From contig DXDG01000016.1 in NCBI GenBank assembly GCA_019115605.1, positions 1-64,000 on the forward strand: DNA of 64,000 nucleotides, read 5' to 3'. The notes beneath the pieces are model-generated. The model had not been told where the DNA came from and ran no database searches. It saw only the letters and a program-made list of their open reading frames with translations. Every line of letters begins with the position of its first letter. Within the stretch, counting starts at the first letter, position 1. Source of the stretch: Candidatus Alistipes faecigallinarum (GTDB taxonomy: Bacteria > Bacteroidota > Bacteroidia > Bacteroidales > Rikenellaceae). Positions 1-64,000 of this stretch are shown piece by piece. The position numbers were made by a program, and so were the translations under genes.

Positions 1-22
1 TTGGAGATTCGGATTTTTTATC

Positions 23-30
23 TACCTTTG
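23..30 (+). promoter_or_regulatory. Bacteroidetes-type -7 box (TACCTTTG) upstream of tRNA-Gly
   Basis: TAnnTTTG match 26 nt upstream of the tRNA. Confidence 0.5.
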
Positions 31-55
31 CACTCGCAATTGCAAAACACCACTT

Positions 56-128
56 GCGGAAATAGCTCAGTTGGTAGAGCGCAACCTTGCCAAGGTTGAG
101 GTCGCGGGTCCGAGTCCCGTTTTCCGCT
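56..128 (+). tRNA. tRNA-Gly (GCC anticodon)
   Basis: GCGGAAA/TTTCCGC acceptor stem, anticodon loop TTGCCAA, GGTCCGAGTCC T-arm. Confidence 0.95.
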
Positions 129-427
129 CTCTGGGTCAGAAAATGAGGGCGAGCAGAAATCCGACCAAATTCTGGAAAACCTTGTATATCAGCGATATGC
201 AAGGTTTTTTCTTTTATTCTTCCACTCCTGTTGAAGCAAAAGGCAGCAAACATTTCACGCCTTAATCGTGACCTTTTTTGCTTGGACCGAAAAATAGGTC
301 ACGATTTAGCTCTATCTCGCTGATCTTCATCATTTTACTCTGCAATATCCCGGTGCTGAAGAATAGATCTGCTTTTGTCCTGTGTTGTGAAGCCTGGCAA
401 AGCAGGCTGTCCGGAAAACGAGGAAAG

Positions 428-1204
428 TCAGAATCTCCAAACGGGATAATCAAAAACCTTCTCTCCTCTCTTCCTGCGATAATAGACGGTAAGGGCAATG
501 GCCAATGCGATGCTGATAATTCGGGCAATATTGGAGATCCAGCCGCCCGCCGCGACTTCTGTGCCTTCCATAGTGAAAATAAACCAGGCTCCGTTCATCA
601 GCAGGTGCAATCCGGCAGGAATCCATATGTTGAAATTCCATTCGACGTACATCCAGCTGAAATAGAGTGCACCGATAAAGGTTACACCGAAGGCGGCGAG
701 TGCCGAAAGAAGATCGTGTCCTTGATAGAGATGCACGGAGCCAAAATAGAGGGCCGGCAATATGACCGCCCAGAAGAACCCCGTTTTTGCATACCGGAAA
801 AGCAACCCGAACATAAAGGCCCGAAATACCAACTCCTCCTTGAATCCGGTAAGGATCGCTCTGTCATAAATCACGGAGAACGTCACATCTGTATTGAGGT
901 TCCCGAAAACGGGAAATAGAAGATACAGCGGCAGCACGCAGAGAAGTGCGACCCCGAATCCTTTGAGCACATTGCTGCTCAACCCGAGAAAAGAGAACAG
1001 CTCTTTCGGCCGGATGACAACTATTGTCAGAATCAGGACAGCAAGGGTAAGAGATAAAGCCTTGATCGACAGACCGGAGATAGAGTTGTCCGATATGTTG
1101 AAAAGAGTTGTTGCAAAGCCGATGTTTCTCCAGATGAGGATAATGATAACGCTCGCAAGGATAGAATAGAGTATTCTCGCAATTTTCGACGTAAGTTGAA
1201 TCAT
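428..1204 (-). CDS. CPBP family intramembrane metalloprotease
   Basis: 258 aa, multiple TM segments, EELVFRAFMFGLLFR motif and downstream H-containing TM motifs (GSVHL, AGLHLLMN). Confidence 0.8.
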   Translation of the reverse strand: MIQLTSKIARILYSILASVIIILIWRNIGFATTLFNISDNSISGLSIKALSLTLAVLILTIVVIRPKELFSFLGLSSNVLKGFGVALLCVLPLYLLFPVFGNLNTDVTFSVIYDRAILTGFKEELVFRAFMFGLLFRYAKTGFFWAVILPALYFGSVHLYQGHDLLSALAAFGVTFIGALYFSWMYVEWNFNIWIPAGLHLLMNGAWFIFTMEGTEVAAGGWISNIARIISIALAIALTVYYRRKRGEKVFDYPVWRF

Positions 1205-1334
1205 GGGTCTGTCGTTGACGACGCAAAATTAGAGCATTTAGCCCACTATTCAAAATGGGCAGGGTCGTTTTGTGCCGTTTTCGCGGTGATAAAGGCCGCC
1301 GGGACGAACGTCAGGGTGCCGCTTTGGGCGGTAG

Positions 1335-2414
1335 CTACTCCAGCGAGTCCAGGTCGTATAGGATGATTTGGGGTTCGGGCCGATTTGCCAGGCAATACAT
1401 GACGTTGTTCTTCCAGTCCATGTCGAACGAGAGGATGTCGGACTCGAACGTGTAGGCTTTCAGTGGATTCCCTTTCCAGTCGAATGAGAGCACCGTGCCG
1501 ATCGTTTCGCCCAGGTCGCTTTCGCTCTTCACGCGGACGCCGATGTATCCGACCATGAACTGCCGGTTGTCCGATACGATGTCGCTGTACACGAGGCACA
1601 GGGGATCCTGATAATGGATGCGGACTCCCATCTCCGTCTCCCTGCTCTTCAGGGATGGTTCAAAGCCCTGAGGCCCCTGCAATCGCTTCTGCAGGTTCAT
1701 CTCGCCGTCATAGATGTCGATATACTCCAGCGACTGGCAGGCCGCGGCGACGTGTCTGTTGTCGGGTGATACGGTGATATCGGACTGGCAAACGGCATTG
1801 TCGGGTGTTATACCCGGCTGGTCCACGGCCGGGAAGGAGCCGGTCGTATCCCGGACCGCTCCCTTGCCGTCAAGCAGGTGGAACCGATCTCCGGAAGACA
1901 CGGAGGCCAGTGTCAGCAACCTCCCTTCTGCGAAGGGTACGGCCCGCAGGAACTGTTCCCCGGCCGTGCATACCGCCTGGGGACTGAATTCCCGGCGCGC
2001 TTTCTCCGGCACGAGTTTCAGAATCTTTTGGTCCATCATGCCCGAGATTCAGATTTCCTTGTTGCGGATCACCAGATCGCGTACGCTGATGACCTCTTCA
2101 GGACCCCGACCGCGCTTTATCAGGTATTGGACGTCTCCGTTTTCCAGATCAATCACGGTTACCTGTCCTGTTTCGGTGCGGTCGAGCAGTGCGAGATAGC
2201 CGTCGGGATGGAACCGGATCATCCGGGGAGATCCCAGAAACAGGCTGTCGTTGCGGTAGGGTGTGCCGGCATTGTCGGGTACCGCGATCTGTTCGAACGA
2301 GTCGAGCGTAAAGGTTGCGGCGGTATCCTGATTGTTTCGGTTGCACGCCGCGGACAGCAATCCGAGAAGAACGGCGGAGGTGAGCGCGAATGACGGTTTT
2401 ATGTTCATTTTCAA
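1335..2414 (-). pseudogene. 6-bladed beta-propeller lipoprotein, interrupted by an in-frame TGA
   Basis: ORFs 2049..2414 and 1335..2039 are in the same frame, separated by one TGA (2049-2051). Lipoprotein signal LLGLLSAACN. Read-through gives RNKEI(W/*)ISGMMDQKILK. Confidence 0.65.
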
Positions 2415-2475
2415 GATAGTTTTGGCCTGATCGCTGTTTGTTTTCGGACGGAGCAGCTTCGCCCCATGTCGGCGA

Positions 2476-4233
2476 TCAGTGGATCACGCCGTAGAGCTTT
2501 CCGGTGCCGTTGCAGCTCTGGCAGCAGCCCCTGCCGTGGCAGACACCGCAGATCATGGGATCACCGCCCAGATAGGCGTTTCGGGCAATGCCGTGGCTGC
2601 AGTGCGGACAGCGGCCCGACCCGTGGCAGTTGGGGCAGGTGTAGTAGCCGTGTCGGTTGGTCCTGAATTCACTCTTCTGGTCGGCGTTGATCGGTGTGCT
2701 CTGCGGCCAGTAGCCTCCGGAGTAGTAGCCTTCCATGAGCAGTGTGCTGCGCATGATCGCTTGGCTGAACTGCTCGTTGGTGATCGGGATGTCGTAAACG
2801 GTTCCATCCTCCATCCGGATCTTCTTCCAGTCTTTGGAGACGGTGAGGACCAGTTTGCTGATATACACGTTGAATCCGGCATCGGGGCGGTAGATGGACC
2901 GGGGCGCGAGGCTGAAGCTCGAAAATTCGTAACTGTCGGCCGTCTCGCCCGAGAGGATGAATCGTGGATAGCTGTATCCGGTAAGTGGAAAGACTCTGAT
3001 GAAGGTCCCCAGCTCTCCCTGGGTCAGGTAAACCGAGATGAGCCGCCCTTTGGGGTTGGCGTAGCAGAGGTCGCGGTTTAACGGGATCGAACCTGCGGCC
3101 GGGGTCGGCCGGGAAGTCGATGCGACCTGACTTGAGGTGTCCCCGGCGGCCGTGCTCGCCTTTGTGGAGCTTGGGGTTGAGGCCAGATTGACCGGGGCGG
3201 CGTTCTGCGATGCCGGCTTCGGGGCCTCCCTTTCCCGGATATATGCGGCGATCGAGTACTGGCTCAGGGTCTTTTCGGGCAGTTCGCGATAAACGGCCTG
3301 CCGCCGGGCATAGGGCTCCAGGAGCTTCTCTTCGAAGCGGGCCCGGTTTTCCGCCTTGTGCCGCAGGTAGGGGACGATGTATTTCTTGAAGCTCCGGCGG
3401 ATGATGTCGTACTCGGGGCCGCTTTTCACCGTTGCGGCGATCGGCTGCCCCGTGATGTCGAACAGGGAGGCCTTGTCGCCGACCGTGAAGATGACCAGAA
3501 AGACCTCGTTGAGCTCCTCTTCCGTGTAGAGATCGTACATGCCGGCCTCGCGCAGCCATTTGCGGTAGCTCTGCGTGTCGGTGATCCGCAGAATCTGGAC
3601 TCCGCCGTAGGTTTTCCGCTCCTCGATGAGCACCTCCCCGTCGGCATTCATCACTCCGTAATGGTTGTCCCCGATCCGGTAGACGATCGCCTCGGGACAG
3701 AAGCTGTCCTGACACAGATCCTGGACCAGAAGGGCCGAGAGCGGCTGGAAGTTGATATCCGCGAGAGCCATGCACTCGCCGTTTCCCATGCTGAAGAGGA
3801 CGGGGTCCTCCGTCTCCGGGGCCCCGCGCAGCGGCGCGGCGGAAACTCCTTCGGGGGAGATCCGTTGTCCGTAGAGGTCGATCAGCGCATATTCATATCC
3901 GGTGTCGAGTTTGCGGAGCACCGTTGCAAAACGGCGATAGACATCGGGCATGAAGTCGAACCCTTCGAGGAGGATCATGTTTCCCGCACGGTCGATGAGG
4001 TAGTACTTCCCGGCATATCTGACCGTGGTGATCTGTTCGCCGTCGCGGAACGGCGAGGCGTAGTCGAACAGGCAGGGGATGATGCAGCGTCCCGAGTTGT
4101 CGTAATACCCCTGTTTCCCCGCGGCGTCGCTGCCGGGCGAGATCCAGGGGAGGTCGGTCTGCTGTCCGCGGACCGAAACTGCCGGCAGCAATCCCAGCAC
4201 TGCCAGCAGAGCCGAAAAAAATATGCTTTTCAT
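2476..4233 (-). CDS. WG-repeat protein with C-terminal DnaJ-type zinc-finger (CxxCxGxG) repeats
   Basis: 585 aa, signal peptide, KQGYYDNSGRCIIPCLFDYASPF WG-like repeats, CPNCHGSGRCPHC...CGVCHGRGCCQSCNGTG. Confidence 0.75.
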   Translation of the reverse strand: MKSIFFSALLAVLGLLPAVSVRGQQTDLPWISPGSDAAGKQGYYDNSGRCIIPCLFDYASPFRDGEQITTVRYAGKYYLIDRAGNMILLEGFDFMPDVYRRFATVLRKLDTGYEYALIDLYGQRISPEGVSAAPLRGAPETEDPVLFSMGNGECMALADINFQPLSALLVQDLCQDSFCPEAIVYRIGDNHYGVMNADGEVLIEERKTYGGVQILRITDTQSYRKWLREAGMYDLYTEEELNEVFLVIFTVGDKASLFDITGQPIAATVKSGPEYDIIRRSFKKYIVPYLRHKAENRARFEEKLLEPYARRQAVYRELPEKTLSQYSIAAYIREREAPKPASQNAAPVNLASTPSSTKASTAAGDTSSQVASTSRPTPAAGSIPLNRDLCYANPKGRLISVYLTQGELGTFIRVFPLTGYSYPRFILSGETADSYEFSSFSLAPRSIYRPDAGFNVYISKLVLTVSKDWKKIRMEDGTVYDIPITNEQFSQAIMRSTLLMEGYYSGGYWPQSTPINADQKSEFRTNRHGYYTCPNCHGSGRCPHCSHGIARNAYLGGDPMICGVCHGRGCCQSCNGTGKLYGVIH

Positions 4234-4270
4234 CGTGATGCGGATGGAATGGTCTTACTGCGGCGAGGGG

Positions 4271-4591
4271 CTATTCGTCGAAATTGGCCGCTACGAGCTC
4301 TTCTCCGAGGACGCGGACACGCACCTGGCGGATCTCGGCGGTATAGATGTCCGGAAGTCCGCCCCGCCGGGCCAGCTGGCGCATGGCCGTGAGTTGCTGA
4401 ATCTCGATCTCGCCGACGCGGAGGTTGTTTGCCGCGTATCCCTGCTGTCGGGCCCGGTGCAGAAACTCCTGACGTGCGGTCTCGAGGCATCCGATGGCTT
4501 CGACGCACAGGGCGTCGACGGGAGATCCGTTGTGCTCCGCCGCTTCGATTTCGGCGAGAAGCCGGCTGATCTTTTCCTGATTGTTCTCCAT
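4271..4591 (-). CDS. hypothetical protein
   Basis: 106 aa from MENNQEKISRLLAEIEAAEHNG; extension upstream in the ORF track looks non-coding. Confidence 0.5.
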   Translation of the reverse strand: MENNQEKISRLLAEIEAAEHNGSPVDALCVEAIGCLETARQEFLHRARQQGYAANNLRVGEIEIQQLTAMRQLARRGGLPDIYTAEIRQVRVRVLGEELVAANFDE

Positions 4592-4796
4592 GTTTCCCTG
4601 TAAGTGTTTCCGGATAAAATTATCCTTGTAAAGATAGGGAAAATTTTTCTGACTGGACAATATTTTTCCCCGAACTTTCGTCGTCTGTCGGTTTGTGGCA
4701 GTGCACCCGGTTTCTTCGGATCGTTTCGGGGAAACGGGAATTCCAATTCTTACCTTTACGGACGGGTGATGTTGCCCGAACAAAAATTCAATCAGC

Positions 4797-5477
4797 ATGA
4801 TAACAGGTTATTTACGGGTAAGTACCGGAAAGCAGAATCCTGCCAATCAGCAGGACGAGATCCGGCGGTTCGCCGAGAGCAGGAATTGGATTGTGGATCA
4901 TTGGGTGACGGAGGTTGCAAGCGGCCGCAAGAACGAGCGGGACCGGAAACTGGGGGCTCTGCTGCGTCGCATGAAACCGGGCGATACGTTGATCGTCACG
5001 GAGATATCCCGTTTAAGCCGGACGTTGACCGATGTGATGGCGATCATGGGCAAGTGCCTCAAGAAACGGATCAACCTCTTCACGACCAAGGAGGGATACA
5101 CCTTCGACAATTCGATCAACAGCAAGGTGCTGTGTTTTGCCTTCGGACTGGTGGCCGAGATCGAGCGCAATCTGATCTCGATGCGGACGAAGGAGGCTTT
5201 GGCGCTGCGCCGTGCCGAGGGCATGGTGCTCGGACGCCGAAAAGGGTCCTATACCAAGTACAACGTGTTGATCGAGAACCGTGCGGCCGTTATCCGGATG
5301 TTGGGGCAGGGGCATTCGATCACGCATATCTGCAGTTTTTACGGGCTGTCGCGCGATACGTTCGACAAGTTCCGGCGCAGTTATCCGTCGATTCAGCAGG
5401 CCGTTCTGAAAAAGGAGGCCCGGCGCAAAAGACTGCTCGAAGAGCTTCGCGGCGCTCCCGGAACGGGCGGCGAGTAG
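4797..5477 (+). CDS. serine site-specific recombinase (resolvase/DNA invertase, Mpi-like)
   Basis: 226 aa; GYLRVSTGKQNPANQ catalytic Ser motif, SRLSRTLTDVM, AFGLVAEIERNLISMRTKEALALRRAEG. Confidence 0.9.
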   Translation: MITGYLRVSTGKQNPANQQDEIRRFAESRNWIVDHWVTEVASGRKNERDRKLGALLRRMKPGDTLIVTEISRLSRTLTDVMAIMGKCLKKRINLFTTKEGYTFDNSINSKVLCFAFGLVAEIERNLISMRTKEALALRRAEGMVLGRRKGSYTKYNVLIENRAAVIRMLGQGHSITHICSFYGLSRDTFDKFRRSYPSIQQAVLKKEARRKRLLEELRGAPGTGGE

Positions 5478-5535
5478 TGCCCGGGCGGCCGTTGCGGCTC
5501 CGGGCGGCGCCCGGGAGTCCGCGCGGCTGCCGCAT

Positions 5536-6939
5536 TCAGTCTCCGACCGTGCGGTCGAGCCATGCGGCGAGTGTTTCGAGAACCGCCGGATCGATCGTCG
5601 TCCCGATGCGTTCGTATTCGGACACATCGCCCGTCGTGCAGGGCTGGAAAAGGTGATTCAACCCCTCGAAAGCCTTTACGGTAAGGGCCGGCGACTGTCC
5701 CAGCAGGCGGCGGATCGTGCCGAGATTCTCCGCGGCATCGACCTGACGGTCGAGCGTGCCGTTGAGGGCCAGCACGGGGCGCTCCCCGGCGGCGGCGATC
5801 GCTTCGGCCGGATCGAAGGTCAGAAAATGGTAGACCCAGGCGTTCGTTGCGGCGTTGTCGAGCAGCTGCAGGAGATTGTCGCGGAGGGCCGGCGGCAGCG
5901 AGGCCGCGGGCTCCCGGGCTGCAAGCCGCATTTTCAGTTCGGCGCTTTCGGCCGCAAGCTCCTCGCGCGTGTGGCTGCGGATCTCCGCGTAGAGCGCTTC
6001 GAGCAGCGTGCAGCAATCCTCCGTGAGGGCCTTGTCGAGTCCCTGGAGCTCCATCTGCCGCCGGTTCTGCTCGAGACTTGCCCGGTCGCCGCGCACGGCC
6101 AGCCCGGCCATCGAAACGATGAAATCCACGCGGGGTTCCCGGGCCGCCGCCGCGAAGGCGATCGTGCCGCCCTCGCTGTGGCCGAGGATTCCGACCGGAC
6201 AGGCCGTCGTGTCGCGCAGCGCCGCCAGACAGTCGAAGGCGCCCAGCGCGTCGAGTGTGAACTCCTCGGTCGTGGCGTTGTCAAGCAGGCGGTGCTGCTC
6301 CTGCTCCGGGGCTCCGAAGCCCCGGTCGTCGTAGCGCAGCACGGCATAGCCGCGGCGTGTCAGGTGGTCGGCGATCACCAGGAAGGGCTTGTGCCCGAAA
6401 ATCTCCTCGTCGCGGTTCTGGAGTCCGCTGCCGGTAACCAGTATCACCGCGGCACGGGGGCTGCCATCCGCAGGTAGGGTCAGCGTGCCGTGCAGCTCGA
6501 CCCCTTCGGCGCGGCTCGGAAACGACACCTCGCGACATATATAAGGGTAGGGCGGCTGCGGCTCCTGGCTCCGGACAACGGCCGGGCGGAGTTTCAGCAG
6601 CAGCGGAAAATCCTGCCCGTTCTGGTTGAAAACGCCCATGATCATCCCTCCGGGCATCATCGCTCCGCTGTAGCGGGCGTGCAGCGCCCCGAATGCGATC
6701 GCGAGGTCCGGGTTGTGGAACGCCACCGAGTCGGCCGGAAGGCCGCGCAGCCCCTGATCGGGGCTGTTAAGCGTGGCGGCATAACCTTCGGCGGCCTCCG
6801 CGATGCGTATCGTGAGCGGGAGGCGGCTTCCGGCAAAGGAGAGCGTGCCATCCCAGATGCCGGCGGGGCTTTGTGCCCGAAGTGCGGCGGGCAGCAGAAA
6901 AAGGGTGAGCAGCAGCAGGGTAGCGAGGCGCGGTTTCAT
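5536..6939 (-). CDS. alpha/beta hydrolase family protein (serine aminopeptidase S33-like)
   Basis: 467 aa, signal peptide, GILGHSEGGTIA nucleophile elbow, VTGSGLQNRDEEIFGHKPF. Confidence 0.85.
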   Translation of the reverse strand: MKPRLATLLLLTLFLLPAALRAQSPAGIWDGTLSFAGSRLPLTIRIAEAAEGYAATLNSPDQGLRGLPADSVAFHNPDLAIAFGALHARYSGAMMPGGMIMGVFNQNGQDFPLLLKLRPAVVRSQEPQPPYPYICREVSFPSRAEGVELHGTLTLPADGSPRAAVILVTGSGLQNRDEEIFGHKPFLVIADHLTRRGYAVLRYDDRGFGAPEQEQHRLLDNATTEEFTLDALGAFDCLAALRDTTACPVGILGHSEGGTIAFAAAAREPRVDFIVSMAGLAVRGDRASLEQNRRQMELQGLDKALTEDCCTLLEALYAEIRSHTREELAAESAELKMRLAAREPAASLPPALRDNLLQLLDNAATNAWVYHFLTFDPAEAIAAAGERPVLALNGTLDRQVDAAENLGTIRRLLGQSPALTVKAFEGLNHLFQPCTTGDVSEYERIGTTIDPAVLETLAAWLDRTVGD

Positions 6940-6970
6940 GGTCGTCGGTCTATGGATGTCGTAAAACGAA

Positions 6971-7000
6971 AAATGCAGCCCTTATGTGAGTGCTGCATTT
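6971..7000 (-). terminator. terminator-like hairpin downstream of tRNA-Gln
   Basis: AAATGCAGC-n12-GCTGCATTT inverted repeat with flanking A/T tracts. Confidence 0.6.
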
Positions 7001-7006
7001 TTCTTG

Positions 7007-7077
7007 TTGAGCTACCTGGATTCGAACCAAGAATAACAGGACCAGAATCTGTTGTGTTACCATTACACCATAGCTCA
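7007..7077 (-). tRNA. tRNA-Gln (CTG anticodon)
   Basis: TGAGCTA/TAGCTCA acceptor stem, anticodon loop TTCTGGT, GGTTCGAATCC T-arm on the minus strand. Confidence 0.9.
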
Positions 7078-7147
7078 ATGACGTTTTGGTGATGCAAAAG
7101 TAGAACTTTATTTTTCAATTGCAAAGAAAAAATCGAAAAAAATTTCC

Positions 7148-7155
7148 TAATTTTG
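7148..7155 (+). promoter_or_regulatory. TAnnTTTG -7 box upstream of NupG-like transporter gene
   Basis: TAATTTTG match. Confidence 0.4.
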
Positions 7156-7215
7156 TTTTCGCCGCGCCGGAAAGCGGACGCGGATTGTGTGTTATATACT
7201 TTAAACCAACCTTTT

Positions 7216-8490
7216 ATGGGAACCAAACTGCGCCTTGTCGTCATGAACTTTCTCCAGTATGCGATCTGGGGCGCCTACCTGACCTCGATGGGGTCCTATC
7301 TGGTCGGCGTCGATCTGGCGTCGCACATCGGAATCTTCTATGCCATGCAGGGCATCGTTTCGCTCTTCATGCCCGCGGTGATCGGCATTGTGGCCGACCG
7401 CTGGGTGCCGGCACAGCGGCTGCTCGGCATCTGCCACCTTACGGCGGCCCTCTTCATGGCCGCGGCGGGCTACTACGCCATGTCTTCCGGCGCTGCGGTG
7501 TCGTTCGGCGTGCTCTTCACGCTCTATTCGCTCAGCGTGGCCTTCTACATGCCGACGATCGCCCTCTCGAACTCGGTGGCCTACTGCGTGCTGGAGGGTG
7601 CCGGTCTCGATACGGTCAAGGCCTTCCCGCCGATCCGCGTGTGGGGTACCGTGGGCTTCATCTGCTCGATGCTCGTCTGCGACGCCGCCGGATTCCAGAC
7701 CACCTACATGCAGTTCATCCAGTGTGCCGTGCTGGGGCTTGTGCTGGGCTTCTATGCCATGACGCTGCCCTCGTGCCCGACCAGCCGCGCGGAGAACAAG
7801 AAGAGTCTGGTCGAGGCGCTCGGACTGCGCGCCTTCACGCTCTTCAAGCAGAAGCGCATGGCGCTCTTCTTCATCTTCTCGATGCTGCTGGGCGTTTCGT
7901 TGCAGATCACCAACGGATTTGCCAATCCCTTCATCACCAGCTTCCGCGACATTCCGGAATATGCCTCGACGTTCGGTGCCAACCATGCCAATGCACTCAT
8001 CTCGCTCTCGCAGGTCTCCGAGACGCTCTGTATCCTGCTCATCCCCTTCTTCCTCAAGCGTTTCGGCATCAAGAACGTGATGCTCATGGCAATGCTGGCC
8101 TGGGTGCTGCGCTTCGGACTGTTCGGACTGGGAAATCCCGGATCGGGCGTCTGGATGTTCATCCTCTCGATGATCGTCTACGGCGTGGCCTTCGACTTTT
8201 TCAACATTTCGGGCTCGCTCTTTGTCAACAAGGAGACCGATGTGGCGATCCGCTCCTCGGCCCAGGGCCTCTTCATGATCATGACCAACGGCATCGGTGC
8301 CACGATCGGCACGCTCGGCGCGCAGGCCGTGGTCAATCATTTTGTCTATTCGCAGCAGGACGCCGAGGCCATGGTGGCCGGATGGTCGCAGTCGTGGCTC
8401 GTGTTTGCCGGCTATGCGCTGGTGGTTGCCGTCGTATTTGCCGTGGTTTTCCGTTACCGGCACGATCCGACAGCCATTGAGACGAAGTAG
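7216..8490 (+). CDS. MFS transporter, nucleoside:H+ symporter (NupG) family
   Basis: Starts MGTKLRLVVMNFLQYAIWGAYLTSMGSYL; 12 TM-like segments; family-typical N-terminus. Confidence 0.85.
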   Translation: MGTKLRLVVMNFLQYAIWGAYLTSMGSYLVGVDLASHIGIFYAMQGIVSLFMPAVIGIVADRWVPAQRLLGICHLTAALFMAAAGYYAMSSGAAVSFGVLFTLYSLSVAFYMPTIALSNSVAYCVLEGAGLDTVKAFPPIRVWGTVGFICSMLVCDAAGFQTTYMQFIQCAVLGLVLGFYAMTLPSCPTSRAENKKSLVEALGLRAFTLFKQKRMALFFIFSMLLGVSLQITNGFANPFITSFRDIPEYASTFGANHANALISLSQVSETLCILLIPFFLKRFGIKNVMLMAMLAWVLRFGLFGLGNPGSGVWMFILSMIVYGVAFDFFNISGSLFVNKETDVAIRSSAQGLFMIMTNGIGATIGTLGAQAVVNHFVYSQQDAEAMVAGWSQSWLVFAGYALVVAVVFAVVFRYRHDPTAIETK

Positions 8491-8540
8491 GGAACCTCTG
8501 ATACGCAACAGTGGCGGGAATCGAAATTCCCGCCGCTTTT

Positions 8541-9020
8541 TTATTCGGGATGTTTTGTCGTGCCCCGGAGCAGCATGCCGACATGCCGGATGCCGGCCTC
8601 TTCGTAGGGCGGGGTTGCGGTCTCGAAGCCCAGCGAGGCGTAGAAGCCTTCGAGATAGGCCTGAGCCGATATGTGCACGCCGCACCCCGGCCATCGTGCG
8701 GCGATCTGCCGCAGCGCCTCCCGCATCATGCGGCGGCAGAGCCCTTTCCGGCGCTTCCCGCGAACGACGAGCACGCGTCCCACGGAGGCCTCCTCATGAA
8801 GGATGCCCGGCGGGATGATCCTGAGAAAGGCGATGACGCGCCCCTCCTGCTCGATCCATTGGAAGAGCGAGCGGGGATCGATTGCGTCCGCATCGGGGCA
8901 GGTGATCCGCTGTTCGAGGAAGAAAACCTCCTCGCGGGCCTGTACGATACGGTGGTAGGTTTCCGTCGGCAGCTCGCCGAACGGGGCGGTGTGGATGGGC
9001 AGGGTCTCTGAAGGTGTCAT
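8541..9020 (-). CDS. GNAT family N-acetyltransferase (ElaA-like)
   Basis: 159 aa; SVGRVLVVRGKRRKGLCRRMMREAL acetyl-CoA motif; AQAYLEGFYASLGFE. Confidence 0.8.
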   Translation of the reverse strand: MTPSETLPIHTAPFGELPTETYHRIVQAREEVFFLEQRITCPDADAIDPRSLFQWIEQEGRVIAFLRIIPPGILHEEASVGRVLVVRGKRRKGLCRRMMREALRQIAARWPGCGVHISAQAYLEGFYASLGFETATPPYEEAGIRHVGMLLRGTTKHPE

Positions 9021-9070
9021 GCCGGGACGTATCTGGAGTGCTGCTGCGGCCCTCCGGCCGCAGCGGCGGA

Positions 9071-11908
9071 TCAATACATGTTGTCGTACATCGACTGCGA
9101 CTTGTCGTACTTCAGGTCGGAGAGCGATGCCGCCTTGACGCCGATGTTGAAGCTCCAGCTCTTGTGGTAGCCGAAGGGGATCCACGAGAAGGACATCTGC
9201 CAGCAGTGGAGGTCGCGCGTGATCGAGATCGACGAGGTGGTGAGCTTGTTCGCCTTGATGTCGTAACCGCCCTGGAATGTAATACCCGTCTTGGGGGTAA
9301 GGTTGACCGAGCCGTTGAAACTTACCGTCTGCGTAACGTTCTTCTTGTAACCCGTCGTGCCGTTGTTGACATAGGCCACCGAGTAGTTCACCGCGTAGTT
9401 GAATCCGAAGTTCCACGGCAGTGAGAAGTCGTAGTAGGCCTGGGCCATGTATTGTCGTCGCAGGACGGGATCCATCGTCCCGTAGGGGTCGTAGTAGGGG
9501 TTCGAATATTCGGGCGGCAGGCTTGTGATGTCGTTCATGGCCGGTTGCGAGCGGTCGTCGCGCGACTTGAAGGTGTAGCCGAACGACCATCCCGTCGAGG
9601 TGATGCGTCCCGGGAAGAAGAGCTTGTCGTAACGTACGCCCTGCGGAGTTACGCGGTAGGGGTCGAGCGTCGCCGAGAGGTTGATGCCGAAGTTCTTGAA
9701 CAGCGTTGTGCGGAACGACAGCGAGATGGTCGAGAGCTTCATCGAGTCGGCCAGGAAGTTGTACGATCCGCTCAGGCGCAGCTCGTCGATGAGCTTGATC
9801 TTCTTGACGCCCGAGGTATCGCGCTTGGACAGCACCTTCATTTCGAGGTTCTGCGACAGCGAGAAGTTCAAGGACATGGATTTGCCCGACGAGGGGACTC
9901 CGTAGGCGTTGATCGCATAGGGCGAGTAGGTCGTGAAGCGGCCCGTCGAGTCGGTCTGCCGCGAGAGGTAGTAGCCGTATTTGGGGTCGCTGAAGTCCGG
10001 GGCGAAGGAGAATCCCACGGTCGGGGTGATCGTATGTCGGATGGCCTGGATCTTGCGGTCGCGGCGCTTCTTCGTGAAGTCGAACATGCCGTAGAGGGTC
10101 GTCGAGGCCGAGACGCTCGTCGTGTAGTTGTAGAGACGGTAGAAACCGTAGTCCGAGGGGAGCGTGTCGGTCTGGTTCGTAACCGGATTCCACTCGTATT
10201 CCTGCTTCTTGAAGTACCACTTCTCGGTGTAGTTGAACGACGGCGAGACGTTAATGTAGTTGAACAGGTTGAACGATGCCGAGACGGGGATCGAGTGCTC
10301 GATGCCGTTCTTCATGTTGTCGATGGTCTTTTTGGAGAAGATCTCCGACTCGGTGGTGGTTACCGAGTTGGTCATCTTTCCGGTGTACTGCATCGAGATC
10401 TTCTCGTACCAGCGCTCCTTGCCGACGCGTTCCTTGCGCTTGAAGGGGTAGATGCGCGAGACGTTGAAGACGATGGTCGGCAGCGTAACCGAGATCGACT
10501 GGTTCTGCGAGTTCTGCGAGATGGCCATGTTGGCCGAGAGCGAGAAGGGGGTGCCGGCCCAGTTCTTCGAGTAGGAGATCGAGGAGTTGGTCTGCGTCGA
10601 GAGAATGTCGTCGAGCGTGGTGGCCGAGTAGCGGTTGTAGCCGCTCGTGGCGAAGTTCACCGAGGCCGAGAAGGTCGATCCGGGGTTGGCCTTGGCATCC
10701 TGCGAGTGGGTCCACTGCACGCGGAAGTTGTTCTGCTGGATGTAGTCGGGCTCGCCCTTTTCGCCCGTCTTGACGTTGGAGAACTGGATGTTGAAGCTGC
10801 CGCTGTACTTGTAGCGCTTGATGTAGCGCGAGGCGGCCGAGGCCTCCCACGATCCGAGGGTGTAGAATCCGCCGCGGAGCGCCAGGTCGGCGTAGTCGCC
10901 CAGCGTGAAGTAGTATCCCAGGTCGCGCAGGAAGAATCCCTTGAGCGACTCCTCGCCGTAGGTGGGCATCAGCAGACCCGACTTGGGCCCCATGTTGATG
11001 GGGAAGAATCCCTCGGGGATGCAGGGGAAATAGATGGGCACGTCCTCCATGACCAGGTAGGCCGGGCCCGTGATGACCTTCTTGCCGGGAATGACCTTCG
11101 CCTTGGTCATCGCCAGGTAGAAGTGCGGACAGTCCGTATGGTCGCAGGTCGTGTATTTGCCGTGCTCGATGTTGAAGGTGTTGTCGGGCATCTTCTTCAC
11201 GCTGCCGCCCACGAGCCAGCCGTCGCCCTGCTGCGTCGCCACGCCCTTGATCTTGGCCTTCTGCGAATCGAGGTTGTAGGTGATCGTGTCCATCTTGTAG
11301 GAGGTCCCGCCGTCGGCAAACTCGGGTTTCGTTACCGTCCACACGCCGTCCACCGAGTCGGGCTTTCCGTAGGCGTAGATCAGCTTCGTGTTCATGTCGA
11401 TGCGCATGTAGTCGGCCTTGAGGTTGCGGCTCTGATAGGTTACGTCGCCCTGGTTGTAGATGTATACCAACTTGTTGCGTACGTCGTAGACCAGCGAATC
11501 CGAACTCTTTCCGTCGAGCGGATCGTCGAGGAACTTCTTGGCCGTGCGCGGCTTGCGCACCGTATCGCGTTGTGCGGTGCCGGTTGCGGTGGAATCGGCC
11601 TGCGGAGCCCGGAAGAGCGTGTCGGCCGCCGTGCCGGCGAGGGAATCCGCGGCGGAACCCGACCGTGCCTGCTGGCGAGCGTAGCGCTCCTGCTGACGCC
11701 GCTGGCGCCGCGTGACGGGCTGCTCGCCGGCGGTTTCGGCGATGACGGGCTGCGGATCGAAAAGTTGCCGGACAAGGGTGTCGGGACGGGCTGCGGGGAG
11801 GGTGTCGGGAGGGTTCTGAGGCCCGGCAACGAGCCGTGCTCCCACCCCCGGCAACGCCTGGGCGAAGAGCAGAACCGCCACCGCCGACAAGAGATATTTT
11901 AGCCTCAC
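9071..11908 (-). CDS. LptD-like LPS assembly outer-membrane protein (OstA family)
   Basis: About 945 aa; OstA-like N-terminal region followed by long beta-strand-rich barrel. GTG start at 11908 or ATG at 11995 possible. Confidence 0.8.
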   Translation of the reverse strand: MRLKYLLSAVAVLLFAQALPGVGARLVAGPQNPPDTLPAARPDTLVRQLFDPQPVIAETAGEQPVTRRQRRQQERYARQQARSGSAADSLAGTAADTLFRAPQADSTATGTAQRDTVRKPRTAKKFLDDPLDGKSSDSLVYDVRNKLVYIYNQGDVTYQSRNLKADYMRIDMNTKLIYAYGKPDSVDGVWTVTKPEFADGGTSYKMDTITYNLDSQKAKIKGVATQQGDGWLVGGSVKKMPDNTFNIEHGKYTTCDHTDCPHFYLAMTKAKVIPGKKVITGPAYLVMEDVPIYFPCIPEGFFPINMGPKSGLLMPTYGEESLKGFFLRDLGYYFTLGDYADLALRGGFYTLGSWEASAASRYIKRYKYSGSFNIQFSNVKTGEKGEPDYIQQNNFRVQWTHSQDAKANPGSTFSASVNFATSGYNRYSATTLDDILSTQTNSSISYSKNWAGTPFSLSANMAISQNSQNQSISVTLPTIVFNVSRIYPFKRKERVGKERWYEKISMQYTGKMTNSVTTTESEIFSKKTIDNMKNGIEHSIPVSASFNLFNYINVSPSFNYTEKWYFKKQEYEWNPVTNQTDTLPSDYGFYRLYNYTTSVSASTTLYGMFDFTKKRRDRKIQAIRHTITPTVGFSFAPDFSDPKYGYYLSRQTDSTGRFTTYSPYAINAYGVPSSGKSMSLNFSLSQNLEMKVLSKRDTSGVKKIKLIDELRLSGSYNFLADSMKLSTISLSFRTTLFKNFGINLSATLDPYRVTPQGVRYDKLFFPGRITSTGWSFGYTFKSRDDRSQPAMNDITSLPPEYSNPYYDPYGTMDPVLRRQYMAQAYYDFSLPWNFGFNYAVNYSVAYVNNGTTGYKKNVTQTVSFNGSVNLTPKTGITFQGGYDIKANKLTTSSISITRDLHCWQMSFSWIPFGYHKSWSFNIGVKAASLSDLKYDKSQSMYDNMY

Positions 11909-11935
11909 TCTGTTCAAAATCCCAAAAAAAATCCG

Positions 11936-11943
11936 TACCTTTG
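11936..11943 (+). promoter_or_regulatory. TACCTTTG -7 box upstream of amidase gene
   Basis: TAnnTTTG match. Confidence 0.4.
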
Positions 11944-12055
11944 CCGACAAGTCGGCAAAACCGCCCGAGACCCGATTCCGGAACCTCCGGAGCATGGATT
12001 TCGGCCCGACAAAGATAGATAAAAAATTACAGAAAGCTCACATTTACCGTTAAAT

Positions 12056-13294
12056 ATGCGTAGCGGATCTCTCCTGTCGTTTTTCCTTGCCGCGATGCTG
12101 CTCCTAACGAACGGCGCCGCAGCCGGAAATATTGCGCACGGCGTGAGCGTGGTGGTGCTCGACGCGGGGCACGGCGGCAAGTTCCCAGGAGCCCATTACG
12201 GCGGGGTCTACGAGAAGGATCTCACGCTGAAGGTGGTCCTGAAGGTCGGCAAGCTGATCGAGCAGGGAATGCCGGGCGTGAAGGTGGTCTATACGCGCAA
12301 GACGGACAAGACGCTGGGCGCAACGCTCGCCGACGATCTGCAGGCACGCGCCGACATTGCCAACAAGGCCGGAGGCGATCTGTTCGTCTCGGTGCATGTC
12401 AATGCGGCCAAGACGAAGGATGCGCGGGGTGTCGAGACGCTCATCATGGGCGAGAGCCCCAAGGAGCAGCGTTACAACGAGAATGCACTGTACGAGAGCA
12501 ACCGCGAGGATCTGATCGACATGTCGGACGAACGTACGGCGGCCATCGTCCGGGCCTATATCCAGAATCTGCAGTTTACCTACGGCGAGTACAGCGAGGC
12601 GCTGGCCCGCTGTATCCAGGACAACTACATCCGCAGCGGCCGCCGTTCGCGCGGCGTGAAGCCGCAGCTGCTGCGCGTGCTCTACGCCACGGACATGCCG
12701 GGGGTGCTGACCGAGATCGGTTTCATGACCAATGCGCAGGAGATGGCCTACATGAAGTCGGAGAAGGGACTCAACGAGATTGCCCGCAACATCTACCAGG
12801 GTATCCGTGACTATTCGGACTATGTGCTCAGGATCCGCGGTGCGGAGGGGGGCCGGCCGGCAGCGGCCGCTTCGGAGCGCCCGGACAAGGCGGTTTCGGC
12901 CGCCCCGGCCGAAGGAGAGTCTCCGGTGAAGGACGCCGGTACGGAAAAGAAAGCCACTGCACCGAAATCCGGACGAAACTCCTCTGAAACGGCGCCGGAA
13001 GCGGCAAAAACGGCCGATCGGCCCGCGGCGAAGGCTTCGGAGGCCGCACAAGCCCCCGTGCGTTACGCGATTCAGATCATGGCCAGTTCGAAATCCGTTT
13101 CGCTGCGCTCGTCGCAGTTCGGTCCCTACCGGGGCAAGGTGAAGCAGTATGTCGCCGAAGGGCGTTTCCCCTATAAGTATTGTGTGGGCGAGTACGCCGA
13201 TGAGCAGCAGGCGCGGCGGCAGTTGCGCGAGGTGCAGAAACACTTCCCCAAGGCCTTTGTCGTCTCCTGCCGTGCAGGACGTATCGTGCCGTAG
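12056..13294 (+). CDS. N-acetylmuramoyl-L-alanine amidase (AmiC-like) with C-terminal SPOR-like domain
   Basis: VVLDAGHGGKFPGA, FVSVHVNAA, GVLTEIGFMTN motifs; SPOR-like tail. Confidence 0.92.
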   Translation: MRSGSLLSFFLAAMLLLTNGAAAGNIAHGVSVVVLDAGHGGKFPGAHYGGVYEKDLTLKVVLKVGKLIEQGMPGVKVVYTRKTDKTLGATLADDLQARADIANKAGGDLFVSVHVNAAKTKDARGVETLIMGESPKEQRYNENALYESNREDLIDMSDERTAAIVRAYIQNLQFTYGEYSEALARCIQDNYIRSGRRSRGVKPQLLRVLYATDMPGVLTEIGFMTNAQEMAYMKSEKGLNEIARNIYQGIRDYSDYVLRIRGAEGGRPAAAASERPDKAVSAAPAEGESPVKDAGTEKKATAPKSGRNSSETAPEAAKTADRPAAKASEAAQAPVRYAIQIMASSKSVSLRSSQFGPYRGKVKQYVAEGRFPYKYCVGEYADEQQARRQLREVQKHFPKAFVVSCRAGRIVP

Positions 13295-13306
13295 TGGCAG
13301 CAGGGC

Positions 13307-13346
13307 GGGGCGGTCGGCTGCACGCCGGGGCGGTCGGCTGCACGCC
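13307..13346. repeat. perfect 20-bp tandem duplication
   Basis: GGGGCGGTCGGCTGCACGCC x2. Confidence 0.9.
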
Positions 13347-13392
13347 GGCGGCTCTCCGCCTTGGCAATGAATGAAAATTAAAACAGCTTGTT

Positions 13393-14394
13393 ATGAAAAG
13401 AGAGGTTAAGATCGGAATATTCGCCGTGGCGATGATCCTGGCCGCCTGGGCGGGAGTCCGGTTCCTGAAGGGATTCGATATCTTCGGCCGCAATGCGGTC
13501 TATTATGCCGCCTATGACCAGGTCGGCGGCGTGCAGTCGGCTTCGCCCGTGCTGATGCAGGGCGTGAAGATCGGTACGGTAACCGGAATCACGCTCGACC
13601 CCCGGCGCAGCGACAAGGTCGTCCTGCAGCTGACCGTCAAGCGTCAGTATGCCATTCCCGAGGATTCCGAGGCGAAGATCATCAGCAACAGCCTGATGGG
13701 CTCGAAGGCGATCGAGATCACCTACGGCATCTCGGAGCGCTGTCTGGCGGACGGCGATACGCTGATTTCGAGCCGCGACCGCGATCTGATGGACATGGCG
13801 GGCTCGGAACTCGACTTTTTCAAGCAGAAGCTCTCGCGCATCACGGACGATCTGTCGCGGACGCTTGGCAATATCAACGGCCTGCTGGAGGAGAATGCGG
13901 CAAACATCTCCGGGACGCTCGGCAATCTGAATACCGTTTCGGGCGATGTGGCCGAGCTGCTCGACACCGAGAAGGAGCACCTGCAGTCCGCCGTGCGGAA
14001 CCTTTCGGCCTTTGCCGACATGCTCGGAGAGAACGCTCCGCGCGTGGACAGCATCGTCGGCAGCCTGAACGAGGTTACGGCGCAGCTGGCCGAGGCGGAT
14101 TTTGCGCAGCGCCTTTCGCAGAGCGTGGCCACGCTTGACAACCTGCTCGGAAAGATCAATGCCGGAGAGGGTTCGCTGGGAATGCTGCTCAACGACCGGG
14201 CGCTCTACGATTCGCTGACCGTAGCCAGCGGCAACCTGGCCTCGCTGCTGGCCGATCTGGAGCGTTATCCGGGCCGTTATGTGCACTTCTCGCTCTTCGG
14301 GCGCGATCCCGAGAAGATGAAGACAAAGGCCGACCGCCGGGCGGCCCGTGAAGCCGAAAAACAACTCAAAGACTCTCTCAGACGCGTCCGGTAG
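13393..14394 (+). CDS. MlaD/MCE family lipid-transport protein
   Basis: MKREVKIGIFAVAMILAAWAGVRFLKG; MCE domain GVKIGTVTGI. Confidence 0.9.
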   Translation: MKREVKIGIFAVAMILAAWAGVRFLKGFDIFGRNAVYYAAYDQVGGVQSASPVLMQGVKIGTVTGITLDPRRSDKVVLQLTVKRQYAIPEDSEAKIISNSLMGSKAIEITYGISERCLADGDTLISSRDRDLMDMAGSELDFFKQKLSRITDDLSRTLGNINGLLEENAANISGTLGNLNTVSGDVAELLDTEKEHLQSAVRNLSAFADMLGENAPRVDSIVGSLNEVTAQLAEADFAQRLSQSVATLDNLLGKINAGEGSLGMLLNDRALYDSLTVASGNLASLLADLERYPGRYVHFSLFGRDPEKMKTKADRRAAREAEKQLKDSLRRVR

Positions 14395-14460
14395 GCGCGC
14401 ATTCCGCTTTTCCGCGGGCTCCGCTACCGGTATTCACCGGCGCTGCGGGCCGGTGACGGG

Positions 14461-16974
14461 ATGAAGATTTCCGATATGATTTACCCTGCTACTTTCGAGC
14501 AAAAGATCGGTTTCGACCGACTCCGCGAGCAGGTTGCCGCCCTGTGCAGCATGCGTGCCGCGCGGGAGCGCCTTGCGGCGGAGTGTTTTTCAACCTCGGC
14601 ACGGGAGATCGGGCAGCGGCTGGCGCTCGCGGACGAGATGCGCCTGCTGCTCGAGATGGAACGCGACTTTCCCGGCGGCGACTATCCCGATATCGACTTT
14701 CTGGTGGCCAAGCTGCGCGTCGAGGGGTCGTTCCTCGATGTCGAGGAGGTGATGACGCTCTACGGGGCGCTCTCGGCGCTGGGCGGCATCGTTTCGTTTA
14801 TCCGCACCCGCGGGGAGCACTATCCGGCGCTCTTTGAACGCACGCGGGACATTGCGGCCTTCCCCGAGATCGTGCAGCGCATCGAGACGATCCTCGACCG
14901 TTTCGGCAACGTGCGCGACAACGCCTCGCCGGCCCTGCTGCAGGTCCGCCGGGCGATTCGCGAGCACGAGGGACAGGCCGCCAAGCGGCTGCAGGCGGTG
15001 CTCGCCTCGGCCAAGAGTGCCGGCATCGTCGATGCCGACGCGCAGATCTCGATCCGCGAGGGGAGGGCGGTGATCCCCGTGTCGGCGGCCAACAAGCGAA
15101 AGATCAACGGTTTCATTCACGACGAATCGGCCACGGGAAAGACCTTCTACATCGAACCCGTGGAGGTGGTGGAGATCAACAACGAGCTGCGCGAGCTGGA
15201 GTATGCCGAGCGGCGCGAGATCGTGCGGATCCTTTCGGAGTTCACCGATGCGATCCGTCCCGATACGGAGTCGATCGCCGTGTCGGGCGACTACCTGGCC
15301 GAGATCGACATGCTGCGGGCCAAGGGACGCTGGGCCTCGGAGAACGGCTGTGTGAAGCCGATCCTCTCGACCGATGACCGGCTGGTGCTGCGCAACGCAC
15401 GCCACCCGCTGCTGCAGCAGACGCTGCGGGCCGCCGGGCGCGAGATCGTGCCTCTCGACCTGCAGCTCGACCGCCGCAAGCACATCCTCGTCATTTCGGG
15501 CCCGAATGCCGGCGGCAAGTCGGTCTGCCTGAAGACCACGGGCATCGTGCAGTACATGTTCCAGTGCGGATTCCTCGTGCCGGCGTCGGAGAACTCGGAG
15601 CTTCCCGTCTTCCGGAGCCTGTTTATCGACATCGGCGACGAGCAGTCGATCGACAACGACCTTTCGACCTATTCGTCGCACCTGCTCAACATGAAGCACA
15701 TGCTTGCCGGGGCGTCGGACCGTACGCTGGTGCTCATCGACGAGTTCGGCTCGGGCACGGAGCCCACGATCGGCGGGGCGATTGCCGAGGCGATCCTCGA
15801 AAAGCTCCTCGAAAAGGGATGCTACGGGGTGATCACCACCCACTATGCCAATATCAAGTACTACGCCTCGAACACCGAGGGCATCGCCAACGGCGCGATG
15901 CAGTTCGACGTGCAGCGTATCCGGCCGTTGTTCCGGCTGGAGATGGGCAAGCCGGGCAGTTCGTTTGCCATTGAGATTGCGCGCAAGATCGGCCTTCCGG
16001 AGGAGATCATCCGCGCGGCGAGCGAGAAGGCGGGTTCGGACCATATCAATATCGAGCGGCAGCTGCGCGAGATAGCGCGCGACAAGCACTACTGGGAGCA
16101 GAAGCGCGACCGCATCCGCCTGACGGACCGCAAGGTCGAGGAGCTGGAGCAGACCTATTCCGAGCAGCTGGCCGGCATCCGTGCCGAGCGGCAGGAGATC
16201 CTGCGCCGTGCCAAGCAGGAGGCGCAGCAGCTCATTGCCGACGCCAACCGGCAGATCGAGAATACGATCCGCACGATCCGCGAGGCGCAGGCCGAGAAGG
16301 AGCTCACGCGCCTGGCCCGCCGCGAGCTGGAGGATTTCCGCGAGCAGCAGGTCGAGAAGGCGGACGATGCCGAGCGTGATGCCGCCGTGTCGCGCGAGAT
16401 CGAGCGCATCGAGCGGCGGCGCCAGCGACGTGCCGAGCGCAAGGCCCGCGAAGGGGTCGCGGCAGTCGCTGCCGCGCCGGCTCCCGAGGTGGAGAAGCCG
16501 CGCGAGGTGGTCGAGGGCTCGAAGGTCCGCATGGAGGGGCAGGATATGGTCGGCGTCGTGCAGTCGGTCAAGGGCAACCGGGCGCAGGTGGCCTTCGGGC
16601 AGATCCTGACGACGGTCGATCGCAGCCGGCTGCGGGTCGTTTCGAACAGCGAATACCGCGAGGCGACGCGCCCCGTGGCGCCGCGTACGGTGGTCTCGGC
16701 CGACATCTCGGCCCGCAAGCTCCGTTTCCGCGACCATATCGACGTGCGGGGCATGCGTGCCGCCGAGGCGCTGGAGCAGGTGCGCGACTTTATCGACGAT
16801 GCGCTGATGGTGGGCGTGAGCACGGTGTCGATCCTCCACGGCAAGGGCACCGGAGCCCTCAAGGAGGAGATCCGCCGCTACCTGCGGAGTGTTCCGGAGG
16901 TGGTCTCGGCCGTGGACGAACATGCCGACCGCGGCGGCGCGGGCATCACGGTCGTAACGTTCGATCTGTCGTAA
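14461..16974 (+). CDS. mutS2: endonuclease MutS2
   Basis: 837 aa; GPNAGGKSVCLKT Walker A, LVLIDEFGSGTEP Walker B, C-terminal Smr domain (DVRGMRAAEAL...HGKGTGAL). Confidence 0.95.
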   Translation: MKISDMIYPATFEQKIGFDRLREQVAALCSMRAARERLAAECFSTSAREIGQRLALADEMRLLLEMERDFPGGDYPDIDFLVAKLRVEGSFLDVEEVMTLYGALSALGGIVSFIRTRGEHYPALFERTRDIAAFPEIVQRIETILDRFGNVRDNASPALLQVRRAIREHEGQAAKRLQAVLASAKSAGIVDADAQISIREGRAVIPVSAANKRKINGFIHDESATGKTFYIEPVEVVEINNELRELEYAERREIVRILSEFTDAIRPDTESIAVSGDYLAEIDMLRAKGRWASENGCVKPILSTDDRLVLRNARHPLLQQTLRAAGREIVPLDLQLDRRKHILVISGPNAGGKSVCLKTTGIVQYMFQCGFLVPASENSELPVFRSLFIDIGDEQSIDNDLSTYSSHLLNMKHMLAGASDRTLVLIDEFGSGTEPTIGGAIAEAILEKLLEKGCYGVITTHYANIKYYASNTEGIANGAMQFDVQRIRPLFRLEMGKPGSSFAIEIARKIGLPEEIIRAASEKAGSDHINIERQLREIARDKHYWEQKRDRIRLTDRKVEELEQTYSEQLAGIRAERQEILRRAKQEAQQLIADANRQIENTIRTIREAQAEKELTRLARRELEDFREQQVEKADDAERDAAVSREIERIERRRQRRAERKAREGVAAVAAAPAPEVEKPREVVEGSKVRMEGQDMVGVVQSVKGNRAQVAFGQILTTVDRSRLRVVSNSEYREATRPVAPRTVVSADISARKLRFRDHIDVRGMRAAEALEQVRDFIDDALMVGVSTVSILHGKGTGALKEEIRRYLRSVPEVVSAVDEHADRGGAGITVVTFDLS

Positions 16975-17045
16975 CAGGGAAATTGTCGGAGCGGCGGCCG
17001 GGCCGCCGAACGCCGGATCTCCGGCGGACTCCATACGGATAAGTT

Positions 17046-19415
17046 ATGAATTACAGACTTTCACGGATTGCCGCCATCGTGGGCGGCACGTTTTCGGGCG
17101 CGGACTGCGAGGTGCAGTCGGTTGTAACGGACAGCCGTTCGCTGACCTGCGAGCTGGCTACGGGCCCGATGTTCGTGGCGATGTGCGGCGCCAATCACGA
17201 TTCGCACGACTATGTCGGACAGATGCTCGACCGCGGGGTCCGCGCCTTTCTGACCGAACGGCCGGTCGATCTGCCGGCGGATTGCGGCTGCGTCGTGGTC
17301 GCGAATGCCATCGACGCCCTGCAGTGCCTGGCGGCCTACCACCGGGCGCAGTTCCGGGGCACGGTGGTCGGAATCACCGGCTCGAACGGCAAGACGGTCA
17401 TCAAGGAGTGGATCGCCGAGGAGCTTCCCGCCGGCATGAAGTACTACCGTTCGCCGAAGAGCTACAATTCGCAGCTGGGCGTGCCTCTCTCGGTGCTGAT
17501 GCTTGAGGGCGACGAGCAGCTGGCGATCTTCGAGGCCGGAATCTCGAAACCGAGCGAGATGGAGCGTCTGGAGCGGATTATCCGTCCCGACGTGGTCATC
17601 TTCACCTCGATCGGCGACGCCCATCAGGAGCACTTCCTCAATATGGAGCAGAAGTGCGTCGAGAAGATGGTGCTTGCTCACGGCGCCTCGAAGATCATCT
17701 ACCACAGCTACTACGAGCCGCTGGGGCGGCTGATCGCCGCCCGTTTCGCTTCGCGCAAGCTCTACGATGCGGCGTCGTTCCCGCTTGTTCCCGAGTCGGT
17801 TGTCGGCAACGAGGCCTCGCGGCGCAATGCGCAGATCGTCGAGGCCTTCTGCGCCGCAATGGGCTATCCCGCCCCGGCCTTCGCGTCGGCTCCCGAGGTG
17901 GCGATGCGTCTTGAGGTCAAGGACGGCATCAACGACTCGGTGCTGATCAACGACGCCTACAACCTCGATCTCAACTCGCTGGCCCTGGCGCTGGACTACC
18001 TCCATACGGTGGCCCTCTCGCGGCCGAAGACCCTCATCCTGTCGGATATCGCGCAGAGCGGACTTTCGGACGACGAACTTTACAGCCGCGTGGCGGGCAT
18101 GGTGGCCCGTGCGGGTATCGATACCTTTGTCGGCATCGGTCCGAAGCTGAAGCGTTACGCCGCGCTCATTACCTGCAACAAGAATTTCTTCCCCTCGACC
18201 GAGGAGTGCATCGAGCGGCTGGGCCGCGATGCCGTGGCGGGACGGGCCGTGCTGCTCAAGGGCGCCCGGGAGTACCGTTTCGAGAAGCTGGCCCACGCCC
18301 TCTCGCGCAAGAGCCACACGACCGTCCTGGAGGTCGATCTCGATGCGATGATCCAAAACCTGAACTACTTCCGTTCGAAACTCGCCCACGGCACGAAGCT
18401 CGTGGCAATGGTCAAGGCGGGCTCCTACGGTGCCGGCGATTTCGAGGTGGCGCAGATGCTCCAGCACCAGGGTGTGGATTACCTGGCCGTGGCCTTTGCC
18501 GACGAGGGGGTGCTGCTGCGCGAGCGGGGCATTACGATGCCGATCGTGGTGCTCAACGCCGATGCGGACAGCTTCGAGCTGATGATTGCCAACCGGCTCG
18601 AACCCGAGATCTACAGCTTCCGCTCACTCGACGACTTTGCGGCCGCCGTGTCGCATGCCGGCGAGACGCGCTATCCGATCCATCTGAAACTCGATACGGG
18701 CATGCACCGGCTGGGTTTCATGGAGGAGGAGATCGGCCGGCTTTGCGAGTTGCTTCCGGTGCGTCCCGAGGTCAAGGTGGCGACGATCTTCTCGCACCTG
18801 AACTGCGCCGACATGCCCGCGGAGGATGCCTATACGCGGGCGCAGATCGCCCGCTTCGACCGGATGAGCAGCGCCATTATGGCAACGCTTCCCTATCCGG
18901 TGATCCGCCATACAGCCAACTCGGCGGCCATCGAGCGCTTCCCCGAGGCGCAGTACGACATGTGCCGCCTCGGCCTGGGCCTCTACGGCTTCGGGTGGTG
19001 CCACAACGAGGCGCTGCGTCCGGTTTCAACGCTGCGGACGCGGATCGTGGCAATCAAGCACCTGGCGGCCGGCGAGACGGTCGGCTACGGACGGGCCGGG
19101 CACCTGACGCGCCCGAGCATCACGGCGACGATTCCCGTGGGCTATGCCGACGGTCTGGACCGCCACCTGGGCTGCGGCCGCTGGTCGGTGCTGGTCGGCG
19201 GCGGGGCGGCGCCCATCGTGGGGCGCGTCTGCATGGACAGCTGCATGATCGACATTACGGATATCCCCGGCGTCGGGGAGGGCGACGAGGTGCGGATCTT
19301 CTCCCCGGAGCCGGGCAACGACCTGGAGACGATGGCCCGGGTGCTCGATACGATCCCCTATGAGATCATGACCTCGGTTTCGTCGCGCGTGAAACGAATC
19401 TATCTCAAGGAGTAA
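17046..19415 (+). CDS. bifunctional MurF ligase / alanine racemase
   Basis: MurF N-half (GITGSNGKTVIKEW) and alanine racemase C-half (VKAGSYGAG, GYADG). Confidence 0.95.
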   Translation: MNYRLSRIAAIVGGTFSGADCEVQSVVTDSRSLTCELATGPMFVAMCGANHDSHDYVGQMLDRGVRAFLTERPVDLPADCGCVVVANAIDALQCLAAYHRAQFRGTVVGITGSNGKTVIKEWIAEELPAGMKYYRSPKSYNSQLGVPLSVLMLEGDEQLAIFEAGISKPSEMERLERIIRPDVVIFTSIGDAHQEHFLNMEQKCVEKMVLAHGASKIIYHSYYEPLGRLIAARFASRKLYDAASFPLVPESVVGNEASRRNAQIVEAFCAAMGYPAPAFASAPEVAMRLEVKDGINDSVLINDAYNLDLNSLALALDYLHTVALSRPKTLILSDIAQSGLSDDELYSRVAGMVARAGIDTFVGIGPKLKRYAALITCNKNFFPSTEECIERLGRDAVAGRAVLLKGAREYRFEKLAHALSRKSHTTVLEVDLDAMIQNLNYFRSKLAHGTKLVAMVKAGSYGAGDFEVAQMLQHQGVDYLAVAFADEGVLLRERGITMPIVVLNADADSFELMIANRLEPEIYSFRSLDDFAAAVSHAGETRYPIHLKLDTGMHRLGFMEEEIGRLCELLPVRPEVKVATIFSHLNCADMPAEDAYTRAQIARFDRMSSAIMATLPYPVIRHTANSAAIERFPEAQYDMCRLGLGLYGFGWCHNEALRPVSTLRTRIVAIKHLAAGETVGYGRAGHLTRPSITATIPVGYADGLDRHLGCGRWSVLVGGGAAPIVGRVCMDSCMIDITDIPGVGEGDEVRIFSPEPGNDLETMARVLDTIPYEIMTSVSSRVKRIYLKE

Positions 19416-20128
19416 TGGCATACGGTACGCTCTACCTGATCCCCTGTCCGATCTCGGACGAAACGGCGCCCTGGGAGGTGCTGCCCGCCTCGAACCGCGA
19501 GGTGATGGTCGCCCTCGACTACTTTATCGTCGAGAATACCCGCTCGGCGCGGCGTTTCCTCTCCCGGGCCGGCATCGCGCGGCCCATCGACACGCTGGAA
19601 TTCCGCGAGCTGAACGAACATACGACCGCGGGCCGCGCCGTCGAGGAACTCGTGCAGCCGCTGCTGGAGGGCCGTTCGGCCGGCGTGATCTCCGAAGCGG
19701 GCGTTCCGGCCGTCGCCGATCCCGGAGCGCTGGTCGTCGAGGCGTGCCACCGCCGGGGCATCCGCGTCGTGCCGCTTGTGGGCCCCTCGTCGATCCTGCT
19801 TGCCGTGATGGCTTCGGGATTGAACGGTCAGTCGTTCGCCTTCAACGGGTACCTTCCGGTCAAACCGCCCGAGAGGGCCCGGGCAATCCGCTTCTTCGAG
19901 CGGCGCGCCCGTGCCGAGGGGCAGTCGCAGCTCTTCATCGAGGCGCCCTACCGCAACGTGAAGCTCCTCGAACAGCTGCTTGAACTGCTGGCGCCGCAGA
20001 CGCGTCTGACCGTGGCGCTGGATCTCTCGGCCCCCGGACAGTGGGTCGAGACCCATACGGTCGAGGAGTGGCGCCGGCGTCGGCTGCCCGAACTGAACAG
20101 GCGCCCGGCCATTTTCATCATCGGGTAG
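19415..20128 (+). CDS. rsmI: 16S rRNA (cytidine-2'-O)-methyltransferase RsmI family
   Basis: SEAGVPAVADPGALVVEACHRRGIRVVPLVGPSS; tetrapyrrole-methylase fold. Confidence 0.85.
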   Translation: MAYGTLYLIPCPISDETAPWEVLPASNREVMVALDYFIVENTRSARRFLSRAGIARPIDTLEFRELNEHTTAGRAVEELVQPLLEGRSAGVISEAGVPAVADPGALVVEACHRRGIRVVPLVGPSSILLAVMASGLNGQSFAFNGYLPVKPPERARAIRFFERRARAEGQSQLFIEAPYRNVKLLEQLLELLAPQTRLTVALDLSAPGQWVETHTVEEWRRRRLPELNRRPAIFIIG

Positions 20129-20195
20129 CTTCCCGGCTGCGGCTTGGTATGCAATTTGCGCCGATCGAAGCGGAAAAACCGAAAAAATACGAGAT

Positions 20196-20804
20196 ATGAA
20201 AAAGGAAAAAGTTGATAACGAGTCCATTAAGGACGAGGTGAAGAGCTCACCCGAGACGGGCGGAACGCCGCACGACGGGGCTGCGGATGCCAATGTGGCA
20301 GACGCGTCGCAGGAGTCATCTGACACAATGTCAGTCGAAGGCGAGAAGCCCGAACCCGAGGCCGCCACGGAGTTGGAGTCTGTGCTGGCCGAGTGGCAGG
20401 ACAAATACTTGCGGCTGCAGGCCGAGTTCGACAACTACCGCAAGCGTACGCTCAAGGAGAAGATGGATCTGGTGCAGACCGGCGGCCGCGACGTGCTGCT
20501 GGAGATGCTCCCGGTGCGCGATGACGTGCAGCGGGCGCTGGAGGCCATGGAGAAGAGCGACGACATCGAGGCGCTGCGCTCGGGCGTGCGGCTCATCTCG
20601 CAGAAGTTTACCGAGGCGCTGCGCCGCAAGGGCGTTACGGAGATCGAGGTCAAGGACAAGGAGTTCGATGCGGAGTATTGCGAGGCCGTGGCTCGTTTCG
20701 CCGCCGGCGAGGAGATGAAGGGCAAGGTCATCGATGTCGTCCAGACGGGCTACATGCTGGGCGAGCGGGTGCTTCGCTTCGCAAAGGTCGTTGTAGGAGA
20801 GTAA
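20196..20804 (+). CDS. grpE: nucleotide exchange factor GrpE
   Basis: [17 protein letters not shown]; location directly upstream of dnaJ. Confidence 0.95.
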
Positions 20805-20808
20805 TGCC

Positions 20809-21981
20809 ATGGCAGAGAAAAGAGATTATTACGAGGTGTTGGGCGTTGCGAAGAACGCCAATGCCGATGAGATAAAGAAGGCCTACCGCAAGGCGGCCAT
20901 CAAGTATCACCCGGACAAGAATCCCGGGGACAAGGAGGCCGAGGAGAAGTTCAAGGAGGCTGCCGAGGCCTACGATGTGCTTTCGAACCCGGAGAAGCGG
21001 GCCCGTTACGACCAGTTCGGCCATGCGGGCATGAGCGGAGCGGCCGGCGGAGCCGGCGGTTTCGGCGGCTTCAGCGGCGGCGGCTTCTCGATGGAGGATA
21101 TCTTCTCGCAGTTCGGCGACATCTTCGGCGGACACTTTGGCGGCGGCGGATTCCGCACCTCGTCGTCTACGGGCGGCGGTCGCCGCGTGAACCGCGGATC
21201 GGACATCCGTATCAAGGTAAAGCTTTCGCTGGAGGAGATCGCTACGGGAGTTACCAAAAAACTGAAGATCTCGAAGACGATCGCCTGCGACAAGTGCGGC
21301 GGCACGGGAGCCAAGGACGCGGGTTCGTATGCGACCTGCTCGTCGTGCAAGGGCACGGGGTACGTTACGCGTGTCGAGAACACCTTCTTTGGCCGCATGC
21401 AGACGCAGGGTGTCTGCCCGACGTGCGGCGGCACGGGCAAAGTGATCACCGCATCGTGCGACAAGTGCAAGGGCGAGGGTACGGTGCGCGGCGACGAGGT
21501 CGTCGAGATCCAGATTCCGGCCGGAGTGGACGAGGGGATGGTCCTCACCGTTTCGGGCAAGGGCAATGCCGCCCGTCGCGGCGGTGTGAACGGCGATCTG
21601 CAGGTGCTCATCGAGGAGATCCCCGATCCCGAGCTCGTACGTGACGGCAACGATCTGATCCACAACCTCAATATTACGGTTACGACGGCCCTTCTGGGCG
21701 GTACGGTCGAGGTGCCGACGGTCGGCGGCCGGGCAAAGATCAAGATCGCCCCGGGTACGCACGCCGGCAAGGTGCTGCGTCTGGCCGGCAAGGGCCTCCC
21801 GGAGGTGAACGGCTACGGCCGCGGCGACGAGCTGATTGTCGTGGACATCACCATTCCGTCGAAGCTTTCGGCCGAGGAGAAGCGTCTGGTCGAGCAGCTG
21901 GCTCAGCAGCCGGGATTCCAGCACGCCGAGTCGGTCAAGAACCAGAATATTTTCGAGCGCATGAAGAGCTTTTTCCGGTAG
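20809..21981 (+). CDS. dnaJ: molecular chaperone DnaJ
   Basis: J domain with HPD, Gly-rich region, four CxxCxGxG repeats. Confidence 0.98.
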
Positions 21982-22195
21982 GAAGAGCCGAAAACAGGGG
22001 AAAATTCGTACCTTTACAGCGAGTGAAGGGACGAATTTTTCGTTTCGGGAGGGGCCTGGCCGAAAGTCGGCTTCCATGCGAGGCGGTCCGGCGCAAAGGT
22101 CCGTCTGTGTGCAGGACAGCTTCCGCGTCTTGCGTGCAGAGCGCGTGGAGAAGACCCTGAAGGGCCGGTCCGCCACCTTAAAATGAGACATCGCT

Positions 22196-22615
22196 ATGTT
22201 AGGTTTTACGCCATTTAAGAAACACGCCAACAAGTTCAACTACGTCCCCCGGTATTACGATCCCGAGAAGGAGGCGCGCGAGCAGCGTCGTGCCGAGCTG
22301 CGCGGCGAGCGCTCGGAGGATGCCTCCCGGGAGTATGTTCCCGGGCAGTATATCCGCACGCAGCGCGAAGCGCGTGCGGCACGTCATGCCGGCAAGGACG
22401 ACTGGGGCCGTATCCGGGTGCTGAAGCTCGCCGGAGGCGTCGTGCTGATCCTGTTGTTTGTCTATCTGCTTTACCCGAAACTGGCCGAGGTCTTTATTCG
22501 GGCCACGTCGCGTCCTGCCGTGCAGACGCAGGTTGAGGAGGGCGAGTTCAATCCATATGCTCCGATCCGGGTCGTGCCGAACGATTACGAGGAGGGCGAT
22601 TACCAGGAGGAATAG
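22196..22615 (+). CDS. conserved hypothetical protein with one TM segment
   Basis: 139 aa; stop abuts mutL start; VLKLAGGVVLILLFVYLLYP. Confidence 0.7.
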   Translation: MLGFTPFKKHANKFNYVPRYYDPEKEAREQRRAELRGERSEDASREYVPGQYIRTQREARAARHAGKDDWGRIRVLKLAGGVVLILLFVYLLYPKLAEVFIRATSRPAVQTQVEEGEFNPYAPIRVVPNDYEEGDYQEE

Positions 22616-24640
22616 ATGGCTGACAAGATCCTGTTGCTGCCCGAGGTGGTCGCCAACCAGATTGCCGCGGGAGAAGTGGTGAACCGCCCCTCGTCGGTGG
22701 TCAAGGAGATGGTGGAGAACGCCATTGATGCCGGAGCCGGCCATGTGAAGGTCAATTTCCGCGACGGCGGCAAGGAGTTGATCCAGATCGTGGACGATGG
22801 CTGCGGCATGTCGCCCATCGACGCGCGGATGGCCTTCGACCGTCACGCCACGAGCAAGATCCGCTCCGTGGAGGATATCTACGCGCTCCATACGTTCGGA
22901 TTCCGCGGTGAGGCGCTGGCTTCGATTGCCGCCGTAGCGCAGGTTGAGCTGCGCACGCGCCAGACCGGGGACGAGATGGGTACCGTAACCGAGATCCATG
23001 GCGGAAAGTTCCTGTCGCAGAAGCCCGTGATGTGCCCCGTGGGTTCGCAGTTCTTCGTGCGCAACCTCTTCTTCAACGTCCCGGCCCGCCGGCGTTTTCT
23101 GGACAAGAGCACGACCTCCGCGACGCAGATCAAGACCGAGTTCCAGCGTGTGGCGCTGTGTTATCCGCAGATCGCCTTCGATCTCTATGCCAACGACGCG
23201 CCGATCCTGTCGCTGCCGGCCACGACGCTTGCGGGGCGTATCGTGGACATTGCCGGGCGGCACATGAAGCAGAATCTGCTGGAGATCGATGCCGATACCT
23301 CGATTGCGCGGGTTGCGGGATATGTCGGCCGCCCCGCTGCGGCCAAGAAGCGCAATGCCGAGCAGTACCTCTTCGTCAACGGGCGCTATTTCAAGAGCGC
23401 CTATCTGGCGAGTGCGATTCTGAAAGCCTACGAGAAGCTGATCCCGGCCACCGAGCAGCCGGCCTATTTTCTCTATCTTACGATCGATCCCGCGCGTATC
23501 GACGTCAATGTCCATCCGCAGAAAACCGAGGTGAAGTTCGCCGACGAGGAGGCCGTCTGGCAGATTGTCCACGCCGCCGTGCGTGAAACGCTTGCCAAGA
23601 CCGGAGCCGTTCCTCCGATGGATTTCGACCGCGAGGGGCAGGTGGAGATTCCCGTCATGCGGCAGGGTGTCGTCTACAGCGAACCTTCGGCCATGTCGAA
23701 CGAGAATTACAACCCTTTCCGGGAGTCCTACATCGATCCTACGGCTCCCGATCCGAATGTCGATTTCACGGGTTTCGATGTCCCGTACGACGGCAGAACC
23801 CTCTCCGATGCGGGATCGTCCTCCCCGAACTCCGCTGCGGGATGGCAGTCGGTTCCGCCGCGTTTTGCGGAGTTCGCCTCCGCGGCGCCGAAGGAGGAGT
23901 TCGAGGATTTCGAGTCGGCTTCGGATTTTGCGGAGACTGCGCCTTTGGCAGGGGCTCCGGAGAATCGGGCGGACACCTTCGAAATCGCATCCGGAGCATC
24001 CCCCGAAGTGAGTACGCTCGATTTCATACCCTCCGGGGCGGAGCCCATGCAGCAGCGGCTCGATGTCGGGCTGCATCCGCTCTTCTCCGATCCGCTGCCG
24101 CTGGGGAACGGATACGTTGCGGCGCTACTTGACGGACGTTTCGTCGTCGTCGACATCCGCAGGGCGCGGGAGCGGATCCTCTACGAGGATTATCTGCGGA
24201 TGCTGGGCTGCGGTGCGGCCGTCAGCCAGCAGCTGCTCTTCCCCGAACGGCTGACCCTTTCGGCCGAAGAGTATGCGCTTCTCGAGGAGCATGCCGTGGA
24301 GTTTGCGGCCCTGGGCTTCGATATCGACTGCTGCGGCGAAGGAAATATCGAGGTGAAGGGAACTCCGGCCGACCTTCCGTCGGAGGGGATCGACCGGCTG
24401 GTTTTCGACCTGCTGCAGGCTTTCCGCATGCCGCTCCCGGCTGCCGAGATGCGGCGCGAGCAGATTGCGGCCCTCCTGGCCCGCAGTGCCGCACGCACCA
24501 CACCGCGGAGTCTCTCCCGCGAGGAGGCCGCGGCGCTGCTCGCACAGCTGGCCGAACGGGGAAATCTCGGCTTCTCGCCCTCGGGAAAGGCGATTCTTGT
24601 TGAAATCACGCCCGAAGAGCTGCGCGGCCGGCTGGGATAA
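22616..24640 (+). CDS. mutL: DNA mismatch repair protein MutL
   Basis: GHKL motifs NQIAAGEVVNRPSSVVKEMVENAIDAGA, DDGCGM, TFGFRGEALASI. Confidence 0.97.
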   Translation: MADKILLLPEVVANQIAAGEVVNRPSSVVKEMVENAIDAGAGHVKVNFRDGGKELIQIVDDGCGMSPIDARMAFDRHATSKIRSVEDIYALHTFGFRGEALASIAAVAQVELRTRQTGDEMGTVTEIHGGKFLSQKPVMCPVGSQFFVRNLFFNVPARRRFLDKSTTSATQIKTEFQRVALCYPQIAFDLYANDAPILSLPATTLAGRIVDIAGRHMKQNLLEIDADTSIARVAGYVGRPAAAKKRNAEQYLFVNGRYFKSAYLASAILKAYEKLIPATEQPAYFLYLTIDPARIDVNVHPQKTEVKFADEEAVWQIVHAAVRETLAKTGAVPPMDFDREGQVEIPVMRQGVVYSEPSAMSNENYNPFRESYIDPTAPDPNVDFTGFDVPYDGRTLSDAGSSSPNSAAGWQSVPPRFAEFASAAPKEEFEDFESASDFAETAPLAGAPENRADTFEIASGASPEVSTLDFIPSGAEPMQQRLDVGLHPLFSDPLPLGNGYVAALLDGRFVVVDIRRARERILYEDYLRMLGCGAAVSQQLLFPERLTLSAEEYALLEEHAVEFAALGFDIDCCGEGNIEVKGTPADLPSEGIDRLVFDLLQAFRMPLPAAEMRREQIAALLARSAARTTPRSLSREEAAALLAQLAERGNLGFSPSGKAILVEITPEELRGRLG

Positions 24641-24655
24641 TCCGGATAAATGACT

Positions 24656-24663
24656 TATCTTTG
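24656..24663 (+). promoter_or_regulatory. TATCTTTG -7 box upstream of rhomboid gene
   Basis: TAnnTTTG match. Confidence 0.4.
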
Positions 24664-24759
24664 TGCGAATTTTGGGGTGTACGGCATCCGCTCCGGTCCG
24701 GGATCTCTCCTGACGGGTGATTCGGGGCGGTGCACGACCCAGACAACGAGTTGCAACCC

Positions 24760-25374
24760 ATGAACAACTATTTTCAGACCCCTCCGGTGGTCAAGAATCT
24801 GATAATTGTCAATGTCCTGGTCTTCATGGCCACGTCGCTGCTGCCTGTGGGCAATGCGATCTTCGACTTCGGCTCCCTGTGGTTCGGCGCCTCGCCCTAC
24901 CGGGAGTTCCACTCCTTTCAGTTCATCACCTACATGTTCCTGCATGCCGACATGGGGCACATCTTCTTCAACATGTTTGCCCTGTGGATGTTCGGACGTA
25001 CGCTGGAGTATGAGCTGGGCTCGCGGCGCTTTCTGATCTACTACCTGGTCTGCGGCGTCGGTGCGGCACTGATTCAGGTGCTTACGGCCTGGCTGCTGGG
25101 GGAGACGCCGATTCAGCTTGTCGGAGCGTCGGGGGCGGTGATGGGACTGCTGCTGGCCTTCGGCGTGATGCATCCCAATGCGGTGATCATGCTTCTGTTC
25201 CCGCCGCTTCCGATGAAGGCCAAGTGGTTTGTGCTGATCTACGGCATCATCGAGCTCTTCATGGGCTGGACGGGTTTCGGCGGCAACGTGGCCCACTTTG
25301 CCCATGTTGGCGGCATGCTGTGGGGCTTCCTGCTGCTGTGGTGGTGGAAACGCAAGGGAACGATCCGTTTTTAG
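24760..25374 (+). CDS. rhomboid family intramembrane serine protease
   Basis: GASGAVMG catalytic Ser motif and HFAHVGGMLWG catalytic His. Confidence 0.92.
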   Translation: MNNYFQTPPVVKNLIIVNVLVFMATSLLPVGNAIFDFGSLWFGASPYREFHSFQFITYMFLHADMGHIFFNMFALWMFGRTLEYELGSRRFLIYYLVCGVGAALIQVLTAWLLGETPIQLVGASGAVMGLLLAFGVMHPNAVIMLLFPPLPMKAKWFVLIYGIIELFMGWTGFGGNVAHFAHVGGMLWGFLLLWWWKRKGTIRF

Positions 25375-25392
25375 AAAATCCTCCACGGTGAG

Positions 25393-26538
25393 ATGAAACG
25401 CGGGGCCTATTACAACGAGTACGGCGAACGTCCTGCCGGGCGGTCGCGGTGGCGCATTCTGCTGCACCTGCTCGACGTCGTGATCACGCTGCTTACCGTG
25501 GCGATGGCCGTGCTGCTGGCTGCGACCTACCTGGTTCCCCACATCAATCCGGGACGGATCTGGTTCCTGCCGGTTCTGGGACTTGCCGCGCCGGCCGTCT
25601 ATGTGGCCTCGGTCGTCCTGATGCTTTACTGGATCATCCGCTGGCGGTGGGTGCAGGCCGGCATCATGCTGGTGCTGGTGGCGCTGGGATTCGGGCAGAT
25701 CTCGCTGTTCTGGCGTCCCGAGATCCGGCGCAGCTACGAAGAGCAGATTCCCGACCGGGGGACGGTCAAGGTGATGACCTACAACGTGCGGAGTTTCTAC
25801 GGTCCCGACGGCAAAAGCAGTGTCGAGGAGGTCGTGGCGCTTATCCGCGAGCAGAATCCCGATGTGGTCTGTCTGCAGGAGTTCAACGGCCGGCTCGCCG
25901 GCAGTTCCGACGCTTTCCGGGTCTTGTGTGAGGAGTTCGAGAATGCCCGTTTCGGCGCCGAACGGGATCCCGAACCGCTGGACGATGCGGGTCTGGCCAT
26001 CTTGAGCAAATACCGGATCCTGCGTACGGAGACGCTGCTGACTCCCCATTCGTCGGTCTGGGCCGACCTGCTGGTCGACGAGGATACGTTGCGCGTGTTC
26101 AACAACCACCTGCACTCCACGGCGATCAATGCCGACGACAACGAGTATATCACCACCCGGCGCTTCCTCTCGGATACGGCCCGCGAGGTGAAGTTCCGCA
26201 GCATCGTGAGCCGCCTGCGTGCGAACAGCGAGTTGCGGGCCGCGCAGGTGGACAGTATTTCGAACGAGATCCACGCGACGCATTGCGGACGCCTCGTGTG
26301 CGGCGATTTCAACGATACGCCCGTGTCGTATGTCTACCGCCACATGGCCGCAGACCTGAACGATGCCTTCAGCGAGTGCGGGTCGGGCTATTCGCATACC
26401 TACCGCGGCTTTTTCAACACGCTGCGCATCGACTATGTGCTCTTCTCCGAGCCGTGGCAGGCGGTTACCTACGAAGTGCTGCCGGTCGAATATTCGGACC
26501 ATTATCCCGTGGTGGTGCGGCTCAAGCGCGAATCCTGA
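25393..26538 (+). CDS. endonuclease/exonuclease/phosphatase family protein
   Basis: VMTYNVRSF, VVCLQEFNG, CGDFNDTP, YSDHYPVVV. Confidence 0.9.
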   Translation: MKRGAYYNEYGERPAGRSRWRILLHLLDVVITLLTVAMAVLLAATYLVPHINPGRIWFLPVLGLAAPAVYVASVVLMLYWIIRWRWVQAGIMLVLVALGFGQISLFWRPEIRRSYEEQIPDRGTVKVMTYNVRSFYGPDGKSSVEEVVALIREQNPDVVCLQEFNGRLAGSSDAFRVLCEEFENARFGAERDPEPLDDAGLAILSKYRILRTETLLTPHSSVWADLLVDEDTLRVFNNHLHSTAINADDNEYITTRRFLSDTAREVKFRSIVSRLRANSELRAAQVDSISNEIHATHCGRLVCGDFNDTPVSYVYRHMAADLNDAFSECGSGYSHTYRGFFNTLRIDYVLFSEPWQAVTYEVLPVEYSDHYPVVVRLKRES

Positions 26539-26563
26539 CACCGCGCAGGCATGCCGGATGAGT

Positions 26564-26600
26564 AAAAACGTCCCCGTGATTACCTCACGGGGACGTTTTT
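26564..26600. terminator. bidirectional rho-independent terminator
   Basis: AAAAACGTCCCCGTGA-ttacc-TCACGGGGACGTTTTT. Confidence 0.9.
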
Positions 26601-26625
26601 GTCGGTAGCACGGTCCGGGACCGGG

Positions 26626-28059
26626 CTATTCGGTGATCTTCTTGCGCGGATGCACCATGTTCTCGGGCTGCAGGATCTTTTGCAGCTCCTCTTCGCTCAT
26701 GAGCTTGTGCTCGAGGACCAGGTCGTAGATGCCCTTGCCGCTCTGGAGCGCCTCCTTGGCGAGCATCGTCGAGGTTTCGTATCCCAGGTAGGGGTTCAGG
26801 GCCGTAACGAGTCCGATGCTGTTGTAGACCATCCGGCGGCAAACCTCCGCATTGGCCGTGATGCCCACGATGCACTTCTCGCGCAGGGTATTCATCGCAT
26901 TGACGAGCATCTCGATGTTCTCGAAGAGCGAATGTACGATGATCGGCTCCATGACGTTCAGTTCAAGCTGTCCGGCTTCGGAGGCGAGCGTAATGGTCAG
27001 GTCATTGCCGATGACGCTGAAGGCCACCTGGTTCACCACCTCCGGAATGACGGGGTTGACCTTTCCGGGCATGATCGACGATCCGGGCTGGCGCGGCGGC
27101 AGGTTGATCTCGTTCAGACCGCAGCGGGGTCCCGACGAGAGCAGGCGCAGGTCGTTGCAGATCTTCGAGAGTTTCACGGCCAGACGCTTCAGTGCCGAGG
27201 AGTTCATGATGAAGGCGCCCGTGTCGCTCGTGGCCTCGATCATGTTCGTGGCCTTCGACAGCGGCAGCCCCGTGATCTCGCGCAGGTGTTTCGTGCAGAG
27301 CTCCGCGTAGTCCGGATCGGCGTTGATGCCCGTACCGATGGCCGTGGCGCCCATGTTGATCTCGTAGAAGAGGCGGAGGTTGGTCTGCAGACGGTCGATC
27401 TCCTCGGTGAGCGTGGCGGCATAGGCCTCGAACTCCTGCCCGAGGGTCATCGGCACGGCATCCTGCAACTGCGTGCGCCCCATCTTGATGATGTGGGCGA
27501 ACTCCTCACCCTTGGCATGGAAGGCCGCGATCAATTCGCGCAGCGAGGCCACGGCGCCGTCGATGCTCCGGGCCAGGGCGATGCGCACGGCCGTGGGGTA
27601 GGCGTCGTTGGTCGATTGCGACAGGTTGACGTGGTTGTTCGGGTGGCAGTATTGGTATTCGCCCTTCTCGTGTCCGAGCAGTTCGAGGGCCCGGTTGGCG
27701 ATCACCTCATTGGCGTTCATGTTGGTTGAGGTGCCGGCACCGCCCTGCACCATGTCCACGACGAACTGTTCGTTGAACTTGCCGGCGCGCAGCTCCTCGC
27801 AGGCCCGCGTGATGGCGTCGGCGATCACGGGATCGAGCAGTCCGAGGTCGCGGTTCGCGGCGGCGGCACCCTGCTTGACATCGGCCAGGGCCCGGATGAG
27901 CTGCGGGAAGAAGTTGAGCCGCACGCGGCTGATATGGAAATTCTCCACGGCACGCATCGTCTGCACGCCGAAATAGTACTCTACGGGGATCTCCATCTCT
28001 CCGAGCAGGTCGTGCTCGCGGCGGGTCTTCCCCGAAAGCTTGATGTCCGTAAAATCCAT
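26626..28059 (-). CDS. aspA: aspartate ammonia-lyase
   Basis: 477 aa; GSSIMPGKVNPVIPE signature; ERDLLGEMEIPVEYYFGVQTMRA-type N-terminus. Confidence 0.95.
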   Translation of the reverse strand: MDFTDIKLSGKTRREHDLLGEMEIPVEYYFGVQTMRAVENFHISRVRLNFFPQLIRALADVKQGAAAANRDLGLLDPVIADAITRACEELRAGKFNEQFVVDMVQGGAGTSTNMNANEVIANRALELLGHEKGEYQYCHPNNHVNLSQSTNDAYPTAVRIALARSIDGAVASLRELIAAFHAKGEEFAHIIKMGRTQLQDAVPMTLGQEFEAYAATLTEEIDRLQTNLRLFYEINMGATAIGTGINADPDYAELCTKHLREITGLPLSKATNMIEATSDTGAFIMNSSALKRLAVKLSKICNDLRLLSSGPRCGLNEINLPPRQPGSSIMPGKVNPVIPEVVNQVAFSVIGNDLTITLASEAGQLELNVMEPIIVHSLFENIEMLVNAMNTLREKCIVGITANAEVCRRMVYNSIGLVTALNPYLGYETSTMLAKEALQSGKGIYDLVLEHKLMSEEELQKILQPENMVHPRKKITE

Positions 28060-28185
28060 AACGTTAATTTTTTGGTTCGTTCTACAAATATAGCATTTTT
28101 ACGGCTCGTTGTCTAAAAAACTTCGTATCTTTGTATGGTTTGCCGCGGGCGGGGTTTCCGCTGCGGCGTTTCAATACTTCAAGCC

Positions 28186-28635
28186 ATGATTCTCGATTCA
28201 CTGAAAAACAGCGCACGCTACTATTCGATCCACCCGCGCCTGGAGCGGGCCTTTTCACTGATTGCCTCGACCGACTGGACCCGGATGGAGCCGGGCACGC
28301 ACCTTCTCGACGGACGCGACATCTTCGTCAATGTGATGGATGTCTCGCTCAAACGGAAGCCCGATGCCAAGCTGGAGGTGCACGATGCCTATATGGATAT
28401 TCAGGTGCTCATCACAGGTCGCGAGGAGGCCTTCGGCTGGAGTGAGCGCAAGGATCTGGTGAAGCCTCTCGGGGCATTCGACACGGCAAAGGATATCTGC
28501 TTCTACGACGACGAGCCGCAGACCTACTATACGCTGCGTCCCGGGCAGTTCACGCTGCTATTTCCCGAGGACGGCCACGCGCCGATGGTGGGCGAGGGCG
28601 ACGTGCGCAAGATCATTGTCAAGGTGCGACGTTGA
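28186..28635 (+). CDS. YhcH/YjgK/YiaL family protein
   Basis: 149 aa; LEVHDAYMDIQVLITGREE, LFPEDGHAPM. Confidence 0.9.
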   Translation: MILDSLKNSARYYSIHPRLERAFSLIASTDWTRMEPGTHLLDGRDIFVNVMDVSLKRKPDAKLEVHDAYMDIQVLITGREEAFGWSERKDLVKPLGAFDTAKDICFYDDEPQTYYTLRPGQFTLLFPEDGHAPMVGEGDVRKIIVKVRR

Positions 28636-28649
28636 ACGTTCCGATACCC

Positions 28650-28697
28650 AAAGAGCGCGGCGGCCGGATCTTTCAATCCCGGCCGCCGCGCTCTTTT
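28650..28697. terminator. rho-independent terminator
   Basis: AAAGAGCGCGGCGGCCGG-loop-CCGGCCGCCGCGCTCTTTT. Confidence 0.9.
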
Positions 28698-28711
28698 CAG
28701 ATGATGGTCCG

Positions 28712-29890
28712 TCATGCCGCAGCCAGCCCGGTGCGGTGGCCCGAGAGTCGCAGTGCCAGCCACGATCCGAGGGCGCAGACGATGAAAACGGCACCCGTGG
28801 AGTACATCGTGTTGCCCAGGCCGACGAGCGGGGAGACGATGCCTCCGAAGGCGAAACCCGCGGCGCCGAGCAGGGCCGATGCAATACCCGACTCGTTGCG
28901 TGTGCACTCCATGGCCAGTGTCGTGGAGGTCGTGAAGGTGAGTCCCATCGAGAAGAGCAGTCCGATGAGCAGCCCTTCGTAGATCCAGAAGCTGCAGCCC
29001 GTCGCCATGGCGGCAGCTTCGGCCACGGCGAATCCGATCATGCCGAGGCATCCCGTGCGGGTTCCCTGCTCCGGACGGCGGAAACGTACGGCGAAGGCTG
29101 CGGCGCAGCCGATGGCCACGGCGTTGAGGGCGAAGCAGAGGCTGAATTCGAAGGCCGAGAATCCGAAGTGCTCCTGTACGATAAAGGGCGACGAGGCGAT
29201 GTAGGCGAACAGTACGCCCTGCGCGAAGGCGAACTGCAGCATATAGGCCGCATACTGTTGGTTGCGCAGTACGGAGCCGAAGTGGTGCAGCAGATCGCCC
29301 CACGACAGGTTGTTGCGGCGTGCGGCGGGCAGACTTTCGCGGAAGCGGTAGCTTCCCGTGAGCAGCAGTGCGCCGATTGCAAGCAGGATGCAGAAGATGC
29401 CCTGCCAGCCGATGCGGTCGCAGAGCGTGCCGCCGATGATCGGTGCGGCGACGGGCGCCACGCCGTTGATCGCTCCGATCAGTGCGAGCATGCGCCCCAG
29501 GTCGGAACCCGAGAAGTTGTCCGTGGCGACCGAACGCGAGATGACGATGCCGCCCGAGCCGGCAACACCCTGGATGAAGCGCAGGGCGATGAACTGGTGG
29601 ATATCCCGGGCGAAGATGCAGAGCAGCGTCGAGACGATGAAGAGCCACATGGCGGCGATCAGCGGCCTGCGGCGTCCGTACTTGTCGCTCAGCGGGCCGA
29701 AGAAGAGCTGACCGACGGCCAGACCGATCATGCTCGTCGTAAGGCCCATCTGCACCATCGACGACGAGGTGGCAAAATAGCCCGTCATGGCGGGAAGTGC
29801 CGGGAGGTACATGTCCGTGACGAAGGGTCCGAAGGCCGTCAGCATGCCCAGCAGAATCAGCAGGAATGTTTTCGAATTGCTGTTGTTCAT
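28712..29890 (-). CDS. Bcr/CflA-like multidrug efflux MFS transporter
   Basis: 12 TM; TDMYLPALPAM, GQLFFGPLSDKYGRRRPL. Confidence 0.9.
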   Translation of the reverse strand: MNNSNSKTFLLILLGMLTAFGPFVTDMYLPALPAMTGYFATSSSMVQMGLTTSMIGLAVGQLFFGPLSDKYGRRRPLIAAMWLFIVSTLLCIFARDIHQFIALRFIQGVAGSGGIVISRSVATDNFSGSDLGRMLALIGAINGVAPVAAPIIGGTLCDRIGWQGIFCILLAIGALLLTGSYRFRESLPAARRNNLSWGDLLHHFGSVLRNQQYAAYMLQFAFAQGVLFAYIASSPFIVQEHFGFSAFEFSLCFALNAVAIGCAAAFAVRFRRPEQGTRTGCLGMIGFAVAEAAAMATGCSFWIYEGLLIGLLFSMGLTFTTSTTLAMECTRNESGIASALLGAAGFAFGGIVSPLVGLGNTMYSTGAVFIVCALGSWLALRLSGHRTGLAAA

Positions 29891-30118
29891 GAAGTTCTGA
29901 AAATTCCGTTTTTTGTCCGCGCAAAGGTACTTCGGATTTCGGATCCGCGGGTCGTCCGTTCGGAGATAGTTTGGTTCATTTTCGGAATAGTGCGGGCCTT
30001 TTCAGGTTGCTGCTACGGCCCGTCATGAAATTGCGGAGGCCTCTGTGGCCTCCGCAACCGGTCTGATATTTTCGTTTTCGGAATAGTCCTCTTTCTGGCG
30101 GCAGGTGTGGCCTTATGC

Positions 30119-31435
30119 CTATTTGCCGATTCCGCGGTAGCGGAATCCTGCTGCCAGCACCTCCTGTTTGTCAAAGATGTTGCGCCCGTCGACCACGGCG
30201 TCGCCGCGCATCGTGGCGCGCAGCCGCGGCCAGTCGGGCATGCGGAACTCCTTCCATTCGGTGATGAGGACAACGGCATCGGCCCCTTCGGCGGCCTCGT
30301 ACATGTTGCGGGCATAGCGGACGGGCTTTCCGGCAAGCATCCGGCGGCTTTCGTCCATCGCTACGGGGTCGTAGGCCGCAACCTCTGCGCCGGCTTCGAG
30401 CAGACGCCCGATGACGACCGTGGCCGGGGCCTTGCGCATGTCGTCCGTCTCGGGCTTGAAGGCCAGGCCCCAGATGGCGATGCGGCGGCCGGCCAGATCG
30501 CCCAGCAGCTCTGCGAGCTTGTGGAAGAGCACCTCCTTCTGGGCTTCATTGACCCGTTCCACGGCTTCGATGACCTGCATCGTGTAGCCGTGCTCACGGG
30601 CCGTGCGGGCCAGAGCCTGGACATCCTTCGGGAAGCACGAGCCTCCGTAGCCGCAACCCGGATAGAGGAACTTGTTGCCGATACGCAGGTCCGCCCCGAT
30701 GCCCTTGCGGACCATCTCGACGTCGGCTCCTACGCGGTCGCAGAGGTTGGCGATGTCGTTCATGAACGAAATGCGCGTGGCGAGCATGGCGTTGGCCGCA
30801 TATTTGGTCATCTCGGCCGAGGCGATGTCCATGAACATCACCCGGAAGTTGTTGATCAGGAAGGGACGGTAGAGGCGGGCCATCAACTTGCGGGCCCGTT
30901 CGCTCTCGACGCCCACGACCACGCGGTCGGGCGACATGAAGTCCTTGACGGCGGCACCCTCCTTGAGGAACTCCGGATTCGATGCCACGTCGAACTCGAT
31001 CTCCTCGCCGCGGGCCTTCAGCTCCGCAGCGACGATCTCGCGGATCCTTTGTGCCGTACCCACGGGTACGGTGCTCTTCGTTACGAGCAGCGTGTAGCGG
31101 CGGATGTGGCGTCCGAAGGTGCGAGCCACTTCGAAGACCTGCCGCAGATCGGCCGAGCCGTCCTCCAGCGGGGGAGTCCCGACGGCCGAGAAGACCACCT
31201 CCACGCGGTCGAGACACGACGCGAGGTCGGTGGTGAAGTGCAGGCGCCCGGCCTCGAAGTTGCGGCGCACGATCTCCTCCAGTCCGGGTTCGTAGATCGG
31301 AATCCGCCCGGCATTGAGCGCCTCGATCTTCCGCTGGTCGGTATCCACGCAGGTGATATCGAGGCCCATCTCCGCAAAGCAGGCTCCCGATACGAGTCCC
31401 ACATAACCCGTTCCGACGATGGCGATCTTCATCAT
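30119..31435 (-). CDS. ugd: UDP-glucose 6-dehydrogenase family
   Basis: MKIAIVGTGYVGLVSGACFAEMG; NPEFLKEG; YPGCGYGGSCFPKD. Confidence 0.95.
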   Translation of the reverse strand: MMKIAIVGTGYVGLVSGACFAEMGLDITCVDTDQRKIEALNAGRIPIYEPGLEEIVRRNFEAGRLHFTTDLASCLDRVEVVFSAVGTPPLEDGSADLRQVFEVARTFGRHIRRYTLLVTKSTVPVGTAQRIREIVAAELKARGEEIEFDVASNPEFLKEGAAVKDFMSPDRVVVGVESERARKLMARLYRPFLINNFRVMFMDIASAEMTKYAANAMLATRISFMNDIANLCDRVGADVEMVRKGIGADLRIGNKFLYPGCGYGGSCFPKDVQALARTAREHGYTMQVIEAVERVNEAQKEVLFHKLAELLGDLAGRRIAIWGLAFKPETDDMRKAPATVVIGRLLEAGAEVAAYDPVAMDESRRMLAGKPVRYARNMYEAAEGADAVVLITEWKEFRMPDWPRLRATMRGDAVVDGRNIFDKQEVLAAGFRYRGIGK

Positions 31436-31438
31436 GGC

Positions 31439-32632
31439 TTATTCGCGGTTCATCTCCCTGGCAACGGCTGCGGCGAGCGTGCGGCAGCATTCGGCCACGG
31501 CGGGCGAGTAGCCCTGCTTCATCTCTACGGGTTCGCAGACCGGCGTCCACTTCATCCGCTCGGCGAACTCGCGCATGCGGCGTACGGCGGCAGCGGCCCA
31601 GGTGAACGATCCGAAGAAGGCGAAGCGGCGCTGCGGGATGCAGCGGGCCTCGATGCGGCGCAGCAGCTCCTCGACGGGCGGGAACAATTCGGCATTGTAG
31701 GTCGGGCTGCCGACGATGAGCGTGTCGAAGCGGAAGATGTCGCGCAGCACGACCGACGGATCGGCGTACGAGAGGTTGTAGACACGTACGGGGCCGACGC
31801 CGGCTGCGACCAGCTCGCGGGCGATCCGCTCGGCCATCTGCTCCGTATTGCCGTACATCGAGGCGTAGGCCAGTACGACACCCCGTTCGCCCTCGTAACG
31901 GCTCATGCGGTCGTACATGCCGACGACGCGTCCGATCTCGCGCTGCCATACGGGTCCGTGCGTCGGGCAGATCGTGCGGATATCGAGTCCTCCGAGTTTC
32001 TGCAGGGCCTTCTGCACCGGGGCGCCGTATTTGCCCACGATGCAGGCGTAGTAGCGGCGCATCTCGTCCCAGTAGCGGTCGGCATCGACCTGCGAATCGG
32101 TGATGCCGCCGTCGAGGGCCCCGAACGTGCCGAAGGCGTCGCCCGAGAAGAGCACTCCCTCCTCGGCCAGCCACGAAACCATCGTCTCGGGCCAGTGGAC
32201 CATCGGGATGAGGTGGAACGTGAGGCTCTTGCCGCCGCCCAGATCGAGCCGGTCACCCTCCTTGACTTCAAGCATGCCGGAGCAGATGCCGTAGTAGCCG
32301 CCGATCATCTGGATCGTCTTGGCGTTGCCGACGATCTGCAGTTCGGGGTAGCGCAGGCGGAGCGCGGCGATCGACGAGGAGTGGTCGGGCTCCATGTGGT
32401 TTACGACGAGATAGTCGATCCTGCGGTCGCCGATCGCCTCGCGGATGTTTTCGTAGAGGCGGCTTCCGAACGACTCCTCGACGGTGTCGATCAGGGCGAT
32501 CTTCTCGCCGACGACCAGATAGGAGTTGTACGATACCCCGCAGGGAAGCGACCAGAGTCCCTCGAAGCGGGTCGTGGTGCGATCGTTTACGCCGACGTAG
32601 TGAATGCCGGGCAGAATTTCCGTAATAGCCAT
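31439..32632 (-). CDS. FprA family A-type flavoprotein (flavodiiron protein)
   Basis: NHMEPDHSSS di-iron MBL motif plus C-terminal flavodoxin domain ASMYGNTEQMA. Confidence 0.93.
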   Translation of the reverse strand: MAITEILPGIHYVGVNDRTTTRFEGLWSLPCGVSYNSYLVVGEKIALIDTVEESFGSRLYENIREAIGDRRIDYLVVNHMEPDHSSSIAALRLRYPELQIVGNAKTIQMIGGYYGICSGMLEVKEGDRLDLGGGKSLTFHLIPMVHWPETMVSWLAEEGVLFSGDAFGTFGALDGGITDSQVDADRYWDEMRRYYACIVGKYGAPVQKALQKLGGLDIRTICPTHGPVWQREIGRVVGMYDRMSRYEGERGVVLAYASMYGNTEQMAERIARELVAAGVGPVRVYNLSYADPSVVLRDIFRFDTLIVGSPTYNAELFPPVEELLRRIEARCIPQRRFAFFGSFTWAAAAVRRMREFAERMKWTPVCEPVEMKQGYSPAVAECCRTLAAAVAREMNRE

Positions 32633-32745
32633 ATTGTTATCGTGTTGTTTCGCAATGACGCTGCGAATTTACGAAAAAAAATCCACTGTGCAACGACTTC
32701 TCGTCGGGGGAGTGTGCCGTGCGGGTAAAAGCCACCATTTCTGGA

Positions 32746-32780
32746 CAAAAAAAGAGCCGGATTCCACGGAATCCGGCTCT
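32746..32780 (-). terminator. rho-independent terminator of the SusC/D operon
   Basis: AGAGCCGGATTC-cacg-GAATCCGGCTCT with T tract on the minus strand. Confidence 0.85.
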
Positions 32781-32801
32781 CGATGGTGTAAGATCTTACG
32801 A

Positions 32802-33662
32802 TCAGTTGTTCGGAACGAAGACGTCGGCTTTCTGATAACCGAGGAATCCGGCCGAAACGTAGTAGTAGAGTGTGAACGAGAGCTGGTTCTCCCTCGGACC
32901 GCTTACGTAGAAGTAGTTCTCAAAACCGCCTCCCAGCACGAAGCTGTCGTTGCCCTGCCAGTAACCGATGTCCTGTACGCTGATGATGCCGTAGTCGCCG
33001 TAGCTCAGACCCGTGCTCTGGTTGGTAATGCGGCAGTACTTGAAGCCGCTTCCGTCGGAAGCCGTACCGCCCTGAGCGAGCACCGTGAACTTCAGGTGAT
33101 GGCCCTCGCCGTACATGTCCTTGACGCGGTAGAGCGTTTCATCGATATCGCACTTCTCCAATACGGCCGGTGCGGGGGTGAGTCCCACATCGCCGAGCGT
33201 TCCATAGGTAACCGTACCGTTGACAACAGGCGACCAGGTGAGGCCCTGGAAGACGGCCGAAGCCATGGCCTTGCGGCCGTTCGAGGCAACGCCGACGACC
33301 GTAATCGTGTAGTTGCCGAGCAGTTGCGTCAGGACGACGTCCTGCGTCGTGCCGCCTTCGAGTTTCGTGCCACTTGCGACAACCTGATCGGCGTAGGCGC
33401 TCTCGCCGTTTGCAGCGATGTACTCCTGAACGGCCGTCGTCAGCTCCGATTTGTAGTAGATCTCCGCCACCCTGTTGTTCGGTGCGATGCGGATCATCAG
33501 GTCCTCGTCAGCATTGTATTCGCTGCTCGGAGTGTAGGTATACATGGTAATGGCCGGTGCACTGTCGCTTCCGGGATCGGTGCCCTCGTCAGCCGAGCAG
33601 CCCGCCAGCGTGGCAAGGCCTGCAACGGCCAGAACGGAATAGAAATATTTTTTCAGTGTCAT
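32802..33662 (-). CDS. lipoprotein encoded downstream of SusD
   Basis: 286 aa; lipobox LATLAGCSADE; same strand and operon position. Confidence 0.65.
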   Translation of the reverse strand: MTLKKYFYSVLAVAGLATLAGCSADEGTDPGSDSAPAITMYTYTPSSEYNADEDLMIRIAPNNRVAEIYYKSELTTAVQEYIAANGESAYADQVVASGTKLEGGTTQDVVLTQLLGNYTITVVGVASNGRKAMASAVFQGLTWSPVVNGTVTYGTLGDVGLTPAPAVLEKCDIDETLYRVKDMYGEGHHLKFTVLAQGGTASDGSGFKYCRITNQSTGLSYGDYGIISVQDIGYWQGNDSFVLGGGFENYFYVSGPRENQLSFTLYYYVSAGFLGYQKADVFVPNN

Positions 33663-33691
33663 GGATTCAAATCTTTAATGGGTTCCAGATA

Positions 33692-35368
33692 TTACCAGGC
33701 CTTCTCCGGAGAGTCTTCGGTGGGCTGGATCGGTGCCGGGTTGCTGATGCAGGCCTGATTGTAGTTGGTCTCGGTCTGCACGATGCAGAGGTTCATCCAG
33801 TCGGGTACGCTCTCCGTATTCCAGCGGTACCCCTTCGGATGGTTCGTGCCGGCGTAGCTGCGGGTGATGCCCTTCTCGTAGCGCTTGATGTCGAACGTGG
33901 CGAAGCCTTCGCCCCAGAGCTCCACGCGGCGCTGCCACCAGATGTTGTCGCGGAACGACTGCATCTCGTTGTAGGCGTACTGCGGGTCGCGGGTCTTGGC
34001 AAAGGTCTCGAGCAGCGTCTTTCCGCGGCCTTCGTCCTGCATGCCGGCAGCCTCGGCCTCGATGAGCATCATCTCCTCGACGCGCATCAGCGGTACGGCA
34101 ACGCAGAAGCCGATCTTCACGTTGTTGTGTCCGGCCTCACCTCCGGCGGCGCGGAACTTGAGCGACAGACCTCCGAATGCCTTCGACGTGGTGGCCTGTG
34201 CGGTGGTTACGATCGTTTCGGGATATTCGGAAACATCGGCAAGATACTCGGCCGCGATGGCGTTGACCTCCTCCAGCGAGGATGCGTTGGCGGTCAGTTC
34301 ATCGAGCTTGGGATCGATGAAGCACTTGCGGCGCCAATCGGTCTGCGGGATGGTCTCGAGCAGGTGGGCGTCGATGCGCTTCGGCGTTCCGTAGTTGGCG
34401 GCATATCCGCAACCGGACTGCTCCGTGATCTCGAGGATCATCTGCGAACCCCAGCTCGAGTCGCCGTCGTTGGCCGTGATGTTGGGATCCTCCGCGTCGA
34501 ACTCGGTCATGAACATCCAGGCATCGTTCGGGGTGTTGAAGCCCGTGTTGTGGTCGAGGTACTGCGCCTCGGTCATCATCGTGTAGCCGCTCTGGGCGAG
34601 CTTTGCATAGTGCTCGGCTTCGGCCCACATCTCCATGGTCAGGTAGGCGCGTGCCTTCAGACCGTAAACGACGCTCAGGTCGGGCGTGGTCTTGTCGGGA
34701 CGCTGGTAGTTGGCCAGATACTTCTCGGCCTTGTCCAGGTCGCTGAGAATGAACTCCCACATCTTCTCGTTGGTGGCGTTGGGGTTGTTCGTGGCCTGTT
34801 CGTTGGTCGTCTTCTCCGTGATGATGGGCACGGTCAGCGCCTCGGGATGACCCTTGTAGGTCTGGGGTGCGAACATTCGGGCGAGGTCCATGTAGAACAT
34901 GGCGCGCATCGCGTAGGCGATACCGGCACCTGTGATGTGGTCGGCCGAGGGTTCCTCGCCGGCCAGCGAGATGACGACGTTGCAGTTCTTGATCCATCCG
35001 TAGTAGAGCGTCCAGGGAAGCTGGCAGATGGCAGAGGTCGGGCCGAGGCCGACACCGCAGGTGTACCAGGTCGTATAGTGCTCGTTGTCGGTATCTTCGC
35101 AGAGAATGTCCTGTCCCATGACGTCGCGCTGCAGGAAGAACGACGTGTAGCCGAAGTCATAGGGTGAATAGTCGGTGCCGCTGTAGAGGAACTCGCCCGC
35201 GAGGGTCGAGGTGCAGGCCGTAACGAAGTTGTTGAACGAGTTGGGTGCTTCTCCTGCCTGGTCTACGGTAACCGTTCCCTGCTGGGGGAAGGTCTCCTGC
35301 AGACATCCCGTGGAGAGTGCCGACGCTCCGATGAGCAGGGTGGCTATTAATTTAATATGCTTGTTCAT
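33692..35368 (-). CDS. SusD/RagB family nutrient-binding outer-membrane lipoprotein
   Basis: 558 aa; lipobox ALSTGCLQE; RAMFYMDLARMFA; directly downstream of SusC. Confidence 0.93.
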   Translation of the reverse strand: MNKHIKLIATLLIGASALSTGCLQETFPQQGTVTVDQAGEAPNSFNNFVTACTSTLAGEFLYSGTDYSPYDFGYTSFFLQRDVMGQDILCEDTDNEHYTTWYTCGVGLGPTSAICQLPWTLYYGWIKNCNVVISLAGEEPSADHITGAGIAYAMRAMFYMDLARMFAPQTYKGHPEALTVPIITEKTTNEQATNNPNATNEKMWEFILSDLDKAEKYLANYQRPDKTTPDLSVVYGLKARAYLTMEMWAEAEHYAKLAQSGYTMMTEAQYLDHNTGFNTPNDAWMFMTEFDAEDPNITANDGDSSWGSQMILEITEQSGCGYAANYGTPKRIDAHLLETIPQTDWRRKCFIDPKLDELTANASSLEEVNAIAAEYLADVSEYPETIVTTAQATTSKAFGGLSLKFRAAGGEAGHNNVKIGFCVAVPLMRVEEMMLIEAEAAGMQDEGRGKTLLETFAKTRDPQYAYNEMQSFRDNIWWQRRVELWGEGFATFDIKRYEKGITRSYAGTNHPKGYRWNTESVPDWMNLCIVQTETNYNQACISNPAPIQPTEDSPEKAW

Positions 35369-35389
35369 GTTTCGAATGCTTTTTGGTGA

Positions 35390-38300
35390 TTAGAACGTAA
35401 GCTGGATACCGCCGGAGATCGTGCGGATCGGCGAATAGTCGGCCACACCCGTCGTCGAGGTTCCGACGTAGTTGTAACGCGGGTCGAGACCCTTGCGTGC
35501 CGACCAGAAGCAGAGGTTCTCACCGGCAGCGTAGATACGCATCTTCAGCTTGTTGTGGAATACCCGCTCCGGAATCGTATAGCCGATGGCGAACGACTGG
35601 AAGTTGAGGTACGAGGCGTCGGTCAGGAAGCGGTCCGACTTGGCCGTGGTGTACTGGTCGCCCTGCTGCCAGCGCGGGATGTCGCTGTCGGTATTGTTCG
35701 GGCTCCACGACTTCACCCAGTCCTTGTGGATGGCGCTGCCGGAGGCGGCTCCCGACCAGGGCGACATCAGCGAGGCGTAGGTTACGTCATAGACCTTGCC
35801 GCCGATCTGGTAGTCGAACGTGAGCGAGAGGTCGAAGTTGCCGACGCGCAGGTTCGTGCCGAAACCGCCGAATACCTTCGGCAGGATGCTGCCCTGCTCG
35901 TATTTCGTGGCGCTGTTGATGTCGTAGGTCGTGCCGCCCTTGTGGATCGTGTTGTCGGCCTCGTCCTTCGTATCGATGTAATACATGGCCTGGCCCTTGT
36001 CATCAACGCCTGCATAGCTGGGCAGATAGGCATTGTAGAGCGGGCCGCCTTCGCGGTACCACATCATGACATTGTTCTGCGACTCCGGGAATCCGATGCT
36101 CGAGGTACCCTGCGTGAGCTTCGTGGCGGGCAGCGAAAGGATCTTCGTCGAGTTGTGCGAGAGGTTGGCCGATACGCTCCAGTCCACCGTCTTGGTGCGG
36201 ATGATCGAACCCGTCAGGTTGATCTCGACACCCGCGTTGCGGATATCGCCCAGGTTGCCGTACATGCCTCGCGTGCCGACCGATTCGGGGAGCGAGAGCC
36301 AGAAGAGCAGGTCGGTCGTCTTCTTGCGGTAGACGTCCACACCTCCCGACAGACGGCCGCGCCAGAAGCTGAACTCAACGCCGACGTTGGCGTTCGTCGT
36401 GGTCTCCCAGGTGATGTTGGGGTTGCCCTGGATGGCGAACGATGCCGACATGGACTTGTCGTCCACCTTGCTCAGCGAGTAGAGATCCGTGTAGTAGTAG
36501 TCGCCGATGTTGTCGTTACCCTGCTGACCGATCGAAGCCTTGAGCTTGAGCATGTCGATCCACTCGGCCTTCGAGAGGAAGTTCTCCTTGGAGATAATCC
36601 AGGCGGCACCCACCGACCAGAAGTTACCGTACTGGTGGCCCGGGGCGAAGCGCGAGGAGCCGTCGCGACGGTAGGAGAACGAACCGTAGTACTTGCCGTT
36701 GTAGTCGTACTGGGCGCTCAGGAAGTAACCCTCGACGTTGTAGCGCGTCGTGTAGGAGGAGGCGTCCGAAAGCGATGCGGCGGCATCGAGCTCCGGAATT
36801 TCGGGGGAGAACATGCCGTTCTTCGAAGCACCCAGAAAGCGCGTCTTCGTGTTGTAGTACTCGTGGCCGATCATGACGTTCACGTTGTGCAGGCCGAACG
36901 AGTCGTAGTAGGTCAGCGTCTGGATGTTGTTCGTGCGCATGGCGCTCTGCATGGTCTTCTTGATGCTGCCGTTCGTGCCGGCGCTCGAACCGTAGAACAT
37001 GTTCTGGAAATCCGAGACGTAGTTCTCGCCCCAGATCACCGTACTCGTTACGTTGGCCTTCAGGAAGTCGGTGATGTCGAAATCGGCCGTGAAGGTTCCG
37101 TTGAGCTGGTTGCCGATGTTCTCGTACTTGTTGTACTGGTTTGATCCGAGCGGGTTACCCGTCTGTCCGAAAGGACGCGAAACGCCGTAACCCGTGGAGG
37201 CTACACCGTAGTCATAGGCCTTGTGGCCGTACTGGTCGGTGGCGATGCGGACGTTGCCGTCGGCATCGATCGTCCGGACGTAGATCGGGTAGATCGGGGC
37301 GATCATCGACGTGTAGTAGAACAGGTTGTTCGAATAGGTCGAGGTGCCCAGTCCGGCATCCATCTCCTGCGTCGAGTGCTGGAAGCCGACGTTGGCGCCG
37401 AGCTTGAGCCACTTGCGGGCCTGGTAGTCGGCCTTGACACGGGCCGTGATACGCTCGAAGCCCGAGTTGTCCACGATACCGTCCTGATTCAGATAGCCGA
37501 CGCTGGTGTAGTAGTTCGCTCTGTCCGAACCGCCGTTGATGCTGACATTGTACTCCTGACGCAGGCTGGTCTTGTAGGCCGCGTCGGTCCAGTCGTCGGG
37601 CTGCAGCCAGTACTCCTGGTTGTTGCCGCTCACCTTGCGGCCCAGCGTGGCGTTGGGATTCAGCTTGCCGTTCATGCCGATGAGCTGTTCGTTGTCGGGA
37701 TAGGAGAATACGTTGTACGCAAGGCCCTTGAGCAGTTCGCTGTTGGCATTCAGGTTTGCGGCCTCGGCGCTCATGCCCTGACCGTAGAAATAACGGTTGT
37801 AGAGCTGTGCGTAGCCGGCCTCGTAGTAGGCACCCGGATCGGTGATCACGTCATAGTCCTGAATGGCTCGCGAATTGACGCCCCACTTCATGTCCACGTT
37901 GATCACGGCATCCTTCGAGGTGTTGCGCTTCGTGGTTACGATGATCACACCCGAGGCGCCGCGGGCACCGTACAGGGCGGCCGAAGCGGCATCCTTCAGT
38001 ACGGTTACGGACTCGATATCGGACTGTGCGATGCTCGAGAGGCTGGAGCTGTAAGGTGCGCCGTCCACGATGATGAGCGGGTCGGTGTTGGCATACATCG
38101 AGCTGATACCGCGGATGTTTACCGAACCGGCGTCAGCGCCCGGCGTACCGGTCGAACCGCGCATCTGCAGACCGGCCACGGAGCCCACGAGGGCATTCAT
38201 GACGTTGGTCGTCTGACGCTTGGTCAGGTCTTCGGACTTGATGACGGTGGCCGAACCGGTGAAGGCCTCCTTTTTCGTCGTACCGAAGGCTACGACCAGC

Positions 38301-38614
38301 ACGTCGTCGATGGCCGTGATATCCTCCTTGAGGCGGATGTCGATCGTGGTCTTCCCGGCAACGGGGATTTTCTGCGACTCGTATCCGATGAACGACACAT
38401 TCAGATAGCCGTCTTGGGGCGCCGAAACGGTAAACTTACCTTCGGCGTTGGTCGTTGTTCCCGTTGTGGTGCCGTCCACCACGACCGTAACACCGGCGAT
38501 CGGAGCGCCGTCGGCGTCGGTAACTGTACCGGAAACCTGCTGCGTCTGGGCATTCGCAAGGAGAATTCCCCCCCCCAGTACAGCAATTAACGATAGTACG
38601 AGTTTTCTTACCAT
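35390..38614 (-). CDS. SusC/RagA family TonB-linked outer-membrane protein
   Basis: 1074 aa; carboxypeptidase-regulatory-like N-terminal domain, plug with MNALVGSVAGLQMRGSTGTPG, VLKDAASAALYGARGASGVIIVTTK. Confidence 0.97.
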   Translation of the reverse strand: MVRKLVLSLIAVLGGGILLANAQTQQVSGTVTDADGAPIAGVTVVVDGTTTGTTTNAEGKFTVSAPQDGYLNVSFIGYESQKIPVAGKTTIDIRLKEDITAIDDVLVVAFGTTKKEAFTGSATVIKSEDLTKRQTTNVMNALVGSVAGLQMRGSTGTPGADAGSVNIRGISSMYANTDPLIIVDGAPYSSSLSSIAQSDIESVTVLKDAASAALYGARGASGVIIVTTKRNTSKDAVINVDMKWGVNSRAIQDYDVITDPGAYYEAGYAQLYNRYFYGQGMSAEAANLNANSELLKGLAYNVFSYPDNEQLIGMNGKLNPNATLGRKVSGNNQEYWLQPDDWTDAAYKTSLRQEYNVSINGGSDRANYYTSVGYLNQDGIVDNSGFERITARVKADYQARKWLKLGANVGFQHSTQEMDAGLGTSTYSNNLFYYTSMIAPIYPIYVRTIDADGNVRIATDQYGHKAYDYGVASTGYGVSRPFGQTGNPLGSNQYNKYENIGNQLNGTFTADFDITDFLKANVTSTVIWGENYVSDFQNMFYGSSAGTNGSIKKTMQSAMRTNNIQTLTYYDSFGLHNVNVMIGHEYYNTKTRFLGASKNGMFSPEIPELDAAASLSDASSYTTRYNVEGYFLSAQYDYNGKYYGSFSYRRDGSSRFAPGHQYGNFWSVGAAWIISKENFLSKAEWIDMLKLKASIGQQGNDNIGDYYYTDLYSLSKVDDKSMSASFAIQGNPNITWETTTNANVGVEFSFWRGRLSGGVDVYRKKTTDLLFWLSLPESVGTRGMYGNLGDIRNAGVEINLTGSIIRTKTVDWSVSANLSHNSTKILSLPATKLTQGTSSIGFPESQNNVMMWYREGGPLYNAYLPSYAGVDDKGQAMYYIDTKDEADNTIHKGGTTYDINSATKYEQGSILPKVFGGFGTNLRVGNFDLSLTFDYQIGGKVYDVTYASLMSPWSGAASGSAIHKDWVKSWSPNNTDSDIPRWQQGDQYTTAKSDRFLTDASYLNFQSFAIGYTIPERVFHNKLKMRIYAAGENLCFWSARKGLDPRYNYVGTSTTGVADYSPIRTISGGIQLTF

Positions 38615-39109
38615 AAACGTTAATTTAATTGGTTTTTAAAATAAAAAGTTCACGAACAAAGGTCGGAAAAAAGATCGATACCGCCAAATTTATTTTTTTA
38701 AAAAAAACGAGAAAATAACAGTTTTTTTGGATAAAATAGCCAGCTGATTACGCTCTTTTCTGAATTTCGGTATTTTGGTTATGAATTATAACATGCCTTT
38801 TCATGGTCCTGCAATGCGTTTTATGGGTTGCTATGCGGTAAACGGGCCCGAAAAAGTTCCGTTTGGTGGAAGGCCGCTTACGGATCCTAATTGGGACGGA
38901 AACCGTTGGATGAAAAGTTTGGCAATGGGCCCTGCCGAAAATTTTGCAGCAGCTTTTCGTTCGGATCCATGGGTTTGCGGGAGTTTTGGCCGATGTGCAA
39001 ATCTGCGTCAGAAGGATGATTTCAGAAAAAAATCTCGAAATGTTTGCAGGTTGGAAAAATTTGCTTACCTTTGCATCACGATAATACGGAACACTCCGTT
39101 GATCGGGAT

Positions 39110-39182
39110 GGTGCCATAGCTCAGTTGGTAGAGCAAAGGACTGAAAATCCTTGTGTCCCCGGTTCGATTCCTGGTGGTACCA
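39110..39182 (+). tRNA. tRNA-Phe (GAA anticodon)
   Basis: GGTGCCA/TGGTACC acceptor stem, anticodon loop CTGAAAA, GGTTCGATTCC T-arm. Confidence 0.95.
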
Positions 39183-39206
39183 CTTTGAAGAGAAGCAAAA
39201 AGTTGC

Positions 39207-39239
39207 AAAACCCTGATTTCCAAACGAAATCAGGGTTTT
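39207..39239 (+). terminator. terminator-like hairpin downstream of tRNA-Phe
   Basis: AAAACCCTGATTTC-caaac-GAAATCAGGGTTTT. Confidence 0.8.
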
Positions 39240-39431
39240 CTCTTTTTGTCGGCAGCGCAAAAAACAGCGGTTTTCTGCACCTTTTGGTGGAGCAATCGGT
39301 GGAGATGAAAACCACCCCGTTTATCTCCACCGAATTTGCGCCTTTCTCGCTGAACTGCAATATTTTGCATGACGCTAAATCGGGTCTGATTTCCTACATT
39401 TGTCGAACCAGTCAAAGAGCAAGTAGGAACC

Positions 39432-40661
39432 ATGAAAAGAGATTCGTTTCGCGTGCTGTTCTTCCTCAAGAAGACCAGGCTGCTGAAAAACGGAGAGGCC
39501 TCCGTCTGCATGCGCATCACCGTCAACGGGACGCGCGTCGAGAACAACATCCGCAAGAGCATCGACCCTGCCCTGTGGAGTCAGGCCAAGGAGACGGCCC
39601 GCGGCAAGAGCCGCCGCGCCTGCGACCTGAACACCTATATCGAGGAGGCCCGCATCAAGCTGTATCAAATCTTTTGCGAACTGGAGCAGCAGAACCGCCC
39701 CGTCACGGCCCACCTGCTGCAGGAGCTCTTCTTCGGGCAGGAGAAGCCGGAAGAGGTCCGCACGCTGTTGGGGACCATGCAGGAGCACAACGACCAGTGC
39801 CGGGCGCTGATCGGCACGGATTATGCGCTGATTACGGTCCGCCGTTACGAGAGTTGCCGACGTTATCTGGCCGAGTTGATCCGCCAGCGCTACGGGAAAG
39901 AGGATCTGCCTCTCACAGAGGTCAACGGCGAGTTGGTCCGTGCCTTTGCCTTCTATCTGAAAACGGAGAAGGGATGCCAGCAGAATACCGTCATTCGCTA
40001 CATGAAGTGTCTGAAAAAGATTACCAATCTGGCCCGCGCCAATGACTGGATGGCGAAGGACCCCTTCCTCGGAATCCGCTTCCACGAGAAGGAGGTCGTC
40101 CGGGAGTTTCTGACGATGGACGAGCTGCAGACCATCTACCGCAAGGAGTTTCCGCTGGAGCGGCTGACGCTGGTCCGCGACGTCTTCATCTTCGCCGCCT
40201 TTACGGGGCTGGCCTTCATCGACGTGCAGCAGCTCGCCCCGGAGCACATCGTCCGCGACAACAACGGAAATCTTTGGATCCGCAAGCCCCGTCAGAAGAC
40301 AAAAAACATGTGCAACATCCCGCTGCTTGATATTCCGCAGGAAATTCTGCGCAAGTATGCCGACCACCCCACCTGCCGGAAGAGGGGCGTATTGCTGCCG
40401 GTTCCATGCAACCAGAAGATGAACAGCTATCTGAAGGAGATTGCCGACATCTGCATGATCCGCAAGAATCTGACCACGCATTGCGCCAGGCACTCGTATG
40501 CAACCTCGGTCTGCCTGGCCAACGGCGTCAGTCTGGAGAATGTGGCCAAGATGCTGGGCCACTCCAACATCAAGATGACGCAGCACTATGCCCGGGTTCT
40601 CGACAGTTCCATTCTCCGGGACATGATGCAGGTGGAGAGAGCCATCTCCAAACTGGGATAG
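39432..40661 (+). CDS. tyrosine-type site-specific integrase
   Basis: 409 aa; SAM-like N-terminal regions and catalytic core AFTGLAFIDVQQL, TTHCARHSYATS, LGHSNIKMTQHYARV; located beside tRNA-Phe. Confidence 0.95.
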   Translation: MKRDSFRVLFFLKKTRLLKNGEASVCMRITVNGTRVENNIRKSIDPALWSQAKETARGKSRRACDLNTYIEEARIKLYQIFCELEQQNRPVTAHLLQELFFGQEKPEEVRTLLGTMQEHNDQCRALIGTDYALITVRRYESCRRYLAELIRQRYGKEDLPLTEVNGELVRAFAFYLKTEKGCQQNTVIRYMKCLKKITNLARANDWMAKDPFLGIRFHEKEVVREFLTMDELQTIYRKEFPLERLTLVRDVFIFAAFTGLAFIDVQQLAPEHIVRDNNGNLWIRKPRQKTKNMCNIPLLDIPQEILRKYADHPTCRKRGVLLPVPCNQKMNSYLKEIADICMIRKNLTTHCARHSYATSVCLANGVSLENVAKMLGHSNIKMTQHYARVLDSSILRDMMQVERAISKLG

Positions 40662-40730
40662 CGGAATACGCCCTGCTCTATTCGCAAAACGGCCCGGAGA
40701 TAAGATTCTCCGGGCTGTTCGATGTCTTAG

Positions 40731-41672
40731 CTATGCCAACCGGCTGATCCTGTCTCGGATGATTCCCTTGTACTCCTCTTTCATCTCTCTCGGAAGGAAT
40801 GATCGATCCATATATGCGAACCAGACGTCCTGTGACTTCCGAAACTTGTGAAAGATGTTTTCTATAACCTTGTCGCCCAAACCCGAAGCCTGCATGGAAG
40901 CGATAAAATCCTCTTTCCGGATTTTCCGCTTCTTGCCATTGAGCGTCAACGCCAGCTCCTCGTTATCCTCCGGCATGACCAGCGCTGTGGAGAGCATGTC
41001 GTAGGCCGGAGTAAGCAGATGTTTACCCGGCACCTCGCTATAAAGCGAGAAGTTCTTCAAATGCATGTCGGCATTCCCCGTGATCCACGAAAACACGACC
41101 TGCTCCCAAAAGTTGACCTGATCCAGCAAGGGGGTTGCAGAGAATCTCCGGATGGTCTTGTCGATCTGTTCGTACGAACCTTTGTATTTGTGCTCGGTCA
41201 GACGCCCGGTCAACTGGCACATATCTTCCATGGGTAATTTCACACCCTGGGAAGTGCGGTCTATACGGCGTGTGATATAGCACAGTTCGCCATCAGCAAA
41301 GCGAATCAGGCTGTGAGGCACGACCCTTATTCTGGCCAGTTCGGCCAAATGCATCGTTAAATCCTCCAACTCGGGCAAATGGGCGAATCGTTCGGTTGGT
41401 GGTTTCAGAATATACCGCCCCCACAGCCCGACAATCGTAAAACGGTCGACCTCGTTTCGTCCACCCTTGAGAATATCGAGCGACAATTTTGCCTGTACCC
41501 CCGTAAGTGTCGTCTGGCTACGAATTACCTGTCGGGCAAGATCTGTCAGATTTTCGCGCGTATAGGGTAGTTCGGGAGGACACGACGTCCCGAATATTTT
41601 TTGGGAACAACGCTTGTGGAAATCCTTTTCACCCGCGGTCAACTCCCCGTAACAATACAAACATACCGCCAT
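40731..41672 (-). CDS. HipT-like Ser/Thr kinase toxin (HipA C-terminal domain protein)
   Basis: 313 aa; TTLTGVQAKLSLD loop, WITGNADMHLKNFSL catalytic loop, LTPAYDMLST metal-binding motif; N-terminal CLYC...HKRC Zn-ribbon-like segment. Confidence 0.9.
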   Translation of the reverse strand: MAVCLYCYGELTAGEKDFHKRCSQKIFGTSCPPELPYTRENLTDLARQVIRSQTTLTGVQAKLSLDILKGGRNEVDRFTIVGLWGRYILKPPTERFAHLPELEDLTMHLAELARIRVVPHSLIRFADGELCYITRRIDRTSQGVKLPMEDMCQLTGRLTEHKYKGSYEQIDKTIRRFSATPLLDQVNFWEQVVFSWITGNADMHLKNFSLYSEVPGKHLLTPAYDMLSTALVMPEDNEELALTLNGKKRKIRKEDFIASMQASGLGDKVIENIFHKFRKSQDVWFAYMDRSFLPREMKEEYKGIIRDRISRLA

Positions 41673-41675
41673 CGA

Positions 41676-42008
41676 TTACTCCTCCTTGGTGATTACGGGT
41701 TGAACTCCAACAGCTCCGATACAATCCTTACAGCAGGCCAAAAGCAAGGCCATGCGATCGCGGGCATCGATTTTCCAGTTCCTTTCGGCAATATCCAGCA
41801 ACCAGCCCTCGGGAATCAACCCGTCAAAAAACGGGAACAGTACTTTATCCCGATAGGGACGATCGCTCAACGGAAGGGTCAGACTCACAGCCTGCGCATC
41901 CGGTGCAGCCAAATAACCGGTATCGTATACGAATGTATAACCGTTCTCGTCTTCAGTCAGGATACCGGCCCGTCGATCCTGAAAAAATACAACAGCTTGT
42001 TTCATCAT
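41676..42008 (-). CDS. HipS-like protein (HipA N-subdomain-1 only)
   Basis: 110 aa; DTGYLAAPDAQAVSLTLPLSDRPY, LFPFFDGLIPEGWLLD. Confidence 0.88.
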   Translation of the reverse strand: MMKQAVVFFQDRRAGILTEDENGYTFVYDTGYLAAPDAQAVSLTLPLSDRPYRDKVLFPFFDGLIPEGWLLDIAERNWKIDARDRMALLLACCKDCIGAVGVQPVITKEE

Positions 42009-42220
42009 TCATCGGTTTTAGTCATCGGTACGGCTCCCACCTCATAGCCAAACAGATTCAGAATCTGGTTGACCTTGTCAAGACGAAGTGTCGGCTTGCC
42101 CTGCTCCAGTTCGCGGATAAAACGCAGTCCCACACCGGACTTCTCGGCAAGTTCCACCTGTGTCAGATGATATTGTCGGCGCATCGACTTGACCGAGTTG
42201 GATAGAGATGTTTGTTTCAT
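42005..42220 (-). CDS. HipB-like XRE-family HTH antitoxin
   Basis: 71 aa; HLTQVELAEKSGVGLRFIRELEQGKPTLRLDKVNQIL; ATGA overlap with the hipS-like gene. Confidence 0.9.
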   Translation of the reverse strand: MKQTSLSNSVKSMRRQYHLTQVELAEKSGVGLRFIRELEQGKPTLRLDKVNQILNLFGYEVGAVPMTKTDE

Positions 42221-42226
42221 GATTTA

Positions 42227-42240
42227 TACCCATTTGGGTA
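42227..42240. promoter_or_regulatory. candidate HipB operator O1
   Basis: TACCC-ATTT-GGGTA palindrome immediately upstream of the hipB-like ATG. Confidence 0.65.
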
Positions 42241-42267
42241 CAAATATATCAAATATTTTTCATTTTG

Positions 42268-42281
42268 TACCCTTACGGGTA
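42268..42281. promoter_or_regulatory. candidate HipB operator O2
   Basis: TACCC-TTAC-GGGTA palindrome, 41 bp from O1 and in inverted orientation by flanking sequence. Confidence 0.65.
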
Positions 42282-42323
42282 TAAATTTATATTTAATCAT
42301 CCCTATTATACCCGATAGGTGGC

Positions 42324-42507
42324 ACATGGCACTCCTTTTCATCCGGCAGCAAGGTAATGGGCCGGAGCGAAATGCCAACCTCATGCCCCGAAGGGTTTTC
42401 CCCGGGAGCAATCTCTGCAGATGGAGATGCTCCCCCGGGAAAAAGGTTGTCGTATTCGCTCCGGCCCGTTTGGGAAGATGCTACCGATGAAAAGGAGAAA
42501 AACCATG
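42324..42507. repeat. long imperfect inverted repeat (about 184 bp)
   Basis: Arms share CATGG, CTCCTTTTCATC, AGCA, GGGCCGGAGCGAA, CAACCT, TTTTCCC, GGGAGC, ATCTC in order. Confidence 0.85.
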
Positions 42508-42595
42508 AACGGCTGCACCCCGTGATAGCTCGGTTACCCATGTTCCCTTTTTGCCTTCTGCCTGTTCCGTCTTGCTGCCTCGTTCTTCCTCTTGT

Positions 42596-42892
42596 CTACC
42601 GAAACTCGTTGCGATACCCCTCCTCCAACATCCGTTCGACATCCGAGGAGCGGTAGAGGATCTTGCCGCCCAGCTTGATGTAGGGAATCCGTCCCTGATT
42701 GCGGTAATCCTGCAAACTCCGGCGGCTGATCTTCAGCCGCTGCGAAAGCTCCTCGTCCGTATAGAAACTCTCACCATCCAGCGAGGATTTGCGCTTCGAA
42801 AACAACGTCTCCAAAGCCATGGAAAGACGCTCCAGCGCCTGGAAGTACGAGCGGATCCACTCGTCATGCTCCGTAATCAATTCATTGCCCAT
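42596..42892 (-). CDS. helix-turn-helix (excisionase-like) protein
   Basis: 98 aa; FYTDEELSQRLKISRRSLQDYRNQGRIPYIKLGGKILYRSSDVERML. Confidence 0.85.
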   Translation of the reverse strand: MGNELITEHDEWIRSYFQALERLSMALETLFSKRKSSLDGESFYTDEELSQRLKISRRSLQDYRNQGRIPYIKLGGKILYRSSDVERMLEEGYRNEFR

Positions 42893-42959
42893 TTTCCGTC
42901 TGTTTGATGCGAAATCCGGCCCGACACCGCCACGAGTGTCACGATCCGGCTCCCGCTGT

Positions 42960-43271
42960 TTATACTCCGTTTCTGCGCTTCTGCTCGTGCTTGCGCCGTG
43001 CCTCCAGCACCACAAGGAACGACCGCACATCTTCGGCCCGGTAGTAGATCTTGTGGTTGATCTGCGTATAGGAGAGCGACCCGTTGCCGCGAAGGGTCTG
43101 CAACGTCCGCTTGGAGATATTCAGCAGCTGGCAGACCTGCTGGTTGTCCAGCCACGGCTCCGGCTCGCCGACGCGGTGTGCATGGCAGAGCGCGTCCATC
43201 CGTCGGGCGAACTCCTCGAACCGCGCAAGCATCCGCTCGAAGGTTCGGGATTCTACGTTGACTATTCCCAT
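42960..43271 (-). CDS. helix-turn-helix (excisionase-like) protein
   Basis: 103 aa; WLDNQQVCQLLNISKRTLQTLRGNGSLSYTQINHKIYYRAEDV. Confidence 0.85.
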   Translation of the reverse strand: MGIVNVESRTFERMLARFEEFARRMDALCHAHRVGEPEPWLDNQQVCQLLNISKRTLQTLRGNGSLSYTQINHKIYYRAEDVRSFLVVLEARRKHEQKRRNGV

Positions 43272-43600
43272 GGCAGTGTTGTTTTAAGATCCCGGGAAAG
43301 CGACTGGAGCCGATTGCGACACCAGACCGTAATCTCCTCGTCGAAGGTTGCGAAGTGGTGTTCCAGCACGCGGTCCAGATAGCTGTACATCGAGATTTTG
43401 TCGTTGTCGAGGAGTCGCACGATTCGCTGAATCCGTTGGTGAAACTCCGGACGGACATAAATGGCCTTGCCGTGGAGAGCCGCGGTCTTGACCGGCTGCA
43501 GGAAGAGGCGCTCGTAGTTGGAGACTTTTCTCGATAAAGTCCCGGAGTCGAGGGTCGCCGTTCGGCTGTCGCCCCGAAGTTCATTCTTCTGCTCTTGCAT
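43262..43600 (-). CDS. DUF3408-like protein, predicted ribbon-helix-helix fold
   Basis: 112 aa; KAIYVRPEFHQRIQRIVRLLDNDKISMYSYLDRVLEHHFATF; conjugative-element-type neighbourhood. Confidence 0.75.
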   Translation of the reverse strand: MQEQKNELRGDSRTATLDSGTLSRKVSNYERLFLQPVKTAALHGKAIYVRPEFHQRIQRIVRLLDNDKISMYSYLDRVLEHHFATFDEEITVWCRNRLQSLSRDLKTTLPWE

Positions 43601-43680
43601 AATGATAGGCTTTTATGGTTTCGAGAGCGAATATATGAGCTTCAAAGATGTTTCCTCCGCTATCAGCGCTCTATGGCAGT

Positions 43681-43715
43681 GGTTGGCGTCGGTGTGGCAC
43701 AGGTTGGCGTCGGTG
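43681..43715. repeat. 14-bp direct repeat pair at 21-bp spacing
   Basis: GGTTGGCGTCGGTG at 43681-43694 and 43702-43715. Confidence 0.9.
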
Positions 43716-43884
43716 AGAATCCAAATAGCGTATTGGAAGACATTCCTTTGGCGTGCCAAAAAGAAAATCTGACATTCTGCTTTTGGGCGGACTGAAGAAG
43801 GAGATTGTCAGTCCGACAAGGGAAGGTGGCAGCAACCCTAATACCTCTACACCCTCAATATAAAGTCTCCTACAGACACCAATA

Positions 43885-44204
43885 GATCAAGGAAACAAGA
43901 GATCCGTAACCCAAGGTATCATGAACTCAGGGAAACAAGACGTCAAGGGCTCTTGAGGCCAAGAGATCAAGAATCCATGAATCCAAGATTTCAGCAGGGA
44001 CTGAGCTTCAGATTTCAGGACTTCATGAAGCCCGGGCATCAAGAACTCTTGAGGTCTGGACTTCATGACCTCTGGAGCTCACGAGTCCAAGAGCTCATGA
44101 TTTCGGGATCTTAGGGGTTCTTGACTTCTGGAGATCAAGACGCCAAGACTTCAATTCGTATTGATTTCCTGATATCACTATTTCATGATGGATTGAGTTC
44201 AAGA
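43885..44204. repeat. degenerate 8-bp tandem array, about 40 phased units, consensus nnTCAwGA
   Basis: Cutting at 8-bp steps gives GATCAAGG, AAACAAGA ... CTTCATGA, GCTCATGA, GATCAAGA, CGCCAAGA ... GTTCAAGA. By hand count 35/40 have C at position 4 and 30/40 end in GA. Confidence 0.85.
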
Positions 44205-44511
44205 GTTATTCATCCCGTTTTAGTGCAGTTTTGTTCCCGATGTCGGCTTCGGGAACGGGTGGTTCGCCTCTTCAGATTGGCCGACGAACAAGCGGAAACG
44301 GGGCGTGATATTCGACCCGTTTTGAGTCCCCGGAACATTATATGTTTCGGGACTCGGCATCCTAAGTTCATATGCAAATAAAAAGACAAAAAAATGAAGG
44401 CAGACATGAAAATAACAGTTAGCACCATATGAGTTTCAGAGGCTCAAATGGTGAATTACCATCTAATAATAAGCGCGTTATGGGTTATTTGCCGCTCATT
44501 GTCAAATATCG

Positions 44512-45507
44512 CTAGGCCACATACTTTTTAATGTCAACAAACGGGGTCCCTCTCTTAGCGACGGCAAAGACTCGGGCCAGGAGCTTGTTACGGACAATAT
44601 TGATGACTGTCATCCTGCTTTTCCCTTCGTCCAGCCTGCGCTGATAATACGCTCTGATCTCCGTATCGGTATGTATCGCACAAATAGCCGCCAGATGCAA
44701 CAACTTTTTCATCTGTTGGTTGGCAATCTGGCTCACCTGAGTTCTGCCTCGGACACTGGTGCCGGACTGATATTCGAATGGAGCAGTCCCGGAGTAGCAG
44801 GCGAACTTGCGCCAGTTGTCGAAGCGTGTGAAATTACAGGTGTATACGATCAGGTGCGAGGCAACGATGAGCCCGATTCCCTTGATCGTCGTGATCAACT
44901 CAAACGTGGTCCATAACTCTTTGTTGCCGTGCAGGATCTCCCGGATCGATTTTTCCAGGAGCTTGATTTCATGTTTCAACGTGCAAATCATCGTGTCGTA
45001 ACATGAAAACATGTGCGGCAGCTCTTCAGCATGAAAAACGGAACGTATTTCATGCTTACTGACGATGTAGCCAGCCAGATTCCTCGCCATACGCTCCCTT
45101 AGATTCAGCATATGCTGGATATTGAGAATCTCTTTTGCCGGCAGAGTCGTCAGGCGGATCTTGTCCAGAAACCGGAAAGCAAACTCTGCGATCCGTCTGG
45201 AGTCAATCCGGTCGTTCTTGCCTCTGGTAATACCCATGGAACGCTTTATCTCCAATGCAGGTACCATCGCATATAAAACCCGTTTTTCTTCCAGAAACTG
45301 CGCCAGAGAGAGCGAATAAAGCCCGGTGTGCTCAAAACACAACAGAAGATCCGACAAGGCCAGACACGTTTGCCTCTGAACCCATTGTTCCAACTGTTGA
45401 AATCCCAACCGTTCATTCTTAAATTGCTTGTGAACTTTTACGTTCAGGATGAAGACGTCCAAGGTATGTTTTGAGACGTCAATACCTACGAAATCTTTAA
45501 ATTTCAT
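44512..45507 (-). CDS. IS110 family transposase (DEDD/Tnp20 type)
   Basis: 331 aa; FVGIDVSKHTLDVFIL, RGKNDRIDSRRIAEFA, TIKGIGLIVASHLI, CYSGTAPFEYQSGTSVRGR. Confidence 0.95.
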   Translation of the reverse strand: MKFKDFVGIDVSKHTLDVFILNVKVHKQFKNERLGFQQLEQWVQRQTCLALSDLLLCFEHTGLYSLSLAQFLEEKRVLYAMVPALEIKRSMGITRGKNDRIDSRRIAEFAFRFLDKIRLTTLPAKEILNIQHMLNLRERMARNLAGYIVSKHEIRSVFHAEELPHMFSCYDTMICTLKHEIKLLEKSIREILHGNKELWTTFELITTIKGIGLIVASHLIVYTCNFTRFDNWRKFACYSGTAPFEYQSGTSVRGRTQVSQIANQQMKKLLHLAAICAIHTDTEIRAYYQRRLDEGKSRMTVINIVRNKLLARVFAVAKRGTPFVDIKKYVA

Positions 45508-45682
45508 AACAGTTAAAGATTTAATTAATAACAGGTTGCTCGCTACAGAAGCCGTTAAAAGACCCGAAGTCTAAAATCCTAACAGATACCTGGCAACCGG
45601 AAAAGCGACTGGCGGGGACAAATGCTAGTCGAAGGTCTGAAAACCTGGCAAGTTGTTAGGTTCACCCCGCAGTCGCTTTATA
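45508..45682 (-). ncRNA. candidate IS110 bridge RNA region
   Basis: Leader of the transposase with AGCGACTGCGGGG...CCCCGCCAGTCGCT and GGTTGC...GCAACC long-range stems. Confidence 0.55.
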
Positions 45683-45747
45683 AAAATATCAAATGAGGAA
45701 GTCTGATCCAAGTTGGAACAAACCACATTTGCGTTATGCAAATTAAC

Positions 45748-45803
45748 GGCAAGCTGTGTTTTCCGTTACGCGAAATAGATTTCGTAACAGAAAACAGCTT
45801 GCC
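45748..45803. repeat. near-perfect inverted repeat / stem-loop
   Basis: GGCAAGCTGTGTTTTCCGTTACGCGAAAT vs ATTTCGTAACAGAAAACAGCTTGCC. Confidence 0.85.
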
Positions 45804-46213
45804 CGCAAGGGGGTGGAAAACTCCTCCGAAGTCGTCGTTTTTTACCGGGGCCACCGTGGCCCGACCCGGATTTGGCCGGCGAAGGATTTTCGAGATCCCT
45901 TCGCCAGAAAACAGGGAAGATCCGGCCATTTTGGCGTGGAAAAGTGGCGGTTTATCGCTCCAATCAGGCACCGAAACAGCTCGTTTTCGACCGATTTTCG
46001 GCGGTTGAAGATGCAAAATTTCGGACAGATTTTACGAATTTTGACGTGCTTTTAAGCCCTCAATTCATCCAATTGAGAGCCTCTAATCGACATTTTGCGT
46101 CATAAAAAGCAGTGGAATTTTGTCCTCTTTCAGCGTCCAATCTGCGGAATTTCGGTCATTCAGAGCCGGTTTTGAAGTGGTTTCAGTACCAATTTTCCCG
46201 TGAAACGGGACGT

Positions 46214-46711
46214 TTATTGCGGGAAACAACGCACCGGTTTACGGCCTAACTCCAGCCCGCAGAGGACATCGAGCGAGCTGGGGCGGCCGTCCGTGCGGAG
46301 GGCGTAGACGCTCTCTTCGGCCATTGTGGCGACGGTATAGTTGCGGGTCTGGGCGGTCTGCCAACCGGTCCGGCGGGCGTTACGAACGGCAAAGATCAGA
46401 ATGCGCTGCTCGGCCAGGGCCTCTTCGACGGCGGGAGGGTAGCGGCGGTAGAGGGCGCGCCCCAGGGCCCAGATCACCGGATGGCGGGCTTGCAACAGAA
46501 GTTCAAAGACGGATTTTTCGAGCGGCGATTGGAAGCCGCTGATTACGACGCGGTCGGTTGCGCAACACGCCTCGGCCCAGCGGAGGACCTGCTCCTCGAC
46601 GGCCGGCGAGACGACGCGCGAGGCAAAGAAGGCGACCTTCCGACGGTCAAGTAGGGCGAGATTGCCCGTGTAATCGTAATCGAAAGCCATAAAAAACGTG
46701 GGTTGCCGCAT
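46214..46711 (-). CDS. DprA/SLOG-like Rossmannoid protein
   Basis: 165 aa; VVISGFQSPLEKSVFELLLQARHPVIWALGRAL resembles the DprA (SMF) core. Confidence 0.6.
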   Translation of the reverse strand: MRQPTFFMAFDYDYTGNLALLDRRKVAFFASRVVSPAVEEQVLRWAEACCATDRVVISGFQSPLEKSVFELLLQARHPVIWALGRALYRRYPPAVEEALAEQRILIFAVRNARRTGWQTAQTRNYTVATMAEESVYALRTDGRPSSLDVLCGLELGRKPVRCFPQ

Positions 46712-47457
46712 TGACTTACCCCGTACTCAGGCCTTCGCTGCCCCACACCGAAATAAGCAACACGGACAGCCCACGCGAAACGCGTATCATGCACATAGCA
46801 AGCCAAAGGCCTGCGGGCACAATACATGCGTCCACGAGGCGTCCCGTTACATCCCTTCCGGTGTGTCAAGTTTGCGAAGTTTGAGTACGGAAGAAAACGT
46901 AATTAAACGTTCGTAGTATGTTAGTCCCGCGGATCGGCACAGAACCATCTACAAAAATAGGAAATTAAATCGGAAAACCGCCAACGGCCGCTGATTTTTG
47001 CGGCAAAACTCCATCCGATAGCACAATGCTACAATAGGGAAAATCTAATATCTAAGGCTCCAACCTCCTCTCCTGTTAAGCATACAACGGATAACGAGGA
47101 TTCCCCCCATGTTTGTCAGTCTTCCGATTGTTGTCTGGGATCTTCGGGATTGGACGCCCGAACGCCGTAACAAATTTGAGCGAGAAGCTCAGAACACAAG
47201 CTACCTTTGCTTTTCAACGGTTTATGCAACTCCATCACAAAACCGATTCTCCCGTAAAAAGGCATGACCCGGCTGCAGATTGTTCGCAAACGAATATCGG
47301 GTCATATCTTATTGTATTCAATATCTTCTTTTATGCTCTACTCAAGCAAAGTTCAATAGCCAATCTGCCTGAATCCGGAGCACGCGCTCTTTATTTGAAA
47401 AAATGGCACACAATGGAAAAATTCCGACTATGTGCATGATTTAAGCACATGCTCTTA

Positions 47458-47465
47458 CTACCTTT
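47458..47465 (+). promoter_or_regulatory. TACCTTTG -7 box upstream of the WYL-HAD gene
   Basis: TAnnTTTG match about 20 nt upstream of the start codon. Confidence 0.5.
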
Positions 47466-47485
47466 GTATCAGAAAAACAAACACC

Positions 47486-48898
47486 ATGGCATCCAATCTC
47501 TTTAAAAGGTACATCTGGCTGGCCGACACGATCCATCGCTACGGGCCGATTACGCTGGCCGAGATCCGTGCCCGCTGGCAGCGCAGCGCGCTCTACGACG
47601 GCCGTCCGCTGGCACGGCGGACCTTCCATACCCACCGCGACGCGGTCGAGGAACTGTTCGATATCTCGATCGTCTGCGACGAACGCACCAACCGTTACTC
47701 TGTTGCCAACAGCGAGGATCTCAACTCGCACAACATCACAAACTGGTTGCTCGATAGTTTTGCCGTCGGGCAGTCGCTGCGCGAGGCCCGCACGCTGCAT
47801 AACCGCGTGCTGGTCGAGGAGGTTCCCTCGGCCCGGGGGCATCTTCCCGAACTGCTCGACGCCATGCGCGAGAACCGGCAGGTGGTCGTTACCTATCAGC
47901 CCTTCACGGGGGACGAGGCCTTCGACCTCCGTCTTCAGCCGCTTTTCGTCAAGCTCCGCGACCGGCGCTGGTACCTCTACGCCGACAAGCCCGACAATGC
48001 GAAGATCAAGCTCTATGCGCTGGACCGCATGGTGAAGATCCGCGTGACCGACGATCGCTTTACGCCGCCCGAGGAGCTGGATCCGGCCGGCTACCTGGCC
48101 GGGGCCTTCGGCGTGGCGGTCTATGACGATATCCGCCCCTGCACGATCCGGGTCCGGGTCGCGGGCGACGGCGTCAAGTATCTCCGCACGCTGCCCCTCC
48201 ACGCCTCGCAGCAGGAGGTCGAGACGCATGACGACTATGCCATTTTCGAATTTCACGTGGCACCGACGCCGGAGTTTTACCAGGCCATGTTAAACTGCCA
48301 CGGCAATTTCGAGGTGCTCTCGCCGGACAATGTACGGAAGGAGATACGGCGCATTATCGGGGACCTCGAAGCTCTCTACGATTACAACGTCCAGAAAGTG
48401 ATCTTTCTCGATTTCGACGGTGTGATGAATACCGAGCGTTACATTGCCGAACGGCGCAGGAACGGGCTTCCGGTTTCAGACCGTTACGGTTATCTGTTCG
48501 ACCCTGAGGCCGTGGACAACCTGCGGCGGATCATCGATGCAACCGGTGCCGCAGTGGTCATCTCCTCGTCATGGCGACTGGAGGGCGAAGAGCGAATGGA
48601 AGCCATGTGGCATGAGCGGACTCTGCCGGGGAAGTTGATTGGCGAGACCGGTCAATCGCAGTATGCCAACTTCGCGATGTCCGCCGGAGAGACGGCCGGA
48701 GCCGCCAAGGGAGAGGAGATTCGCAGTTGGCTGAAAGGGCACGCTCCGCAGCCATACAGCTATGTAATTCTTGACGATGAGGCGGATATTCGACCGGAAC
48801 AGCTGCCGCACTTCATTCAAACCGATCCCCGCATCGGCATTACCCGCGCGGATGCTGAACGAGCCATCTTGATTCTAAACGGCAATGACCATGACTGA
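47486..48898 (+). CDS. WYL-domain regulator fused to a HAD domain (Swiss-army-knife RNA-repair HAD type)
   Basis: 470 aa; N-terminal HTH/WYL (VVTYQPF, RRWYLYA, YALDRMVKI) then VIFLDFDGVMNTERY...VVISSSWRLEG...YVILDDEADI. Confidence 0.85.
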   Translation: MASNLFKRYIWLADTIHRYGPITLAEIRARWQRSALYDGRPLARRTFHTHRDAVEELFDISIVCDERTNRYSVANSEDLNSHNITNWLLDSFAVGQSLREARTLHNRVLVEEVPSARGHLPELLDAMRENRQVVVTYQPFTGDEAFDLRLQPLFVKLRDRRWYLYADKPDNAKIKLYALDRMVKIRVTDDRFTPPEELDPAGYLAGAFGVAVYDDIRPCTIRVRVAGDGVKYLRTLPLHASQQEVETHDDYAIFEFHVAPTPEFYQAMLNCHGNFEVLSPDNVRKEIRRIIGDLEALYDYNVQKVIFLDFDGVMNTERYIAERRRNGLPVSDRYGYLFDPEAVDNLRRIIDATGAAVVISSSWRLEGEERMEAMWHERTLPGKLIGETGQSQYANFAMSAGETAGAAKGEEIRSWLKGHAPQPYSYVILDDEADIRPEQLPHFIQTDPRIGITRADAERAILILNGNDHD

Positions 48899-49640
48899 CA
48901 AGAAAAAACAATACGCTCAAAAAACAACGACTTCATTTCGGACGTTCAGCCAGCGGGCCGATGCTCCGAAAACAGCAGAGACCATCATCCCGATTGACAT
49001 TGTCGACCGACAGGGTCGCAACTACACGCTGCGGAATGCCGAGGGCTTGCAACTCCGGATCAACGAATCACTGGTCGTAGACAACGGGCTGCATATGGAT
49101 GCGCAAGCAGGGAAACTGCTCGTCCCCGAATCACTCGTCCGGGGCTGGTTTGAACCGATCCACCGAGAGCAACAGAAGCGGGAAGAGCAACGGCTCCAGG
49201 ATCTCTTTGCCGCATCGGTGCCGCTCGTCTGGCACCACCGTGAACGGATTCTTGCCGACCCGCAAATCTTCGGAGCCCGCACGCCGATGCGCATCCGCAT
49301 GGCCTATGTTTCGATGCAGGATTCGGGACCCTATCCACTGGGCGTGGTGGTCCAGGCATGGACCGAATACGAGGAGTGCTATACGCGCGTATGCCCGAAA
49401 TGCGGCGGACAGATGCTGATTTATTCCTTCTCCGGATCGCCGTTAAGCGGCCGCAGCAGCCATTCGGCCACATGCACCGCATGCGGCTACCAACAACACC
49501 ACGTCGACGAAGGCAGTTTCGGCCGCCTTGCCTCACCGATCATGCGTATCGCCAGCCAGTATCGAGATCTGCCGAAGGATGATGCACTGTCGCTCGAAGA
49601 GGCCATGGCACTTCTAAACAAAAGAAAATCTCTAAGATAA
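48885..49640 (+). CDS. hypothetical Zn-ribbon protein
   Basis: 251 aa; CPKCGGQ...CTACG; start overlaps the end of the WYL-HAD gene. Confidence 0.7.
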   Translation: MTMTDKKKQYAQKTTTSFRTFSQRADAPKTAETIIPIDIVDRQGRNYTLRNAEGLQLRINESLVVDNGLHMDAQAGKLLVPESLVRGWFEPIHREQQKREEQRLQDLFAASVPLVWHHRERILADPQIFGARTPMRIRMAYVSMQDSGPYPLGVVVQAWTEYEECYTRVCPKCGGQMLIYSFSGSPLSGRSSHSATCTACGYQQHHVDEGSFGRLASPIMRIASQYRDLPKDDALSLEEAMALLNKRKSLR

Positions 49641-49665
49641 TTGTATCTTTATAAAAAAGATTCTT

Positions 49666-50733
49666 ATGAAAAGCAAAGTAGACGACCGTAAATCTCCCAT
49701 TCAGAAAGAGATAGAAGTTCAGATCCTAAATATTCTGAGGAATCGAATTACATGTAGCGGAATGAAGAATCGAATCATCTTCACTGATTATATCGATTTT
49801 TTAGTCGACAGCCAGACCAAAAAACTATCCATGGCTATTCATGAAAAAAAGTTTTATTACGAAGGGAAGACTGTAAAAACGAAATACGGTTATGAAATGA
49901 ACCCAGTCTGCCAAAACATGCAGACAGATTATGCCTCATTCGAGGCCTGGGCTCTCTGTCTCAAATATTGGCTTTCGGACCAGATTGAAACGGTCTGTCT
50001 AAGATGGGATGAGCCGCAGCACATCGATGTGGTCCGGCAACGTCACTACAACCGGTTCCTCTATCGGGTTCTCAAAATGCAGGAACACTTCGAATGGTTC
50101 AGCATTGAAGCAGAAAATACTCCGGCAGTACGGAACTTCCAGACTGAACTTGAAAGCGGCAACCTGTACCTCAATATTCCCCGCAACGAGGCATCAACAC
50201 CACAAAAGGAGTCATCTGAAGCAACCATCGAAAGAAGTTTCATCTCCCGAAAAGAGTTGTTCAAGGGTGTGGATTTCGACGCATGCGGCAATCAATTGCC
50301 GGTAGGGGTTTTCAGGGATTCGGTTTCCAACACAAATGCTCTGTTTACCGGAGGAAAAAGTGCCATTGACTTGTGGGCAATCCGTTCCGATGAATTGTGG
50401 ATCTTTGAATTGAAATACCGAAATAAAAAAATCGGCATTCTGACCGAATTGCTTTTTTATCTGTGGCTCATGGAGGATCTTTGTCTGAATCATACAATCC
50501 ATTACGGCCCGCACACTGACAAGACAACCATGCCCCGAAACTTCGACAAATTCTATGACAGGACAAACGGCGACATTGCGGCTATCCACGGAGTCCTGCT
50601 GATTGATGAATTGCATCCGGCCATTTCTCCGGATCTTCTTGCTTTTATCAATCGTGAAGACAGGAATAAACGGAGTACGATCCACGCCCAATATTACAAA
50701 TGCCAATCCGACAAAAAGATCATATTGCTATGA
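49666..50733 (+). CDS. putative PD-(D/E)XK nuclease-like protein
   Basis: 355 aa; KSAIDLWAIRSDELWIFELKYRNKKIGILTELLFYLWLM resembles D-(x)n-ExK. Confidence 0.55.
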   Translation: MKSKVDDRKSPIQKEIEVQILNILRNRITCSGMKNRIIFTDYIDFLVDSQTKKLSMAIHEKKFYYEGKTVKTKYGYEMNPVCQNMQTDYASFEAWALCLKYWLSDQIETVCLRWDEPQHIDVVRQRHYNRFLYRVLKMQEHFEWFSIEAENTPAVRNFQTELESGNLYLNIPRNEASTPQKESSEATIERSFISRKELFKGVDFDACGNQLPVGVFRDSVSNTNALFTGGKSAIDLWAIRSDELWIFELKYRNKKIGILTELLFYLWLMEDLCLNHTIHYGPHTDKTTMPRNFDKFYDRTNGDIAAIHGVLLIDELHPAISPDLLAFINREDRNKRSTIHAQYYKCQSDKKIILL

Positions 50734-52004
50734 CCATCACCATTCACCGCGGAACCCACGAAATCGGCGGCAGCTGTGTCGAGATACGTACCCGGCAGGC
50801 AAAAATCCTGCTCGATCTGGGTCTGCCGCTCGATTTCGACTCCCGACCCCAGGAGCAGCAGGAGCAAATCCGCCGCGAGGCCCTCGAATGGGCGCAGGAC
50901 GCCGATGCCATCTTCATCAGCCACTACCATGCCGACCACCACGGTCTGCTGCCCGATACGCACCGGGATGTGGCCATCTACGCTACGGCCGGGACGGCGG
51001 CCATGATGCACGTCACCGAGGTGATTCATGGACGCGGCGATGCCGACTATCTGCGCCATATCAGAATCCTCGCCAAGGAGGCTGACGACCGGAAGTTCGA
51101 GCCGGTAATCGTGGGCGATATTTGTATCACGCCCTACACGGTCGACCATGCGGCCTATGATGCCTGCGCCTTTCTGATCGAAGCCGAAGGCCGGCGAATC
51201 CTCTACAGCGGAGACATCCGCCGTCACGGGGTGAAAGGCTTTCTCTACCACAACCTGCCCCGGAAGGTCGACTGCCTGCTGCTCGAGGGGACCAATCTGA
51301 CCACCGAAAAGGAGTGTATGAGCGAAGCGGAGATTTGCGAACGTTTCAAGGAGCAGTTCCGCACCGATGCCGACAAGCTGCACTACATCTGGTGCTCGGG
51401 GCAGAACATCGACCGGATCGTCCAGATCTACAAGGCGGCGCTCGTCTGTTCGCGCAAGCTGATTGTGGATACCTACGTCGCCTATGTGCTGGAAGCGGTC
51501 CACCGTTTCAAGTCGTCGATCCCGTCGCCGCTCTCTCCGTTCGAGGGACACGATGTTTTCCGGTATTTCTGTTTGCCGGCCCAATTGAAACGGCTCGAAG
51601 AGGCCGGAGATCCGGAGATTGTGGAGCGTCTGAAGGCACTTTCGACGGTCGACACAAAAAACATCGGACGCAATCCGGGCAAATATGCCTGGCTCATCCG
51701 CCCTTCCATGCTGTACTACATGCAGAAGTACAGCCACACGCCATCGGTCGTAGTTACCTCGATTTGGGAGGGGTATGAAAAAGACGAGCCCGAATTCATG
51801 GATTGGATCCGGGAGCGGAGTTTTGCCAATCCACACATTCATACCAGCGGCCATGCCGATGCGAAATCGCTGCAGTCGATTGTCCGTCATGTCGATCCCG
51901 GGTTGTTGATTCCGATTCACACCACCGTTCCGGAACGCTTTGCCACGCTCTTTCCCGACCGAACGGTTCGCTGTCCGCAGGACAATGAACCAATCGAGTT
52001 GTAA
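50730..52004 (+). CDS. MBL-fold metallo-hydrolase, RNase J/CPSF-like
   Basis: 424 aa; RGTHEIGGSCVEI, ISHYHADHHGLL, YSGDIRRHG, HTSGHADAKSL; ATGA overlap with upstream CDS. Confidence 0.88.
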   Translation: MTITIHRGTHEIGGSCVEIRTRQAKILLDLGLPLDFDSRPQEQQEQIRREALEWAQDADAIFISHYHADHHGLLPDTHRDVAIYATAGTAAMMHVTEVIHGRGDADYLRHIRILAKEADDRKFEPVIVGDICITPYTVDHAAYDACAFLIEAEGRRILYSGDIRRHGVKGFLYHNLPRKVDCLLLEGTNLTTEKECMSEAEICERFKEQFRTDADKLHYIWCSGQNIDRIVQIYKAALVCSRKLIVDTYVAYVLEAVHRFKSSIPSPLSPFEGHDVFRYFCLPAQLKRLEEAGDPEIVERLKALSTVDTKNIGRNPGKYAWLIRPSMLYYMQKYSHTPSVVVTSIWEGYEKDEPEFMDWIRERSFANPHIHTSGHADAKSLQSIVRHVDPGLLIPIHTTVPERFATLFPDRTVRCPQDNEPIEL

Positions 52005-52083
52005 GTTCCCTTTTTCCCAGATTCTGCCCTGTTGTGCCGCCATTCCGCACAGCAGGGCTTTTACTTTGCCGAAAAGGCTGGAT

Positions 52084-52551
52084 ATGGGAATCAGATACTA
52101 CTACAAAAACGGCAAAACGGGATTTCAGACACCCGGCGGATGCCACCTTACGAAGGCTTGCTGGGACGAGGCCTGGCTGCTGGATGATACGGACCGGGCA
52201 TTGGTGCGCGACAGCGAGGGATATGCGTTGCTGCGCATCCGCAGCGGGCGACTCATTCGTTTGGATTGTGACCGTGCGGCACCCTATGGCGACACCCTGC
52301 TGCGCATCCGCCGCAACGGGAAATACGGACTGGTGGATTTCGAGGGCCGCGCCATCATTCCTCCGCGATACGATGTGCTGACCAACCACTTTGCTCAATT
52401 CAATATCATCGGCCGCCGAGGCCGCTACGGATTGCTCAACCGACAGGGCGGATGGGCACAACCGCTTCGTTACGACGTGATTCTACCCGTCAACCAGCGG
52501 GGCAACGACCGTTTGGCCTGCATCCGCCGACACAAGGTGGTATTTCTATGA
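52084..52551 (+). CDS. WG-repeat-containing protein
   Basis: 155 aa; RRNGKYGLVDFEGRAIIPPRYDVL and RRGRYGLLNRQGGWAQPLRYDVI. Confidence 0.8.
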   Translation: MGIRYYYKNGKTGFQTPGGCHLTKACWDEAWLLDDTDRALVRDSEGYALLRIRSGRLIRLDCDRAAPYGDTLLRIRRNGKYGLVDFEGRAIIPPRYDVLTNHFAQFNIIGRRGRYGLLNRQGGWAQPLRYDVILPVNQRGNDRLACIRRHKVVFL

Positions 52552-53289
52552 AATTTCACCACTTCACCCCATCCGAGTTTGACTGTGTGGTTACTGAATC
52601 TGGTCGTGAATATTCCGTACAGCCTTGCGGTCCAACGTCTGCCTCCCCCGCGGTCTGTAAAAGGATCCCGATATATCTTTCTCGGAAATCCATCCAATTT
52701 TGCGGTCGGGTTCTAGGAATCGATGTCCCTGAGAACTATCATGGTGTATGATGGAATGCGAAACAACATGGACTCAATGGTTGCCCGTTGTTACCTCTGT
52801 ACATCATGATTGATATCTTTTTTATTGCAAAACGATCGCCATGAAGACAATATGTACACTGACGATCCACGTCCGGTAAGCTGACCCGGCAGAACGTTTG
52901 GTACATGAACGCCCCTCCCAAGATTAGGGGCAGTATTTTCAACACATCAATTGTGCAATGCGTTTCCGGAGACTTATATCATGTGAGAGATTTACAGAAT
53001 CCTCGTTTCAAAAAAGTCAAGGGATAATCAAGAAGACAGTTAATATATCCTTGATCCTGCACGACTGTTAAGATTTTACCCATGACATTCTCCCCGTTTA
53101 AGACATAGTGGCACTTCTCATAAATCGCCTATTCGTAAAGTTTTTGTATTTGGCTGATGGTTTGTTCTCGGACTTTCGATTTAAACTCATGCAATTCCCG
53201 CGCGGATACGGATTGCAATTTGTTAGTTGTCACATTTCTCATCCGGCAGTTTCCCTCTGCTGACATGAGTTCCTATACGTATTTACGGG

Positions 53290-53724
53290 CCTGTTTGATA
53301 AGCTCCTTTTTTGCTGATTCCATCCCTCTCATCTCAATATCAGGACGACATTCGATGCATTGTGCAGCGTGGTCTCTTTGACGATAATTTTACCCTTGGT
53401 AGAGTCGAGCAGTTTGCGGAACCTTCGTTCTGTTGGCTTTTGAGGTTGACGATGAACTTCATCACATCCACATCAAAATAATTGTCACGACTGTTGGGAT
53501 GGTGGTAGGATTCCGGATTTCTTCCCATTGATACAACTCTTTTTACACCACAAAGAATTCTTGTATTCAATAATCTCTCTTTGCAAATCCGAGTGCTCGG
53601 AAAAACGGAGTGCAATAAAAAGATGCTCGGATATATAGCAGCGAAGTCTGAATAATTCGACCGGATACACCGTATTCGTGTTGGAACGGGTTTCATATTT
53701 ACCCGAAAATTTTCCGAATGTCAC
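53290..53724 (-). pseudogene. probable multiply frameshifted gene remnant
   Basis: Protein-like text continues across all three minus frames: YFDVDVMKFIVNL / KPTERRFRKLLDSTKGKIIVKETTLHN / IECRPDIEMRGMESAKKELIKQARKYV*. Confidence 0.45.
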
Positions 53725-53809
53725 GATGCCGGAGACTTGATAATGTTCAGTACGACCAAAACTAATTTGTAAGGCCGATTCAAGTTATTTTGCATTGTTC
53801 TTCTTGCTG

Positions 53810-54964
53810 CTATTTGTCGGAATCATCGTTCATCCCGAACATGTCCAGGATTCGATCGATTCGAAGATCGATTTCTTCATTCGATAGAGATTCCAGATCT
53901 CGAGGTTTGCTTGACGCGGGCTTATTCTCCGACAACTCTGCCGGAAACTCATCATCCGGGATTTCGTCAATTATTATATTATCATCGATCGGATTTTGGG
54001 ACTTATCCCATTTGGTTGTCAAATCATTGATTACTGCCGGCCACACCGTAGTAGGCTCAAGGAATCTCCATATTGACTGGTCGAACCATGTGCCGCAACA
54101 GATGACCCATCTCTCTTTGGGTAGTTGGAAGATTGGTATATTCTGCAGTGTACTTTTTTTGCACTTTTGAATGATTCCGGGTAGAACCAGTCTTCCAAGC
54201 TGACGCATAAATTCCTCTTGTGCGACTGTAACTTCAAGAGGTAGCAAATCAATTCCAATCCACCGATCCGAGATTAAACAAAGGTGCCGATTTTTAGCGA
54301 ATCGGATGACCGTACAGTTGCGGGATAACGCCTGTGTCAGAAAAATTCGGAAGAAATCCGGGGAGATGCTGAATTCCTGATGACGATCTGCCATTATACG
54401 GATGTACTCCTGAAAATGAAGCATCTTGAGAGATATCCATTGTTCCGTACTTGATATTTCGTTGAGATCAGGGAGCTGTCGGCAAAGACGATCGAACTCT
54501 TCATCATTCAAGTAATAGAGATTGAGTTCACTCTTCAGTAATGCCATGCAATGTTCAAAGTCGGCATTCTGCAACATACTCTCCTTCTGCTGGCAATATT
54601 GGGGCGAAAAACGCAATATTGTTTGCATGATACACTGAATATCATTAACTGTTTGCTCAATCTCTTCGCCAGCCATGGATTGTCCAAGGCAGTTCCAGGT
54701 GCCATCGGAATTTTCACAGCATCTGTAAATCCAGAAGATAGTCCCGGATTCGTTTCTAATACTGAAATTGTCCGGAGTCTCGTCCCAAGCCAGCAACAAG
54801 GCTCCCATCGGGACGGCATCTATTCCCGGAAGGCTCCAGGGAAGCAGCACATAAGGATAAACGTCGTGTCCAAGTATGGTTCTGCGATTTACATAAAGGA
54901 ATGGGATGCTTTGTGCATAGCATTTCGCTGTTTCTGGCGATTGTGAGTTCATGGGAGTTTTCAT
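53810..54964 (-). CDS. hypothetical protein
   Basis: 384-aa uninterrupted ORF; no family recognised. Confidence 0.6.
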   Translation of the reverse strand: MKTPMNSQSPETAKCYAQSIPFLYVNRRTILGHDVYPYVLLPWSLPGIDAVPMGALLLAWDETPDNFSIRNESGTIFWIYRCCENSDGTWNCLGQSMAGEEIEQTVNDIQCIMQTILRFSPQYCQQKESMLQNADFEHCMALLKSELNLYYLNDEEFDRLCRQLPDLNEISSTEQWISLKMLHFQEYIRIMADRHQEFSISPDFFRIFLTQALSRNCTVIRFAKNRHLCLISDRWIGIDLLPLEVTVAQEEFMRQLGRLVLPGIIQKCKKSTLQNIPIFQLPKERWVICCGTWFDQSIWRFLEPTTVWPAVINDLTTKWDKSQNPIDDNIIIDEIPDDEFPAELSENKPASSKPRDLESLSNEEIDLRIDRILDMFGMNDDSDK

Positions 54965-54975
54965 TATCTATTTTA

Positions 54976-56375
54976 TTAGTTCATTTCAGTCGTGGCATGT
55001 TGCGTCCGTGCTTCGTCGAATTTCTGCTTCATGGTCGGGTTGCCGCGAGTGAGCCGGCTTATTGTCAGATTTGCGGTGTCTTGCTGGGCCAGACGCAGAT
55101 TGTTTTCCGACCCCAGCAGATTCTCCTTTACCTTTTGCAGTTTAGCGATTGTATCATCAATCTGCTTGACAGCTTCGTTGAATTTTCGGGATGCCAGGTC
55201 ATAATGCCGCCCGAACTTTTCGCGGAATTCAGTCAGCTTGTTCTCGAAATTGGTTACGTCCACCTCCCGGCTTTGTGCCTGAATCAACTGCTTTTTGTAT
55301 TCGAGGCTCTTCTTTGAAGTCTGCACCAACAGTGTGATCAGCGGAATAAAGAACTGCGGACGGATGACGTACATCTTCTCGTAACGGTGCGACACGTCGA
55401 CGATGCCTCCGTTGTAGAGCTCGTTGTCGGGTTCGAGCAGGGAGACCAGCACGGCGAACTCACATCTCTTCTTTCGTCTGTCCTCGTCCAACTTCTTGAG
55501 AAAATCCTCGTTTTTGTGTTTGGTAGCCGTAGTGTCCATTTCGTTCTTCATCTCGAACATGATGGAGACATACTCCACGCCGTCTTCCATGTCTCGGAAG
55601 ATGAAGTCACCCTTCGTTCCGTCGGTTACGTCGTTATCCTTTTCGAAGTAGGCATTCGGCAGAATGGGCCGCAGCATTTGGTTGAACAGTGTCGAGCAGT
55701 GTGTTTCAAGAGACTCGCCGATCATCTTGGTACTCATGCGCGTCTTGAAATCCCGGTAGTAGTCGATCTGCTCCTGCTTGGCTTCCAGTTCGAGTTTATG
55801 CTGCTCCTTGAGTTTGGCCGTCTCGGCTTCGGCCTTGAACCGCTCCATCTTCATGTCAGACTGGAGCTGACTGATGGGGTATGATCTCTCGCCTGAAGCT
55901 CCTGCTCTGCGCGTTTCTGCTCTTCCATGACGGCCATCTTGAGCCGTGTGTCGGCCTGATTGACGGTTGACTGGAGCGCCGTGATGGTCTTCTCCTTTTC
56001 GGCCAAAGCCAGATCGCGTTCGGCATCCTTTTGGGCTTCGATATTTTTCAGTTGTTCCTTCAGTCGGTCTACTTCCAGCTGTCTTTCGCCGTTAAGTTGT
56101 ACGGACAGAGTCTCCATCTGACTCTTAAGGCGTTCAATCTCATTCTCTTTGGCGATTAACTCCTTTTCCTTGCCATTCATTTGCTCGGCAAATTCCTTCC
56201 GTGTCCGGGCTTCTGTCAGTTCCTGTTCCGCCTTGCGTCGGGCCTCGAGTTCTTCCATACGCCGTCCGATTTCCGCGTCAAATTCGGCGTTCTTCACTTG
56301 GCTGACGATCGACGCATAATCTGCTTCGTCTACGGTAAACACGCTTCCGCAATGGGGACATTTCAGCTCTCTCAT
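54976..56375 (-). pseudogene. DUF2130 family protein, frameshifted
   Basis: Two ORFs (55851..56465 and 54976..55854) join by restoring one base near 55890: ...EQELQA-ERSYPISQLQSDMKMERFKAE... Confidence 0.8.
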
Positions 56376-56572
56376 ATTGTCTGTTTTTCTGATTTCGCAC
56401 TTGATATGTATCTCAAAATTAGGTCTTATTTGGTTTAGTTCCATATGCCTCGGACAAAATTTCATAAAAAAGTTCCGATTTTGGATTTTATTTGCAAAAG
56501 TTCGTTCTGTTCGCTAATTTTAAAGTCCAAATTTCATTTTATCCGGCAAATTCCATCCATTCAGGACATGAC

Positions 56573-59182
56573 ATGACAATTCTCTTTCATCCCTGTTACG
56601 ATACGCGCTGCAGGCTCGATTCGGTACGGTGCGGCCAGGTGCTGCTCGACACGCTGACGCTCGGCCCGCTCGGACTGCTTCAGGAGCTGGAGCTCCATCT
56701 GGGGCTGACGTCCGCCACCACCTCGAATCTGTTGCGCACGGTCGACTATGTGAAGCTGCTGCGCGACTACCTCCCGGCGCATCCCGATTCGCCTTTTGCC
56801 CCTTCGTTTGAGGCAGACGAGTTCAATGTGGCTGCCGAACTGTTGCGATGGCGCGACCTGCTGCGGCTGGCCGGCTGGAAGGCCTCGATGCGCGGCATCT
56901 CCCCGCGAATCGATCTGCTGGCCGATCTCGAAGCCAGTTTTGCACGCCCGGCGCTGGGCGACCGCTGGCAGGCGGTGCTGGCGGAGCTTCCGACGCACCG
57001 GCTGGCGGACTGGACGCTCGAACTGCTCGCTCCGAAACAGCTGCTGTTCCCGCTTTACGGACGCCTGATTGATCGGCTCGGAGCGTGCGGTGTCCGGATC
57101 CGTGAATCCGTGCAGCAGGCGACGCGTCCCGAACAGGTACGGCGAATCCGGGTGCGGGACTTCACGGAGGCCTTCCGGGGAATCCCGACCCTCGACCCGA
57201 AGCGGTGGACGCTGATCTGCAACCACGGCAAACTGCTCAACAACGTGCTGCGGCTCAACGGCTGCCCGACGACCGAATCGTCGATTCGTGAGAACGACTC
57301 GTCGGTCGTGCAACTCTTCGAGGCGGGTTTTTCGCTCTTCATCCACCCGTCGGAGGAGGAGCCCGAGGCGGTCGACATCTATCGGCTGCTGAATTACCTG
57401 CAGGCCCGTCCCAACCCGATCCCTGCGCGGATCAACCTGGCCCTGCAGCGGCTGCTGACCTCCGAGGCGGGAATCGATCCCGAGCGCTGGCGGGCGACCG
57501 TCGACGAAGCCCTGGTGGCCGACGACGAAGCGGACGAGGAGGCCCGCAACCGGATCCGCCGCCGGTTGGATACGTTGCTAACCCCCTTCTTCGAGGCCGT
57601 TTCGCCGCGGGCCATCCCGCTCGAGCGGCTCCAGGCGTATGCCCGTTCGCTGCGGGGATGGGCCCTGCAGCGCAGCCGTCTCGGCGACGAAGCTTCCGGC
57701 GCTCTGCCACAACTTGCGGAGATGTGCGACGTCATGCTGGCCCTGCTGGAAACGTGTCGCGGGGAGACGATCGACGGACAGCTGCTGCAGGGGTGGATCT
57801 CGTCGATCCGCATCGATGCGTCGATCCGCAACACGGAGGCGCAGATCGGCTCGTTCGACGTGGTGGAGCATCCCGCCGCGTTGGTCGATCCGGTCGACCG
57901 GGCCGTCTGGGTCGACTGCGTGGGGATGCCAGAGTTGCATTACGACTTTGAGTTCCTCGGCCCCGACGAGCGAAAAGGTCTCGAACGGCAGGGTGTCAGG
58001 GTCTGGAGCCGCACCGAGGAGATGAAGGCTGAACTGGAACTCATCCGTCGCGGAGTGGGGCAGGTGCGTCGGGAGTTGATCCTCATTACGCCCGAATCGG
58101 ACCGGGGTACGCGGATGGAGGAGCATCCGATCGTCGACGATCTCCGGGGCGAGGAACTGACGCCCTTCCCGGTGGAGATCGACACGGTGCCGGTTGAGCT
58201 TCCGCCCCTCTGCCGGAAGGTGCCGGAGTTCCGGATCGCGGCCGGGAAGATTGCACCGCGCGAGACGGAGAGTGCAACGAGCCTCGATCTGCTGATCCAG
58301 CGGCCGTTCGACTACGTCATGCAGTATGCGGCCCGGTTGCGGCCGGGTGGCGTGCGCGAACTCGACGAACTGAATCTCATCGAGGGGCGTGTGGCGCACC
58401 GCACGCTGGAGCTGATCGTGCGGCAGACGGCGGGTGACCGCAACGCCATGGCGGGAATCATCGCCCGCCGGGAGGATTTCGACCGCCATTTTCTGGAGGC
58501 GGTCCGGGAGTGCGGACTGGGGCTGCTACTGGCCCGCTACGCCATCGAGCGCAAGACGCTTCAGGTGCGGCTGCACAATGCCTTGTCGGCGCTGATGTGG
58601 ATTCTGTTCCAATACGATCTGCGGGTCGAGGGGGTGGAGCAGGAGGTCTCGGCACCGCTGTCGGATACAGGCAAACCCCTGCTCACGGCACGTGTCGACC
58701 TGCTGTTGCGCGACAGCGCCGGGAATCCAGTGATTCTCGACCTGAAGTGGTCGCGCAGCGAGAAGCGGTACGAAGCCCTGATCCGCGAGGGCCGCGACCT
58801 GCAGCTGCGGGTCTACGACCATGCGGTGAGCTGCAGCCTCGGGCGTCCGGTCGCGGCCACGGGATACTTCCTGCTGGGGCGCGGCCAGTTGCTCAGCGCC
58901 GATCTGCCCGCTCTGCAGAATTACGCCAAACACGTCGATGCCCCGCGGACGACTGCCGAGGCCATGGCTCGCATCCGTGCCGGCTATGAGCGCCGCTACG
59001 AGGAGTTCCGCGATGGCCTCATCGAGGAGGGCGAGGGGCTGCCGGTCGGGCAGCTTCCCTATGCCCGGGCGAACGATCCCGAACGGCTGTGGCCCCTCCT
59101 GACGGAGAAGAACGCGGGGAGCATCAAGCAGATCGACCCCTATGACAATGCCTATCGAATCTTCAAAGGTACGCTGAAATGA
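56573..59182 (+). CDS. AddB-like PD-(D/E)XK nuclease family protein
   Basis: About 869 aa; C-terminal LLTARVDLLLRDSAGNPVILDLKWSRSEKRYE nuclease core; overlaps the start of the UvrD-like gene. Confidence 0.8.
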   Translation: MTILFHPCYDTRCRLDSVRCGQVLLDTLTLGPLGLLQELELHLGLTSATTSNLLRTVDYVKLLRDYLPAHPDSPFAPSFEADEFNVAAELLRWRDLLRLAGWKASMRGISPRIDLLADLEASFARPALGDRWQAVLAELPTHRLADWTLELLAPKQLLFPLYGRLIDRLGACGVRIRESVQQATRPEQVRRIRVRDFTEAFRGIPTLDPKRWTLICNHGKLLNNVLRLNGCPTTESSIRENDSSVVQLFEAGFSLFIHPSEEEPEAVDIYRLLNYLQARPNPIPARINLALQRLLTSEAGIDPERWRATVDEALVADDEADEEARNRIRRRLDTLLTPFFEAVSPRAIPLERLQAYARSLRGWALQRSRLGDEASGALPQLAEMCDVMLALLETCRGETIDGQLLQGWISSIRIDASIRNTEAQIGSFDVVEHPAALVDPVDRAVWVDCVGMPELHYDFEFLGPDERKGLERQGVRVWSRTEEMKAELELIRRGVGQVRRELILITPESDRGTRMEEHPIVDDLRGEELTPFPVEIDTVPVELPPLCRKVPEFRIAAGKIAPRETESATSLDLLIQRPFDYVMQYAARLRPGGVRELDELNLIEGRVAHRTLELIVRQTAGDRNAMAGIIARREDFDRHFLEAVRECGLGLLLARYAIERKTLQVRLHNALSALMWILFQYDLRVEGVEQEVSAPLSDTGKPLLTARVDLLLRDSAGNPVILDLKWSRSEKRYEALIREGRDLQLRVYDHAVSCSLGRPVAATGYFLLGRGQLLSADLPALQNYAKHVDAPRTTAEAMARIRAGYERRYEEFRDGLIEEGEGLPVGQLPYARANDPERLWPLLTEKNAGSIKQIDPYDNAYRIFKGTLK

Positions 59183-62100
59183 GAAACATTCACTATATCA
59201 GTGCCGGGGCCGGCTCGGGCAAGACCCATACGCTGACCGAGATCCTGGCCGACCATATCGCCTCGGGAGCCTGCCGTCCGGACGAGGTGCTGCTGACGAC
59301 CTTTACGGAGGCTGCCGCCTCCGAGTTCCGGGAGAAGACCCGCCGCAAACTGCTCGAAAATGAACTTGTGGATGCGGCGTTTGAGATGGCCGGAGCACGG
59401 ATCGGAACGATCCACTCGGTGGCCAAATCGCTGATCGACCGCTACTGGTACCGGCTCGGTCTGGCCCCCTCCATGACGGTCCTCGACGACGAGGGGCGCG
59501 CCCGGCATATCAACGAATCGCTGGCCGCACTGGCTACGGATGACGATCTGAAGGCTTTCCGGAGACTGCAGCGCTGCTTCGGCTTTACCCGGCAGGAGGG
59601 CTTGTATCAGGTTCCGAATCCCGATTTCTGGAAACAGCATCTGGAGCGGATTCTCGCGTGGATGGACAATTACGAGGTGTCGCTCGAAGAGAGCCTCGAC
59701 TATTGTTGCCGGCAGTTCGACGCTCTCTTTGTCGTGCAGGATCTTTCGGGAGACGCTTCGCTCGAAGCGCAGCTGGAGCAGGTGCAGTCCTATCTTCGGT
59801 CGATCCGCGACTCCGACGATGCTTACCCAACCACGCGGAACAACATTGCGCCGCTTTTGTCCCTGCAGGTTGGGAAGGAGCCCTATGTGTTCGCGGTCAA
59901 GGCCCTGTCCGCCGTTGGTAACCTGCCCAAGAAGTTGCAGAACAAGCCTTTTGCACCCGGATATGTGCAGGTTTGCGAGACGCTGGAAAAGAGTCTGCGG
60001 CACGTTTCCCATGGCCTCCTGCTGAAGGATTACGTGGAGCGGATCTTCCGGCTGGCCGCGGCGTGGCGCAGCGACTACGCTGACTACAAGCGGCGCAACC
60101 GTCTGATCGACTTTAACGACATGGAGCGCTATTCGGTGCAGCTGCTCGACCTGGAGGAGGTGGTCCGCGACATTCGCGAATCGACCCGACTGGTGTTGGT
60201 TGACGAGTTTCAGGACTGCAGCCCGATCGAGATCCGTCTCTTCGACCGTTTGTCGGAGATCGTCGAAGAGTCGGTCTGGGTCGGCGATACGAAGCAGTCG
60301 ATCTACGGCTTCCGCGGGAGCAATGCCGAAATGGTCGAGGCCATCACGCAGCGGTTCCCCGAGGGTGAAACGCAAGCGAACGCCGCGGGATGTTTCCGCA
60401 CCAGTCTCCCGAAGAGTTATCGCTCGCGCGAAAAGCTGGTTCTGGCGGCCAATGCTGTCTTTACGCCGATTTTCGGCCCTGCGGCCGCTCTGGAACCCCA
60501 TCACGGGGAGGAGGGCGTTGAGACCCTTCCGCCGCTCGAACTCTGGCAGGTCGGGGGTGACTTCTTCGAGGGCGTGGCCGACGGAGTTGAGGCGCTGATC
60601 GGGCAGGGTGTGGCTCCGGGTGATATTGCGATCCTTGCCCGACGCAATGACCAGGTCGATGCGCTGGCCGGCTCGCTGCGCAACCGGGGAATCCCCGTGG
60701 CGACCCCCGAAACGGCTATCGGCGATTACCTCGAGGTGCAGCTGCTTGTGGCGCTGCTCAACTATGCGGTGCTGCACGACGACTTCTCGAAGGCGGCCAT
60801 CCTCGCCCTGCTGGCCGACTGCCCGGTCGACGGGCTGCTCGAACGGCGGCTGGACTATCTGGCCGATCCGGGCGATAGTCGCTGGCTGGAGGATGATGCA
60901 CTCTTCCGAAAGATCGACCGGGTGATCGATCGCAACCGGCAGCAGTCGATCTCCGGCTTTGTCGAGAGTCTGATCGTGGAGCTCGATTTCGAAAACCGGA
61001 TCAATCGCTGGAGCGGTCCCGAGGCGGCCCGGCGTCGTGCCCATCTGGATTCAGTCCTGGAATTGGCCGTAGTCTACGAGACGCAGGCCGTACAGACCGG
61101 TGGGGTATCATTGAGCGGTTTTGCCCGCTGCCTCGAACAGGGGCAGACGACTGAGCGGCCTTTCGAGAAGGATCCCCGGGCCGTCAGCGTGCTGAGCTAC
61201 CACAAATCCAAGGGGCTCGAATGGAAGCGCGTCATTCTGACCGGTCTGGAGCGGGATTATCGCAAAAGGCTCTTTGCGCAGGATCTGTTCGAGGTGCAGC
61301 TCCACCGCGCGGACGATTCGGACGGAGGGGATGCCCGTCGGCTCATTTCGCTCTTTCCGAACCTCTTCGGGGCGTCGAACGTTCCCTCGTGCCTCGAAGA
61401 TCAGCTGCGCGAACTGCTGCGCTACGAAGCTGTCGATCGTTGGGTATGTCGGGAAGAGGCCCGGCTGCTTTATGTCGGTTTCACCCGGGCCCGGGATCAG
61501 CTGATTGCCGTGCAGCCATTGAAAAGCGGAAGAAATGGAGCGACTACTCCTCGGTCGCTCGAGTGGTTGATTCAGGTGGGAGCCGCTACAACAGAGCGTA
61601 TCTGGCACGCTTGGGATGAGTCGATTCCGGTTCGACAGTTTGTCGGTGCGGCGGCTTCCCGCACAGCGAAGGAGCCTCTGATGGCCGAACGGTACCTCCG
61701 TCCGGAGCCATCGGTCCAAACGCCGGAGCTCCGGTATCTGCAGCCGAGCCAGCTTGCCACCGATCCGAATCGGATGCCCGAGGTCACGCTGGTTGCCGAC
61801 CGCGGAGCCCGGATTGACCTGCAGGCCGGAGCCGAGACCCCGATGGCCGAGATCGGTACGACGCTTCACAACATCCTGGCGCTTTGCAGCCCCGGATCGG
61901 AGAACGTGACGGAGCGAGCCCGGCAGATCCTGCACAGACATGGTATGGAGACGGTCGTTCCCCATCCGGAGCAGATCGGGGTCGTGGCCGACTGGCTGTT
62001 CGGGTGGCTTGCAAGGGAGTATGGACAGGCCTGCAGGGTGTGGCATGAACGTCCGATCCGCATGTGGCGTGACGGACAGGAGTTGAACGGTTCGATCGAT

Positions 62101-62313
62101 CTGGTCTGGGAGACGGACCACGGATGCGTGGTTGTTGATTTCAAGAGCTTTCCGGGAGGTCGGAACATGATTGTCGATCCGGAGGGTGAACATTTTGCCG
62201 GACGTTATGCGCCACAGTTGACTGCCTATCGCGAAGTATTGGAAGCAGCCGGAATACAGGTGTTGGACACACTTGTCTGCTACGCCGTGCAGGGATCTCT
62301 GGTGCGAGTGTAA
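59179..62313 (+). CDS. UvrD/AddA-like helicase with C-terminal PD-(D/E)XK domain
   Basis: 1044 aa; ISAGAGSGKTHTLTE, LVDEFQDCSPIEIRLFDRL, GDTKQSIYGFRGS, LSYHKSKGLEWKRVIL, YVGFTRARDQL, CVVVDFKSF. Confidence 0.93.
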   Translation: MRNIHYISAGAGSGKTHTLTEILADHIASGACRPDEVLLTTFTEAAASEFREKTRRKLLENELVDAAFEMAGARIGTIHSVAKSLIDRYWYRLGLAPSMTVLDDEGRARHINESLAALATDDDLKAFRRLQRCFGFTRQEGLYQVPNPDFWKQHLERILAWMDNYEVSLEESLDYCCRQFDALFVVQDLSGDASLEAQLEQVQSYLRSIRDSDDAYPTTRNNIAPLLSLQVGKEPYVFAVKALSAVGNLPKKLQNKPFAPGYVQVCETLEKSLRHVSHGLLLKDYVERIFRLAAAWRSDYADYKRRNRLIDFNDMERYSVQLLDLEEVVRDIRESTRLVLVDEFQDCSPIEIRLFDRLSEIVEESVWVGDTKQSIYGFRGSNAEMVEAITQRFPEGETQANAAGCFRTSLPKSYRSREKLVLAANAVFTPIFGPAAALEPHHGEEGVETLPPLELWQVGGDFFEGVADGVEALIGQGVAPGDIAILARRNDQVDALAGSLRNRGIPVATPETAIGDYLEVQLLVALLNYAVLHDDFSKAAILALLADCPVDGLLERRLDYLADPGDSRWLEDDALFRKIDRVIDRNRQQSISGFVESLIVELDFENRINRWSGPEAARRRAHLDSVLELAVVYETQAVQTGGVSLSGFARCLEQGQTTERPFEKDPRAVSVLSYHKSKGLEWKRVILTGLERDYRKRLFAQDLFEVQLHRADDSDGGDARRLISLFPNLFGASNVPSCLEDQLRELLRYEAVDRWVCREEARLLYVGFTRARDQLIAVQPLKSGRNGATTPRSLEWLIQVGAATTERIWHAWDESIPVRQFVGAAASRTAKEPLMAERYLRPEPSVQTPELRYLQPSQLATDPNRMPEVTLVADRGARIDLQAGAETPMAEIGTTLHNILALCSPGSENVTERARQILHRHGMETVVPHPEQIGVVADWLFGWLAREYGQACRVWHERPIRMWRDGQELNGSIDLVWETDHGCVVVDFKSFPGGRNMIVDPEGEHFAGRYAPQLTAYREVLEAAGIQVLDTLVCYAVQGSLVRV

Positions 62314-62506
62314 TTCAGATCTCGTTTTGTTGTGGTCTGTATGTGTTATTTTTTGGCATATATATCGCTGAACGGGTGTTCTAAATGCCGCGATATGTGT
62401 TCTATTGTTCCGTGCAAATTATTTTCCTAAAATTTGATTTGGAGATGTAAAAAAAAATCCCGAACATTGTATTGAGGGAGGCCCCAAAAAGGGTCCGGAC
62501 CAGAAG

Positions 62507-62557
62507 GTCAGATAAGATCAAACGATTTACGAATCATTTGTTTTTGTCTGACTTTTT
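62507..62557 (+). promoter_or_regulatory. terminator-like hairpin immediately upstream of the NADAR start (attenuator candidate)
   Basis: GTCAGA-n6-CAAACGAT-n5-ATCATTTG-n5-TCTGAC followed by TTTTT; start codon at 62570. Confidence 0.6.
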
Positions 62558-62569
62558 ATTTTATGCGCT

Positions 62570-63292
62570 ATGGCTCAACTGGTCTATTCTGGCATCCCGG
62601 CGACGATCCGTACGTTCCGTTACGACGAGGTCGTCAGTTTCTGCGAGGTACGCAAGACATGGGGAGGTTTCTCGAACATGTCAAGCGAATATCCGCTATT
62701 ATATAATGGTGTAATCTATCCCACGGCTGAACACCTCTATTTGGCCGGGCGCTTTTCTTCCCATCCGGAGATCGTTGCGGAAATCCTTGCTCACCGCAAT
62801 GCCATGTACTGCAAACGACTGTTTCACGGTCGAGCATGGGCTCCGTTGATCCGTCCGGATTGGCCGGAATTGCAGCTGTCGTGGATGCGATTTGTCCTCA
62901 ATCTCAAGTATGAACAGCATTCCTCATTCCGGCGGCTTCTGCAGCAGACGGCTGACAAGGTGATTCTTGAGGATTCGACAATGCTCGTCGGCAAGGATCC
63001 GCTCTGCGGCCATTCGAGCTTTTTCTGGGGCGCCAAGGATTTGACGCGCCGGGAGGCCATCCGTAACGAACGTCGTCGTATTACGCGCGAGGCACGTCTT
63101 GAGGGTTGGTCGCAGGCCCGGCTGAAGTTGGCCCGTGAGGAGGTCCGCGAGCGGATTGGGCAACAGGTCCGTGGTGAATTTGTCGGAGCTAACGTACTGG
63201 GGCTGCTCCTTACCGAGTTACGCGATTCGGGCCATCTCGAGTGTTCGATTCCGGAGGACCTGTTGCGGTTGCATGGTGTGACAGCTGCCTGA
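62570..63292 (+). CDS. NADAR domain protein
   Basis: 240 aa; WGGFSNMSSEYPLLYNGVIYPTAEHLYLAGRF, GHSSFFWGAKDL. Confidence 0.92.
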   Translation: MAQLVYSGIPATIRTFRYDEVVSFCEVRKTWGGFSNMSSEYPLLYNGVIYPTAEHLYLAGRFSSHPEIVAEILAHRNAMYCKRLFHGRAWAPLIRPDWPELQLSWMRFVLNLKYEQHSSFRRLLQQTADKVILEDSTMLVGKDPLCGHSSFFWGAKDLTRREAIRNERRRITREARLEGWSQARLKLAREEVRERIGQQVRGEFVGANVLGLLLTELRDSGHLECSIPEDLLRLHGVTAA

Positions 63293-63308
63293 ATAGATTG
63301 ACGGAGCC

Positions 63309-63785
63309 ATGAAACGTCTGTTTTATCTTGCCTTGTCAGCCTGTGCCTTATTCGGATGTCGCCCCACGGAGAAGTCTGCCCAAATCGTCTTCTTCCGCGA
63401 AACGGCACCATTGCACAGCTACGCCACCGTACCTTGGGCGAAACTTGTCCGGGACTATTGGCGTCCGAACAGGAGCGATTGGAACCAGGAGGTCGAAAAG
63501 CAACTCGAGGAAACTGCATTCCCGTATGAGATTGCGGCCGCATACTGGGAACAACTGCAAAGCGCCCGGGAGTTTGTCCATCAGCGGAGTCTGCCGCTGC
63601 GGGCGGTAGCGACCCCGGAGTTTGTCGAGCGGCTTGACCAGCTGGAGGCCGCTTTCGATACGGTCTTTCTGCGGTGTATCTCCGAACCTTATTACATGCG
63701 GCTGCTGCCTGACATCTACAATGAGGTAATCCCGGAGCGACTTGATGTATTGGTCAAAGCGGCAAACAGCGAAGAAGACTATTAA
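63309..63785 (+). CDS. hypothetical lipoprotein
   Basis: 158 aa; MKRLFYLALSACALFGCRPTEK lipobox. Confidence 0.65.
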   Translation: MKRLFYLALSACALFGCRPTEKSAQIVFFRETAPLHSYATVPWAKLVRDYWRPNRSDWNQEVEKQLEETAFPYEIAAAYWEQLQSAREFVHQRSLPLRAVATPEFVERLDQLEAAFDTVFLRCISEPYYMRLLPDIYNEVIPERLDVLVKAANSEEDY

Positions 63786-63831
63786 GTAGAATAATAAACA
63801 ATTGACGTATAACCAGTTAAATTTAAAAACC

Positions 63832-64000
63832 ATGACAAAGATTTCATTTGTATCCCAAACCGACGGCGAACTGTATGTCGATACCGAGAAGGTAGCAGCG
63901 ATTACGGCCAATGTACCCTGCGAGTTTGAACTGCCCAAAGGAGCCTATCAGTTCTGTTTTAACGAGACATCGGTAGAAGATGAGGCTACATGGTGGCCGA
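63832..64000 (+). CDS. hypothetical protein, truncated by window end
   Basis: Open frame MTKISFVSQTDGELYVDTEKVAAITANVPCEFELPKGAYQFCF... runs off the edge. Confidence 0.55.
   Translation, partial: MTKISFVSQTDGELYVDTEKVAAITANVPCEFELPKGAYQFCFNETSVEDEATWWP

Follow-up and report, generated by a model that had tools for sequence, protein, structure and literature searches.

In the gut, CTnDOT-type ICEs disseminate genes for resistance and fitness, and they have conserved ParA and DUF3408 genes. Short DNA units in tandem are familiar from the met boxes, 8-bp dyad units that are bound by MetJ. ParA-like proteins acting at specific DNA sites are known from more than one context. In Agrobacterium, the ParA-like ATPase VirC1 and its small ParB-like partner VirC2 operate at overdrive, a sequence-specific site beside the T-border, and aid relaxosome assembly and docking; likewise, ParM/ParR of R1 and the gonococcal ParA/ParB indicate that partition-type proteins can serve conjugative secretion (PMC8716806, PMC4949242). 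In the ParF-ParG-parH system of plasmid TP228, a ParA ATPase and a small DNA-binding partner are combined with a degenerate array of short boxes (PMC7308502).

The octamer array and the element that carries it

The window, i.e., the whole 64 kb stretch analyzed here (positions 1 to 64,000 of contig DXDG01000016.1 from Candidatus Alistipes faecigallinarum), contains an array of octamers for which the sequence-only reading had claimed about 40 strictly phased but degenerate 8-bp units (Table 1). Lag-8 autocorrelation against shuffled controls, the check proposed with that claim, gives a clear peak: identity in the array core is 0.490 as compared to 0.254 ± 0.026 in Markov shuffles (z = 9), with a top value of 0.362 among 5000 shuffles, and it is the lag-8 maximum of the entire window, the runner-up being 0.337. 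There is no register slip across the 40 octamers of the core, and a profile (score ~230–232) lengthens the run to 42 units; the earlier hand counts (C at position 4 in 35/40 units and GA at positions 7–8 in 30/40) are exact. At lags 8, 16, 24, 32 and 40 the identity is 0.49–0.54, with the remaining lags at background; thus, distant units are as alike as neighbors, a flat profile that fits independently maintained sites rather than recent duplications. The unit is dyad-symmetric around TCAwGA (dyad similarity 0.972). Tandem Repeats Finder at a minimum score of 30 does not report the array because its units are too degenerate.

Table 1. Features of the array-bearing element in the window
Feature	Position	Strand	Basis or remark
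tRNA-Phe, probable integration target	39110..39183	+	same tRNA beside L003 element
Tyrosine integrase of the element	39432..40661	+	PF17293, PF13102, PF00589
HipA toxin over two adjoining ORFs	40731..42008	-	Couple_hipA 41676-42008, HipA_C 40731-41672
HipB-like HTH_3 antitoxin	42005..42220	-	PF01381 E 7.7e-9
Second HTH_17 (excisionase-like) protein	42596..43030	-	PF12728 E 1.3e-13; TIGR01764 below cut-off
HTH_17 (excisionase-like) protein	42960..43271	-	PF12728 E 1e-9
DUF3408 protein, 112 aa, candidate array binder	43262..43600	-	PF11888 E 5.6e-20
Two 21-bp direct repeats (TTGGCGTCGGTG core), between DUF3408 and array	43674..43715	.	kept in all five elements
Octamer array, nnTCAwGA, 42 units in one register	43869..44204	+	lag-8 identity and profile; core 43885-44204, 40 units
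Inverted-repeat block, array-proximal half of oriT-like region	44205..44359	.	conserved in L001-L004; similar sequence in ICE mobA-parA gaps
IS110-family insertion within oriT-like region	44360..45746	.	NF033542 E 1.6e-48; not at that point in L001-L004
IS110 transposase	44512..45507	-	
oriT-like core, CGACTTCGGAGG...CTTGCGGGCAAG signature (45798-45834) and long inverted repeat	45747..45873	-	

The comparison used four further elements (L001–L004), found in records of other Alistipes or Rikenellaceae; their DUF3408 orthologues are 92–97% identical to that of the window, and all four have the array. These arrays comprise 30, 31, 42 or 44 units, each end-to-end in a single register; hence, array length changes by whole octamers. 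In a comparison of L003, L004 and the window, pairwise differences affect 32/480 sites at the TC and GA positions of the unit as against 80/480 elsewhere, i.e., 2.5 times less (p = 1.7e-6, an approximate value as it derives from pairwise counts on related sequences), and across all five sequences the respective differences are 0.117 and 0.200. We accordingly reject a microsatellite, as had been argued earlier, on the basis of the flat autocorrelation, the register kept in the relatives and the position-specific constraint. Coding sequence is likewise rejected, there being no plausible ORF, which agrees with the prior assessment. The 7-bp omega-type parS that had been invoked as an analogy fails in its unit length: the period is exactly 8, with nothing at lag 7.

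The conserved core of the window-type elements (42332–44359 and 45747–45873) consists of the two HTH_17 genes, DUF3408, the 21-bp repeats, the array and the inverted-repeat block; the 21-bp repeats are also present in the ICE remnant L153. The true start of the HTH_17 gene at 42596..43030 probably lies inside the ORF. While the tRNA-Phe also adjoins the L003 element, L001, L002 and L004 have the core without it; the cores in L002 and L004, which also appear as L106 and L099, adjoin another integrase. A search for att direct repeats flanking the window element found none. The gene list and the PF11888 match agree with the earlier reading, both in placing a DUF3408 gene here and in seeing no parA; relaxase, mobABC, TraG and tra genes are likewise absent from the element. 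Judged by its gene content, an integrase and an oriT-like site with no conjugation genes, we classify the window element as a small ICE-derived satellite of the relaxase-less integrative kind (IME/CIME), whose mobility is predicted; it lacks the mobABC, TraG and tra operon that characterize a CTnDOT-type ICE. The split HipA and its neighboring HipB likely constitute a cargo or maintenance module. A gene for a DprA-like protein (46214–46711) flanks the element, and L003, L154 and L156 have similar genes close to their oriT-like block; it may represent cargo or a shared integration neighborhood. With the IS110 insertion lying between the array and the signature core, the oriT-like region is broken up here, and mobilization of this satellite copy may be impaired.

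Octamer arrays beside an oriT-like block in ICEs

The initial reading treated the array as a local oddity, a view that does not hold: it overlooked both the conserved oriT-like block adjoining the array and the occurrence of such arrays as a general feature of ICEs. The CGACTTCGGAGG...CTTGCGGGCAAG signature and the long inverted repeat recur between mobA and parA in CTnDOT-type ICEs. In the 180 genus genomes, the signature is found at 18 places in 14 genomes, as compared to 0 for a reversed control pattern. We label this block a putative oriT from its position and conservation. At one locus (L157, G127:C1:2015769), the signature has a relaxase-like gene as its neighbor but no octamer array.

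DUF3408 genes are often found downstream of a parA, which bears out the earlier statement that they accompany ParA-like genes in Bacteroides conjugative elements. In annotated ICEs of Bacteroides fragilis and Parabacteroides distasonis, which are recorded as plasmids, the array is flanked by the divergently oriented mobC-mobB-mobA genes on one side and by parA-DUF3408-DUF3408-tra on the other. Directly upstream of parA, the arrays display element-specific units, such as CCGGATAC, GCATGCAC, TGACCGAC, TCTGGAAT or CATGAACT. Period 8 (often together with 4 and 12) is the sole enriched period in this position: the 99th percentile, as set by 490 control upstream regions, is surpassed by 14 of 27 partly related parA-upstream regions at this period and by 0–1 of 27 at other periods (p = 2e-13). 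Of 33 discovery loci, 29 are fitted by a self-trained, single-register octamer model; their arrays typically comprise 26–43 units that end near the parA start codon, with scores of 60–162 (232 for the window) versus shuffle maxima near 30–47. Validation drew on regions flanking MobB matches in a further family, together with a small number of DUF3408 loci elsewhere in the phylum. Of the 45 non-redundant parA loci in this sample, 37 pass, with a score above 1.25 times the maximum of 15 shuffles, and three of the 37 come from outside the order. Thus, the array, with about 26–48 octamers, is a general feature of CTnDOT-type Bacteroidota ICEs, present in most loci. We found no description of it in the accessible papers that we covered.

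The proposal that the same kind of phased octamer should lie upstream of other DUF3408 genes is borne out for the parA-DUF3408 loci of most ICEs, but not for DUF3408 genes in mob-type IMEs or beside a tyrosine integrase, which are mostly without an array. ParA loci that have no array or one of another period are L093, L116, L119, L123, L199, L200 and L204. In L093 (~7680–8000, G129:C142), the repeat upstream of parA-DUF3408 has period 9 (TTCAATGCA-type). An order-wide search with the literal TCAwGA octamer returned mostly unrelated matches, as the array sequence differs between elements. Near-perfect TCAAGAAT octamer repeats were observed in other Bacteroidales (L066 ~1400–1570, L052 ~1490–1690 and L063 ~1500–1560, from G170 and G256); they look like simple repeats, and G170 is without a DUF3408 match.

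DUF3408 as candidate binder and possible use of the array in trans

Across 21 non-redundant ICEs, array similarity is correlated with the identity of the DUF3408 C-terminal domain (r = 0.30, p = 0.0005), the corresponding value for ParA being r = 0.09 (p = 0.12). The partial correlation is 0.31 for DUF3408 given ParA (p = 0.0005) and -0.10 for ParA given DUF3408 (p = 0.90). In a control with MobA, present in 18/21 of these loci, DUF3408 given MobA yields p = 0.026 and MobA given DUF3408 p = 0.47. This modest covariation points to DUF3408 as the candidate binder. The earlier claim of a polymeric phased site for DUF3408 is thus supported by the link to DUF3408- and ParA-bearing ICEs, where arrays precede parA-DUF3408, and is tempered by the mostly arrayless DUF3408 genes of mob-type IMEs and by some arrays with no DUF3408 nearby.

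The C-terminal half of DUF3408 shows a strand-helix-helix-like pattern. An AlphaFold model from 13 sequences (pLDDT 72.7; an earlier one from 8 sequences, at 57.9, was too weak) predicts helices at 51–65, 71–85 and 87–107 with fair confidence, an arrangement compatible with an RHH fold. Foldseek with the 13-sequence model recovered nothing significant, the best match (E 3.5) being 6gyg, Reg576, which we take to be an RHH protein. A PDB search with the DUF3408 profile gave just a chance ribosomal match, and Pfam cross-matches at E 10 include no RHH family and no MetJ family. HHalign was run against ParG, omega and Arc, with sequences verified against PDB: omega is matched weakly above shuffles (P 0.013–0.04), with decoy ORFs scoring as high, and no similarity to ParG is detectable. 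By eye, KAIYVRPEFH of DUF3408 resembles KTVRVRADLH of omega. Hence, of the initial suggestion of an RHH-like protein, the compatible predicted helices stand, with no significant backing from Foldseek or HHalign. Scans of viral contigs for DUF3408 returned few relatives, and the partly available literature yielded nothing on its function.

Four loci with the oriT-like block (L152, L154, L155 and L156) are devoid of DUF3408 but have an array adjoining the block (best lag-8 score 0.53–0.59). These arrays are composite, with a GTACTGAC-type followed by a TGTTTTGC-type sub-array 0.2–0.5 kb past the signature, as would suit a pair of distinct binders or helpers. The second sub-array of the DUF3408-less loci fits the profile of the array of the ICE remnant L153 (z 24–48 over shuffles), which shares a genome with L152 and L154; the match is suggestive, since related elements may share arrays by descent. 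Similarly, the profile of the window array fits the ICE arrays L084, L092 and L108 (z 12–18), and the genome of L084 (G063) also has a window-type element (L094). An over-cut-off CTnDOT-type MobB is present in 24 of the 180 genomes, and these 24 include 5 of the 6 that harbor a window-type or DUF3408-less array element (Fisher p = 1.6e-4), with large complete genomes being over-represented. One of the five, G110, is not a clean satellite case, as its MobB is in the same locus as the array (L156); no DUF3408 was detected in this genome (89% complete). In the window's own genome (90% complete), we detected neither a CTnDOT-type ICE nor an over-cut-off MobB. The earlier suggestion of action in trans fits the anatomy of the satellites: the block, array and DUF3408 are kept in the absence of parA, relaxase and tra, and the DUF3408-less loci keep arrays that match those of ICEs. 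We infer that the array and oriT-like block of satellites are used in trans via a helper ICE.

Predicted function and comparison with known systems

We consider it fairly probable that the array is a polymeric DUF3408 site that lets ParA act on oriT-bearing DNA, in transfer and possibly also in segregation or operon repression, with satellites using it in trans. Each dyad octamer would be bound by one small DNA-binding dimer, and some 40 octamers in exact 8-bp register would allow a filament-like coating of the DNA by the protein. DUF3408 is the most likely binder, acting as a putative RHH-like, ParB-type partner of the ParA of the ICE. As CTnDOT-type ICEs have the array flanked by the oriT-like block and parA, the DUF3408-array complex would most likely be a handle for the ParA ATPase to position oriT-bearing DNA and dock it to the relaxase/T4SS in the style of VirC1/VirC2-overdrive. 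The complex might also segregate the excised circle in the manner of ParFG-parH and repress the parA operon. The window satellite, which retains DUF3408 and the array next to the block while being devoid of parA, relaxase and tra, would recruit a helper ICE in trans. Counting against this reading are the arrayless DUF3408 genes and ParA loci, the array of G110 in a genome with no DUF3408 detected, the failure to detect an ICE of this type in the window's own genome, the 270 bp that separate array and DUF3408 in the window-type element, and the modest size of the covariation.

A different reading is that ParA, DUF3408 and the array form a pure partition centromere, i.e., a type Ib system of the ParF-ParG-parH type stabilizing an excised and perhaps replicating ICE, with the oriT neighborhood being incidental. 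The ICEs, though not the window element, do have an operon of a ParA-family ATPase with its partner, a small putative DNA-binding protein, and an adjoining upstream degenerate short-repeat array as in ParFGH; moreover, many ICE arrays show a 4-bp sub-period. However, parA-less and even DUF3408-less satellites share the oriT-like block and array core, which points to transfer, and the integrated state needs no partition, leaving this reading rather unlikely. As the stripped elements keep the block and array, we favor a role in transfer, at roughly even chances, over pure segregation, which we rate as less likely; an operator function may be added to it.

That DUF3408 merely coats an operator and represses the parA-tra operon in the manner of MetJ on met boxes appears improbable. 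It would account for the reach of the ICE array to the parA start codon and for the 8-bp palindromic tandem units, but 30–48 units are far above a usual operator, the DUF3408-less elements keep arrays with no such operon seen there, and the array of the window is 270 bp from the DUF3408 gene rather than abutting it. Slightly more improbable still is binding by MobA, another relaxosome protein or a host factor in place of DUF3408: mobA lies divergently beside the array and its product looks RHH-like from its sequence, but with DUF3408 controlled for, array sequence does not follow MobA, while the reverse dependence persists, and the oriT core is conserved where the arrays diverge. A functionless, decaying simple tandem repeat, with its exact period, degenerate units and unrelated octamer counterparts in G170 and G256, is scarcely credible in light of the features that dismiss a microsatellite and of the repeated occurrence of arrays, differing in unit sequence, at a single location in many ICEs.

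Returning to the array as a DUF3408 site used by ParA, we tentatively posit a more specific version, in which Bacteroidota ICEs would carry a fast-evolving, element-specific address code: an array of 30–48 octamers beside oriT, read by the element's own DUF3408-ParA pair. Satellites might copy this code, some with two sub-arrays for two helpers, such that the array would decide which ICE mobilizes which satellite. The array beside the oriT-like block offers a candidate DNA target for ParA and DUF3408, suggests how satellites might pick helpers, and can serve as a sequence marker for computationally locating oriT regions and relaxase-less satellites.

Among the known systems, the CTnDOT/CTn341-type ICEs (mobABC, the ParA TraA and DUF3408) have the same oriT-like block and gene order and carry the array, whereas the window element is a stripped satellite with no mob or tra. 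The octamers are comparable to met boxes as palindromic tandem 8-bp units, but number about 40 as compared to 2–5, with a protein that is not of the MetJ family and no metabolic operon. They share contiguous short units with omega/parS of pSM19035, which are coated by an RHH protein, but are 8-bp palindromes rather than 7-bp units. The ICE parA, DUF3408 and degenerate array parallel ParF-ParG-parH; in contrast to it, the array is found on integrative elements, beside an oriT-like block, and is kept on parA-less satellites. Finally, with the array adjoining an oriT-like block and a ParA accompanied by a small partner, the layout is reminiscent of VirC1/VirC2-overdrive of the Agrobacterium Ti plasmid, from which it differs in having a site of about 40 octamers, in a different phylum and with a different T4SS.

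Follow-up and report, generated by a model that had tools for sequence, protein, structure and literature searches.

What might a compact set of five genes in an accessory region of the Candidatus Alistipes faecigallinarum genome be for, and which of its parts belong together? In this study we analysed a window of 64,000 nucleotides (contig DXDG01000016.1, positions 1 to 64,000), in which an initial annotation had placed five tightly packed genes on one strand and read them as a defence or stress system for RNA damage, repair or processing. All five open reading frames proved to be intact, on the forward strand and where they had been placed, including the 14-nt overlap of genes 1 and 2 and the ATGA overlap of genes 3 and 4. 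The features discussed below are the following:

47346..52555, forward strand: mobile unit, a homologous block with 90-95% DNA identity to the Alistipes loci L012 and L013, whose flanks differ
47430..47450, unstranded: predicted WYL operator, inverted repeat ATGTGC-N9-GCACAT, kept in relatives and rare in the genome
47459..47466, forward strand: Bacteroidota -7 promoter box TACCTTTG (TAnnTTTG, from sequence), kept in L012, L013 and L014
47486..48898, forward strand: gene 1, WYL-WCX transcription regulator with a fused HAD_SAK_2 domain (470 aa; Pfam)
About 48398-48898, forward strand: HAD part of gene 1, with DxD, SSSW and DD motifs intact
48885..49640, forward strand: gene 2, protein with a Zn-ribbon-like CPKCG...CTACG motif (251 aa)
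49610..50719, unstranded: exchangeable slot, empty in L012 and holding an unrelated nuclease gene in L013 and L014
49644..49651, forward strand: possible internal promoter box TATCTTTA, weak, one mismatch to TAnnTTTG
49666..50733, forward strand: gene 3, predicted PD-(D/E)XK nuclease (355 aa; E185, D235, E248-x-K250), from residue conservation and a model
50730..52004, forward strand: gene 4, beta-CASP metallo-beta-lactamase (MBL) nuclease (424 aa)
50919-50945 and 51846-51857: SHYHADHHG and SGHA motifs of gene 4, which also has H140, D162, E186 and H397
52084..52551, forward strand: gene 5, WG-repeat protein (155 aa; Pfam WG_beta_rep 5e-6)

Judged by comparison with its relatives, the five-gene operon is real and travels as one block. 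In blastn searches against L012 and L013 the homology begins at position 47346 and ends at 52555, and in L014 it spans 47400-52538, again with flanks other than those of the window. Border repeats of an integration event were looked for at the mobile block and none were found. The accessory, sporadic setting described initially was borne out, the operon being inherited together and the MBL protein having a match in 6 of the 61 genomes searched. Conservation of the neighbourhood elsewhere points to more than a chance arrangement.

Not all parts of the block are equally constant. The HAD part of gene 1 is present in L014 and missing in L012 and L013, from operons otherwise 90-95% identical, and the WYL-HAD fusion was rejected as the core. 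Gene 2 has homologues in L012, L014, L019 and L040, and its 5' end is deleted in L013; its Zn ribbon consists of the CPxCG...CxxCG motif only, with weak profile matches. Gene 5 has clear homologues in L012, L013 and L014 only. The HAD, Zn-ribbon and WG parts are lineage add-ons outside the core, and the Zn-ribbon and WG-repeat proteins, which had been counted as parts of the system, are local additions.

The core of the operon, as its conservation across genomes indicates, is the pair of a PD-(D/E)XK gene and a beta-CASP gene. Related loci could be read in 75 cases, ranging from Bacteroidota to Omnitrophota; in 62 of them the beta-CASP gene lies directly 3' of a PD-(D/E)XK gene, and the two genes overlap in most loci. 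Eight of the 75 have no visible PD-(D/E)XK partner. A slot-type gene without the MBL gene occurs in L118. Of the 65 genes directly upstream, 55 show a PD-(D/E)XK-like motif; of the 572 other neighbours, 43 do (p = 8.5e-42), and shuffled sequences give a background of 9%. Of 395 other Bacteroidota genomes sampled without bias, five had the MBL protein. Upstream DNA was readable in three of these, and each has a PD-(D/E)XK gene either immediately 5' of the MBL gene or separated from it by a single gene; one shows the order WYL-nuclease-x-MBL. The pair is repeated on plasmids of Alphaproteobacteria and a Firmicute: a Butyrivibrio plasmid has the order WYL-nuclease-MBL, and one copy in Cereibacter, from the plasmid survey, lies in a transposon-rich stretch. 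At least 470 MBL relatives from many phyla were found among 84,980 species genomes, and WYL homologues stand alongside the MBL gene in about a dozen loci. Independent occurrence of the homologues was to have counted against the initial proposal; the WYL and MBL genes do keep company in these loci, and the pair of PD-(D/E)XK and MBL genes does so across phyla. No description of the pair was found in the libraries searched or in the literature (open-licence papers).

Gene 4 is, by its motifs, an RNase-J-like beta-CASP nuclease with a complete catalytic set, and cleavage activity is predicted. It matches Pfam Lactamase_B_2 (2e-12) and RMMBL (8e-5) and, over residues 8-396, the RNase J profile (9e-30). 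HxHxDH, the motif-3 histidine, the motif-4 aspartate and motifs A (E/D), B (H) and C (H) are all present, and H65, H67, D69, H70, H140, D162, E186, H375 and H397 are invariant in 30 relatives. The RNase J/CPSF-type motifs noted earlier agree with the profile matches, the best of which are RNase J, CPSF and EF2904; a ComEC-like type was not seen.

Gene 3 had no family match in Pfam, NCBIfam, PHROG or PADLOC, and no homologues among plasmids, phages, viral contigs and the 395 other Bacteroidota genomes; its relatives in L086 and L090 lie in the equivalent place, ahead of the MBL gene. We predict a PD-(D/E)XK nuclease from residues kept with these relatives and from a medium-confidence AF2 model (pTM 0.78), in line with its earlier description as nuclease-like. 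The catalytic set E / D / (D/E)-x-K is present and invariant within its own family; among the 64 slot proteins, which are only about 13% identical, D235 and E248 are invariant and E185 and K250 are kept in at least 90%. Structure prediction, which had been proposed as a check, gave models of both slot proteins that fit the alpha-beta-beta-beta-alpha-beta order of the core; their top Foldseek matches in the PDB are PD-(D/E)XK nucleases, but none is significant (best E 0.16 and 0.06).

Gene 3 is also, from comparison of the loci, an exchangeable slot, which is the main feature of the operon and was missed in the initial annotation. Its GC content is 44% versus 56-60% for genes 1, 2, 4 and 5. Alistipes operons about 90% identical hold unrelated gene-3 cassettes, and in the clade of the window gene 3 was replaced while the MBL protein stayed 93% identical; in L012, where gene 3 is lacking, the MBL gene is broken by a stop. 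On the MBL tree there are 26 changes of partner type, and even close sisters differ in their partner. When slot family profiles were compared pairwise, clear links joined c1, c2 and c18, and a moderate one (85%) joined c8/c21; c13, the family to which the window's gene 3 belongs, had no link to other slot families at the sequence level. A recent transfer was considered for the slot proteins of L013 and L014, which are 95% identical, and rejected: four-fold sites are 57% identical, versus 65% in the neighbouring gene. Since this synonymous divergence resembles that of the neighbouring gene, the L013/L014 slot genes are ancestral and strongly conserved, and it is the window that switched.

The WYL protein (Pfam WYL 3e-13, WCX 4e-11, HAD_SAK_2 5e-30) looks like the operon's own regulator, as had been suggested. 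The inverted repeat is a single copy genome-wide, with 0.01 expected in the window, and stands at the equivalent position in L012, L013 and L014. At equal distance L019 and L040 carry CTATCTGC...GCAGATAG in place of the window's half-sites. Probably the WYL protein acts on the operon by way of this repeat, which adjoins the promoter and shows matched changes in relatives. The single good promoter described earlier is present, but this may be too simple a picture, since a promoter-like box of its own probably comes with gene 3; the consensus boxes ahead of the slot genes read TATTTTTG in L013 and TATCTTTG in L014.

From the anatomy read in the sequence we infer the function. The operon looks like an undescribed defence system directed at viruses or at other DNA or RNA that invades the cell, in a pattern that recurs across many phyla. 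We hold it slightly likelier to be true than false that this is a WYL-repressed, mobile, inducible immune module of two nucleases, the exchangeable one setting the target and the beta-CASP enzyme degrading it. The WYL protein would repress the operon until a ligand from infection or nucleic-acid damage binds; the PD-(D/E)XK enzyme would then recognise and cut some feature of the invading nucleic acid, and the generic beta-CASP enzyme would degrade the product starting at the 5' end created by the cut. In loci that have HAD or metallophosphoesterase partners, these may remove end phosphates; the frequent downstream metallophosphoesterase is the PADLOC candidate PDC-S10 (2e-66). No self-protection gene (methylase or immunity protein) was seen, and PADLOC matches close to the pair showed no clear excess over those at a distance of seven or more genes. 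Whether the pair represents an undescribed, mobile, cross-phylum immune class, with a fixed beta-CASP RNase and an interchangeable PD-(D/E)XK cassette under a WYL repressor, we consider an evenly balanced proposition.

Other readings deserve consideration. A toxin-antitoxin pair, with a PD-(D/E)XK toxin and a beta-CASP antidote that might destroy the toxin mRNA, or the reverse, would suit a small overlapping, sporadic and plasmid-borne pair with a fast-changing partner, and the MBL gene of L012, which lacks gene 3, survives only as a broken copy with a stop. An antidote would be expected to evolve along with its cognate toxin, yet partners are exchanged freely on the MBL tree and the slot was replaced beside a nearly unchanged MBL protein, whose fully conserved catalytic set is enzyme-like; we regard this reading as unlikely. 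It might also be that the unit, moving as a block, serves mobile elements, its nuclease attacking rival elements or aiding the carrier's persistence. Copies do occur on plasmids, in transposon-rich stretches and, in a few cases, on contigs called viral; most, however, lie on contigs that are bacterial and show no obvious element. From sequence this possibility can hardly be separated from defence, with which it overlaps; it appears rather improbable.

The stress operon of the initial annotation, in which WYL senses damaged RNA, HAD heals its ends and the MBL enzyme trims RNA, could draw on the intact HAD_SAK_2 motifs, on the RNase-J-like MBL protein and on L033, where a stand-alone HAD_SAK_2-type gene lies two genes 3' of the MBL gene. 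However, most loci and even nearly identical operons lack the HAD part, the pair in the window has no ligase, kinase or RtcB next to it, and swapping of the PD-(D/E)XK gene is unexpected for a repair enzyme. The defence role fits, but RNA repair depends solely on an optional part; as organising idea it is not supported, and we find the reading very improbable.

If the preferred reading of an immune module is right, a widespread system is absent from the PADLOC 2023 catalogue. Several known systems share single traits with it. Shedu is a single-gene system; its SduA has the PD-(D/E)XK core in common and is the fourth structural match of the commonest slot family, not significantly so (E 0.27), and neither gene 3 nor the slot proteins scanned matched Pfam (SduA, DUF4263) or PADLOC Shedu models. 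The operon genes include no cognate DNA methyltransferase as in restriction-modification; nor, if the WYL regulator is set aside, do they include a Cas-type protein as in CRISPR type VII. BrxR is a WYL repressor of a phage-defence island that binds inverted repeats (PMC9122601); like BrxR/CapW-type repressors of phage defence loci (PMC9122601, PMC9122588), the window has a WYL protein at the operon head and an inverted repeat by the promoter, but here the WYL protein carries a fused HAD domain, the cargo differs and repression is putative. The trypsin-MBL (nuclease-protease) module of Hachiman, AVAST, Lamassu and DRT systems (PMC12799240) resembles our pair in that an MBL-fold nuclease gene and a partner gene travel through different immune settings. 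Its MBL is ComEC-like, upstream and activated by a trypsin-like protease (PMC12799240), whereas the MBL of the window is beta-CASP/RNase-J-like and downstream, with a PD-(D/E)XK partner; Pfam found no protease domain in the five proteins.

RNase J, aCPSF and Cas14 beta-CASP nucleases have catalytic motifs in common with gene 4, and RNase J and Cas14 match it over nearly its full length. Gene 4 differs from them in being compact, accessory, accompanied by a nuclease and far under NCBIfam cut-offs (40 bits versus 800 for the Cas14 model). In most of the best-matching loci the MBL gene has beside it a nuclease whose type is different and unnamed. Slot exchange, if true, would play the role of specificity-subunit exchange in restriction systems and, if the function is immunity, the slot would offer a naturally assembled set of new nucleases with directly readable targets. 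The closest solved relative of gene 4 is EF2904 of Enterococcus faecalis (PDB 2az4; profile E 1.6e-39), a protein with MBL and beta-CASP domains that has been called hypothetical (PMC3095777). The pair gives this solved but unexplained structure a testable setting.

The initial annotation had proposed a five-gene same-strand operon at 47486-52551, and all five genes proved to be intact, on the + strand and where they had been placed. Pfam matches are WYL, WCX and HAD_SAK_2 in gene 1, MBL and RMMBL in gene 4 and a WG repeat in gene 5. Gene 2, annotated as a Zn-ribbon protein, carries only a Zn-ribbon-like cysteine motif; gene 3 has no family match in Pfam, NCBIfam, PHROGs or PADLOC. By DNA comparison, 47346 to 52555 shares 90-95% homology with the Alistipes relatives L012 and L013 while the flanks differ, and a third relative, L014, shows ~78% homology across 47400-52538, yet has other flanks again. 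The five genes thus travel as one unit. The operon is sporadic among the genomes searched (MBL match in 6 of 61, including the window's own). An IS110-type transposase-like gene (by reading; 44512-45507, - strand) lies ~2 kb upstream. Just downstream, on the opposite strand (53810-55854, - strand), a 384-aa familyless protein adjoins a DUF2130 gene (Pfam 1e-85), and two large genes resembling an AddB/AddA-type nuclease-helicase pair (by reading; 56492-62313, + strand) are probably core genome edging the accessory region.

Two stretches vary inside the block. One is the HAD part of gene 1, missing from L012 and L013; the other is gene 3:

49610-50719: exchangeable gene-3 slot, missing in L012, with an unrelated gene instead in L013 and L014

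The GC content of gene 3 is 44%, versus 56-60% for genes 1, 2, 4 and 5. Between the window and L013 the MBL proteins are 93% identical, whereas between the slot proteins there is no similarity beyond that of shuffled sequence. The slot proteins of L013 and L014 are 95% identical with synonymous sites as diverged as those of the MBL gene, which indicates strong purifying selection. Judged from these sequences, the slot protein is swapped whole and not by drift. The only close relative lacking gene 3 is L012, and there the MBL gene (L012:2148-3422) has an in-frame stop near its 3' end, just past the HTSGHAD motif, which would fit an enzyme that is not maintained in the absence of a slot-nuclease partner. 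The window's WYL part (47486-48379) is nearest L013 (97% four-fold identity) but its MBL gene (50730-52004) is nearest L012 (85% versus 78%), so that the Alistipes operons are recombination mosaics.

The pair of nuclease and MBL gene is not confined to Alistipes. Scanning an MBL alignment over 84,980 species genomes gave 470 relatives, of which the best 80 were read together with viral and plasmid copies. By our own count, upstream DNA was readable at 75 loci, and in 62 of them a PD-(D/E)XK-like gene stands immediately before the MBL gene, overlap being the commonest arrangement; the other 13 comprise one split copy, four with a nuclease nearby (L015, L085, L092, L096) and eight with none visible. 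The motif, present in 9% of shuffled sequences, occurs in 55/65 directly upstream genes versus 43/572 other neighbours (p = 8.5e-42). Plasmids of Alphaproteobacteria and Firmicutes show the same pattern, a Butyrivibrio plasmid having the order WYL-nuclease-MBL. In an independent sample of 395 other Bacteroidota genomes, picked regardless of this system, five carry the MBL gene; in all three with readable upstream DNA a PD-(D/E)XK gene adjoins it or precedes it by one gene, one locus being arranged as WYL, nuclease, small protein, MBL. One locus, L118, has a slot-type gene without MBL.

Among 64 slot proteins with ~13% identity to the window's, D and E are invariant and E and K are at least 90% conserved. 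Profile comparison joined families c1, c2 and c18 and moderately linked c8 and c21; it gave no sequence-level link for the remaining families, the window's c13 included. Models of the window's protein (pLDDT 69, pTM 0.78) and of c1 (pLDDT 84, pTM 0.87) both show the expected element order. Foldseek matches were not significant, the top ones being PD-(D/E)XK nucleases in both cases (HincII, McrC and arenavirus endonucleases for the window; EndoMS/NucS and SduA for c1). The MBL protein has all beta-CASP motifs, and its profile matches EF2904 (1.6e-39), RNase J across residues 8-396 (9e-30) and Cas14 (3.5e-15). EF2904 is listed as hypothetical in the literature, where it is said to contain an MBL and a beta-CASP domain (PMC3095777).

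Since the nuclease is swapped as a whole cassette against a fixed partner, the slot protein probably meets a changing opponent, either a target or an inhibitor, and the MBL protein would perform a generic task. The simplest such job would be that a first cut by the slot nuclease creates 5' ends from which the RNase-J-like MBL protein degrades; both the defence role and these cut-then-degrade steps are inferred. The main rival is a toxin-antitoxin pair. A tree built from 76 MBL proteins, with nine partner families, shows 26 changes of partner family (shuffled mean 32.6, minimum 8), or 19 once related families are merged. An antidote would be expected to track its toxin, but the MBL tree shows no such tracking, and this rival is weakened.

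A predicted operator of the putative defence module lies beside its promoter:

47430-47450: inverted repeat ATGTGC-N9-GCACAT, 8 bp upstream of the TAnnTTTG box

The repeat is single-copy genome-wide (0.01 expected by chance in the window) and its position is kept in L012, L013 and L014. At this position L019 and L040 carry CTATCTGC...GCAGATAG, so both arms have changed in concert; in the more distant WYL loci L022, L036, L039 and L047 the repeat is partial or absent. BrxR, a WYL protein from a phage-defence island, is a repressor binding inverted repeats (PMC9122601), and by analogy it is natural to predict that the WYL protein represses the operon. A second promoter-like box, a weak candidate, may lie ahead of the slot gene.

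Some loci carry additional genes. A metallophosphoesterase, possibly a third component, lies directly 3' of the MBL gene in L021, L025, L028, L029, L030, L032 and L034 (slot family c6), in L016, L018, L027 and L059 (c14) and in L102 (Cereibacter). In L033 a stand-alone HAD_SAK_2 homologue (6523-7044) follows the MBL gene and a metallophosphoesterase fragment, so a link with HAD has formed independently of the fusion to WYL. A SIR2-like protein (L117:2431-3633; TTNYDRLIE and KIHG by reading) is encoded upstream of the pair in L117, possibly forming a defence island.

Neither the MBL protein nor gene 3 has a model in PADLOC (2023), whose candidate lists are touched only by the optional metallophosphoesterase (PDC-S10, 2e-66) and by some slot proteins that weakly match PDC-S11/S18. 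The pair is not described in the openly licensed literature searched; papers beyond that scope could describe it. When membership in known systems was tested, the nuclease-MBL module lacked a defining feature of trypsin-MBL modules, of Shedu, of restriction-modification and of type VII CRISPR alike. What looks new, against PADLOC (2023) and that literature, is the module as such; its function is predicted and forms no part of this claim.
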